Position numbers and translations under genes: made by a program. Positions 1 through 43,538 of a DNA stretch of 43,538 bases are shown here, piece by piece. The stretch comes from Fidelibacterota bacterium (GTDB lineage Bacteria; Verrucomicrobiota; Kiritimatiellia; JAIPIQ01). A model generated the notes under the pieces. It did no database searches. It worked only from the letters and a program-made list of their open reading frames with translations, and was not told where the DNA came from. The number at the start of each line of letters is the position of its first letter. Within the stretch, counting starts at the first letter, position 1. The DNA is taken from contig JAIPIQ010000003.1 in the NCBI GenBank assembly GCA_021734645.1, positions 1 through 43,538 of the forward strand, in the 5' to 3' direction.

Positions 1-1071
1 TCCGACCGCCGGGATGCGTTCTGCGGGAAGTTCTCCGTGATGGATGTATTCTGCCAGTACGGGTTGCCCTTCACCACGGTCCCGCCGCATACAGTGGCCC
101 CCGCCTCGGAAACCTTCGAAACGCAGATCTGCCAGTTTGCCGCGGTGTGCCGGGTGGTCAATGGCATGCGGCGCATGACCGTCGGCGGCATCGGCGCGCG
201 CACCACGGCGGTCAAGACCGTCCGCTTCGATGAATTGGCGCTCCAGCGGTACGGGATCACCACCGAGGTGCTGGATTTGTCGGAGGTGTTTCTGCGGGTG
301 CGCGGGGTGCCGTCCGGAAGCGACGCCCTGGCCGCCAAGCGGGAGCGACTGCGGAACTACACGAACTGGGACGGGGTTCCGGGCGAGAAAATTGAGATGC
401 TGGCCAAGCTGGGCGTAGTGCTCGACGGCATTCTCGCCGAGTATCAGATGGACTGCCTGGCGCTGCGCTGCTGGATTGAGATCGAGAAGGAGCTGGGGGT
501 GTCGCCCTGCGTGTTGCTGAGCGAGCTCAACGACCGGGGCATAGCGGCGGCGTGCGAGCTGGATGTCTGCAACGCCATTCCGATGCATGCGCTCAAGCTT
601 GCCTCGAACCGGCCGGCGACCTGCCTGGACTGGAACAACAACTACGGCGAGGACCCGGACCGCTGCATCCTCTTCCACTGTGGACCGGTTCCGCAGAGCC
701 TGATGACGGCCAAAGGCCGGATCGTTGACCACCCGATGTTCGCCAAGGCCATGGGCGCCGGCTGCGGGTGGGGGTGCAATGTCGGGCGGATTGCCCCGGC
801 GTCCATCACGTTCGCCAGCTCAAAGACCCACAACGGGAAACTGTGCTGCTATCTGGGCGAGGGGCGGATCACCGACGACCCCATCGCGGAGGACTTCTTC
901 GGCTGCGCCGGCGTGGTCCGCATCCCGAATCTGCAGGCGGTACTGCAGTATGTCGGCCAGGAAGGGTATCGTCATCATGTCAGCGTCAGCCCGGGTCATG
1001 TGGCGCAGGCCGTCCGGGAGGCGTTCACGAACTACCTCGGCTACGAGGTGATGCACTTCGCCGACACTTGA
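1..1071 (+). CDS. L-fucose/L-arabinose isomerase-like protein, C-terminal part (5' truncated by window edge)
   Basis: Reading frame is open from base 1 (SDRRDAFCGKFSVMDVF...). Segments such as CWIEIEKELGVSPCVLLSELNDRGIAAACELDV and HCGPVPQSL resemble the fucose isomerase C-terminal family. Confidence 0.75.
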   Translation, partial: SDRRDAFCGKFSVMDVFCQYGLPFTTVPPHTVAPASETFETQICQFAAVCRVVNGMRRMTVGGIGARTTAVKTVRFDELALQRYGITTEVLDLSEVFLRVRGVPSGSDALAAKRERLRNYTNWDGVPGEKIEMLAKLGVVLDGILAEYQMDCLALRCWIEIEKELGVSPCVLLSELNDRGIAAACELDVCNAIPMHALKLASNRPATCLDWNNNYGEDPDRCILFHCGPVPQSLMTAKGRIVDHPMFAKAMGAGCGWGCNVGRIAPASITFASSKTHNGKLCCYLGEGRITDDPIAEDFFGCAGVVRIPNLQAVLQYVGQEGYRHHVSVSPGHVAQAVREAFTNYLGYEVMHFADT

Positions 1072-1099
1072 TGAGCCGTGGGGTTCGTCGGTTGTCCGT

Positions 1100-1867
1100 T
1101 TAAAGGGTCCACCCGATCCCGGCCAGAACAATCAGGTCGTTTTTCTCCAAGTTGGCGCCCGGTTCGCTGTCGTAGCGGTGCTGCACGACGAGGCGCAGGT
1201 TCAAACGCTGATTGAGGGCGGCCTCGGCGCCGAGTTCCGCGTTGAGCAGGGCTGCGCTGAAATCATCAGCTTTGGGCAGGTACTCGAGGCTTTGCCAAAT
1301 GCGGGCCGACTCGCTCACCTGCTGCTCGAAACGCTGGGCCAGGCGCCAGGCCAGGTATTCCTCGCGCGCGCCGGCGACCTTGTCCCAGATGTATGCCGGG
1401 CCGGTTTCGAGCAAAAGCGTCCGGGTTTCCGTTTTGAGCAGGTGATAGCCCAGGCCGGGACTGAGTGTGACGCGATAGGCGATTTCCGCCAAGTCATCGT
1501 GCAGCCCGGCCAGATCCAGCGCCGCAAACCAGTGGCGCGGCAACTCCTTCTGGACGTTGATGAACCCGAGGGCCTTGTTCATGGTGGTGACCCGCTCCCG
1601 CCCTGTGTCCTCCGCCGCTGCGTCCGCCGCGCGGCGCGGCTTGTTTTCGGCGTAATGGCCTTCAAGCCCCGCCCGGATGGCGCCCAGCCCCGGCCGCTCG
1701 CCTTCAGTCAGCACACCCAGATTCCATTGCTGGGATTCCGCGTTGCCCTCGGTCAGGGTGGCCCCCAGGTTCAGGCCGGTCTGCCAAACATCGGTCCCCG
1801 CCCCCGTCACCGCATTAACCCAACCCAGCCCGGTCAAGATCACTAATCCCAATCTACCACGCCACAT
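1100..1867 (-). CDS. DUF481 family (YdiY-like) outer membrane protein
   Basis: Signal peptide-like N-terminus; beta-barrel repeat pattern (NLGATLTEGNAESQQWNLG...; LAWRLAQRFEQQVSESARIWQSLEYLPKADDF). AAAGGAG Shine-Dalgarno upstream of the ATG at 1867. Confidence 0.75.
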   Translation of the reverse strand: MWRGRLGLVILTGLGWVNAVTGAGTDVWQTGLNLGATLTEGNAESQQWNLGVLTEGERPGLGAIRAGLEGHYAENKPRRAADAAAEDTGRERVTTMNKALGFINVQKELPRHWFAALDLAGLHDDLAEIAYRVTLSPGLGYHLLKTETRTLLLETGPAYIWDKVAGAREEYLAWRLAQRFEQQVSESARIWQSLEYLPKADDFSAALLNAELGAEAALNQRLNLRLVVQHRYDSEPGANLEKNDLIVLAGIGWTL

Positions 1868-2085
1868 TTTCTGCTCCTTTCGCTGGTTCCGCCGCGCCAC
1901 CGCCTGTGCGCATTGTCCGGCCACCATAGCCCAGTTGCGCGGCACAGTTCAAACCATAAGCATTTCTGCAAATCCCGGGGTCGGTGGGGCCGGTGTTGAT
2001 AATGCGGGGGACCTGTGGCACTATGGATTGATGAATAGGCGAGATCAATGGGTGTGCGGGGTTGGCCAAGGGGCGGGAGCGTGTC

Positions 2086-2940
2086 ATGGCCAATAGCACG
2101 CGAATCGGGATCTGGTTCGGCATTCCGATCCAAGTGCATATCACCCTGTGGCTGTGCCTGCCCTTGTTCGCCCTCCAGTTCGCAAATCTTTTGGACGGGG
2201 TTTCCTTCGGGGCGGGGCTGGTGGCGGCGGCGGGTCTGTTCGTCAGCGTGGCCCTGCACGAGCTGGGGCATGCGCTGGTATCCCGGCGGTACGGCTGCCG
2301 GGTGCGGGAAATCCTGCTGTTGCCCATTGGCGGCGTGGCCAAACTCGAACGCCTGCCGCGGGAGCCGCGCGCGGAAATCTTGATCGCCCTGGCCGGGCCG
2401 GCCGTGAGCCTGACCCTGTTCGTGTTCGGGCGGGTCGCCGCCAGTTTATTTGCCTTCTGGTCCGTGGTGTCCAGCGTGTTCATGGCCCTGGCGTTCATCA
2501 ATCTATTCCTGGCGCTGTTCAACCTCCTGCCCTCCTTCCCCATGGATGGCGGCCGGATCTTCCGGGCCTGGATGACCCCGCGCCTGGGCCGCCTGAATGC
2601 CACCTATCTCGCCATGCGGGTCGGCCGATTCCTGGCTGTGATCATGGGCCTGATCGGTCTCTTCCGCGGGCAAATCTTCCTCGTGGCCATCGCCATCTTC
2701 ATCTATATCGCCGCTGGCGCCGAATTCCGGCAGGTCGCCCAACAGGAAGGGGGCCGCCCCGCGCCGTTTTTCTTTGGGCCGCGCCACGAGGCCGGCCCCC
2801 GCACCCTAGATCCAACCGAGGTCGAGGTCAGCCCGCCGCCCTATGCCGAGCCGGACGATCCGCCGCTGGACCGCTTCTGGCGGCGGGTGCAGCGCGGCGG
2901 CAAGGGAATGTTTGACGAGCTCTGGCGTCAGTGGCATTGA
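2086..2940 (+). CDS. Site-2 protease / M50 family membrane metalloprotease
   Basis: HELGH zinc motif (VALHELGHALVSRRYG) and second motif NLLPSFPMDGGRIFRAW between hydrophobic segments. Confidence 0.9.
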   Translation: MANSTRIGIWFGIPIQVHITLWLCLPLFALQFANLLDGVSFGAGLVAAAGLFVSVALHELGHALVSRRYGCRVREILLLPIGGVAKLERLPREPRAEILIALAGPAVSLTLFVFGRVAASLFAFWSVVSSVFMALAFINLFLALFNLLPSFPMDGGRIFRAWMTPRLGRLNATYLAMRVGRFLAVIMGLIGLFRGQIFLVAIAIFIYIAAGAEFRQVAQQEGGRPAPFFFGPRHEAGPRTLDPTEVEVSPPPYAEPDDPPLDRFWRRVQRGGKGMFDELWRQWH

Positions 2941-2959
2941 AGCGGAACAAGACCCGACC

Positions 2960-3976
2960 ATGAAACACCGCGCACAGAACCCGGTAGCGTCACAACCGGC
3001 GGCCCCCGCCAAACGACGGGGCACGGTCACCTTGCTGGTGCTGTTGCTGGTGGCGACCGTGGCCGCGCTGGTGACGCAGGGGCAACTGGGCGCGTATATC
3101 CGGCGGCGGGCGGCAGGGCATCACGCCGCCGAAACTCGCTTGCGGCGCCTGGCGTTCGAGGGGGTGCGGGGGGCCGCCCGGCAACTGGCGGCCGCCACCG
3201 AAGGCGATGCCACCAACCTGTTGCGCTCGGGATTCGCGCAACTTGAATGGTCCCCCGCCCCCGGCACAACCGTGACTGTCACCCTCGAAGATCTCGAACG
3301 CAAACTCGACCTCAACAACTTGTATATCGAGGGCGAGCCCGCCGAAGCCGAGGGCGGCGGACGCACGGTGGCCGACATCCTGGGCGAGGCCTTCCGGTTC
3401 AGCGGCGAGGCCGCGCCCGGCGAACGGCTGGCCGCCCTGCGGGACTGGATGGATCCCGACCAGGACGGCTTCCATGAAGCCCCTTGGCCCGATACGGACG
3501 CGCGCCCGCCAAACTACTGGCTCGATGCCCCCGCCGAACTCGATTTCGTGCCCGGTTTCGCACCGGCGTGGCTCACGCCCCGCCCCGAAATGCCGGAGGC
3601 GCCGCCGCTGTTCGCCACCCCGCCCGCCGAGCTGTTCACAATCATCCCCGGCCCGCGCCGCGAGCCCTGGCGCGTAAACGTCAACAGCGCGTCCCGCCCC
3701 GTCCTGCTGGCCGTGCTCGGTCTCGAACACCAGCCCTGGGTCGAAGCACTCCTGATCGAGCGCCAGGCCCGGCCGCTGGATGACCTCGAGCCCCTGCAGG
3801 CCGGCGCCGACCAGGCCCTGCAGGCGCGCCTCGCCCGCTACCTCGCGGTGCGCAGCCGCCACTTTGCCGTCCGGGCGCGGGCGCGCGAGGCGGAACGCAC
3901 GCGCGAGGCCTGGGCCCTGCTGCGGCGCGAGGCGGAAGGCCAGGTGAGTTGGTTGCGTTGCGTGTGGCATCCCTAG
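2960..3976 (+). CDS. GspK-like general secretion pathway minor pseudopilin
   Basis: N-terminal TM helix, RKLDLNNL, RLAALRDWMDPDQDG and VNVNSASRPVLLAVLGL (helix-hairpin-helix-like) are characteristic of GspK proteins. Confidence 0.75.
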   Translation: MKHRAQNPVASQPAAPAKRRGTVTLLVLLLVATVAALVTQGQLGAYIRRRAAGHHAAETRLRRLAFEGVRGAARQLAAATEGDATNLLRSGFAQLEWSPAPGTTVTVTLEDLERKLDLNNLYIEGEPAEAEGGGRTVADILGEAFRFSGEAAPGERLAALRDWMDPDQDGFHEAPWPDTDARPPNYWLDAPAELDFVPGFAPAWLTPRPEMPEAPPLFATPPAELFTIIPGPRREPWRVNVNSASRPVLLAVLGLEHQPWVEALLIERQARPLDDLEPLQAGADQALQARLARYLAVRSRHFAVRARAREAERTREAWALLRREAEGQVSWLRCVWHP

Positions 3977-3991
3977 CGTGAGGAGAAACGG

Positions 3992-4897
3992 ATGAAAACG
4001 GAGTCACCCAGGAAAATCAGGGTCCTGATCAATCCCAACTCAGGTTCAGCCTCGTCCTTTGATGCGATTCAGGAGGAAATCGAACGCGGGTGGGACCAGC
4101 CGGAGCAGGACATCACCTATCAGTTCAGTCGGGACGCGGCGGATGGCCAGGCCAAGGCCCGGCGGGCCGTGGCCGAGGGCGTGGATACGATCCTGGTGGC
4201 CGGGGGCGACGGCATGATCAACTCCATCGGCAGCGAGCTGCTGAGTACGGACGTGGCCCTGGGGGTCATTCCCACAGGCAGCGGCAACGGGTTCGCCCGC
4301 CATTTCAACATCCCGCTCAACCCCGCCAAAGCCGTGCAAACCCTGGTGAACGCCCGCCGCCAGAAAATTGACGTGGGCGTGGCCAACGGCCGCCCGTTCT
4401 TTGTGACCTGCAGCATGGCCTGGGATGCCGCCCTGGTCCGCACGTTCGAGAAATTCCCCATCCGCGGCGTCCTGCCCTATGTCTTCGCTGGCGTCTATGA
4501 ATACCTCGGCTATGATCCCCAGCCCCTCGAAGCCGTCCTTGATGATGGCGAAACCCTGCGCATCCCCGACCCCGTCGTGTTCACGGTCGCCAACCTGACC
4601 CAGTTCGGCGGCGGCGCGCGCATCGCCCCCACGGCCTGTCCCGACGATGGCTACCTCGAAGTGATCATCATGCGCCAGCGGGACTGGCCGCGCCTCCTCG
4701 CCAACATCAACCGCCTCTTTGACGGCACCCTCGACGGCCTGGATGAAGTCATGACCCGCCGCTGCCGCAAGCTGACCGTCCGCCGCGAGAAATCCGCCCC
4801 CCTGCAAATGGATGGCGAGCTGTGCGCCGCCGACCGGCACATCAAAGTGGACATCCTGCACCGGGCGCTGACGATTCTCGCCCCCGCGCCGCCCTGA
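3992..4897 (+). CDS. Diacylglycerol kinase / YegS-like lipid kinase family protein
   Basis: DAGKc motif VAGGDGMINSIGSELL plus GVIPTGSGNGFARH; GAGGAG Shine-Dalgarno upstream. Confidence 0.9.
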   Translation: MKTESPRKIRVLINPNSGSASSFDAIQEEIERGWDQPEQDITYQFSRDAADGQAKARRAVAEGVDTILVAGGDGMINSIGSELLSTDVALGVIPTGSGNGFARHFNIPLNPAKAVQTLVNARRQKIDVGVANGRPFFVTCSMAWDAALVRTFEKFPIRGVLPYVFAGVYEYLGYDPQPLEAVLDDGETLRIPDPVVFTVANLTQFGGGARIAPTACPDDGYLEVIIMRQRDWPRLLANINRLFDGTLDGLDEVMTRRCRKLTVRREKSAPLQMDGELCAADRHIKVDILHRALTILAPAPP

Positions 4898-5027
4898 GCA
4901 ACGTCTTTTTTCTTTACCGGAGCAACCACCGCCCCGACTGGAAGATCTGAAAAAAATATGTAGTGAAGCCCCTTGATCTGAAACCCAGGGAATATTGTGT
5001 TTTTGGCCGCGAACAGCGAAAGACGGG

Positions 5028-8000
5028 CTAACCGCGCGGGGGGGTGGGGATGCGGTAGACCAGGACGTAATTGAGGGGGATGACAATCATGGTCAGGACG
5101 GTGGCGAAGGTCAGGCCGCACATGATGGTGACGGCCATGGCCGCATAGAAGGCATCCAGCAGCAGGGGCAGCATGCCCAGGACGGTGGTCAGGGCGGCGA
5201 GGGCGACGGGCCGCAGGCGGCTGACGGCGGCGTTGACCACAGCCTCGAAGGGCGCGGCGCCCGCGCCGGTTTGGGCGTTGATCTCGTCTATCAGCACGAT
5301 GGCATTTTTGATTTGCATGCCGACGAGGCTCAGGAATCCCAGCAAGGCCATGAAGCCGAAGGGTTGCCCGAACGCCAGCAGGCCGGCGGTCACACCGATG
5401 ACCGTCAGGGGCACAGTCATGAAGATCACCAGGGGTTGCTTGAGCGAATTGAACAGGGCGATCACGATCAGCAGCATCAGCAGGAAGATCGGAGGCATTT
5501 TGCCGGCCAAGGCCGCGTTGGCATTCGCCGAGCTTTCGTGCTCGCCGCCCCACTCGAGGCGATAGCCCCCGGGCAGGTCGTTCAAGGCTTCGAGCAGGCG
5601 TGGGGCCAGGCGCTGGAAGGCGGCCGCGGCGGTCTCGCCGGCCGGGTTGCACTTGACGGTCAGGCAGAGGGAGCGGTCACGGCGCGGCAGGCGGGCTTCT
5701 TCGGAAACGGTTTCGAAGCGCTCGACGACTTGGGCCAGGGGGACGGGCCGATTGAGCCGCGGGCTCCAGAACCAGGCACTGAGCAGCGAGTCCGGATCCG
5801 CGCGTTCGCTGTCCGGCGCGCGCAACAGAATCGGCAGGCTGTCGTCCCCGTCCTTGTAGGTGGCAATGGGATAGCCGACGGTCGCGGTTTTGAGGCCCGC
5901 GGCGATCTCGGCACGGGTCAAGCCCAGGCGGCGCGCGCGCGTATCGGAAATCAGGGGGCGGATCAGGTCAGCGCGGTTGCGCCAGTCGCTCTGAATTTCC
6001 ACCAAGCGGGGATCCGCGCGCATGACCGCGAGGGCCCGGCTGCCCAGGCGCCGCAAGACGGCGCCGTCCGGCCCGATGATCCGCAACTGGATTTTCTGGG
6101 GGTCGCCGGGGCCCAGCACGAATTTCTGGGCATAGACCAGGGCTTCGGGCATGATGTCGCGCGCCTGTTCGGTGAGCTGTTCGGCGAGGGCGGGAATTTT
6201 CCGGTAGTCGGCGACGTCCACCAGCAGGGGGCCATAGGCGGGATCGGGATTCTCGGCGCTGAAAGTCAGCAGGAAGCGCAGTCCGCCGGTGCCGGTGAAG
6301 GCGGTGACATGGCCGACGCCGTCGAGCGTGGCGGCGGTTTCGGCGAGTCTACGCAGGCGTTGGTCGGTGGCCTGGATGGCGCTGCCCTGGGGCATCCAGA
6401 GGTGGACCATGAACTGGGGGCGGGTCGAGTCGGGGAAGAAGCTCTTGCTGACGCGGGTGAAGCCGCCGATGGCGGCGGCCAGCAAGGCCAGCAGCACGAG
6501 GAGGGTCCGGCCGCGGTGGCGCAGACAGGCGCAGAGGAAGGTGCGATAGCCGCGGTAGAAGGCGCTGCTGTAGGGGGGGCGGTCGGGCGCGCCGGATTCT
6601 TTTTTGCGCAGGAAGGTTGCGGCCAACAGGGGGGTGAGGGTGATGGCCAGCAGCCAGCTCATCAGCAGGGAGATCAGCAGCACGAGGAACAGGGACCGGC
6701 AATATTCGCCGGAGCTGTCCTGGGAGGCGCCGATGGGGGCGAAGGACAGGATGGCGACGACGGTGGCGCCGAGCAGCGGCCACTGGGTTTGCTTGACCAC
6801 GGCCACCGCGGCCTTGACCTTATCGCGGCCTTGCTGGGCGGCGATCAGGACGGCTTCGGTGATCACGATGGCATTATCCACCAGCATGCCCAGGGCAATG
6901 ATGAAGGCGCCCAGACTGATGCGCTCGAACAGGATCCCCAGGCCCTGCATGATCAGCACCGTACTCATCACCGTCACGATCAGCACCGCGCCGATCAACA
7001 GCCCGCTCTGTAAACCCATGGTCAGCAGCAGCACGGCAATGACGATCAGCACCGCCTCGACGAGGTTGACCACGAACCCTTTGACGGCCACGTTGACGCT
7101 GTCGGCCTGGTGCGAGATCACGCCGAACTCGATGCCGATGGGTGTTTCCGTCTCGAGCGCGCGCAGGCGCGCGTCAATGGAATCCCCCATGGTGATGACG
7201 TTGCCGCCGGCCACCGTGGAGATGCCCAGGCCGATGCAGGGGTGTCCATTGTAGCGCAGCAATTTCTGTGGTGGGTCGAGATAGCCGCGCCGGATGGTGG
7301 CGATATCGCCCAGGCGCACCGCGGGGCGGTCGCCGCCGCCGGGCGGGATGATCAGCAACTCAGCCAGCTCGGTCACCGCGCGCAGCTTGCCGGTGGGTTC
7401 GAGGCGGATGAATTTTTCGCCGATGTGAATGCTGCCGGCATCGGCGGCATTGTTCTGGCCGGCGATGACTTGCTGAATTTGCGGGGGTGAAATGCCGGTG
7501 GTGGCCAGGCGCGCGCGGCTGACTTCGACGTAGACGACTTCGGGCTGATCGCCGATCAGCTCGATCTTGGCGACGTCGTCGCAGAGCAGCAGCTCGCGGC
7601 GGAGCAGTTTGGCGTAGGCGCGCAAGTCGGCATAGGAATAGCCATCGCCATAGACCGCGTAGAAGACCCCATAGACATCGCCGAAATCGTCCATCACGCG
7701 GGGGGCGCCGCAACCGGGCGGCAACTGGGCCTGCATATCGGTGACTTTGCGGCGCAGCTCGTCCCAGATTTGGGGCAGGTCTTTCTTGCCGTATTTATCC
7801 TGCATTTCGACGGAGATGATCGAGCGGCCGGGGTAGGACGTGCTGGTGACCCGTTTGAGTTGGCCCAGTTGCTGGACGGCGACCTCGATGGGATCCGTGA
7901 CTTCTTCCATGACCTCGATCGCGGTGGCCCCGGGATACAGGGTGACGATCTGGGCGGACTTGATGGTGAACTCGGGATCTTCGAGGCGCCCGATGCGGGT

Positions 8001-8087
8001 ATAGGCCCAGAGCCCGCCCAGCAGCAGCGCCGCCGTCAGCACGTAGGTGACCACCTTCCTTTCGATGCAGCATTGCGCGGGATTCAT
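5028..8087 (-). CDS. Efflux RND transporter permease subunit (AcrB/HAE1 type)
   Basis: 1019 aa, multiple TM segments, IGRLEDPEFTIKSAQIVTLYPGATAIEVMEEVTDPIE N-terminus and GFLSLVGMQIKNAIVLIDEI motif. Confidence 0.95.
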   Translation of the reverse strand: MNPAQCCIERKVVTYVLTAALLLGGLWAYTRIGRLEDPEFTIKSAQIVTLYPGATAIEVMEEVTDPIEVAVQQLGQLKRVTSTSYPGRSIISVEMQDKYGKKDLPQIWDELRRKVTDMQAQLPPGCGAPRVMDDFGDVYGVFYAVYGDGYSYADLRAYAKLLRRELLLCDDVAKIELIGDQPEVVYVEVSRARLATTGISPPQIQQVIAGQNNAADAGSIHIGEKFIRLEPTGKLRAVTELAELLIIPPGGGDRPAVRLGDIATIRRGYLDPPQKLLRYNGHPCIGLGISTVAGGNVITMGDSIDARLRALETETPIGIEFGVISHQADSVNVAVKGFVVNLVEAVLIVIAVLLLTMGLQSGLLIGAVLIVTVMSTVLIMQGLGILFERISLGAFIIALGMLVDNAIVITEAVLIAAQQGRDKVKAAVAVVKQTQWPLLGATVVAILSFAPIGASQDSSGEYCRSLFLVLLISLLMSWLLAITLTPLLAATFLRKKESGAPDRPPYSSAFYRGYRTFLCACLRHRGRTLLVLLALLAAAIGGFTRVSKSFFPDSTRPQFMVHLWMPQGSAIQATDQRLRRLAETAATLDGVGHVTAFTGTGGLRFLLTFSAENPDPAYGPLLVDVADYRKIPALAEQLTEQARDIMPEALVYAQKFVLGPGDPQKIQLRIIGPDGAVLRRLGSRALAVMRADPRLVEIQSDWRNRADLIRPLISDTRARRLGLTRAEIAAGLKTATVGYPIATYKDGDDSLPILLRAPDSERADPDSLLSAWFWSPRLNRPVPLAQVVERFETVSEEARLPRRDRSLCLTVKCNPAGETAAAAFQRLAPRLLEALNDLPGGYRLEWGGEHESSANANAALAGKMPPIFLLMLLIVIALFNSLKQPLVIFMTVPLTVIGVTAGLLAFGQPFGFMALLGFLSLVGMQIKNAIVLIDEINAQTGAGAAPFEAVVNAAVSRLRPVALAALTTVLGMLPLLLDAFYAAMAVTIMCGLTFATVLTMIVIPLNYVLVYRIPTPPRG

Positions 8088-9202
8088 TGCGCGTGCTCGG
8101 TCGCGGCGGGCATCAGGCGCACCACCCGGCCCTCCGTCAGGATGGTGATCCCGGCCGTGGCGATGCGTTCCCCCGCCGCCAGGCCGTCGCTGACGGCCAG
8201 CCAGACGCCGCTGCGCGCGCCGAGGCGGACGGGCCGCCGCCGGACGTCAAAATCACCGTCCTCGCGGGCGTCCAGAACCCAGACAAAGGGCGCGCCGTCA
8301 TCGCCGAAGCCGACGGCATCGGAAGGAACCTGGATCGCCGTTGGCCCGGCCGAAGCCTGTGGCACGGCGGCCAGCACGGTGCCGGTCATGCCCGGCAGCA
8401 GCAGCACCCCTTCGGGTTTTTCGAGGGTGAATGTGGTGCGGTAGGTCTGGGTGACCGGATCGGCGGTCGCGGCGAATTCCTTGAGCGTCACTGGGAACGT
8501 CTGTTCGGGCAGGGCATCAAACCGGACCGATAAAGACCGTTGGGCCAGTCGTTCGGGTGTGGCGCGCAGCACATACTGTTCGGGCACCGCGACGGCAATC
8601 GTCAGCGTGGCCACATCCTGCAGCTTCAGCACCGGGCGGCCGGGCGCCACCGTGTCGAAATTATCGGCAAAGGTATCCGAGACCACCCCGCTGAAACTTG
8701 CCGTCAACCGGGTATCGGCCAACGCCTTGGCCTGGATGGCCAACTGCGCTTCGGCCTTGGCCACTGCCGCGCGGGCTTGTGAGAACTCTTCCTGCGAGAC
8801 CGCATTAGCTGCCAGCGCCCGCTCGATGCGCGCCAGTGAGCTGCGCGCCCGCTCGAGATCCGCCTCGGCATTCTTGACCTGATTCTCGAAGTTGCTGGCG
8901 TCAAGGCGGGCCAGCAACTCGCCCTGCGCAACCAACTGGCCACGGCGCACCCGGAATTCGATCAGTCGCCCCGGCACTTCGAAAGAGAGGTCCACCTCCT
9001 TGTCGGCGTGGACCGTTCCGGGGAAAGCCAGCGTGGGCCGGGCGACCGGTTCGCCCACCACCAGGCTCTGAATCGGCCGCACCACCGTGCTGGGCTCCGC
9101 GGCCGACGGTTTCACCCGGTATAGAAAAACGGCCGCCACCGCGCCCGCCAGGAGCAACAGGCCCGCCAGCCGCCCGATCCGGTTCATTCTCTTTAGTTTC
9201 AT
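8084..9202 (-). CDS. Efflux RND transporter periplasmic adaptor (MFP) subunit
   Basis: N-terminal membrane anchor, lipoyl/hairpin architecture (GRLIEFRVRRGQLVAQGELLARLDASNFENQVKNAEADLERA...). ATGA overlap with the RND gene. Confidence 0.93.
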   Translation of the reverse strand: MKLKRMNRIGRLAGLLLLAGAVAAVFLYRVKPSAAEPSTVVRPIQSLVVGEPVARPTLAFPGTVHADKEVDLSFEVPGRLIEFRVRRGQLVAQGELLARLDASNFENQVKNAEADLERARSSLARIERALAANAVSQEEFSQARAAVAKAEAQLAIQAKALADTRLTASFSGVVSDTFADNFDTVAPGRPVLKLQDVATLTIAVAVPEQYVLRATPERLAQRSLSVRFDALPEQTFPVTLKEFAATADPVTQTYRTTFTLEKPEGVLLLPGMTGTVLAAVPQASAGPTAIQVPSDAVGFGDDGAPFVWVLDAREDGDFDVRRRPVRLGARSGVWLAVSDGLAAGERIATAGITILTEGRVVRLMPAATEHAQ

Positions 9203-9220
9203 GAGCTTCCGCCTTCTCGT

Positions 9221-10675
9221 TTATGGAGTTTCCGGCGCGGGGTGGCTGCCGGTTGCCGCCGGACTCCACCCCCCGCCGAACGCCTTGTACACCGCCACCC
9301 ACTGCGCCGCCAACTGCCCCTGGGATTGGGCCAGCGCGTCCTGGTGCGCGGCCAACTGGCGCTGCATATCCAAGACATTCTGGAAATCCGTCAACCCGCT
9401 GCGGTACAGTTCGTTCACCAGCGTCACGGATTGGTCGGCGGCGGCCACCGCGGCTTGCAGCGCCTCGAGGCGCTCGGCCTCGCGCTGATGCGCGGCCAGG
9501 GCGTTCTCGCATTCGCGGTAGGCGGCCAACACAGTTTGTTCGTACTGGGCCAGGGTGGCCCGGGTGGCGGCCTCCTCGGCGCGCACCCGATTGCGCACGC
9601 GCCCGGCATTGAAGATGGACCAGGACAGGCTGGGGCCCAGGTTGTAATTCAGGGCGGCGGGGCGGAAGACTTCGGCGGAATAGGTCGAGGCGACGGCGAA
9701 GGCGCCGTTGAGGGTCAGCAGTGGGTAATAGTCGGCGCGGGCGACGCCGATGCGGGCGGTTTGGGCGGCGAGGTTACGTTCCGCGGCGCGGATATCGGGT
9801 CGGCGGCGCAGCAACTCGGCGGGGAGCAGGGCGGGCGGGGCGGCGGCTTGGGGCACGGGGCCGGGCGTGAGTAAATGGTCGTGGGCGCCGGGCAGGTTGC
9901 CGGTCAGCAGGCAGAGGGCGTTGAGGGCCTCGGTGATCCGTGCCCGGATCCGGGGGGTCTGGGCGGTGGTGGCGGCCAGATTCAATTTGGCCTGGTGCAC
10001 GTCCAACTCGCCGGTCAGCCCGGCCTCGAACCGCTCGCGAGTCATCTCGAGTGTCTCCGCCTGCAGCGCCAGATTCTGCTCGGCATACGCCAACTGCTGC
10101 TGGGCCGTCCGCAGCAGAATATATTCAGCGGCCACCTGCGCCTGCAGCATGACGAGCAAGTGTCGCACGTCTTCGAGCGCCGCTTGCATTTCACCCCGCG
10201 CCGCTTCGCGCCCGCGCCGCACCCGCCCCCAGAGGTCCAACTCCCACGTCATCGTAAAGCCGCCCTGATACAACCAGCCCGGATTATCCGTGCTCTCGAA
10301 CGCCAGCGGCACATGCACCCGCTCACTGCGGCGATCCCAAGCCACCCCTGCCTGCGCGCTCACCGCCGGATAGAAACCTGCTCGCGCAATGCCGTAAGCC
10401 GCCAGATAGCCATCGAAACGCCCCACCGCCGCCGCCAGGCTCCGATTCTGCTCCCGCGTTGCCGTAACCAACCCGGTCAAGTCCGGATCATCGAATACCT
10501 GCCACCAAGCAGCCAACGCCTCCGGCTCGGAGGCCTCACCCGCCGCCGCCTGCCAACGGGTGGGCGTTGTTACTCGCGGCGCCTCGTAATCCGGCCCCAC
10601 CGTCAGGCACCCCGCCAGGCAGCACGCCCCGAAGCTCCACACCCCCCCCACTCCAATCCGCTTCAAGCGCTTCAT
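9221..10675 (-). CDS. NodT/OprM-type outer membrane factor lipoprotein of the efflux pump
   Basis: Lipobox CLAGC; LTVGPDYEAP; ELLRRRPDIRAAERNLAAQTARIGVARADYYP. Alternative longer ORF start (10834) rejected because it overlaps the upstream gene. Confidence 0.92.
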   Translation of the reverse strand: MKRLKRIGVGGVWSFGACCLAGCLTVGPDYEAPRVTTPTRWQAAAGEASEPEALAAWWQVFDDPDLTGLVTATREQNRSLAAAVGRFDGYLAAYGIARAGFYPAVSAQAGVAWDRRSERVHVPLAFESTDNPGWLYQGGFTMTWELDLWGRVRRGREAARGEMQAALEDVRHLLVMLQAQVAAEYILLRTAQQQLAYAEQNLALQAETLEMTRERFEAGLTGELDVHQAKLNLAATTAQTPRIRARITEALNALCLLTGNLPGAHDHLLTPGPVPQAAAPPALLPAELLRRRPDIRAAERNLAAQTARIGVARADYYPLLTLNGAFAVASTYSAEVFRPAALNYNLGPSLSWSIFNAGRVRNRVRAEEAATRATLAQYEQTVLAAYRECENALAAHQREAERLEALQAAVAAADQSVTLVNELYRSGLTDFQNVLDMQRQLAAHQDALAQSQGQLAAQWVAVYKAFGGGWSPAATGSHPAPETP

Positions 10676-10677
10676 TT

Positions 10678-11496
10678 TTATTTCGTCTCCGGCTGATTCG
10701 CCATACTGAAACGCGCGCCCTCCCAGACGGCACTGATCCGGTCGGGATAGGTGCCGCTCAGCAGCACCTCGGCCAGCCCTGCGGCCCGCAGGGCGCGCGC
10801 CAGGGTTTCGCGGGCCAGGTCGGCCGCGTTGCAATCACGGCTCAGATGGGCCAGAAAGACCTGGCGCAGATGGCCGCCGCGGGCCAGCTCGACCACCAGT
10901 TCCGCGGCGCCGTCATTGGACAGATGGCCCTGGCGGCCGGCGATGCGCTGCTTGAGGGACCAGGGCCGGTCCGCCGCCCGCAGCAATTCGAGGTCGTGGT
11001 TGGTTTCGAGCACGAGGGCCTGGCAGGTCCGCAGGCGTTCGCGGACCACGTGGGTGGTCATGCCCAGGTCGGTCACGATGCCGACGCAACAGGCGGCCGC
11101 CCGCAGCACGAAGGCGACCGGTTCGTAGGCGTCGTGGGGCACGGCAAAGGGTTCGAGGGTCAGGTCGCCGATGGTGAACGGCGCGCCGGTGGTAAACAAC
11201 GTCCAGGGCAGATCCAGCTTGGGTTGCCGCCGCCGCAGGCCATCCACCGTGCCGCGGTTGGCGTACAGGGGCATGCCGTAGCGCCGGTGCAGCACGCCCA
11301 GGCCCGTGGTGTGGTCGGAATGCTCGTGACTGACGACGATCGCCTGCAGCGCCGCCGGATCGAGGCCCAGACGCGCCAGGCGGCGGCTGGTCTCGCGCGC
11401 GCTCAGGCCCGCGTCAATCAGCACGGTCGTGCGCGGCGTGCGCACCAGTGTACAATTGCCGCTGCTGCCGCTGGCCAAAACGCAAATCTGCATCAT
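10678..11496 (-). CDS. MBL-fold metallohydrolase (YycJ/WalJ-like)
   Basis: MQICVLASGSSGNCTLV, IDAGLSARETSRRL, HEHSDHTTGL metal motif. Confidence 0.88.
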   Translation of the reverse strand: MMQICVLASGSSGNCTLVRTPRTTVLIDAGLSARETSRRLARLGLDPAALQAIVVSHEHSDHTTGLGVLHRRYGMPLYANRGTVDGLRRRQPKLDLPWTLFTTGAPFTIGDLTLEPFAVPHDAYEPVAFVLRAAACCVGIVTDLGMTTHVVRERLRTCQALVLETNHDLELLRAADRPWSLKQRIAGRQGHLSNDGAAELVVELARGGHLRQVFLAHLSRDCNAADLARETLARALRAAGLAEVLLSGTYPDRISAVWEGARFSMANQPETK

Positions 11497-11527
11497 TGCT
11501 CCGCCGGGACGCGCCGCGCGCGCCGGG

Positions 11528-13018
11528 TCAAGTCCGGTAATTCGGGGCTTCCTTGGTGATGGTCACGTCGTGGGCGTGGCCCTCGAGCACCCCGGCGTGC
11601 GTGATGCGCAGCAGGCGCCCGCGGGCGCGCAGATCGGATACCGTCCGGCAGCCGCAATAGCCCAGGGCCGCGCGCAGCCCGCCGCCGAACTGGCGCAGCA
11701 CCTTGTCGGCCGTGCCCGCATAGGGCACCAGGCCCTCGATCCCCTGGGGCACCAGATCGTCCTCGGCCGCGTCCGGCTGGCCGTAGCGCTCGCGACTGCC
11801 GGCCCGGCTCTTCATGGCATCCAGACTACCCATGCCCCGATAGACCACGTACTGCCGCCCCTGGCTGATGATTTTCTCGCCGGGACTTTCCTCGGTGCGC
11901 GCCAGAATCGAGCCCATCATGACCGCTTCCGCGCCGGCCACCAAGGCCTTGGGCACGTCGCCGGAATGGCGGATGCCACCGTCGGAAATCACCGGAATCC
12001 GGTCTTCGAGCGCCGCCGCGCAGTGATAGACCGCCGTCAATTGGGGGATGCCCACCCCGGCCACCACCCGCGTGGTGCAAATCGAGCCCGGGCCGATTCC
12101 GACCTTGACCGCATCCGCCCCGGCGGCTTCGAGGGCCAGGGCCGCCTCGCCGGTGACAATATTGCCGGCGATCACATCCCGCTCCGGGTAGTGGGTTTTG
12201 AGCCAGCGCACCATTTCGAGTACGCCGGCCGAGTGGCCGTGGGCCGTATCCACCACGAAGACATCTACTTCAGCGGCCGCCAGGGCTTCCGCCCGGGCGT
12301 GGTCGGCGGGTCCCAGGGCGGCGCCGACCCGCAGGCGATAGGCTTCATCGCGTGTATAGAGCGGATGCTCCTGGCGGATCAGGGCCTGGACGTCCGCAAA
12401 ACTATAGAGCCCGACCAGTTTGCCGGCGGCCACCAGGGGCAACTTGCCGATCCGGTGTTCGATCATGAGGTCATAGGCTTCGGCCAGGGTGGTTTCCGGC
12501 GGGGCGGTAATCACCTTGCGGGTCATGATCTGGGTCACCGGCGTATCCAGGTCACGCGCGAACTTGACATCCGCGGCCGTCACAATCCCCACGAGTTCGC
12601 CCGCGGCATTCAGGATCGGAAAGCCGCTGAAGGTATACCCGCGCCGATCGCGCTCGGCCTGAATATGCCGCAGGGTGACATCGTCCTGAAACGTGACCGG
12701 GCGGGCGATCAGTCCGTTCAAGTGCTGCTTGACGGCCCGCACGTGCCGGGCCTGTTCCTCGGGATCAAGGTTCTTGTGAATGATGCCCAACCCGCCGTTC
12801 ATGGCCATCGCAATGGCCATGCGGCGTTCGGTGACCGTATCCATCGCCGCGCTCAGGAACGGGATATTGAGCTCGATCCGCCGGGTGAGCCGGGTGCGCA
12901 ATTCCGTCTCGTGGGGCAGAAAATCGGCGTATTGGGTTACGAGGGTGACATCGTCAAAGGTCAAGGCTTCGTGGGGGAATTGGGCCATCAAGGCGTCCAC
13001 GGCGGCGTTGCGGGGCAT
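11528..13018 (-). CDS. guaB: IMP dehydrogenase with CBS domains
   Basis: Catalytic loop [45 protein letters not shown], two CBS domains; AAGGAG Shine-Dalgarno. Confidence 0.97.
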
Positions 13019-13049
13019 GAGGGGCTACTCCTTGCTCAGGCGCTGGTCA

Positions 13050-13793
13050 TCAGCGGGTGGGGGCGGCGGCTTCGCGCAGACGGCGGTCCGCCAGTTGTTC
13101 GAGATAGGCATCGCGATAGGCGGGCTCGCAGCGGATGCGGGTCGTGCCATCGAGGTTGCGCAGGGCGACTTCGACCGGTTCGCCGTCCCGCAGGACCACC
13201 ACCGAATCGGTCTTGCGGCCCAAGTAGGCGCCGCGATGGAGGCGGCCGGTCACTTCGCGCAGGGCCACGCGTTCGTCCTGTTGGAAAAGCGGATGGGTTT
13301 CATCAAGCTGGCGGCGCAGTTCAGCCAACAGGCGGGCCCGCTGTTGCTCGGGCGTCGGTCCCGTGGCCGGACGCGCAGCCGCCGGGCGCGCGGTCTGCTC
13401 GAGGGCGGCCGGGGCCGACTCCGCCACCGCTGCGGTATTTTCGCGGCGGGCGCCCGCCGCGCCCGGCGGGGCAGCCCACTCCGGGGCGTAGACCGCCACC
13501 GGATCCGGCGCCGGCTGCACGCCGGGACGCCACAACAACCAGGCGCCCAGCAACGTCAATACCGCCGCCAGTACGCCGGACGGCAACCCGGCCAGCACCA
13601 AACGCCCAAAAGACGGCCCGCCAGCCAATGGCGGGCGCCCCGCCCCGGACGGCGCCGCCTCGGCGGCCGCAATCGGCGCCGCGGCGCTCACGCGCTTGCC
13701 GCAGGCTGGACAGGACACCCCCTGCCGCAGCGCCTCCGGCGCCGCATACACGATCTGCCCGCAAAATCCACATGCCACGGATTGTTCCGTCAT
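13050..13793 (-). CDS. Hypothetical zinc-ribbon, single-TM protein
   Basis: N-terminal CGFCGQIVY...CPACGKRV zinc ribbon, then a TM helix and a low-complexity linker. Confidence 0.6.
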   Translation of the reverse strand: MTEQSVACGFCGQIVYAAPEALRQGVSCPACGKRVSAAAPIAAAEAAPSGAGRPPLAGGPSFGRLVLAGLPSGVLAAVLTLLGAWLLWRPGVQPAPDPVAVYAPEWAAPPGAAGARRENTAAVAESAPAALEQTARPAAARPATGPTPEQQRARLLAELRRQLDETHPLFQQDERVALREVTGRLHRGAYLGRKTDSVVVLRDGEPVEVALRNLDGTTRIRCEPAYRDAYLEQLADRRLREAAAPTR

Positions 13794-13957
13794 ATGAGTT
13801 CCTAGCTCCTGTTTTGGGTCTTGTAGGTTCTTTCCCCTTGCGCCGCAAGCAAAATCGAGCAGAATGCCGTTTCCGGCGGACAGTCGCCGGGTAACGCCGG
13901 ACCCCCGGCTGTCAAGGGCTTAACGGAGGGGTCCAAGGTCTGGGCCAAGTTATGGGT

Positions 13958-13986
13958 TTGACCGCACAGACCCTGAATTGTATTAT
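13958..13986 (+). promoter_or_regulatory. Sigma70-like promoter TTGACC-17-TATTAT
   Basis: TTGACC 13958-13963, 17-nt spacer, TATTAT 13981-13986; predicted TSS falls on or next to the ATG at 13993. Confidence 0.55.
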
Positions 13987-13992
13987 AAGCAG

Positions 13993-15780
13993 ATGATATT
14001 ATCGTATCGTAGATGTGGATTGGCGTTGGTCGGTGTGGCTTTATGCTGCGCGCTGTTCGCTGGTTTGGCTTGTGCGGATTTCACTTATACGACGAATTAT
14101 TTCGGAACAACCGCCACCATCACAGGCTACACCGGACCCGGCGGCGTCGTGGTGATCCCCGGTGATTTGGACGGAAAACCCGTTGTTGCGATCGGCAATG
14201 GGGCTTTTCAAAATCAGATCTCCATCACTGATATTATTGTGCCCGATGGCATTTCGCAGGTGGGCCGGGATGCATTGGCGGGGTGCATCACGCTCACGAA
14301 TGTCCTGCTGGGTGCAGACATCACCGACATTTCCGACGGCCTTTTTTCAGGGTGCGTCAGTCTCAGCCACATTCAGTGGACCGGAGCCATCAACCAGCTT
14401 GGCCGCGGCGCCTTCCGTAACTGCAAGAGCCTGGCGAACATGGTGATCCCGCCGTCGGTCACTCAGGTGCTCATGGACGTTTTCTCAGGATGCGAGGGGC
14501 TGACAAACGTGGTGCTGCACAACGCTGTGACGAGCATCGGCGCCAACGCGTTTAGTCACTGCACGGGGCTGAGTGAGATCATCATTCCCGCGTCTGTGAC
14601 GGCCATGGGGGCGTCGTCGTTTTGGAATTGCACGGGCTTGACGTTCATTGTCGTTGACGACGCGAATCCCGCTTTCGTGTCGGTAGACGGCGTCCTGTAC
14701 AACAAGTCACAAACTACACTTATTTTGTATCCGCCAGCGCGGGCCGGGCACTATGTATTTCCGGAAACCGTCACGCACATTGGTGACCATGCCTTCATGC
14801 ATGTGTCCGGTCTGACGCATCTATCCATTCCGGCAGGAATGCTAAGCATCGGAGAAGGGGCTTTTCGCAACAGCCCTCATCTTGCTTCCGTGGAGGTGCC
14901 AAGTACCGCAACACAGATCGGGGCCAATGCATTCTTGGGCTGTACGGCCCTGAACGCTATTAAGGTGAACGCGCTCAATCCGGTTTATTCCGATATCGAC
15001 GGGGTGCTCTTCTCCAAGGACTTGACCGAATTGATTCGTTTTCCCGGCGCACGGCCCGGAGACCCGTATGTCATACCCACCGGCGTCACGCAGGTGGTGG
15101 CGCAGGCCTTTTCGTCCAGCGCCGGACTGCGGGGCGTGGAATTTCCGTCTACGATCCGGCACGTGCAGGCAGCCGCCTTCGAAGGATGTGTATCACTGGC
15201 GGAAGTGGACTTGCCGCCGGGCCTGACAACCATTGCCTCTGCGCTATTCTTCGGTTGCACGGCGCTGCGCCGGGTGCGGATTCCCGATACGGTAACGTCA
15301 ATCGGGCAATATGCGTTTCTTGGCTGTTCGAGCTTGCCTCGTATTCGGATTCCCGGCAACGTCACCGCCATTGGCGCGGGCCGCGGGGAGACGTTTGCGC
15401 AGTGCGGCAATCTCATGGGAGCGTATTTTGAAGGGGCGCGGCCCTCGCATGGTTCACGGCTCTTTGATGAATCGCTGGATGTCATCGTCTATCGCCTGCC
15501 CGATGCCGCAGGCTGGACGAACGCCCTGTATGCGGATCGCCCGGTACAGATCTGGCTGCCGACGGCGACGATGAGCGGCGACGAAATGCAGCCGGGCTTG
15601 GCGCTTGAGATCGGAGCGGTATGGGCCAACGGCAGGCAACTCATACTGGAGGCACGGGAACAGCTCAACCACGGCGACTGGATCCCTGTCGCGACCAACA
15701 CGACGGCGAACGGCCTGACCACCTTCTCGATCCCCTTGAACCCCGACAGCCCCTCACGGTTTTTCCGCCTGGTCCCTTGA
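13993..15780 (+). CDS. Secreted BspA-type leucine-rich repeat (LRR_5) protein
   Basis: Signal peptide (MILSYRRCGLALVGVALCCALFAGLACA) and repeated ...SIGxxAFxxCxxLxxIxIPxxVTxI... units. ATG at 13993 preferred over TTG at 13978. Confidence 0.88.
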   Translation: MILSYRRCGLALVGVALCCALFAGLACADFTYTTNYFGTTATITGYTGPGGVVVIPGDLDGKPVVAIGNGAFQNQISITDIIVPDGISQVGRDALAGCITLTNVLLGADITDISDGLFSGCVSLSHIQWTGAINQLGRGAFRNCKSLANMVIPPSVTQVLMDVFSGCEGLTNVVLHNAVTSIGANAFSHCTGLSEIIIPASVTAMGASSFWNCTGLTFIVVDDANPAFVSVDGVLYNKSQTTLILYPPARAGHYVFPETVTHIGDHAFMHVSGLTHLSIPAGMLSIGEGAFRNSPHLASVEVPSTATQIGANAFLGCTALNAIKVNALNPVYSDIDGVLFSKDLTELIRFPGARPGDPYVIPTGVTQVVAQAFSSSAGLRGVEFPSTIRHVQAAAFEGCVSLAEVDLPPGLTTIASALFFGCTALRRVRIPDTVTSIGQYAFLGCSSLPRIRIPGNVTAIGAGRGETFAQCGNLMGAYFEGARPSHGSRLFDESLDVIVYRLPDAAGWTNALYADRPVQIWLPTATMSGDEMQPGLALEIGAVWANGRQLILEAREQLNHGDWIPVATNTTANGLTTFSIPLNPDSPSRFFRLVP

Positions 15781-15846
15781 CCGCACGCCCGTATCAAAAG
15801 AAGGCAGACGTCTATTCCAGGGCATAGAGGCTATTCTCGGCGGACA

Positions 15847-15953
15847 CTACGTCTCTGTCCCCTCTGTCCCATCAAGCCAGTCTCTAGCCTCCGCATGTTG
15901 CGAGAACGATGTAACATGGGCATACACCAGTAATTCGTATCGAGCAGGATCAT
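15847..15953 (-). pseudogene. Truncated and frameshifted VapC-like PIN toxin remnant
   Basis: ATG overlapping the antitoxin stop gives MILLDTN; the next frame continues LLVYAHVTSFSQHAEARDWLD (canonical PIN start MILLDTNLLVYA...), then breaks off in a GGGACAGAGGGGAC repeat. Confidence 0.75.
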
Positions 15954-16198
15954 CGGTATGCTTCCCCTTCCGCGATGGCCAACGTTTCAGAGACGTCGTC
16001 GATGGTGGCCAGCAGGCACCGACCGAGGGCGACCTCCCGCGTGCGTCCCCCCCGCCGAGCCGGTTGCGTTTCCGCCATGACGCGGAGCCCCTGGCGCAAC
16101 GCCGCATTCACGGCGCCTTTGAGGGTCGTCTTTCGCTCCCGGCGAAGCGTTTCTATCTGCACGGCCACGTCATGGTCCAAGGTCAGTGTCGTTCTCAT
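15950..16198 (-). CDS. VapB-like ribbon-helix-helix antitoxin
   Basis: MRTTLTLDHDVAVQIETLRRERKTTLKGAVNAALRQGL, typical of VapB proteins; ATGA overlap with the VapC remnant. Confidence 0.8.
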   Translation of the reverse strand: MRTTLTLDHDVAVQIETLRRERKTTLKGAVNAALRQGLRVMAETQPARRGGRTREVALGRCLLATIDDVSETLAIAEGEAYR

Positions 16199-16205
16199 GC
16201 ATCCA

Positions 16206-16235
16206 AACATAGCATGAGTGATGCCTTGATGTCAA
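16206..16235 (-). promoter_or_regulatory. vapB promoter TTGACA-18-TATGTT with adjacent inverted repeat CATGC-N11-GCATG (16196-16216)
   Basis: Minus-strand TTGACA at 16235-16230 and TATGTT at 16211-16206; ATG begins 7 nt further on; the CATGC/GCATG dyad covers the -10 and the start codon. Confidence 0.5.
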
Positions 16236-16318
16236 CCAGGAGAGCGCTACGGCACCGTCCCCTCTGTCCCCGCGCATCGCGGTAAACGTGAAACGGCCGC
16301 TCTGCCCCGCCGGGCGGT

Positions 16319-16909
16319 CTAGCGCCGCGGGCGCGGGCGGCGGAGAGGCCAGCCGCCGGGGGGCAGGGGCGGCTTGGGGGCATCGGGAGCGCGAGGCAGC
16401 TTGGGCCGCTCCGCTTCGACCAAGGCCTGTTCCAAGGCGCGCTGTTGGGACTTGGGCTCGTACTTTTCGGCGACGACGACCCCATTCTCGTCCAGCAGGC
16501 GCACGGCGTATCCCGCAATCTGGTCGGCCACCTGGCCCGTTCGCCGCCCTTGGAATTCTCGCCCGAGGAGCGTGACGGGTTCCGTTTCAACCTTGACGAT
16601 CTGCCCCAAGGGCAGTTGCACGGTCTCGCGGGCGTGAACCGCCGGCAAAACCGCCCCCCCGGAGGCCTCCAACAAGAGCAGCCAGCGGGCGGTCACCTGC
16701 TCCGGGCTCGCGGCTTGCAACCGCCGGAAACTGAACTCGTAGTACACGGATTGCTCCGTCGCGCGGGTTTCCATGCGCCCCACGCTTTGGACATTGCCCC
16801 TCTGCGTCCCCGCAGTCCGGCGCACCCCCTTGATCTCATAGGCCTCCGCGCCCAACACACAACTGACCCCGCCCAGCCAGCCCGCGCACAACCATATCGC
16901 CCATTTCAT
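16319..16909 (-). CDS. Hypothetical secreted protein
   Basis: ORF with a signal peptide (MKWAIWLCAGWLGGVSCVLGAEA); no family recognised. Confidence 0.6.
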   Translation of the reverse strand: MKWAIWLCAGWLGGVSCVLGAEAYEIKGVRRTAGTQRGNVQSVGRMETRATEQSVYYEFSFRRLQAASPEQVTARWLLLLEASGGAVLPAVHARETVQLPLGQIVKVETEPVTLLGREFQGRRTGQVADQIAGYAVRLLDENGVVVAEKYEPKSQQRALEQALVEAERPKLPRAPDAPKPPLPPGGWPLRRPRPRR

Positions 16910-17171
16910 GCCGTACCTCACTTTCACCCAGCCCGGAAACCGTTCAACGGAAATACAGATAGCACCCCGCCCCGCCACCGTCAAGCCGCGACGGCTTCCC
17001 CCAGCGATTTGGGCACAGGTCACGAAAGTTGTCATCTGTGCCCCGCGACTCGACTGGGAAAATTCGAGCCTTGACGGAATGGTGAAATGCGTTAAAAAGT
17101 CGGGATTCAGACTTGCGCCGGAAAAGGGCGCCTAACTTTGGTATGCATAATTGGGATGAAGGAGCAGACTC

Positions 17172-18272
17172 ATGGCGACGATTGATTTTGGTGGCACGAA
17201 GGAGCGCGTGGTGACGCGCAAGGAGTTTTCCCTGGCGAAGGCCCGGCAGACGCTCAAGAAGGAGGTCATTGCCGTCATTGGCTATGGCGTGCAGGGTCCG
17301 GCTCAGGCGTTGAACATGAAGGACAACGGCCTGAACGTGATTATTGGCCAGGCCAAGTCCTTCAAGCGGGACTGGCAGCGCGCAGTCAAGGATGGCTGGG
17401 TGCCGGGCGAGACGCTGTTTGATATGGCCGAAGCCACCCAGCGGGGCACGATCATCATGATGCTGGTCAGCGATGCGGCCCAGCGCGCGGTCTGGCCCGT
17501 CATCAAGGAGAACCTCAATCCGGGCGATGCCCTGTATTTCTCCCACGGATTTTCCATCACCTATCGCAAGCAGACCGGTTTGATTCCGCCGAAGGATGTG
17601 GACGTGTTGATGGTGGCCCCCAAGGGGTCGGGGACGTCCGTGCGGCGCAATTTCCTGAGCGGGGCGGGGATCAATTCCAGCTATGCCGTTTTTCAGGACG
17701 CCACGGGCCGCGCCGAGCAGCGCGCGCTGGCCGTTGGCATCGGGATCGGCTCGGGGTATCTTTTCCCGACCACCTTCCCGCACGAGACCAACAGCGATCT
17801 GGTGGGCGAGCGGGGGATTCTCATGGGCGCCCTAGCCGGGGTGATGGAAGCCCAGTACGACACGTTGCGGGCCAAGGGACATTCCCCGAGTGAGGCCTTC
17901 AACGAGACGGTCGAGGAATTGACCCAGAGCCTGATCCGGCTGGTGGATGAAAACGGCATGGACTGGATGTACTCGAATTGTTCGGCCACGGCCCAGCGGG
18001 GCGCTCTCGACTGGAAGCCCCGGTTCAAGAAGGCGGTGCTGCCGGTCTTCAAAGAGCTGTATCAAGCCGTCAAGAGCGGTCGCGAGGCCGAGCGGGTGAT
18101 CAAGACCTGCGGGGCGCCGAACTACCAGGAAGGGTTGGCCCGGGAGCTGGCCGCCATCCGTGATTCGGAGATGTGGCGCGCGGGCGCCGCGGTGCGCAAA
18201 TTGCGGCCCCAATCCCAGGGGCAGACCATTGCCGCCAATGCCAAGGGCGTGGGCGGCCGGGGTCGCAACTAG
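17172..18272 (+). CDS. ilvC: Ketol-acid reductoisomerase, Ilv5-like type
   Basis: GYGVQGPAQALNMKDNGLNVIIG, DGWVPGETLF, VLMVAPKGSG, FNETVEELTQSL; AAGGAG Shine-Dalgarno at about 17159. Confidence 0.95.
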   Translation: MATIDFGGTKERVVTRKEFSLAKARQTLKKEVIAVIGYGVQGPAQALNMKDNGLNVIIGQAKSFKRDWQRAVKDGWVPGETLFDMAEATQRGTIIMMLVSDAAQRAVWPVIKENLNPGDALYFSHGFSITYRKQTGLIPPKDVDVLMVAPKGSGTSVRRNFLSGAGINSSYAVFQDATGRAEQRALAVGIGIGSGYLFPTTFPHETNSDLVGERGILMGALAGVMEAQYDTLRAKGHSPSEAFNETVEELTQSLIRLVDENGMDWMYSNCSATAQRGALDWKPRFKKAVLPVFKELYQAVKSGREAERVIKTCGAPNYQEGLARELAAIRDSEMWRAGAAVRKLRPQSQGQTIAANAKGVGGRGRN

Positions 18273-18326
18273 AACCGGAACCGGACGCAAACCGTGAATG
18301 GCTGCCATCGAGACCCGCGTGCCCCG

Positions 18327-18713
18327 ATGGCGGCCGTTGGTTTGGTTCCCGCCGGCCCGGTCCCAGACGCGGCGGTGGATCCGTGTGCGGGCACCCCGGC
18401 GCTCCCGGGTATTCCCATGGAGCGGGGTCGGCTCCCGCCCCGTTTCTGGTGGGGGATGGTGCTGCTGCTCACCAATCAGCCTCTGGGGTGGGGTGGGCTA
18501 TTGGTGTGCGGTCTGCTCGCCGTCAGGACCGGCCGCCGCTTCTATTATGCACTGGGGGCGGGCATTTATGGTTTCACCTGGCTTATGTTCGGGGCAGGCG
18601 TCCTGTTGGCCGGGCCAGCCGGTTTGGCCTACTCACGCACGCTCCTGCGCCGCTGCCTGGGCGGGCGCGCCCGCCCCCAAACGCAAGGAATCCCCCATGC
18701 AGCCGACGGGTAA
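18327..18713 (+). CDS. Hypothetical small membrane protein (start uncertain)
   Basis: Hydrophobic segments PRFWWGMVLLLTNQPLGWGGLLVCGLLAV and ALGAGIYGFTWLMFGAGVLLAG between ilvC and the LolA-like gene. Confidence 0.45.
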   Translation: MAAVGLVPAGPVPDAAVDPCAGTPALPGIPMERGRLPPRFWWGMVLLLTNQPLGWGGLLVCGLLAVRTGRRFYYALGAGIYGFTWLMFGAGVLLAGPAGLAYSRTLLRRCLGGRARPQTQGIPHAADG

Positions 18714-19473
18714 GCGCCGCCGGGCCGGACAAGCGGTCCTGGCTGCGATCGTGGGCAGCCTGGTTCCCGCGCTCGGAGCCGTGGGACAGGAGGCCGGGCG
18801 ACTGCTGGCCGCGTATGACGACATTCAGACCGTGCAGTGCGACATCCGCCGCGGTTGGGACGGACCGGAGGGCCGCGTGCGCATGAACAGTCGCGTGGCC
18901 TGGGAACGGCCCCGCCGCCTGCACGTCGAAAACTTCTCCCCGTTGCGGCGCCGCTATGTATGCGACGGCACCAACTTCTTTTATTACATCGCGGGGGATC
19001 CCAAGGGATTTTCGCGTCCCGTGCCCGAGCTGGATGCCGAGTGGCGCGCCCGGCTCGAAGCCGTTCCTGGCGCGCCCGGCGAATACCTCGCCCGCCTGGC
19101 GGGGCATGCGGAAGAAGCCCTGCCCGGCGACGCCGAATTCCCGCACCGCTGGCGCTACACCCTGCCCGACGGCGAGGGGCTGCTGCTCCTGGACGAGCAA
19201 CGCCGGCTGGCGGGCATTGATTTATTCCAGGGCCCCGACCGGCAACCGTTATTGCGCCTGCGTTTCAGCGCCCACCGCGAAGTGCAGCCCGGCCTCTGGT
19301 TGCCCCTGCGCCATGAGGCCACCACCTGGCTTGACGGCCAGGAGCGCGCGGAAAGCACGCGCATCGAAAACCTGGTGGTGAACGAACCGGTGCCGCCCGC
19401 CCTCTTCCGCCCCGCCGACTATTTCAAGGACATTCAATTCGTGCCGACCTTCGAACAGATTTATGGACCCTGA
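18697..19473 (+). CDS. LolA-like outer-membrane lipoprotein carrier domain protein
   Basis: Layout YDDIQTVQCDIRR... / RPRRLHVENF...YVCDGTNFFYYI / LFRPADYFKD resembles LolA-family proteins. Confidence 0.6.
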   Translation: MQPTGKRRRAGQAVLAAIVGSLVPALGAVGQEAGRLLAAYDDIQTVQCDIRRGWDGPEGRVRMNSRVAWERPRRLHVENFSPLRRRYVCDGTNFFYYIAGDPKGFSRPVPELDAEWRARLEAVPGAPGEYLARLAGHAEEALPGDAEFPHRWRYTLPDGEGLLLLDEQRRLAGIDLFQGPDRQPLLRLRFSAHREVQPGLWLPLRHEATTWLDGQERAESTRIENLVVNEPVPPALFRPADYFKDIQFVPTFEQIYGP

Positions 19474-19486
19474 AGGGAGCAATACC

Positions 19487-20494
19487 ATGAGCCGGATACG
19501 CAAACCGATGACCTGGCTGCTGATTAGCCTGGTGAGCGCCCTGATGCCAAGCGGTTGGGCCGCCGAAAATCCCGCCGCCGAAACGGCGATGGTGGCGTCC
19601 AATCCAGAACCCAACCCGCCGGCATCAACGAACCCGCCGGACGCCGAGCCGCCCGCGACGCCCGAGGACCCGGCCGCAGACGAAACAACCGCCCCAGCGG
19701 AAACCCAATGGCCCACCCCGCCCCGGTCGCTCGAAATCCCCGACGAGGCGCCCGAGCCACCGGCCACCCCCCTCGAAAACTTCTACCGCGCTTACATCCG
19801 CGGGCGCCTGGCCGCCGGAGCGCGCGTCAGCACCTTCAAGCTCGATGACAACGAACGGCCCGACCGAGAGAATTCCTTCCTCGGCAGCATCACGCTGCTC
19901 GATCCGATTGATGACAAGGAGATCCACCCGGTCATCACCTACGAAGTGTGTCGCTGGCTGGCGCTCGGGGTGAGCTGGGACCAGGTCGGCGCGGCCACGG
20001 TCACGCACCGGATCGCGGGCGGACTGCCCGGCGACATGCACAGCGATGGCGACATCTACCTCAAGGGGCCGGTCTTTGACGCCTATCTGCGAATTCCGCT
20101 GACGGACTGGCTGGTGCCATATGCCGGCATCGGCATCGCCCGCTACGAAGCCTCCTTCGATCCCGAGGGCTGGTGGCACTGGGGCTTTGATGACCAGTAT
20201 GACGCGCGCTATGATCAATGGGTCGCGCGGGGCTCGAATCCCGCCGACCTTCCCAGTAGCAAGCGGCGCAATATGTATGTCAACTCGAGCGACGAAACCG
20301 CCTATACGGCCGGACTCGAGATCCGCCCGGCAGAGCATATCGTCGTGGATTTCTTCTATCGTCAGATGGACATCTCCGTGGATGTGCTTTACCAGTTGAC
20401 TTATCGGGAGGGAACCCGCCTGGGCGTCGAGGAACGCGCGGAATTTCCGTTCAAGCATTATGCCTATGGGGCCAGCCTCAAGGTCATGTTCTGA
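19487..20494 (+). CDS. OmpW-like outer membrane beta-barrel protein
   Basis: Signal peptide; PVITYEVCRWLALGVSWDQVGAATVTHR..., VPYAGIGIARY, C-terminal ...YGASLKVMF ending in aromatic F; AAGGGAG Shine-Dalgarno. Confidence 0.65.
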   Translation: MSRIRKPMTWLLISLVSALMPSGWAAENPAAETAMVASNPEPNPPASTNPPDAEPPATPEDPAADETTAPAETQWPTPPRSLEIPDEAPEPPATPLENFYRAYIRGRLAAGARVSTFKLDDNERPDRENSFLGSITLLDPIDDKEIHPVITYEVCRWLALGVSWDQVGAATVTHRIAGGLPGDMHSDGDIYLKGPVFDAYLRIPLTDWLVPYAGIGIARYEASFDPEGWWHWGFDDQYDARYDQWVARGSNPADLPSSKRRNMYVNSSDETAYTAGLEIRPAEHIVVDFFYRQMDISVDVLYQLTYREGTRLGVEERAEFPFKHYAYGASLKVMF

Positions 20495-21259
20495 ATGGCG
20501 GCGCCCGCGCAATGCCCCACGCCACCCGCGGCGCGCCTCTATCCGGAAACGGCCGATATCGAAACGTCATCGGCGCAATACGCCCGGCGTTTCAGCGGCC
20601 CGGCCGGCGCCTGGCTGCTCGCCGTCCAGGAACGCCTGGCCCTCGCGCTGATCCTGCGGGATCAACCGGACACGATTCTCGATGTGGGTGGCGGACACGG
20701 CCAGTTGGCCCGGCCCCTGGCGGCCGCGGGCCGGACCGTGACCGTGCTGGGCAGCGAGCCCGGCTGCAGCGCCTTGATCGAGGACGACCTCATGGCCGGG
20801 CGCCTCGCCTTCGAGACCGGCAACGTGATCGCCCTGCCCTTTGCCGATCAAGCGTTCGATACGGCCATCTCTTTTCGCCTGCTGACCCATTGCGCGCGCT
20901 GGCCCGAGCTGATCGCTGAGCTGACGCGGGTCGCCCGGCGGGCCGTGGTGCTCGACTACCCGGCCCGGCGCAGCGTCAATTGCCTGGCCGGGTTGCTCTT
21001 TGCCGCCAAGAAGAAGTATGAGGGCGACACCCGCACTTTCCGCCCTTTCAGCCACGGGGAAGTCGCGGACGCCATGCGCCAGGCCGGCTTTGTTCCAGCC
21101 GGCCGCCGCGCTCAGTTCTTCTGGCCCATGGTGCTGCATCGCGCCCTCAAGCGCCCGCGTCTGTCCCGCGCGCTCGAAGCCCCGCCCCGCCTGCTGGGCT
21201 TGACGCGCCTCTTCGGCTCCCCCATCATTGCCCGTTTCGAACGCCAGGAGCCCGCGTGA
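20495..21259 (+). CDS. Class I SAM-dependent methyltransferase
   Basis: ILDVGGGHGQLARPLAAAGRTVTVLGSE (motif I) and LPFADQAFDTAISFRLLTH. Confidence 0.88.
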   Translation: MAAPAQCPTPPAARLYPETADIETSSAQYARRFSGPAGAWLLAVQERLALALILRDQPDTILDVGGGHGQLARPLAAAGRTVTVLGSEPGCSALIEDDLMAGRLAFETGNVIALPFADQAFDTAISFRLLTHCARWPELIAELTRVARRAVVLDYPARRSVNCLAGLLFAAKKKYEGDTRTFRPFSHGEVADAMRQAGFVPAGRRAQFFWPMVLHRALKRPRLSRALEAPPRLLGLTRLFGSPIIARFERQEPA

Positions 21260-22323
21260 ATTCCACGGAAAAACCACTCGCGCCGCCCGCCGGCGCGCTG
21301 GTCCTGGTGACCGGCGCCACCGGCTTCACCGGCCAGGTCCTGACCCGGCAATTGGCGGCCGTCGGCTGCCGCGTGCGCGCCCTGGCCCGCCCCGGCGCCA
21401 ACCGCGCGCCCCTGGCCGACCTCGACCTCGAATGGGTGACCGGCCAGGTTTATGATCCGGCGGCCATTGCCGCGGCGGTCAACGGCTGCGCATATATTTT
21501 CCATGTGGCAGCGGCCTACCGCGAAGCCAAGCTGGACCTCGAGGCCTACCGCCGGGTGCATGTGACCAGTACCCGCCTGCTGGCCGAAGCCGCCCACGCC
21601 CAGCCCGGCTTCCGGCGCTTCGTGCATGTCTCGACCATTGGCGTCCACGGCGACATCACCCAGCCGCCCGCAACCGAAACCGCGCCCTTTGCGCCCGGCG
21701 ACGACTACCAGCTCACCAAAGCCGAGGGCGAGCAATGGATTCAGGGCTTCGCCGCCCGCACGGGACTGCCAGTCACCGTCATCCGGCCCGCCGGCATCTA
21801 TGGTCCCAGCGACCGCCGCCTGCTCAAGCTGTTCAAAATGGCCACTTGGCCGGTCTTTCCCTTGCTCGGCTTCCAACCCACGCTTTACCATCTGATCCAC
21901 GTGGACGACCTCGCCGCCGCCCTCTGCCAGGCCGCCGTCCATCCCGCCGCCCCGGGCGAAGTCTTCATCATCGGCAACCGCGAGCCCATCTCGATCGAGG
22001 CCATCGGCCGCCTCGTGGCCGACGAGCTGGGGCGGCCCTTCCGGCCGGTACACCTCCCGGCCGCGCCCTTTTTCCTGGCCGCCCGCCTGTGCGAAATCGC
22101 CTGCCGTCCCTTGCACATCGAGCCGCCCCTTTATCGCCGCCGGGTGGCGTTCTTCACCAAGCAGCGCTACTTCGATACGACCAAGATGCGGACCGTGCTC
22201 GAATTCACGCCGCAGATGGACAATGCTGAGGGCCTGCGGGCCACCGCCCGCGCCTACCTGGCCCAGGGCTGGCTGCCAATCCGGCGCGCGCCCGCCCTCA
22301 CTCCCAAGGAAAATCAAGCATGA
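21256..22323 (+). CDS. NAD(P)-dependent epimerase/dehydratase (extended SDR)
   Basis: VTGATGFTGQVLTRQLAA Rossmann motif, RPAGIYGPSD; GTG start with GTGA overlap. Confidence 0.9.
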   Translation: MNSTEKPLAPPAGALVLVTGATGFTGQVLTRQLAAVGCRVRALARPGANRAPLADLDLEWVTGQVYDPAAIAAAVNGCAYIFHVAAAYREAKLDLEAYRRVHVTSTRLLAEAAHAQPGFRRFVHVSTIGVHGDITQPPATETAPFAPGDDYQLTKAEGEQWIQGFAARTGLPVTVIRPAGIYGPSDRRLLKLFKMATWPVFPLLGFQPTLYHLIHVDDLAAALCQAAVHPAAPGEVFIIGNREPISIEAIGRLVADELGRPFRPVHLPAAPFFLAARLCEIACRPLHIEPPLYRRRVAFFTKQRYFDTTKMRTVLEFTPQMDNAEGLRATARAYLAQGWLPIRRAPALTPKENQA

Positions 22324-23075
22324 CGCCATCCGTGGAAATCCAAAAAGAAATGGCGGGGGGCCAGCGCTCGAAGTGGGCGGCCTATCGCGACCTGGTCATT
22401 GGCCGCCCCGGCCTATGGCCCCTGCTACGCTTCGAACTCACCCAGTTGTTGCTGGCCAATCTGCCCGGCGCCCTCGGGCTTCTCCTGCGTGGCAAATGCT
22501 ATCCCATGCTGTTCAAGTCCTGTGGCCGGGGCGTGGTGTTCGGCGCGCGCCTGACCCTGCGCCACCCCCACAAGATTGAACTCGGCGCCGGCACGGTCCT
22601 GGATGACAACGTGGTCCTGGATGCCAAGGGGACGGACAACGAGGGCATTCGCATCGGCCAGGGCGCGTTCATCGGCCGGGACACGATCTTGAGCTGCAAG
22701 AATGGCGACATCATTCTGGGGGACCGGGTCAATCTCGGCTTTCGCTGCGAGATCTTTTCCGGCAGCCGGGTCGAGTTGGCCGACTCGGTTCTGGTGGCGG
22801 CCTATACCTATTTGGTGGGGGGCGGGCATCCGGCGGACCGGCTGGATGTGCCGGTGTTGGAGCAGGGGCATTTTTCGCGCGGCATCCACGTGGAGACGGG
22901 GGTCTGGCTGGGCGCGGGCGTCATTGTGCTCGACGGCCTCCGGATTGGCGCACACGCCATCATTGGCGCCGGGGCGGTGGTTTCGCGCGACGTGCCCGCC
23001 TATCACATTGCCGCAGGGGTGCCCGCGCGGCTGGTGCGCGACCGCCGGGCGGACCAAGACCCGGGGACGCCATGA
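22320..23075 (+). CDS. Left-handed beta-helix acyltransferase
   Basis: Hexapeptide repeats (IGQGAFIGRDTILSCKNGDIILGDRVNLGFRC...; VWLGAGVIVLDGLRIGAHAIIGAGAVVSRDV). Confidence 0.88.
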   Translation: MTPSVEIQKEMAGGQRSKWAAYRDLVIGRPGLWPLLRFELTQLLLANLPGALGLLLRGKCYPMLFKSCGRGVVFGARLTLRHPHKIELGAGTVLDDNVVLDAKGTDNEGIRIGQGAFIGRDTILSCKNGDIILGDRVNLGFRCEIFSGSRVELADSVLVAAYTYLVGGGHPADRLDVPVLEQGHFSRGIHVETGVWLGAGVIVLDGLRIGAHAIIGAGAVVSRDVPAYHIAAGVPARLVRDRRADQDPGTP

Positions 23076-24217
23076 GCGACCCGGTCACCATCCTGCATGT
23101 CTGCGAGCACTTTGGCGGGCGCGAAGCCAGCCTGCATGGCGTCGCCCGCAGCTTCCAATGGCAGTTGCCGCTCTTTGATCCGGCGCGCTACCGCGTCCTG
23201 CTTTGCTCCCGCAAAGGACCCGACAAAGCCGCGCAGGAAATGATCGCCGGGGGCCTCACGCCCTACTATCTCGGCTACGGCAAATTCGATCCGCGCAATC
23301 TGCTGGCCCTGCTGCGCCTCATTCGCCGGGAAAACGCGCGCCTGCTGCATGCCCACGGCTATGGCGCCTGCCTCTGGGCGCGCCTGGCCGGTCGTTGGCT
23401 CGGACTGCCCGTGATCGTCCATGGCCGCTGCAACTACGGCACGGTGCCGCTCTTCCAGCGCCCGGTCGAATGGCTGCTGGGCCCCCGCACGAAATACGCC
23501 CTCGCGGTCTCCGAATCCACCCGCCAGTTCCTGATCCACAAAAGGCATATCCCCGCCGCCGCCGTCCAAACCCTCTACAACGGCATCCTGCTCGATAAAA
23601 TCCCCCGCCTCGATGCCGCCCAACGCGCCGCCCTGCGCGCGCGCTTCGACGTGCCGCCCGAAACCTGGCTGCTGGGCATCGTCGGACGCCTCGAAAGCCA
23701 CAAGGGCCACCTCGATGTCTTCGCCGCCCTCGAAATAGCCGCCAACCACCCCGCCCTCCGCAACCGCCCCTGGCTGCTCTGGGTCGTGGGCGACGGCGCC
23801 TATACCCCCGTCCTCACCGAATGGGCCCGCACCCACCCCCAAGGCCAATTCATCCGCTTCCTCGGCTTCCAACGCGACGTCCTGCGCTTGATCCAAGCCC
23901 TTGATGTCCAGCTCTTCCCCAGCCACTTCGAAGGCACCCCCAATACGCTCTTCGAAGCCCTGGCCGTCGGCAATCCCGTCATCGCCTCCGATAGCGACGG
24001 CCAGGCCGAACTGCTGACCCACGGACAAAACGCCCTCATCTATCCCTGCGGCAACGTCCCGGCCCTCGCCAACTGCCTCACCCGCGCCGCCGCCCATCCC
24101 GAACAAATGACCGCCCTCGCCCGCCAGGCCCTCGAACGCTCCCGCGACTTCGACGGCCACCGCACCATCGCCACCCTCACCGACCTCTACGACCATATCC
24201 TCAACCGCCACCCCTAA
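23072..24217 (+). CDS. Glycosyltransferase family 4-like protein
   Basis: LLHAHGYGACLWARLAGRWLGLPVIVHGR, GIVGRLESHKGH, LFPSHFEGTPNTLFEALAVGNPVIASD. Confidence 0.92.
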   Translation: MSDPVTILHVCEHFGGREASLHGVARSFQWQLPLFDPARYRVLLCSRKGPDKAAQEMIAGGLTPYYLGYGKFDPRNLLALLRLIRRENARLLHAHGYGACLWARLAGRWLGLPVIVHGRCNYGTVPLFQRPVEWLLGPRTKYALAVSESTRQFLIHKRHIPAAAVQTLYNGILLDKIPRLDAAQRAALRARFDVPPETWLLGIVGRLESHKGHLDVFAALEIAANHPALRNRPWLLWVVGDGAYTPVLTEWARTHPQGQFIRFLGFQRDVLRLIQALDVQLFPSHFEGTPNTLFEALAVGNPVIASDSDGQAELLTHGQNALIYPCGNVPALANCLTRAAAHPEQMTALARQALERSRDFDGHRTIATLTDLYDHILNRHP

Positions 24218-24229
24218 TCGGACACACTT

Positions 24230-25402
24230 ATGGACTACAAAATGGATTATAAAGATGTTGCCGTGCAGAATTTGATGGATCTGTTGGCGGCGGAGGGGCC
24301 GAGCGGCGGCGAAGGGCCGGTGGCCGAGGTGGTCAAAAAGCAGCTGCGGGCGGCCGGCGCCCAGGCATCGTGGTTCTCTTTCAGAGGAAAGCGCCGCCTG
24401 CCGAAGCACTTTACCATCGGCAATCTGATCGTCAAAATCCCCGGCACGGTGAACGCCCCTCGCCTCATGTTCTCGGCACATCTCGATACGGTGCCGATTT
24501 GTCAGGGTGCTGTACCGATCATCAAAGGAGACCGGATCGTTCCCAAAGGCAAGACGGGGCTCGGCGGCGACAATCGCGCGTCGGTTGCGGCGATCGTGAC
24601 GATGGCGCAGACGGTCCTGAAAAACGATCTGCCCCGCCCGCCAATTACCCTGCTTTTTCCCGTTGGCGAAGAGAATGGCCTGCACGGAGCCAAGGCGTTT
24701 GATCCGTCCCATGGCGGAAATCCGGCCATGTGCTTCAACCTCGATGGCAGCGGCGCGCGCGGCGGCGTAATCGGCGCACTGGGCGCGATCCGCTGGCGGG
24801 CGGAAATTCGCGGCAAGAGCACGCATGCAGCGGTCAATCCGGAGGGGGGCATCTCCGCGGCGATTATTGCAGCCCATGCGATTGCCGCGGCCAAGGCCCA
24901 GGGATATTGCGGACGGATCGAAAACGGAGCGCTCACCGGCACGGCCAATGTCGGGTCCATCCATGGCGGTGAAGTGGACAACCAAGTGATGGATCGCCTC
25001 GCTGTGACCGGCGAGTGCCGCAGCCACAGCGCCGCCTCGCTGGATAAGATTTCCAAGGTATGGAAAACCGCATTTGAGCAAGCCGCCCGTGAACTGAAAA
25101 ACGATGCGGGCGAATCCGGCTCGGTGGCGTTTGAAGCATTCAGCGATTACCGGGCCTTTAAACTGAAAATGAGCGAGCCCGTTGTCAAACGCTTCCTGAA
25201 GGCCGCGCCGCAAGCGGGCCGCAAAGCCTGCACACAGGTCATCAACGCCGGGTTGGATGCGAATATTCTCAATGAGAAAGGCATTCCAACACTCACGTTC
25301 GATGCGGGCAATCACCATGCGCATGATTTGAACGAGTACGTGGACATTGCGCGCTATCTGGAAGCCTGTCAGCTGGCCATTGTTTTAGCAACTGCGGTAT
25401 AA
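24230..25402 (+). CDS. M20 family metallopeptidase (tripeptidase T-like)
   Basis: FSAHLDTVP, GLGGDNRASVAAI, PVGEENGLHGAKAFD. Confidence 0.88.
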   Translation: MDYKMDYKDVAVQNLMDLLAAEGPSGGEGPVAEVVKKQLRAAGAQASWFSFRGKRRLPKHFTIGNLIVKIPGTVNAPRLMFSAHLDTVPICQGAVPIIKGDRIVPKGKTGLGGDNRASVAAIVTMAQTVLKNDLPRPPITLLFPVGEENGLHGAKAFDPSHGGNPAMCFNLDGSGARGGVIGALGAIRWRAEIRGKSTHAAVNPEGGISAAIIAAHAIAAAKAQGYCGRIENGALTGTANVGSIHGGEVDNQVMDRLAVTGECRSHSAASLDKISKVWKTAFEQAARELKNDAGESGSVAFEAFSDYRAFKLKMSEPVVKRFLKAAPQAGRKACTQVINAGLDANILNEKGIPTLTFDAGNHHAHDLNEYVDIARYLEACQLAIVLATAV

Positions 25403-25492
25403 TCGGGTCCGCAATGGTGGTTTTCCACATCATAAACGGAGAGGCAGCGCGTCGGCCAATAGGGACAAAGAAAATGGTGGCGGTGCGCATGA

Positions 25493-28400
25493 TCGTACCT
25501 TCTTTACTCAATATCTAGTTCATATCGCCTCGCTGTTCTTCGTTCTCAAATTAAGCCCGAGGCGAAGCTAACGTTCGTTTCGGCCTACTTTACCGTCAGC
25601 GCCTACGATGCGCTCAAGTCCGAACTCGAATCCGCCGAAAGCCTCCGCTTTCTCTTCGGGGAACCGTCCTTCATTTCGGAAATCGATACCGACAAGCACG
25701 CCAAGAAGAACTTCTGCCTTACTGAGGGCGGGCTTGAACTCGCTCATTCACTGGCTCAGCGTCCCGCCGCCAAGGCGTGTGCGGCATGGATCAATCGGAT
25801 GGTCGAGATTCGCTCGATCCGGCAATCCGGATTTCTCCATGGCAAGGCATACCACATTCAGAACGGCAATGCCTCCAAAGCCATCCTTGGCAGCTCGAAT
25901 TTCACCGTGCCGGGCTTGGGCCTCCGCCATTCCGGCAACAATATCGAACTCAACCTCGTCATCGATTCCGACCGGGATCGCAATGATCTCCTCGACTGGT
26001 TCGAGGAAGTCTGGCGTGACGACGCGCTCACCAAAGACGTGAAAGCTGAGGTGCTGCGCTACTTGGAGCGCCTCTACGCCAATCATTCCCCGGAATTCAT
26101 CTACTACCTCACCCTCTTTCACATCTTCCGAGAGGAACTCGAAGGCGCCGGCGATCTAGACGACACGCTCAAGCGTACAACGCTCCTTGAGTCCAAGGTT
26201 TGGAACATGCTTTTCTCGTTCCAGAAGGACGGCGTTAAAGGCGCGATCAATAAAATCCTTTCCTATAATGGCTGCATCCTGGCCGACAGCGTTGGACTGG
26301 GGAAGACCTTCGAGGCGCTCGCGGTCATCAAGTTTTTTAATCTCCGAGGCGAGAGAGTCCTTGTGCTGTGCCCGAAGAAGCTGCGAGAGAACTGGACCGC
26401 CTACCGTCCACAGAATTCATTGTGCCAACTACCGGAGGACAAACTTGACTATGATGTTTTGTCCCATACGGATCTTTCCCGCACTCAAGGAGAGTCGGAT
26501 GGGCACAATCTGAGCACATTCAACTGGGGCAACTACGGTCTCATCGTCATCGACGAATCCCATAACTTCCGAAACAACGCCGGCGGCAAGGAAAAGGACG
26601 ACGGTTCCCGGCGGCGGAGCCGCTACGAGCGCTTGATGGCGGATGTCATCCAGGCGGGCATGAAAACCAAAGTGCTCCTGCTCTCCGCCACCCCGGTGAA
26701 TAACCAGATCGCCGACATCCGCAACCAGATATCCCTCATCGCAGGCGGGGATGTTGCCCGCTCCGAGAACCCCGCGCACGATGGCGCGTTCCAAGAGAAC
26801 CTCGGCGTGCCCAGCGTGAAGGAAACCGCCCGCCAGGCGCAGAGCAAATTCACCACCTGGACGAGGAGGCCGCCCGCGGAGCGCCAGACCCGCGATCTCA
26901 TCAATCAGCTCGGGAGCGACTTCTTCAAGCTGCTCGATGGCCTCTCCATCGCGCGTTCCCGGGCCCAGATCAAACGCTACTACGCTAAAGAACTCGCCAC
27001 CCTGGGAGGCTTTCCGGACAGATCCAAACCCCATGCCGAATACCCCGAGATTGACGCCGAGGGGAAATTTCTCACCTTCCAGCAACTCGATGCCAAGATC
27101 AGCAGTCTTACCCTGAGCCTCTACCACCCCAGTTCCTACCTCCGCAAGGATTTGCCGCAGCCGGTTCTCGATGAATACGCCCAACGGATTGGCAACTTCA
27201 CGCAGGAGGGTCGGGAGCGGATCCTCATTTCCATGATGAAGGTGAACTTCCTCAAGCGTCTCGAAAGCTCCATTGATTCCTTCCGCCTCACCCTCAGCCG
27301 CACCATCCAGAAGATCGACGACCTCAAGGCCAAAATCGAAAGCTTCCAGAACACCAAGAATCAAAATCCGACCTTCGACTTCGCCAATCTCAGCGACGAG
27401 GACTTCGATGATCTCGATGTCGATCCGGAAGACCTCAAGATCGGCGGCAAGCACAAGATCAGCCTGGAAGACCTCAATCTCCCCGACTGGAAACTGGCCG
27501 TCAGCCAGGATCGCGATCAGTTGCAATACCTGCTGGATCACGCCGCGCCCATTCATCCGGCGCGGGACGCCAAGCTTCTCCGCCTCCGCGCCCTGGTCGA
27601 GCACAAGCTCGATCACCCCTCGACGAATCGGGAGGGCGAGCCTATCCGCAAGATCATCGTCTTCACCGCCTTCGCGGACACAGCTCAGTATCTTTGGAAG
27701 CACCTCGCCGAGCCGGTGCATGCGGCACGCGGCACCCACGCCGCCCTGATTTCAGGCGGCGGGGCCAACCGCACCACGCTGGGTAAAACCGACTTCGAAC
27801 ACATCCTCACCAACTTCTCCCCCCGAGCCAAAGGGCGCGATCGCCGGCCGGAACTCCCGCAGGACGAGGAAATTGATCTCCTGATCGCCACGGACTGCAT
27901 CTCGGAGGGCCAGAACCTTCAGGATTGCGACTACCTGATCAACTACGACATCCACTGGAATCCCGTCCGCATCATCCAGCGCTTCGGCCGCATCGACCGG
28001 ATCGGGTCCCGCAATGCGCGCGTTTCCCGGGTCAACTTCTGGCCCACCAAAGACCTCGACGCCTACCTCAACGTCAAACAACGCGTCGAAGCCCGCATGG
28101 CCTTGGTCGACCTCACCGCCTCGGGCGAGGACAACCTCCTCAACGTCGAGCAGTTCGAAGACCTGATCGCCTCTGATCTCCACTACCGGAATCTGCAGCT
28201 CAAACGCCTGCAGCACGAGATCCTCGACCTCGAGGACCTCAACGAGGACTCCATCTCCCTCGCGGACTTCTCCCTCGCCGACTTCCGGCTCGATCTCCTC
28301 CGCTTCCTCGAAGCCAACCGCGAGGAATTGGAATCTTCTCCGCTCGGGCTGTACGCCGTGATCCCTCCCGATCCCCAGCTCCCCGCCACCCAGCCGGGCA

Positions 28401-28807
28401 TCCTCTTCTGTTTCCGTCAACGCGATGACCGCCGCCCCACCGAGGTGAACCCCCTCGCGCCACACTACCTCGTGTACGTGCTCGACGACGGCAATGTGCG
28501 CCTCACCTTCGCCCAGCCCAAGCAGTCCCTGGAACTCTTCCGGACGCTCGCCGCGGGCCAGTCGTCACCGCTCAACCCCCTCTGCGACCTCTTCGACGAC
28601 CGCACCAGGAACGGCGCCGACATGGCGCACGAGAACAATCTCCTGGAACGCGCCGTCGAATCCATCAAAGCCACCTTCGGCAAACGCGCCGCCGCCGCCT
28701 TGTTCTCCGGCCGTGATGGCAAGCTGCCGTCCGCCCAGGATACCCCGGCCTCCAGCGCCGATCTCGAACTCGTCACCTGGCTCGTCATCATGGGGGGCAA
28801 GGAATGA
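25493..28807 (+). CDS. PLD-domain SNF2-family helicase (defence-type); N-terminus without a canonical start
   Basis: PLD motif FLHGKAYHI...LGSSNFT; Walker A ADSVGLGKTFEA; VIDESHNF; LLSATPVNN; QRFGRIDRIGSRN. First ATG is 25799, but conserved-looking coding (IKPEAKLTFVSAYFTVSAYDALKSELESAESLRFLFGEP...) is in frame upstream to the stop at 25490-25492. Confidence 0.88.
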   Translation, partial: SYLLYSISSSYRLAVLRSQIKPEAKLTFVSAYFTVSAYDALKSELESAESLRFLFGEPSFISEIDTDKHAKKNFCLTEGGLELAHSLAQRPAAKACAAWINRMVEIRSIRQSGFLHGKAYHIQNGNASKAILGSSNFTVPGLGLRHSGNNIELNLVIDSDRDRNDLLDWFEEVWRDDALTKDVKAEVLRYLERLYANHSPEFIYYLTLFHIFREELEGAGDLDDTLKRTTLLESKVWNMLFSFQKDGVKGAINKILSYNGCILADSVGLGKTFEALAVIKFFNLRGERVLVLCPKKLRENWTAYRPQNSLCQLPEDKLDYDVLSHTDLSRTQGESDGHNLSTFNWGNYGLIVIDESHNFRNNAGGKEKDDGSRRRSRYERLMADVIQAGMKTKVLLLSATPVNNQIADIRNQISLIAGGDVARSENPAHDGAFQENLGVPSVKETARQAQSKFTTWTRRPPAERQTRDLINQLGSDFFKLLDGLSIARSRAQIKRYYAKELATLGGFPDRSKPHAEYPEIDAEGKFLTFQQLDAKISSLTLSLYHPSSYLRKDLPQPVLDEYAQRIGNFTQEGRERILISMMKVNFLKRLESSIDSFRLTLSRTIQKIDDLKAKIESFQNTKNQNPTFDFANLSDEDFDDLDVDPEDLKIGGKHKISLEDLNLPDWKLAVSQDRDQLQYLLDHAAPIHPARDAKLLRLRALVEHKLDHPSTNREGEPIRKIIVFTAFADTAQYLWKHLAEPVHAARGTHAALISGGGANRTTLGKTDFEHILTNFSPRAKGRDRRPELPQDEEIDLLIATDCISEGQNLQDCDYLINYDIHWNPVRIIQRFGRIDRIGSRNARVSRVNFWPTKDLDAYLNVKQRVEARMALVDLTASGEDNLLNVEQFEDLIASDLHYRNLQLKRLQHEILDLEDLNEDSISLADFSLADFRLDLLRFLEANREELESSPLGLYAVIPPDPQLPATQPGILFCFRQRDDRRPTEVNPLAPHYLVYVLDDGNVRLTFAQPKQSLELFRTLAAGQSSPLNPLCDLFDDRTRNGADMAHENNLLERAVESIKATFGKRAAAALFSGRDGKLPSAQDTPASSADLELVTWLVIMGGKE

Positions 28808-30372
28808 GTTCACGTATTTTCATCAGCAGCGTCCAAAAGGAGTTCAAGGCAGAGCGAACCGCCCTCGCCCGGTTTATTGCGGATGATCCGCTACTCGGAA
28901 AACAATTTGAAACCTTTGTTTTCGAACGGGATGTACCGGCCACGGACCGACGCCCGGATGCGGTCTACCTCGACGAATTGGCCCGCTGCGACCTCTACCT
29001 GGGTCTGTTTGGCGACGAATATGGCTGGGAAAACAGCGATGGCCTTTCGCCGACCCATTTGGAATTCAACAAGGCTGCCGAACTGCACATTCCCCGGTTG
29101 ATTTACGTCAAAGGACAAGACGATCAAAACAAGCACCCGAAGATGCGCAACCTGATTCACGCTGCTGGGAACGAAATCATACGGCGACGCTTCGAGTCCT
29201 ACGACGATTTACGCGCCAATATCTACGCCAGCCTCGTAAGTCATCTGGAATCCACCGGCGTCCTGCACCAGTTGCCGTGGGATGCAACGCCCGCGAGAGG
29301 GGCAACTCTCGGCGATGTGGATGCAAAGGCCATAGCGAAATTCGTCCGGGGCGCCCGCAAGTGGCGCAACTTCCCACTAGCTGAGGATGCCTCGCCCGCC
29401 GAAGTGTTGGACAAGCTTCACATGCTCAATGGGGATGCCCCCACCCAGGGAGCCATTCTGCTCTTCGGGCGCGAACCCCAGCGATTCCTGCCCGCCTCCC
29501 TCATCAAATGCGCTCATTTCCATGGAACCACTATCGCCAAACCGATACCCGCTCACTTGGATGTCAGGGGTACCGCATTTGAACTGGTCAATGGTGCTGT
29601 TGATTTCGTCCTGTCAAAAATCAACGTCAGCGTGGGCACCCGTAAACAGAGCAGCCAGGCACCGGTCGCGTATGAAATACCGCTTGAAGTCGTCCGCGAA
29701 GGCATTGTAAATGCCGTAGCCCATCGCGACTACACCAGTAATGCCAGTGTGCAGGTCTCCTTGTTTGCCGACCGCCTGGAAATCTGGAATCCCGGCTATC
29801 TCCCGCCCCCTTTGACCCTTGAGCTACTCCGTCACGAGCATCGTTCCTTCCCCCGTAATTTACTCTTTGCCGAAGCACTCTATCTCGTCCGCTACATCGA
29901 GCGCTACGGAACCGGAACGGGCGACATGATCCGCCTATGCCGGGAGGCAGGCCTGCCCGAGCCCGACTTCCGGTTAACCGACGGTTTCGTCACTATTATT
30001 CAACGGCTCGCCCGCATGAAGTCGGCCCCAATCACCCCGCAAGTGGGCCAGAAACCACGCCAGTCGGGGCCAGAGTCGGACGCCTCACCGACCCAGTCAC
30101 CGACCCAGTCACCGACCCAGTCACCGACCCACTCGACCGACCCAGTCAACCGCCTTTTGCTGGCACTGGAAGTCTGTCCCAAGTCGGCGGGAGAGCTGCG
30201 GCAATCGCTTGACCTCAAGCACAGACCGACCTTTCGCGACAACTACATTTATCCCGCTCTGGCAGCCGGTCTCATCGAGCGCACCATTCCAGACAAACCC
30301 ACCAGCCGCCTCCAGAAATATCGCCTGACCGAAAAAGGCCGCGCCTTGCTTTCCAAATCCGAAACCTCATAG
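28804..30372 (+). CDS. DUF4062 + RecG-like GHKL ATPase + winged-helix protein
   Basis: N-terminal SRIFISSVQKEFKAERTALARFI...YLGLFGDEYG (DUF4062); EVVREGIVNAVAHRDY and YGTGTGDMIRLCREAGLPEPDF (AlbA/RecG-type HATPase); C-terminal wHTH. ATGA overlap with the helicase. Confidence 0.85.
   Translation: MSSRIFISSVQKEFKAERTALARFIADDPLLGKQFETFVFERDVPATDRRPDAVYLDELARCDLYLGLFGDEYGWENSDGLSPTHLEFNKAAELHIPRLIYVKGQDDQNKHPKMRNLIHAAGNEIIRRRFESYDDLRANIYASLVSHLESTGVLHQLPWDATPARGATLGDVDAKAIAKFVRGARKWRNFPLAEDASPAEVLDKLHMLNGDAPTQGAILLFGREPQRFLPASLIKCAHFHGTTIAKPIPAHLDVRGTAFELVNGAVDFVLSKINVSVGTRKQSSQAPVAYEIPLEVVREGIVNAVAHRDYTSNASVQVSLFADRLEIWNPGYLPPPLTLELLRHEHRSFPRNLLFAEALYLVRYIERYGTGTGDMIRLCREAGLPEPDFRLTDGFVTIIQRLARMKSAPITPQVGQKPRQSGPESDASPTQSPTQSPTQSPTHSTDPVNRLLLALEVCPKSAGELRQSLDLKHRPTFRDNYIYPALAAGLIERTIPDKPTSRLQKYRLTEKGRALLSKSETS
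30085..30132 (+). repeat. 12-bp tandem repeat (TCACCGACCCAG) x4 inside the DUF4062 gene, encoding (SPTQ)n
   Basis: Three identical 12-mers plus one with a terminal change (...CCAC). Confidence 0.95.
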
Positions 30373-30407
30373 TTCAATCTTCAACCTGTAACCCTCATCC
30401 TTTAAAA

Positions 30408-33400
30408 ATGACCGACCACCGCCCCCGAATCGCAACCAGCCTGAAAGCCTTCGCCGCTGTACCCGTGCGGCAGGCCGCCCTCGACTTGCTCGGCGCCCTT
30501 GGCTACCGCAGCGACAAAACCGTCGCCCTCGAAGGCTCGAAGCCCGGGGCCTTTCTCGACTTCATCGCGGAACACAACCCCGAGGCCGACTTCGACGAGA
30601 AAAAAGGCCCTCTTCCCCGAGTGGAAATCCGCCGACCTCCTCTTCCAGCTCACCGACGAGGAAATCTCCCGCGAAGCCAGTCTCTTCCAGGACACCACCG
30701 TCAAGCCAGGCCTCCTCCGCTCCTACCTCTTCTTCGCCATCGAGCTGACCGGCGGCGACTACGCCCGCGGCAAGCTCACTGCCATTGCCCGCCAGATCAA
30801 CCGTGTCTTCCCCATGCCCGTTATGGTGCTCATCAAGCACCTCACGGACAAAACCCCCGTCCTCTCCATCGCCGTCCTCAACCGCCGCCAAAACAAAGTG
30901 CGGGCCGACAAGGACGTGCTCGGCAAGGTCACCATCATCCGTGATATCTCCCTCGCCAGCCCCCACCGCGGCCACCTCGACATCCTTGACTCCTTTGCCT
31001 TTGAGAATCTCGTCCACCCACAGAAGAAGCCCATCACCGACTTCGACACCCTCCACGCCGCCTGGGAAGAAGTCTTCAACGTCGAACTCCTCAACAAGCG
31101 CTTCTACAAGGAACTCGCCAACTGGTATTTCTGGGCGCTCCCGCAAGTCGAATTCCCAGCCGACCTTGAACCTGACGCCGAAAAGCGCCGCGCCACTGGC
31201 CTCATCCGCCTGCTCACGCGCCTGGTCTTCTGCTGGTTTCTCAAGGAAAAGAACCTCATCCCCGAGGGACTTTTCCACCCCACCGAGCTCGAAAAGATTC
31301 TCAAGGGCTTCGATCCCGAGAGCGAGACCAGCTCAACCTATTACCAGGCGATCCTGCAAAATCTCTTCTTCGCCACGCTCAATCAACGGATGGGCAAAGA
31401 CAGCAGCGGAAAGCCCTATCGGAGATTCGTGTTCGATGAGGGGTATCCGAAGAACAAAAAGAATCACGACCTGAACAACTATTTTCGATACGAGAAACTC
31501 TTCACGGTAAGTCCTGTGAGGCCCTCGCCCTTTTCGAGGATATTCCATTCCTCAACGGCGGTCTATTTGAATGCCTGGACAAACGCGACGAAGACGACCA
31601 AAAGACCTTCTATCTCGACGGCTTCTCCCGCAACCCCAAAAAACGGCCCCAGGTACCCGACCGCCTCTTTTTCGACAGCGGGGAAACCGCCGACCTTTCC
31701 GAGGTCTATGGCGACAAAAAGCGCAAGTCCGAAAAAGTCACCGGCCTTATCACCATCCTGAACCGCTACAAGTTCACCATCGTCGAGAACACCCCCATCG
31801 ATCAGGAAATTGCCCTCGACCCCGAACTGCTCGGCAAAGTCTTTGAAAACCTCCTCGCTTCCTACAACGAGGAAACCAAAACCACCGCCCGCAAGCAGAC
31901 CGGCTCCTTCTACACCCCGCGCCCCATCGTCGAATACATGGTGGACGAGTCCCTCAAGGCCCACCTCTCCCGCAGCCTGGTCGAAAAGGCCGGCATGAAG
32001 GAGGGCGACGCCAAGACGGGGCTCGACATCCTCTTCACCTACACCGAGCGGGCGCACGCCTTCAGCCCCACCGAAGTGTCCACCCTCATCACCGCCATCG
32101 ACGAGGTGAAAATCCTCGACCCCGCCTGTGGCTCCGGCGCTTTCCCCATGGGCGTGCTCCACAAGCTCGTCTATATCCTTGGCAAACTCGATCCCGACAA
32201 TGACCGGTGGAAACAGACCCAGCTTGCCAAACTCGATTCCGCTCCCATGCGCGAGGAACTCGAACGCGCTTTCGCCGACAACAACGACGACTACGGCCGC
32301 AAGCTCTACCTCATCGAAAACTGCCTCTACGGCGTGGACATCCAACCCATCGCCATCCAAATCTCCAAACTTCGCTTTTTCATCTCCCTTGTTTGCGACC
32401 AGAAGTCCAATCGCGACAAAGCCAAAAACCACGGCATCCGCCCGCTGCCCAATCTCGAAACCAAATTCGTCGCCGCCGATACCCTCATCGGCCTGCCCAT
32501 CCCCGAGCCAGACCTTTTTATAAAGGCGTTGATCGAGCCCATCGAGAAAGAAATTGAACAAGCCTATCACAGCCATTTCGCTATCCAGCGTCGCGATCAA
32601 AAGCTGGCCCTGCAAAAGAAAATCAAAACGCTCCGCCTGAAACTTGCCGACGCCATCGTCAATGGCTTGGGGGCAAGCAAGAATGCTGAAGTAACGAAGA
32701 AGGCGCATCATGTCGCCGCATGGGACCCCTTCGACCCACAATCCTCCGCCGACTTCTTCGATCCGCATTGGATGTTCGGACGGGCTTTGAAGGACGGGTT
32801 TGATGTGGTGATTGGGAACCCGCCGTATGTCCGCGCCGATGAACAGAGCGACTGGAACCAGCACCAACGCCAGCAAATTCTTGCCAGCGGCGATTATGAA
32901 ACCCTTTGGGAGAAGTGGGACCTCTTTGTTCCTTTCATTGAACGCTCATACAAACTCCTCAAGCGTGGCGGGGTCAGCGCCCTGATCGTCTCCGACGCCT
33001 TTTGCCACGCCAAATACGCCCAGAAGTGCCAGAACTGGCTGCTGAAGAACAGCCTCATCCTGCGTCTCGATTTTTGCGGCGACCTTAGAATCTTCGATGC
33101 CGCTGTCCATAACGTCATCCCTTTCATTCAACGGGCCGACGGCACCGAGTGGAAACCCCAACGCCGCGTTCACAAGGAAGTCTTTGGCAATGTCACCTTA
33201 CTGCCAACCGATATGCAGGCAAACTTAACCTACAGGGCGTTTTTCCCAGAGGAGGGCAAGGTAGCTACCTTTTCAGGCGCTACAATATCATTGGACCAGA
33301 TTTGCTATGTATCATACGGATTGCGCCCAAACAGTGATGAAAAGGGAGCCAAAGGTGAATTCTCCACAGCAGCTTTAGTTTCTGAGGAAAAGGATAAAAT

Positions 33401-34067
33401 ACACTGCAAACCCTATGTTGAAGGAAAGCATCTCGGACCTTGGCTGCCACAAACACATTTATGGATTGAATGGGGAACGGATCGGGCTCCTTCTCGTTTT
33501 TGCCGTCCGACATTTGCCGAACTGTATGAGGGCCCAGAAAAAATTCTTGCCCAACGAAGCCCTGGCCCTGATCCTGTAATCTCTTATGACATGCTGCAAC
33601 TCATTTATACACCAGCATGCGTAGGTTTTGTTCCCTGGCACCATCTCTCCGGCGTCCGCAACAACTCGCTCAAGAAAGCCGCGCGTTACGCTGATGAAAA
33701 ACCGCCGCGCCCCGACCTGCCACGCCGCGAGGACCTGGAAAAGACCAGCCGTCGGTTCTCCGTCAAATATTTGCTTGGGGTAATGAATTCCTCGACAGCC
33801 TGCGACTTCCTGCGCGCCAACCGCCGCAGCAACATCCATCTCTACCCCGACGACTGGAAGAAGCTTTCGATTCCGGACGTGCCGTCTGAAGAGCAGCAGC
33901 CCATCATTGATCTGGTCGACCGCATTCTCGCGGCCAAGACCGCCGACCCAGCCGCCGATATTGCCGCTTTCGAAGCCGAGATTGACCGCCTTGTCTCCTC
34001 CCTGTACGGCATCACGGCCACCGACATCGAGATTGCGGAGAGCAAGAAAGGGGCACAACCAACGTGA
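30408..34067 (+). pseudogene. Eco57I/DrmMI-like N6-adenine DNA methyltransferase, interrupted by two apparent single-nt frameshifts
   Basis: Motif I KILDPACGSGAFPMGVLHKL and motif IV VVIGNPPYVRADEQ. Coding runs in frame 0 (30408 to about 30603), frame +1 (about 30604-31502), then frame 0 again (about 31503-34067). Confidence 0.85.
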
Positions 34068-34282
34068 GACAAAAAAGGCAGGAAGTTGCCGTCGCACCTG
34101 ATCTCCAAGACCGGATATTCACCGTCCGGGGGGAGAAAGTGATTCTGGATAGTGACCTGGCGGAAATCTACGGGGTGGAAACCAAGATCCTCAACATGGC
34201 GGTAGCCAGGAATCTCAAGCGGTTTCCCCCAGATCATGCATTTCGCCTTACGCAGCAAGAACGTACAAACTTGAGGTTCTAA
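34064..34282 (+). pseudogene. ORF6N-domain DNA-binding protein, prematurely terminated
   Basis: DRIFTVRGEKVILDSDLAEIYGVETKILNMAVARNLKRFPPDHAFRLTQQE (ORF6N). After the TAA the same frame continues NGTSSSAWGGRRYPPWVFTE, the expected family continuation, then stops again. Confidence 0.82.
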
Positions 34283-34298
34283 AATGGAACCTCAAGTT
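34268..34298. repeat. Perfect 12-bp stem / 7-nt loop hairpin with the ORF6N stop codon in the loop
   Basis: AACTTGAGGTTC-TAAAATG-GAACCTCAAGTT. Confidence 0.9.
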
Positions 34299-34439
34299 CA
34301 GCGTGGGGTGGCAGGCGATACCCTCCATGGGTATTCACCGAAAAATATTAGGACACGCATATATTTGCGCCCGCCACCGATTTCGGATGGCGCCCGGATA
34401 ACGCCCCAGGGTCTGTCCCCATATCAGTGAACTGTGATC

Positions 34440-34500
34440 CGTAGCGCAGGCGTCTCACCTGCATCCTTTCTTCCTCTGCAGGCGGGCCGCCTGCGCGACG
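34440..34500. repeat. Imperfect 23-bp inverted repeat (REP/MITE-like)
   Basis: CGTAGCGCAGGCGTCTCACCTGC ... GCAGGCGGGCCGCCTGCGCGACG, 19/23 complementary. Confidence 0.75.
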
Positions 34501-34526
34501 GAGACGCGCCAGCCGCGGCTTCTTCG

Positions 34527-34577
34527 CCATTACAGCCGCTGGAACGGAATTCGCGCTCCATTACAGGCGCTGGAACG
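34527..34577. repeat. Direct repeat CCATTACAG[C/G]CGCTGGAACG, two copies 31 bp apart
   Basis: 34527-34546 and 34558-34577, 19/20 identical. Confidence 0.8.
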
Positions 34578-34605
34578 CGCCAACGTGTTTCACTCGTCAG
34601 TGCCG

Positions 34606-34684
34606 GACGCCCGACACTCGACGCCCGACTCCCAGGGGGAAGGCCGAAGACAGGTAATTCGTCGGGCGTCCGGCGTCGGGCGTC
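34606..34684. repeat. Composite inverted repeat built from GACGCCCGAC units
   Basis: 34606-34629 GACGCCCGACACTCGACGCCCGAC; 34661-34684 is its complement except in the 4-nt centre. Confidence 0.8.
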
Positions 34685-34720
34685 ATTGCCGCGCACCGGC
34701 CCTGCGCAAGCCGAGGAATA

Positions 34721-34750
34721 TGGGAAGAGGGACAGTGGGAAGAGGGACAG
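34721..34750. repeat. Tandem 15-bp repeat TGGGAAGAGGGACAG x2
   Basis: Exact duplication. Confidence 0.9.
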
Positions 34751-34796
34751 AGAAGTCGTGCCCCGTATGCCCATACGCCCGCCGGGCCCACGACGT

Positions 34797-34815
34797 CCGG
34801 GGCCGCCGGCCCCGG
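34797..34815. repeat. Perfect palindrome CCGGGGCCG-C-CGGCCCCGG
   Basis: 9-bp arms, 1-nt centre. Confidence 0.85.
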
Positions 34816-34928
34816 CTACAGCAATTCCAGTCTGGAGCGGATACATTCTACGTCCCTGAGCTACGTTGTCGATCTGTGTCAGGCGGGCGCGCTTGCTTTT
34901 GGGCGGTGAGCGTTTAAGTTGTTTGCTT

Positions 34929-35459
34929 ATGAATGATCGGCAATCTGAACTGGACGGTCGGCGGGGCGGGTGGTCGCGTGTGCGCATCCTGCTGGTGGGG
35001 CGCAATGTGCGCCGGACGCTGCTGCGGACCCTGTTATGGGCCGGGTTGGCCGTGGTGTTGGCGGGCTTGTTATTTCGTCCCATTTGGACGGATGGGTTGA
35101 GCATGGCGCCGACGGTCAATGACGATGCTTTGCGGTTTGCCAACCTGCTGGCTTACCGGTACCGGGCTCCGCGCCGCGGGGAGATCGTGGTGATTCGCGG
35201 GCCGGGCGGGCGTCTGCTTTATCTCAAGCGGATACTGGCGTTGCCGGGGGAGACGGTAGCCTTTGCGGACGGTCAGTTGCGCATCAACGCGGCGCCGATG
35301 CCGGAGCCCTATGTGCGGCTGCGGGGGGGCTGGAACATGGATCCGATCACCCTGGACGCGGACGCCTATTTTGTGGCGGGGGACAATCGGGGGTCGCCCC
35401 TGGGCGACCATGTGGCGGGGGTGGTGCGGCGGCGGCGGCTGGCGGGGGCTTTGTGGTGA
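34929..35459 (+). CDS. lepB: Signal peptidase I
   Basis: TM helix, DGLSMAPTV (catalytic Ser), LYLKRILALPGETV (catalytic Lys), FVAGDNRGSPLGDH. Confidence 0.88.
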   Translation: MNDRQSELDGRRGGWSRVRILLVGRNVRRTLLRTLLWAGLAVVLAGLLFRPIWTDGLSMAPTVNDDALRFANLLAYRYRAPRRGEIVVIRGPGGRLLYLKRILALPGETVAFADGQLRINAAPMPEPYVRLRGGWNMDPITLDADAYFVAGDNRGSPLGDHVAGVVRRRRLAGALW

Positions 35460-35992
35460 GCGGGCGCTGGACCCAGCGGGCGGCGCTGGCCGGCCTGCTG
35501 ATCTTGGTGGCGCTGTGGGGGCTTCAGCGCTACCGCACCCGCGACGAACGTCAATTGCGCCGCCTCACGCGGGAACTTTTCGCGGCGGTTCAGCTTGACG
35601 GCGCGGAGCCGGCGGTGGTCGCCGCCCGCCGGAGCCGGGCCCTGGTCCGCTTCTTCGTGCCGGAACTCACCATCACCATCCGCGACGCGCCGACGGTGAC
35701 CGCGCGGGCCGAATTGATTTCATTGGCTTTCCAGGCCCGGACCCGGCTCGAGTACCTGCGCGCCGAGCTGCATGGTCTCGAGATCGAATGGGATCCGGGG
35801 CGGGATCGGGCCCGCATGCTGCTGGCGGCCCGCCTGACGGCCCGCGGCCGGGGGGAACAGGGCCAGGGCTGGCGTGAATATGAATTCGATTGGATCCGCA
35901 CGGCCGAAGGCTGGCGCTGCCGGGCCATTCGCGAAGCCAGCACCATCGAACGCCCGGTCCCGGCAACCGGCGGCGCGGTGACCGGGAGATGA
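35456..35992 (+). CDS. Hypothetical membrane-anchored protein (possibly NTF2/SnoaL-like)
   Basis: GTGA overlap with lepB, N-terminal TM, alpha+beta C-terminal region ending in ...WIRTAEGWRCRAI. Confidence 0.6.
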   Translation: MSGRWTQRAALAGLLILVALWGLQRYRTRDERQLRRLTRELFAAVQLDGAEPAVVAARRSRALVRFFVPELTITIRDAPTVTARAELISLAFQARTRLEYLRAELHGLEIEWDPGRDRARMLLAARLTARGRGEQGQGWREYEFDWIRTAEGWRCRAIREASTIERPVPATGGAVTGR

Positions 35993-35999
35993 ATCAAAC

Positions 36000-37031
36000 A
36001 TGCAAAGGGTAGTCGTAGCGGGTTTTCTTGGGGCCGGCAAGACCACGTTGTTGCTCGAGCTGGCCAAACGCTACACGGAGGCCGGCTTCAAGATCGCCAT
36101 CATTGAAAACGAGGCCGGGCAGCAGGGGATCGACGGAGCCATATTGAGCAGCGCAGGCTACCAAGTCCGGGAAATCTATGCCGGTTGCATCTGCTGTACC
36201 TTGCAAGGCCATCTGACCACAGCCCTCGATGACATTTATGACAATTATCATCCGGATATTTTGCTGGTTGAGCCCTCCGGCATCGCCTCGCCCGGCATGA
36301 TCAAGGACGCGCTCTGGAATCATAAGAAAGGCGAGCAGGGAACGTTGAGTTTACTCATGCTGCTGGATCTGGCGCGGCTGGCTGCCATCCAGGAAAAGGC
36401 CAGCTTCTTCATTGAACGCAGCCTCCAGGACGCGGACATCGTCGTTCTGACCAAGACCGATCTGGTCGCGGGTCCAGTGTTCGGTGAAGCGGAAGCGTTC
36501 ATCCGGCTAAACAACCCGCAGGCGCCCATCGTTCGTCTGGATTACCGGGATGCGGGAACGCTCAGTGCTTTAATCAATCACATCAGTCATTTCCATGCCC
36601 GGCAGATGAATACCGGCAACCAGGTCTTTGACTCGTTTCGATATTTCACGGCGGTTTCCCGAGAACAAACGGGATCTGTCGCGCGGCGCCTTGGTTCCGA
36701 AGAGCTCAGGAAATATTTAGCGGAAATTCTGCAGGGCATCGCAGCCGGGCTGCGGGACGCGGGAAAACCCCTGATCGGACATATTAAATGCCTTTTGAAG
36801 CCCGTGGGCGCGGGCTATTTGACGGCCAGCCTGCTGGATTATGACAACACCATTTACCATGGCGGCGAGCTGGGCGCTCTGGAAGGCGACTACGCATTCC
36901 GCATCAACGCGGTACTGGTTGATTTTGAAAAAGAGAAGCTGGAACGCATCCTCACGCAAGGGCTGGAGACGTTTCCGCGAGGTCCTTCCGGGTTTCCGGG
37001 GGGATTCTTTACTGCACATTCTGCCGAATAA
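36000..37031 (+). CDS. CobW/COG0523-like GTP-binding protein
   Basis: FLGAGKTTLL (P-loop), GCICCTLQGHL (CxCC), LVEPSGIASP, TKTDLV. Confidence 0.9.
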   Translation: MQRVVVAGFLGAGKTTLLLELAKRYTEAGFKIAIIENEAGQQGIDGAILSSAGYQVREIYAGCICCTLQGHLTTALDDIYDNYHPDILLVEPSGIASPGMIKDALWNHKKGEQGTLSLLMLLDLARLAAIQEKASFFIERSLQDADIVVLTKTDLVAGPVFGEAEAFIRLNNPQAPIVRLDYRDAGTLSALINHISHFHARQMNTGNQVFDSFRYFTAVSREQTGSVARRLGSEELRKYLAEILQGIAAGLRDAGKPLIGHIKCLLKPVGAGYLTASLLDYDNTIYHGGELGALEGDYAFRINAVLVDFEKEKLERILTQGLETFPRGPSGFPGGFFTAHSAE

Positions 37032-37045
37032 GCGAAGAGATCAGC

Positions 37046-37201
37046 GTGTAGGAGTAGGTGTAAGAGTAAGTGAAAGGCACTCTCTGGCCGCTCATCACCG
37101 CCCGCCCTGAATCGCAGATCCCGCCGACGGTGCTTCGCGGGGCTTGGCGCGAGGGCGCGCAGTGAGGGAAGAAATCCGTACTCGTACACGTACTCCTACA
37201 C
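37046..37201. repeat. MITE-like 156-bp element with 23-bp terminal inverted repeats
   Basis: GTGTAGGAGTAGGTGTAAGAGTA (37046-37068) versus TACTCGTACACGTACTCCTACAC (37179-37201), 21/23 complementary. Confidence 0.8.
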
Positions 37202-37478
37202 TCGAATCTCTTGGGGGGGGGTGGGATGTTGGTTCTGCTCTTGAGCGATTTCTCGGATGGGTTTCGATGGAAGGAAATCGCGTAAGCGTATCCGAGCAAG
37301 GGTGGCGATTAAGAGTGGGCAGCGCACGAACTGTTTCGTGAACTGCCTCGTAAACTCCGACTGTATAACTCCATCGCAACCTTTGCCGTGCACTTCATCG
37401 AGCCGGGGGCACGGGAACCCGTAACCGTTCACGAGTGATGTCATGAGGAATGCGCTTTGATTACAAGACCTTTTGAGT

Positions 37479-37578
37479 GCGCGTGCCTGCACGCGCTTTA
37501 TACGCCGGCGCCAGCGCCGGCATTGGAAGTCTTCTCCCGGAGCAGGCTCCGGGTCAGAAAGCGCGTGCAGGCACGCGC
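37479..37578. repeat. Symmetric array of four 18-bp palindromes (8-2-8), itself an inverted repeat with perfect 21-bp outer arms
   Basis: 37479-37496 GCGCGTGC-CT-GCACGCGC; 37504-37521 GCCGGCGC-CA-GCGCCGGC; 37536-37553 CCCGGAGC-AG-GCTCCGGG; 37561-37578 GCGCGTGC-AG-GCACGCGC; gaps 7/14/7 nt. Confidence 0.93.
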
Positions 37579-37592
37579 CCTCAGAAATAGCA

Positions 37593-37621
37593 TTGACACG
37601 TATATCATCAGCATATACCGT
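37593..37621 (+). promoter_or_regulatory. brnTA promoter/operator: TTGACA plus dyad GTATAT-N7-ATATAC
   Basis: TTGACA 37593-37598; perfect dyad 37600-37618 between the -35 and -10 regions; start codon at 37628 without an evident Shine-Dalgarno. Confidence 0.55.
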
Positions 37622-37627
37622 TTGCTC

Positions 37628-37927
37628 ATGATAGAAACTTTATCACTGCCCGAATTCGAGGGCTTCGACTGGGACGCGGGAAACATTGAGAAGAACTGGC
37701 TCGCGCACCAAGTAACGCCACAGGAAGCGGAACAGGTGTTTTTCAACCGCCCGCTTGTCGTCGCCGCCGACGTCAAGCACTCTCGATTCGAGAAGCGATA
37801 TCTGGTTCTTGGTCAAACAGATAAAGACAGACCTCTGTTCGTTGCATTCACGATGCGAAAAGGGCGTATTCGCGTCATTTCCGCACGAGATATGAAGAGG
37901 AAGGAAAGAATGGTGTACGAATTATGA
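37628..37927 (+). CDS. brnT: BrnT family type II toxin
   Basis: FEGFDWDAGNIEKNWLAHQVTPQEAEQVFFNRPLVV...EKRYLVLGQTDKDRPLFVAFTMRKGRIRVISARDMKRKER. Confidence 0.93.
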   Translation: MIETLSLPEFEGFDWDAGNIEKNWLAHQVTPQEAEQVFFNRPLVVAADVKHSRFEKRYLVLGQTDKDRPLFVAFTMRKGRIRVISARDMKRKERMVYEL

Positions 37928-38211
37928 AAAAAATACCGACATTCAAGACGGAAGCCGAAGAGCAGGCATTCTGGGCGTCCCACGACTCGACCGAGTATGT
38001 TGATTGGTCGACAGCTAAGCGTGTCGTGTTTCCGAATCTCAAGCCCTCAACCCAAACGATCTCCCTGCGCCTTCCTCAAGCGATGCTTGAGGAACTCAAG
38101 CTTCTGGCGAACAAACGCGATGTACCCTATCAGTCATTGTTAAAGATATTCCTGTCGGAACGGATTGAATCTGAATTCCAGAGACACGAGGGCAAATTGG
38201 CAAGGGTCTGA
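37924..38211 (+). CDS. BrnA/CopG-type ribbon-helix-helix antitoxin
   Basis: TISLRLPQAMLEELKLLANKRDVPYQSLLKIFLSERI; ATGA overlap with brnT. Confidence 0.88.
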   Translation: MKKIPTFKTEAEEQAFWASHDSTEYVDWSTAKRVVFPNLKPSTQTISLRLPQAMLEELKLLANKRDVPYQSLLKIFLSERIESEFQRHEGKLARV

Positions 38212-38327
38212 CAAACCCAATGCAGGCCTGCCCGCACCGCGCTGAGCCAGGCGATCAAGCCGCTCTACCCACATACTGCGCAGACCCGGTCCATTGACGA
38301 TTCACTCATCCAGATCAGGAAATGGGC

Positions 38328-41300
38328 TCAGGGTGTTGTGACCTCCACGATTCCGCCGCCGTGGACGCTGCGGATATCGGGATCGTACATATCCGAAACG
38401 GTGACGGGCGGGTGGGCATACGTTCCGGGGGTCACGGCCCGCACGGCATAGTAGAAGGCATACCGGCCATGGAAGGAACCGGTGAAGACCAGGAGCCGGT
38501 CGTCGCGGATGTCCTGGTGGCGGGTGGGCAGCAATTGTTTGGGCACCCAGTTGAATTGCTGGCTGGTGGCTAGCTTCGGGTTTTCAATTTCCCAACCGGC
38601 CGGGAGCAGATCTTCGATCACCATCTGGTCCAATGAGCGCCCGAGGGAATCGAGCGTCAGACGCACCACCACCATATCGCCCTGGACGAGGGTCTCCGGG
38701 TCGAGCGACTGGCCCTGCCGGTCGAGGAATTCCCGCCGGATGGCGACCCCCGCATCCCCGGCGGGTTCGGGTTCGCGCCCCACCCCCTCGTGGCGGACCA
38801 TGAGGTAAAGCGCACCCGGACCATGGTTCTTCACGATCACCGGGCCGACCGCCGCCGCCTCGACCGCCCAGCGGGTCTCCTCGTCCGTGTCGGCAATCGT
38901 CTGGCGGTGGCCTTCCGCGCGGGTCAGTTCGGCTGTGAACGGCTGGCGGGTGGCGGCGGCGTGCTGCTCGAATTTGCCCAGGGCCAGCAGGGCCATGGCG
39001 TTATCCTGGGTATTGCCCCAATGGCCGTTGTGCTGGCGGTCCTGCAGGTAACGCGCCAGGTGGAAGACCTGTTCGGCGCGCGGATCGGCATCGAGCCAGG
39101 CCGAGAGCAGGAGGGCGGCTTCGCGCACATCACTGTTGAGTATGACGCCCGGCAGGCGGGGGCGGGGTTGCGGCATGGGCAGGCGGTGCAGACGCTCGAC
39201 GGCCTGGCGCGGTTCGCCCGCCAGGAGCAGGGCGGCGACGGTGTGAATCTGGCCGTCGTAGTACAGGCGGTCAAACTGCTCGCGCAGGCGCGCGTTCCAG
39301 CCGACATCCGGGGTGCCGGCGCGGGCCAGGATATGGCAGGCATAGGCGCGCTCGCTCATATCCGCGAGCCAGGGCGCCTCGCCCACCACGATGGGCGGGT
39401 TGTGCTGCAAGCGCTGGCGCAACCAGCCCAGGGCGGACTCGAGCCGGTCGGCCGGCACCGGGAAGCCGGCCGCGCGCGCCTCGACGAGAAAATGCGTGGC
39501 GTAGAGCGAGGCCTCGCTTTCGACTTCCCGGGCGAAGGGCCAATAGGCGAACCCGCCGTTGGCGCGCTGCATGGAGAGTGCGCGCAGGATGGCGGGCGGC
39601 ACGCGCTCGGACAGGTCGCCGACGGCGGTTTGGCCGGGCCGCGGGGGGAGCGGCCAGTGAGCGGCGTAGAGCAGAGGAAAGGCGCCCGAGACCGTCTGTT
39701 CCAGGCAGCCGTAGGGATAGTACATTACGTATTCGAGCGCGCGGGCCCAGCGCAGCGCGGGCAGCGCGGACAGCGCGCCCGCCTGGGAAATCGAAGCCGG
39801 GAGCCAGTCCGGCGGCGGATCAAGCCGGATCTCGTCGCCCGCCTGCACCACCCGGTTTTCCGTTTGAATCCGGGTGCCGGCCGCGGGCCGCACCGCCAGC
39901 TCGATGACCTCGCGCGAGGAGTCCGGACCGGCTTCGATTTCGACCACACAGCGGGCCGTGCCGGAACCGGGGCCGGCCGTGAGCGTAAAGGGCACGTGGG
40001 CTGAAGCGCCGGCGGCCAGCGCCACGGTCTGGTCCGGCTGCGCATTCTGCAAGGGACCGCCCACGGTCATCCGCACCTGGACCGCGCGCTCGATCGGGCT
40101 TTCGTTGTGCAACGTCACCAGCGCTTCGGCCCGGTCTCCAATGGCCAGAAAGCGCGGCAGAGCGACCTGGGCGACCACATCGCGTTTGACCTGCACCTGG
40201 CTTTGGGCCGTGCCGATCTGCCGCGCGTTGTAGGCCACCGCCATCAAGCGCAGGGTCCCGCTGAATTCCGGCACATCCAGCGCGACCGTCGCCTGGCCTT
40301 GCGCGTCCAGCTCGACGCCGGCCTGCCACAGGGCCACCGGTCGGAAGCGCTGGGCGCGGATCGGATTCAACCGGCGGCGCAGCAGGCTCTCCATATCGCC
40401 GCCGGCCGCTGAAACGACCGCCACCTGTTCGTCCACCAGGGGCAGCAATTCCTGATACAAATCAAAGGCCATGACCCCCAGCCGCCGCTGGGCCCGAAAG
40501 AGCTGATTCGGATCCGGCGCGGCAAAGGCCGTCAGCAGGCAGATGCCCTCATCCACGGCCATGAGCGTGGCGGCGCCCGTTACCGGCTGACCGTCTTCGT
40601 CGCGCACGGTCACCGTGGCCGCCAGGCGGGATTGGGGCCGCAGGACGGCCGGCGCGGCGATCTCGACTTGCAATGCCCGCCCCGGCCGGACAACCGGCAG
40701 GGCAATCGCGCCGAGGGCGCGGTGGGGACTGCCGACCGTTTCAGCGCTGACCGGCCGGATCACCGTCACGGTACAGTATACATTCGGCGCGTAGGTCGCA
40801 TCAACCGACACTTCCAGCTCGGCCGTATTCTTCTCCAGGCGCACGATCTGGGCCGCCCGGACCCGGTCGGTTTCGATGGTCAACAGGGCCATGCCGCTGA
40901 AGGGCGCCCGGACTTGCAGGCGGGCGACGTCTCCCGGCGCATAGTGCGCGCGGTCCCAGGCCAATTCAACCCGGCCCGGTTCTTCCCGGCTCCAGGCCAC
41001 CCAGCGCTGCTCGGGATCGGCGGCGTACAGGGTCAGGCGCGTGGCCGCGCCGGAAGCCGGATCCCGCGCCAGCAGGGTATATTCCCCCGGCGCGTCCAGG
41101 CTGAAAGTCCAGTCCGCCGGCGCGCCTGTCCCCGCCAGGGTATCCTCGCGAATGACCGACTGCTTGCGTTCGGATTTCCATTCGTAGCGGCCATCGCTAT
41201 TGCGGCGCAGCACCGAATTCCATGTGATCCGGGCCAAGGTGAGCTGCAGGGGCTTGGCGGCGTCATAGGGCGTGCCGTCGGGGGCCACCTCGACCACGCT

Positions 41301-43532
41301 CACCCGCTGGGGATCGCCTACCCGCAGGGCGCCGCGCGCCGCCGGCCGCAGTCCGATATAGAACGGATAAGCGTCCAGCGCCGCGGAACCATAGCCCGTC
41401 ACGGCCCGCCCGCTGGCTTCCTGCACCGTGGCCTGACATACAACCTGCAGGGCGGCGGCCGGACGCCAGGCCGCATGGGTCTCGACCGTGAACCGCGCCC
41501 GGCCCTCGTCATCGAGCACCTGCCGGCCCAAGGGCCGTTGCACGGGAGCGAAGGTCCGTTCCGGGTCGCCGAAGGTCCAGCCGGTCCACGCCGCCGGCGC
41601 GAATGGCACAGGCTTGATGGTGACATGGCCCTCGACCGGCAAACCGGCCGCCGGCCGGCCAAAAAGATGCTCGCTCCAGACGCCGAAGGCACTGGGCGCG
41701 CCCGCCGGGGCGCGCTCGGGCGGCGCGTCAATCGTGACCCGGATTTGGGGCGGCACGAAATCTTCGAGGGCGATGGTGGTTTCGCCCAGTACGGTGAAGG
41801 TTCCGGGCAGCGCCAGTTCGAGGGTATCCCGGCCCGTGGGCAGATACGCGGGCAGCTCGACGGTTGCGCGCGCGGCGCCGTAGGGATCGAGCGTGACCGG
41901 CAGATCGCGGAAGACGCGCCCGTCCGGCCGCCGTACCCGGAACACCACCGGGAACTCACCCGGCGCCTCGAGCTGGTCGTTGCGCGCCAGGGCTTCGATC
42001 ATCACGGTCTCCCCGGGCCGGTACACGCCGCGCTCGGTATAGACCGCCGCCTCGGTCGCCCCGGCCGCCAAATACTCGCGCCCCTCGAGGCCGGGGCCCT
42101 GATTCACCCGCGTGCGCCGTAAATCAATGTACGATAGATCATCGCCCCGGCGGGCCACCACCAGGAACGGCTCCTCGTTGTCAAAGTCGTCGAATTGCAC
42201 GCAGCCCCGGGCATCGGTCACCCCTCGCGCCAGTTCCTCGTTGCTGCGAGCGTATACCGCCACCTCGACCCCCTCGAGCGGCTCGGCTGCGAGCAAGGAA
42301 TTGACCCACACCAGCATGCCGGACGCATGGACGCGCGCGGTCAAACCCAGATCGCTGATCACCACCAGGCGGCCCTGCGATGGGATATGCTTGCCCCCGA
42401 GATCGAGCCAGTAGACCCCCCGGGGGTTGGCGCCGGCCAAGTCCCGCAGGTGCAGCACGGTCCGGGCGCGCTCGTTCGGCGCCGCGGTCACAAGGTTCGT
42501 GTGGGTCACAGCCCGGGCGTGCAGATGCTGGACCACCCGGTCATACCCGTAATACCCATACATATGCTCCGTATCCCGCAGCACAAGCTGCGCCAGATTG
42601 TTGGCCAGGACCGGATACAGGGTCGCCTCGTAGGCTTCGAGGTTGACCGTGATCAACGGCAGGGCCAGGCGCCCGGTGGGAGCCAGGTAGCGCCCCACGG
42701 CGTCAACGTGCAAACCGGCCGGCCGGTCGGGGAACTGGATCGTCCGCGTGACGGCCGCCAGCAGCGGGGCGCCATTTTCGGCGGGCAGCCCCTCGCGCAG
42801 GGTGACTGTATACACGCCGCCCGGCTTGAAATCGCCGCGCAGCCTGGCCCGGCCGGCACCCGTATAATGGATCGAGTAGGCCACGGGCGGATCCAAGGCG
42901 ATGTACTCCTCCAGTCCGTCGGCCTGGGGCGTCGCGGTAAACATGATATCGAGTTGGTCGCTGCCAAAGGAGGCGCTCTCGGCCGTGCACTTCAGGAAAC
43001 GCATGGCGCGACTGAGACCGGTTTTCCCGCTCTGTTCGCGCGCGGAAGGCGAAGCCGCCTGCCCGGCGCCCGCGGGCAGCCCCACCCCCAAGTGATATTT
43101 CAACTGGTCGCTCATCACCGGCTCGGTTTCGATCAACACGTGTTCGCCGGCGCTCTCGCCCAACAATTGAAAGGCCACCTCCTGCCCGCCCTCTTCCGTC
43201 AGCGTCAGAAACCGCGGCAACTGGGCCGCGTCCGGCGGCACGTTGAATTCCAGCCGCAGGGTGACTTCCCGGACGTGACCCAAGTTCACCTGGGCCACCT
43301 GCTCGAGGCGCAGGGCTTCCGCCGGAGGCGCCGGGGGCGCCAGCACCTCGGCGCCCGGGGTGGTATGCCCCGGCTGCGGCGCCCACCGCCACACGCCATA
43401 GGCATTGACCAGCAGGAACGCCAGCCCCAGCGCAAACCAACGCCCGCCCCCGCGCCGCGGACGCCCCGCGCCGCCGGGCGCCCCGGCCTCCTCCAACTCC
43501 GCCTCCTCCGCAAAGTCTTCCGGCGCGTCCAT
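38328..43532 (-). CDS. Alpha-2-macroglobulin family protein (frame still open at the window edge; true start may lie beyond)
   Basis: 1734 aa, N-terminal TM helix, AVYTERGVYRPGETV, thioester motif YPYGCLEQT (codons at 39696-39710). Confidence 0.95.
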   Translation of the reverse strand: MDAPEDFAEEAELEEAGAPGGAGRPRRGGGRWFALGLAFLLVNAYGVWRWAPQPGHTTPGAEVLAPPAPPAEALRLEQVAQVNLGHVREVTLRLEFNVPPDAAQLPRFLTLTEEGGQEVAFQLLGESAGEHVLIETEPVMSDQLKYHLGVGLPAGAGQAASPSAREQSGKTGLSRAMRFLKCTAESASFGSDQLDIMFTATPQADGLEEYIALDPPVAYSIHYTGAGRARLRGDFKPGGVYTVTLREGLPAENGAPLLAAVTRTIQFPDRPAGLHVDAVGRYLAPTGRLALPLITVNLEAYEATLYPVLANNLAQLVLRDTEHMYGYYGYDRVVQHLHARAVTHTNLVTAAPNERARTVLHLRDLAGANPRGVYWLDLGGKHIPSQGRLVVISDLGLTARVHASGMLVWVNSLLAAEPLEGVEVAVYARSNEELARGVTDARGCVQFDDFDNEEPFLVVARRGDDLSYIDLRRTRVNQGPGLEGREYLAAGATEAAVYTERGVYRPGETVMIEALARNDQLEAPGEFPVVFRVRRPDGRVFRDLPVTLDPYGAARATVELPAYLPTGRDTLELALPGTFTVLGETTIALEDFVPPQIRVTIDAPPERAPAGAPSAFGVWSEHLFGRPAAGLPVEGHVTIKPVPFAPAAWTGWTFGDPERTFAPVQRPLGRQVLDDEGRARFTVETHAAWRPAAALQVVCQATVQEASGRAVTGYGSAALDAYPFYIGLRPAARGALRVGDPQRVSVVEVAPDGTPYDAAKPLQLTLARITWNSVLRRNSDGRYEWKSERKQSVIREDTLAGTGAPADWTFSLDAPGEYTLLARDPASGAATRLTLYAADPEQRWVAWSREEPGRVELAWDRAHYAPGDVARLQVRAPFSGMALLTIETDRVRAAQIVRLEKNTAELEVSVDATYAPNVYCTVTVIRPVSAETVGSPHRALGAIALPVVRPGRALQVEIAAPAVLRPQSRLAATVTVRDEDGQPVTGAATLMAVDEGICLLTAFAAPDPNQLFRAQRRLGVMAFDLYQELLPLVDEQVAVVSAAGGDMESLLRRRLNPIRAQRFRPVALWQAGVELDAQGQATVALDVPEFSGTLRLMAVAYNARQIGTAQSQVQVKRDVVAQVALPRFLAIGDRAEALVTLHNESPIERAVQVRMTVGGPLQNAQPDQTVALAAGASAHVPFTLTAGPGSGTARCVVEIEAGPDSSREVIELAVRPAAGTRIQTENRVVQAGDEIRLDPPPDWLPASISQAGALSALPALRWARALEYVMYYPYGCLEQTVSGAFPLLYAAHWPLPPRPGQTAVGDLSERVPPAILRALSMQRANGGFAYWPFAREVESEASLYATHFLVEARAAGFPVPADRLESALGWLRQRLQHNPPIVVGEAPWLADMSERAYACHILARAGTPDVGWNARLREQFDRLYYDGQIHTVAALLLAGEPRQAVERLHRLPMPQPRPRLPGVILNSDVREAALLLSAWLDADPRAEQVFHLARYLQDRQHNGHWGNTQDNAMALLALGKFEQHAAATRQPFTAELTRAEGHRQTIADTDEETRWAVEAAAVGPVIVKNHGPGALYLMVRHEGVGREPEPAGDAGVAIRREFLDRQGQSLDPETLVQGDMVVVRLTLDSLGRSLDQMVIEDLLPAGWEIENPKLATSQQFNWVPKQLLPTRHQDIRDDRLLVFTGSFHGRYAFYYAVRAVTPGTYAHPPVTVSDMYDPDIRSVHGGGIVEVTTP

Positions 43533-43538
43533 CTCGCC

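What the first reader, a model, noticed from the sequence alone, without database searches (positions are those of the whole stretch)
25493..34282. Compact four-gene defence-like operon: PLD-SNF2 helicase, DUF4062-GHKL-wHTH protein, Eco57I/DrmMI-like methylase, ORF6N protein
Helicase and DUF4062 gene overlap by ATGA, the methylase starts 35 bp later, and the ORF6N gene overlaps the methylase stop (GTGA), so the four look like one transcription unit. A nuclease-superfamily (PLD) helicase plus a large N6-adenine methylase recalls the drmD/drmMI pair of class 1 DISARM, but no drmA, drmB or drmC is present; an unusual DUF4062 protein with a RecG-like GHKL module sits between the effector and the modification enzyme. 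Inference: a minimal methylation-guided defence system with a built-in sensor or switch.
Basis: partly seen in the sequence, partly recalled or inferred. Interest (0 to 1): 0.75.

Follow-up and report, generated by a model that had tools for sequence, protein, structure and literature searches.

The report
Decayed helicase–methylase restriction operon with cargo
This is a damaged copy of a widespread bacterial anti-phage operon, made of a nuclease-helicase and a DNA-marking enzyme, with a swappable slot between them that here holds a probable cell-suicide enzyme, and its relatives suggest a shared way of plugging this helicase into quite different restriction systems.

Summary
Only the DUF4062 gene is intact: the helicase lacks a start codon and its conserved N-terminus, the methylase changes frame twice, and the ORF6N gene is truncated.

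Relatives show the unit is not a four-gene system. The core is an HKD(PLD)-SNF2 helicase plus a type IIG-like Eco57I methylase; 53 of 62 methylase loci with enough upstream sequence carry the helicase upstream. Genes between them are exchangeable cargo (DUF1016, Fic, AlbA/GHKL, Abi_2, ORF6N, DUF4062).

DUF4062 entered this slot at least three times and also sits in type I, type III, MmeI and BREX loci; a 2026 preprint shows the domain to be a TIR-like NADase.

Two new points. (1) The methylase N-terminus is DUF4391-like, and a separate DUF4391 protein follows the sister helicases of type III loci, so DUF4391 probably couples helicase to modifier. (2) HKD residues are kept in 74/74 methylase-partnered helicases and lost in all 17 type III-partnered ones, so the HKD domain is probably the restriction nuclease.

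It is not DISARM. It is a new variant of restriction-modification, predicted, untested.

The parts
25493..28807 (+). HKD(PLD)-SNF2 helicase-nuclease gene, 1104 codons open, no start codon and conserved N-terminus missing (5' end damaged)
   Evidence: PADLOC C3a139 'HKD+Snf2' 406.5 bits over 33-1071
25838..25948 (+). HKD nuclease site: H116, K118, G133-S134-S135-N136, E152; helicase motif I GLGKT starts at residue 268, DESHN at 354
   Evidence: all five residues kept in 74/74 helicases partnered with IIG-like methylases; weak phmmer match to PDB 2c1l, E 8e-4, residues 85-170
28804..30372 (+). Slot (cargo) gene: DUF4062 (TIR-like, E87 conserved) + GHKL HATPase_c_4 + Fic-like_C winged helix, 522 aa, intact
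   Evidence: PMC13174449 for the activity of DUF4062
30085..30148 (+). 12-bp tandem repeat, 5.2 copies, coding for the SPTQ-repeat linker before the winged helix
30408..34067 (+). Type IIG-like Eco57I N6-adenine methylase, broken by two frame changes (near 30600 and near 31500-31518)
   Evidence: homologue L043 best PADLOC hit REase_MTase_IIG 323 bits
30619..30946 (+). Approximate extent of the DUF4391-like N-terminal domain of the methylase (proposed helicase-coupling module)
   Evidence: Pfam DUF4391 matches 35 of 38 homologous N-termini, best 3.9e-7; hhalign; models
34064..34282 (+). ORF6N remnant, truncated (72 codons; profile positions 2-56 of 86)
   Evidence: PADLOC PDC-S05 81 bits

Best explanation
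The locus is a decayed member of a widespread restriction-modification-like family whose core is two genes. The large methylase (DUF4391-like N-terminus, helical connector, Eco57I-type N6-adenine methylase, TaqI_C-type specificity domain) would read a DNA site and methylate it on self DNA. The helicase couples a BfiI-like HKD nuclease domain to a SNF2 motor. It would be recruited to unmethylated sites through the DUF4391-like domain, translocate, and cut with the HKD site, acting as restriction subunit in trans. The gene between them is exchangeable, translationally coupled cargo. Here it is a TIR-like (DUF4062) NADase joined to a GHKL ATPase and a winged helix, most likely an abortive-infection fail-safe used when restriction fails or is inhibited. 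ORF6N is a second cargo gene.

Shown by computation: domains, operon structure, recurrence of the pair, cargo exchange, the split in HKD conservation by partner type, DUF4391 similarity, damage in this copy. Inferred: nuclease activity, recruitment through DUF4391, methylation guidance, role of the NADase as fail-safe.
For: Pair: a search with the methylase N-terminus alone gave 80 loci in many phyla. Of 62 with at least 3.6 kb upstream, 53 have the helicase upstream on the same strand and a 54th (L179) has it downstream; 32 of the 62 measurable helicase-methylase spacings are below 150 bp. HKD: H116, K118, S134, N136 and E152 are kept in 74/74 helicases of this kind and lost in all 12 genomic and 5 plasmid type III-partnered helicases, whose motif I is intact. 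The partner switch is one change on the helicase tree with full SH-aLRT support. DUF4391: every checked type III-partnered helicase (11 genomic, 5 plasmid-borne) is followed by a DUF4391 protein. Pfam DUF4391 matches 35 of 38 methylase N-termini, no other family more than 2. hhalign P is 2.7e-4 to 8.9e-4, against 0.03 or more for six decoys. The two AlphaFold models (pLDDT 89.6 and 90.5) have the same order of ten elements. Cargo: slot occupants differ between close helicases; the DUF4062 tree needs 4 changes of context, at least 3 forced. DUF4062 as NADase: PMC13174449; E87 is conserved.
Against: No experiment on this core pair was found. Poribacterial and a few other loci carry the methylase without this helicase upstream (9 of 62), so the methylase may work alone or with another effector. 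DUF4391 similarity is mostly below Pfam's cut-off (20-21 against 29.9 bits), hhalign probabilities are only 11-42%, and my own narrower DUF4391 HMM did not detect the methylase N-termini. The fold of the domain was not recognised in the PDB. Loss of HKD residues in the type III clade may be one old event rather than repeated relaxation. Residual nuclease activity in the methylase itself cannot be excluded.
Confidence: 0.62

Rival explanations
1. A reduced or divergent DISARM/ARMADA-type system: DrmD-like helicase and DrmMI/PglX-like methylase whose YprA (drmA) and drmB partners are lost or elsewhere in the genome.
For: Helicase and methylase have partial similarity to DrmD (132-162 bits) and DrmMI (72 bits). 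ARMADA and class 1 DISARM pair a Snf2 (BrxHII/RapA-like) helicase with a PglX-like methylase (PMC12458937).
Against: DrmD score is far below its cut-off (162 against 610), the best model is HKD+Snf2 C3a139 over the full length (406 bits), and the best methylase models are type IIG. No MZB/DrmB domain in the genome. No recurrent YprA-like neighbour surfaced when genes around 80 loci were clustered, though these were not scanned with a YprA model.
Confidence: 0.06
2. A BREX-related (type-2 BR) RM-like system, which also uses an HKD-Swi2/Snf2 helicase plus N6-methylase, lacking DUF499 and DUF3780 here.
For: Same effector architecture, HKD + Swi2/Snf2, predicted to restrict while an N6-MTase protects (PMC12839542). 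The own genome has a DUF499 protein on another contig.
Against: No DUF499 gene in the window, and no DUF499- or DUF3780-like recurrent neighbour surfaced by clustering around 80 loci. DUF3780 was not searched by model, and the DUF499 contig was not examined further.
Confidence: 0.08
3. A stand-alone type IIG restriction-modification enzyme (nuclease in the methylase polypeptide); the helicase and other genes are unrelated passengers of a defence island.
For: PADLOC classes the methylase as type IIG, and some loci lack the helicase.
Against: The helicase is adjacent in 53 of 62 loci across many phyla, often overlapping by 4 bp. The N-terminus shows DUF4391 rather than a nuclease family, no ExK-like invariant triad appears among conserved columns, and the HKD site is invariant only in these helicases.
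Confidence: 0.15
4. The DUF4062 gene, not the RM pair, is the principal defence gene (a Swarozyc-type NADase), and the RM pair merely hosts it.
For: DUF4062 is the only intact gene here, occurs in many other contexts, and other DUF4062 proteins defend alone (PMC13174449).
Against: Its C-terminal GHKL + winged-helix part differs from the tested Swarozyc set as far as the text tells. Recurrent embedding inside RM and BREX operons, here with a 4-bp overlap to the helicase, suggests dependence on the host operon.
Confidence: 0.2

Closest known systems
Type III RM loci with an HKD-derived SNF2 helicase and DUF4391 (e.g. E. coli plasmid pLAO18, L034)
   Same: Homologous full-length helicase (about 40% identity); DUF4391 module next to it; modification enzyme downstream; cargo genes between the subunits
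   Different: Modifier is a type III Mod with a Res subunit; DUF4391 is a separate protein; HKD residues are lost
Type-2 BREX-related (BR) systems (PMC12839542)
   Same: HKD-nuclease fused N-terminally to a Swi2/Snf2 helicase, N6-adenine methylase, RM-like logic
   Different: BR systems are defined by DUF499 and DUF3780; not found as recurrent neighbours here
Class 1 DISARM / ARMADA
   Same: Snf2 helicase next to a large Eco57I/PglX-like methylase
   Different: No YprA (drmA), drmB or drmC; helicase is HKD-SNF2 with a score far below the DrmD cut-off
Type IIG RM enzymes (PADLOC REase_MTase_IIG)
   Same: Methylase core and specificity region
   Different: N-terminus is DUF4391-like with no recognisable nuclease motif; nuclease proposed in trans on the helicase
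Swarozyc (DUF4062 NADase; PMC13174449)
   Same: DUF4062 TIR-like domain with a conserved glutamate (E87)
   Different: Fused to GHKL ATPase and Fic-like_C winged helix, and embedded in an RM operon

Membership tests
DISARM class 1 | DrmD helicase at the NCBIfam equivalog cut-off | tested here: not met
   161.7 against 610 bits
DISARM class 1 | drmB (MZB/DUF1998) present | tested here: not met
   No PF09369 match in the own genome, 69% complete; not among domain hits of the window genes
BREX-related type 2 | DUF499 ATPase in the locus | tested here: not met
   The only DUF499 match in the genome lies on another contig, C115
BREX-related type 2 | DUF3780 in the locus | not tested
   No model search was run
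BREX-related type 2 | HKD + Swi2/Snf2 helicase | tested here: met
Type III RM | Mod and Res subunits | tested here: not met
   Methylase is Eco57I/IIG type; no Res gene in the operon
Type IIG RM | IIG-type methylase core | tested here: met
   185 bits for the window C-terminal part and 323 bits for homologue L043 to PDLC03601
Type IIG RM | Nuclease domain in the same polypeptide | tested here: inconclusive
   N-terminus matches DUF4391; weak VIA-align matches at Z about 4 to restriction-endonuclease-like chains such as 7lvv_D
HKD+Snf2 family (PADLOC C3a139) | Full-length similarity of the helicase | tested here: met
   406.5 bits, residues 33-1071
Swarozyc / DUF4062 TIR-like NADases | DUF4062 domain over the Pfam cut-off with conserved catalytic-type Glu | tested here: met
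   71.3 against 24.7 bits; E87 conserved in at least 90% of rows; its identity with KpSwz E97 is inferred, not aligned here
Swarozyc / DUF4062 TIR-like NADases | NAD+ hydrolysis on phage infection | not testable with these tools
   Needs experiment

The most novel reading that the evidence does not exclude
DUF4391 is a dedicated docking module by which one SNF2 helicase family plugs into different DNA-modification enzymes: as a separate protein in type III RM, where the helicase's HKD nuclease has died because Res cuts, and fused to the methylase in a two-gene type IIG-like system, where the HKD domain is the restriction nuclease working in trans. The gene slot between helicase and methylase is a cargo bay for fail-safe effectors, including TIR-like NADases.
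Probability: 0.4. Interest if true: 0.72.

Novelty: new variant of a known kind. Interest (0 to 1): 0.56.

Why it matters
If right, a common but undescribed restriction architecture would be defined: modifier with built-in adaptor, helicase-nuclease in trans, exchangeable fail-safe cargo. DUF4391 would gain a role; it occurs in one paper of the library searched. The clean split of HKD conservation by partner type makes a point-mutation test direct. It would also show how abortive-infection modules such as DUF4062 NADases are shared between RM, BREX and related operons.

Tried and rejected
DISARM membership (DrmD, DrmB) rejected.

Finding the fold of the methylase N-terminus in the PDB: no Foldseek hit below E 0.001. 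VIA-align top Z was 5.2, with Z about 4 for 7lvv_D (DrdV), 2zyz (splicing endonuclease) and a SPARDA chain, too weak to use. For the DUF4391 model nearly all matches were to the C-terminal helical hairpin, and the viral library gave nothing. The idea that the domain is an inactive restriction-endonuclease fold therefore stays a guess.

My own HMM of 24 DUF4391 sequences did not hit the methylase N-termini, unlike Pfam's broader model.

A viral-contig search with one DUF4391 protein found nothing; with the alignment it gave 17 loci.

No paper for C3a139. Paper searches for the SNF2 + PLD + methylase combination returned only the BREX-related, YprA/ARMADA and CoCoNuT works as relevant.

Close relatives to compare the damage with: the order holds only this genome.
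Full report
Observation. Pfam identifies PLDc_2, SNF2 and Helicase_C in the first protein; DUF4062, HATPase_c_4 and Fic-like_C in the second; Eco57I and N6_Mtase in the third; ORF6N in the fourth. The copy is damaged. The helicase frame opens at 25493 without a start codon; homologues of the methylase-partnered kind carry a conserved stretch such as I(R/K/W)DNxxRGxVGDFL that no frame of the window encodes. The methylase changes frame near 30600 and near 31510, while about a dozen homologues are single frames of 1,252-1,610 aa. ORF6N is cut at profile position 56 of 86. The assembly is a MAG of 2.6 Mb in 224 contigs, 69% complete, so error at the A-run is possible, but three damaged genes in one operon suggest decay.

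Relatives of the helicase. In 387 genomes of the phylum, 51 have the helicase at E below 1e-80, in two groups. Those with about 50% identity or more stand next to a type IIG-like methylase (L037-L057). Those near 40% stand next to DUF4391 and type III Mod and Res genes (L058-L071), as do plasmid copies in Raoultella, E. coli, Methanomethylovorans, Desulforapulum (Mod only) and Mycolicibacterium. On a 93-row tree the partner type changes once, fully supported.

The pair from the other side. Of 62 with at least 3.6 kb upstream, 53 have the helicase upstream on the same strand; L179 has it downstream. Spacing was measurable in 62 loci: 32 below 150 bp, 23 with 600 bp or more, i.e. room for a gene. 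A third recurrent gene, an SMC/RecF-like ATPase of about 555 aa, overlaps the methylase stop in many loci; the window lacks it.

The slot. In loci with a gap the occupants are DUF1016, Fic, AlbA/GHKL, Abi_2, ORF6N or DUF4062 proteins (names for families other than DUF4062, GHKL and ORF6N are my reading of the sequences, not scanned). Occupants change between near-identical hosts: helicases L039 and L181 are 0.05 changes per site apart, yet one has no slot gene and the other an AlbA/GHKL gene. One genome (G375) has two copies, one with DUF1016 and one with DUF4062.

DUF4062. Relatives of the window's protein occur in 32 of 387 genomes. Besides L044, L146 and the cousin L197 (HKD-SNF2 - DUF4062 - IIG), they sit beside HsdM/HsdS/HsdR (L192), other HsdR genes (L184, L199), an MmeI enzyme (L183), type III Mod/Res (L200), and inside a BREX operon between BrxC and PglX (L188). 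On the DUF4062 tree the four helicase-associated cases need four changes, at least three forced by supported branches: repeated recruitment. The motif SPTxxEF with E87 is conserved. A May 2026 preprint, PMC13174449, shows that DUF4062 is a TIR-like NADase whose bacterial members (Swarozyc) cause abortive infection, needing a catalytic Glu.

DUF4391. In the type III group a DUF4391 protein follows every checked helicase, 11 genomic and 5 plasmid-borne. The N-terminus of the IIG-like methylases matches Pfam DUF4391 in 35 of 38 members, best E 3.9e-7, with no other family in more than two. hhalign finds the same stretch at P 2.7e-4 to 8.9e-4, six decoy families at 0.03 or worse. AlphaFold models of the two (pLDDT 89.6, 90.5) share the order H-H-E-h-E-H-E-E-E-H with similar lengths. 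Against this, single scores lie mostly under Pfam's cut-off, a narrower HMM failed, and PDB searches recognised no fold. I take the similarity as probable, not proven.

HKD site. H116, K118, S134, N136 and E152 (window numbering) are present in all 74 helicases partnered with the IIG-like methylase. In the 12 genomic type III-partnered helicases H, N and E are absent in all and K and S present in one each; the five plasmid ones lack the HxK-GSxN motif. Motif I is intact in all genomic rows. The weak PDB match 2c1l is BfiI, from my own knowledge a metal-independent HKD restriction nuclease with one such site per subunit. The simplest reading is that the HKD domain cuts where no Res subunit does.

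Mechanism. From these facts I infer a two-component restriction system in which the methylase reads and marks DNA and recruits, through its DUF4391-like domain, a SNF2 translocase with an HKD nuclease. The DUF4062-GHKL-wHTH cargo gene would trigger NAD+ loss if restriction fails. Recruitment, nuclease activity and the fail-safe role are untested.

Comparison. Not DISARM. Like the type-2 BREX-related systems of PMC12839542 in its HKD-Snf2 effector, but without DUF499 in the locus. Not type III. The methylase is of type IIG, and the helicase is a full-length PADLOC C3a139 match. I found no description of the pair, of its exchangeable slot, or of DUF4391 as adaptor in the held library; papers outside it may exist.

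Verdict. An ordinary defence-island cargo gene inside a decayed copy of a widespread, apparently undescribed RM variant. The window itself is a poor specimen; the family is the interesting part.

Noticed in passing
window 30085-30148: 12-bp tandem repeat (5.2 copies) codes for the SPTQ linker of the DUF4062 protein; relatives have other short-repeat linkers at the same place (L044 TPPV, L054 VTPQ/VTGQ, L146 GQVA), possibly a recombination-tuned linker.
   Followed up: partly
G000:C115:13786-15234 (L202): A DUF499 protein lies elsewhere in the same genome (103 bits), perhaps a BREX-related system.
   Followed up: no
L188 8697-10325: A DUF4062-GHKL gene sits inside a complete-looking BREX operon between BrxC and PglX, with a 323-aa gene of no Pfam family beside it.
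   Followed up: partly
L111, L112, L113, L114, L116, L119, L121, L137, L146, L154, L157: An SMC/RecF-like ATPase of about 555 aa overlaps the methylase stop codon by 4 bp in most of these loci and may be a third core component in that branch.
   Followed up: partly
L126, L130, L131, L160, L163, L172: Poribacterial loci often have the methylase without this helicase upstream (L131 and L172 have only short upstream sequence), followed by proteins related to each other that look like stand-alone TaqI_C-type specificity domains.
   Followed up: no
L221 3077-13432 (Parabacteroides distasonis plasmid): A distant cousin operon: HTH regulator, RNA-binding-domain protein, SNF2 helicase with an HxK-GSxN motif, N6 methylase with a different N-terminus, hypothetical protein, TIR-domain protein; from an isolate.
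   Followed up: partly
L203 (Sphingobium sp. plasmid pNIN3): The type III-associated helicase and methylase genes are each interrupted by insertion sequences, another decaying copy.
   Followed up: no

Follow-up and report, generated by a model that had tools for sequence, protein, structure and literature searches.

A palindrome array upstream of brnTA as a probable REPIN within a truncated IS66-type MITE in a Kiritimatiellae genome

The four-palindrome array that lies upstream of brnTA in the stretch of DNA analyzed here (43,538 nt in full, hereafter the window) is very probably a REPIN, or BIME, of a Kiritimatiellae-wide REP family linked to RAYT transposases, and it forms the core of a truncated IS66-type MITE within a dispersed repeat of about 390 bp. 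No earlier report of such a REP family in the class was found in the literature searched. The genome from which the window derives (G000) comprises 2.6 Mb in 224 contigs and is 69% complete.

The array and its repeat family

Four perfect palindromes with 8-2-8 geometry had been noted in the preliminary description, and their positions and spacing proved exact to the base. Palindromes 1 (37479-37496; GCGCGTGC-CT-GCACGCGC) and 4 (37561-37578; GCGCGTGC-AG-GCACGCGC) enclose palindromes 2 (37504-37521; GCCGGCGC-CA-GCGCCGGC) and 3 (37536-37553; CCCGGAGC-AG-GCTCCGGG) at centre-to-centre distances of 25, 32, and 25 bp. The outer two, with their TTT/AAA flanks, form a perfect 21-bp inverted repeat, and the inner two (GCCGGCGCCAGCGCCGGC and CCCGGAGCAGGCTCCGGG in full, with no strand assigned) are untagged. 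Seven perfect 8-2-8 palindromes were present in the 43.5-kb window, 4 of them inside 100 bp; 100 first-order Markov simulations averaged 1.5 per window and never exceeded 6. The palindrome coordinates stand, but the extent first given to the array does not. By the family consensus, outer REP 1 spans 37471..37499 on the + strand (TTTT-GAGT-GCGCGTGCCTGCACGCGC-TTT) and outer REP 2, inverted, spans 37558..37587 on the - strand with a decayed tag (CCTCAGAAA here versus ACTCAAAA in relatives). The full unit, with tag and T-runs, is therefore 37471-37587, and it sits inside a larger insert that begins at 37421.

The outer palindromes fit a class-wide REP unit, TTTGGAGT-[8-2-8 hairpin]-TTT, the version in the window being TTTTGAGT-hairpin-TTT; one or the other of these 5' sequences (tag GGAGT/TGAGT) is conserved. 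We searched for the pattern GAGTGCG..CGCTTT and found 20 occurrences in this genome compared to 0 for a reversed-pattern control, 74 compared to 0 in G007, and 96 compared to 3 in G284, with enrichment in many other genomes of the class. The copy number of GAGT-tagged REPs by this strict pattern is thus about 20 in this 69% complete genome and up to 96 elsewhere; REPs usually exceed 100 per genome (PMC2817692). The aligned copies shared a TTTG 5' of the tag that the search had not imposed (94, 71, 94, and 77% conserved by position), and their conservation ended directly after TTT. The stems varied with compensation, the inner five pairs being 86% complementary compared to 44% when shuffled (maximum 54% in 1000 shuffles), as befits a short palindrome with a small loop. 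Many arrays are built like that of the window, with tagged units in inverted orientation on either side of one or two untagged hairpins. These data establish the repeat family and the conservation of its hairpins. A GTAG or GTGG tag 5' of the hairpin is required of REPs (PMC3733652, PMC6006769) and is absent from this family; because its tag differs from GTAG, we do not claim strict membership of the GTAG superfamily.

The whole array can also be read as a pair of 50-nt inverted-repeat arms that are 82% complementary. Its RNA fold had a z of -9.45, zero shuffles folding equally well, and the predicted minimum-energy structure is a long stem. A long stem with two internal hairpins, or a cruciform, had been suggested in the preliminary description. 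Such an element could depend for its function on pairing between the outer palindromes, which in the window are perfect inverted copies. However, among 14 distinct arrays whose outer REPs differ, the hairpin pairs were kept at 118 of 140 positions and the long-stem pairs at 79 of 140, and in a second copy of the array the left core reads AG where the window has CT, a change that disrupts the long stem and leaves the hairpin intact. In diverged arrays, therefore, the individual hairpins persist and the long stem does not, and we regard a long-stem function as highly improbable; the stem is perfect in the window because its two outer REPs share one sequence.

That second copy, the product of a search of the host genome that the preliminary description had proposed, lies on contig C133 (11697-11824) with 95% identity, and only these 2 copies of the array are present in the 69% complete genome. 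When the array and its flanks were used as the query, 15 of the 346 genomes searched in the class gave matches; for some of these the match was confined to the dispersed repeat in the query flank, so that fewer than 15 have the array itself. Relatives of the array occur in about eight other genomes, as clear arrays in G068, G069, G336, and G337 and as more divergent, free arrays in G162, G163, G181, and G335. When named genomes were scanned, the outer hairpin turned up in the Kiritimatiellae MAGs CSSed165cm_27R1 and CSSed165cm_338 and in the PVC MAGs T3Sed10_164 and T3Sed10_310R1, relatives that point to a Kiritimatiellae MAG as the most likely source of the window. The same scan found single hairpins of the exact pattern in Rhodanobacter, Burkholderiales, and others, which are probably unrelated REPs or chance matches.

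Association with RAYT transposases

A RAYT or Y1 transposase had been named as the partner to look for, and one was present on contig C168 of this genome. It is an IS200-like protein of 184 aa (RAYT) whose gene has a sister array on both sides, GGAGTGCGGCAGC..GCTGCCGC (GGAGTGCGGCAGCGTGAGCTGCCGCTTT ... inverted). The product passed the NCBIfam model REP_Tyr_transpos (80.3 against a cutoff of 80) and also Pfam Y1_Tnp. We fetched its closest homologues from the class, giving 30 RAYT loci with C168 included. A REP lay within 150 bp at 20 of the 30 loci, with 66 hits compared to 0 for the reversed-pattern control over 91 kb; the other 10 had no REP of the pattern inside that distance. Genomes with a close RAYT (n = 44) had a median of 13 REPs compared to 1 for 96 genomes without a match (p = 3e-18, a nominal value since the genomes are related and the 96 were the first no-match genomes in listing order).

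The REP family is thus associated with RAYT both physically and in abundance. RAYT genes flanked by cognate REPs were found for the family and not for the exact stem GCGCGTGC, for which the link is the common unit and the sister array. RAYTs of E. coli and other bacteria cleave single-stranded tagged REP hairpins in vitro (PMC8266576), and we infer that this REP family, too, is mobilized by its RAYTs. The proposal of a REP/BIME-like mobile element is borne out by the second genomic copy, the class-wide family, and the associated RAYT. The array is neither single-copy nor without conservation in relatives, two of the three observations that had been named in advance as together speaking against such an element. 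A different BIME family was seen in G181 (C85:215671-215886), where a RAYT is preceded by tandem alternating hairpins GGACGGCTCCCCGAGCCGTCC / GGACGTTTCGGGGAAACGTCC.

Nesting within an IS66-type MITE beside brnTA

To the left of the array, the + strand at 37035..37420 is the left part of a dispersed intergenic repeat of about 390 bp that hosts the insertion. There were 96 matches to 37030-37470 in this genome, representing about 30 substantial copies and many fragments. Uninterrupted copies read GGGANCCCACTTCATCGCC across the insertion point, where they have a single GGGANCCC. The repeat is a mosaic with an inverted 34-bp module (GTGTAGGAGTAGGTGTAAGAGTA..) at 37035-37068, its reverse complement at 37179-37212, and a further module, GTATCCGAGCAAGGGTGGCGATTAAGAG; 12 further genomes of the class contain short modules of this kind.

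The insert itself, a truncated IS66-type MITE (37421..37588, + strand), has kept its left end and body. It begins with an exact 13-bp left TIR, GTAACCGTTCACG (37421..37433, + strand), directly preceded by the left copy of an 8-bp target-site duplication, GGGAACCC (37413..37420, no strand). The intact homologue, 194 bp with the array inside, was found at C133:11670-11863, where the layout is CAC-GGGAACCC-GTAACCGTTCACG ... CGTGAACGGTTAC-GGGAACCC-ACTTC, with the 8-bp duplication GGGAACCC on both sides. In the window the right TIR is missing, there being no second match at 2 or fewer mismatches anywhere in it, and homology ends at the edge of the array (37588), just 5' of the brnTA promoter region. 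That search of the window also spoke against the idea that brnTA is MITE cargo with a right TIR past brnA. Another element, in G336 (C112, position 821), likewise keeps its left end and loses homology at the right edge of the array, which possibly is a preferred breakpoint (two cases only).

Exact 8-bp duplications surround the same ends at C117 (CACCGGAG) and C188 (GGCGGCGG) and in MITEs of relatives (loci L274, L287, L277, and L297). Besides C133, then, six other elements show the duplication, and the window keeps its left half only; no target duplication was evident at C192 or at the IS66 element in G164. The latter (C676:167-2680) has GTAACCGTTCACGGG at both ends with an intact 476-aa IS66 transposase between them, adjoined by a 304-aa ORF, and the same terminal repeats surround an IS66 transposase in G125 (C174). 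The MITE ends, the target duplication, and an IS66 transposon that shares those ends are therefore all observed, and the window copy shares the TIR at one terminus. A search of this 69% complete genome for an IS66 transposase found none, and the mobilization of the MITE by IS66 would probably occur in trans. The best-scoring IS66 hits (L199-L227) had no convincing TIRs of this type around them, so only a subset of IS66 elements has such ends.

The TIR motif was present in 19 of the 346 genomes. Besides the type in the window, the MITE cores were GGAGTGCGGCAGC (C117 and C188), GTAGGCGGGGGCGG (C27 and C192), CCAGGCTCCAGCCTGG (G337), and ATCCCGAGC..GCTCGGGAT (G069). Other TIR-motif sites had no obvious REP, so the association of REPs with the MITE is frequent and not universal. 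Both array copies of this genome lie in the same MITE, and several MITEs with these ends have palindromic cores, which could mean that the palindromes are merely the interior of an IS66-type MITE and unrelated to RAYTs. We consider this unlikely, since related arrays without TIRs occur in G162, G163, G335, G181, and G336 (C52), the REP unit extends across the class but the TIR motif only to those 19 genomes, and the association between REP and RAYT is strong.

Some elements depart from the usual layout. Two MITEs have collapsed, one with a single palindrome between its ends (G337:C78:9286-9398) and one with its core gone and TTTTGAATTCAAAA kept (G069:C244), which suggests deletion between the outer REPs. 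In a third element (G069:C234:1-172) the long terminal repeat of the MITE (..CCGTTCACGGGTTGGAATGACACGGG) runs straight into the outer REP on both sides, making REP and MITE end one symmetric unit. REPs may have inserted into MITEs, or MITE ends may have picked up REPs.

The neighbors on the right are brnT, a toxin gene (PF04365; 37628..37927, + strand), and a brnA-type CopG antitoxin gene (PF12441; 37924..38211, + strand). The array sits a short way upstream of brnT, its predicted fold is strong, and a TTGACA, identified by eye at 37593, follows close downstream, so a regulatory structured RNA or attenuator of brnTA, placed there by selection, was weighed and appears very unlikely. The copy on C133 does not adjoin brnTA, and the likely promoter is downstream of the array, which is hence outside the expected transcript. 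The promoter and terminator scan found neither an intrinsic terminator nor a sigma-70 site above threshold, no Rfam family reached its gathering score, and the REP unit behaves as a class-wide dispersed repeat. The only Rfam hits were to MIR898, at 34.3 bits where the gathering score is 75, and, weakly, to TeloSII; both were taken for chance matches to a long hairpin. Nothing indicates that the array serves brnTA; its position there is probably accidental, the link looks incidental, and a brnTA-specific role would appear to be absent. At 28804-34067 the window also holds an ORF starting SRIFISSVQKEFKAERTALARF followed by two ORFs split by a frame break, which together look like an adenine-specific methylase or restriction enzyme (NPPY motif). 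The C133 array, too, adjoins a large methylase-like gene (L005, 8425-11466).

Proposed origin and comparison with known systems

The reading that we favor, a REPIN at the core of a MITE, suggests the following course. The array consists of two inverted REPs (TTTTGAGT-hairpin-TTT) around two untagged inner hairpins, of a family that cognate RAYT tyrosine transposases may mobilize, or may once have mobilized, through single-stranded hairpin DNA. The REPIN would have travelled in the centre of an IS66-type MITE (TIR GTAACCGTTCACG, 8-bp duplication), and this MITE would have entered a dispersed repeat of about 390 bp that was already in place, the IS66 transposase probably being supplied in trans. 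The window copy would later have lost its right end at the brnTA junction, after which movement by the MITE ends should have ceased.

A broader and more tentative proposal, which we think could well be wrong, is a non-GTAG REP superfamily of Kiritimatiellae with a four-hairpin transposition unit and two unrelated routes of spread, one by RAYT alone and one by IS66-type MITEs that repeatedly acquired different REP pairs for their core, the MITEs carrying REPs between bacterial families. REPs are usually regarded as needing a RAYT encoded on the chromosome. Pairs of REPs inside MITEs, with their own ends and duplications, would have a RAYT-free route for jumping and transfer. The REP tag is "most often GTAG", and some RAYTs tolerate tag changes for binding (PMC8266576); the GAGT-tagged family would extend the range of tags that RAYTs could recognize.

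Like the REPINs of Pseudomonas fluorescens SBW25 (PMC3116915) and BIMEs (PMC2817692), the arrays have inverted REPs around a spacer, are intergenic and dispersed, show compensatory stem changes, have a RAYT flanked by inverted REPs or BIMEs, and vary in abundance with RAYT. Unlike them, they have the tag GGAGT/TGAGT rather than GTAG/GTGG, often contain two additional inner hairpins without a tag, have a lower copy number, and in this genome are embedded in an IS66-type MITE. With the GTAG-1 and GTAG-2 REPs (PMC3733652) they share short small-loop hairpins, a tag separated from the stem by unpaired bases, and, opposite the tag, a 3-bp motif that is conserved and in this family reads TTT. They differ in having no GTAG; GGAG and GAGT are absent from the main text of that report, in which GTAG repeats of Opitutus terrae, of the PVC group, had already been described.

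IS66 elements have ends GTAAGCG and 8-bp repeats (PMC11946415), and ISPpa5a and ISPpa7 also have 8-bp repeats (PMC3281130). Unlike the IS66 family and its MITEs, the element described here has the TIR GTAACCG, is 194 bp and non-coding with a REP pair inside, and in the window lacks its right end. Like them, it has a TIR starting GTAA and an 8-bp duplication, and its TIR is identical to that of the IS66 transposon in G164 (C676).
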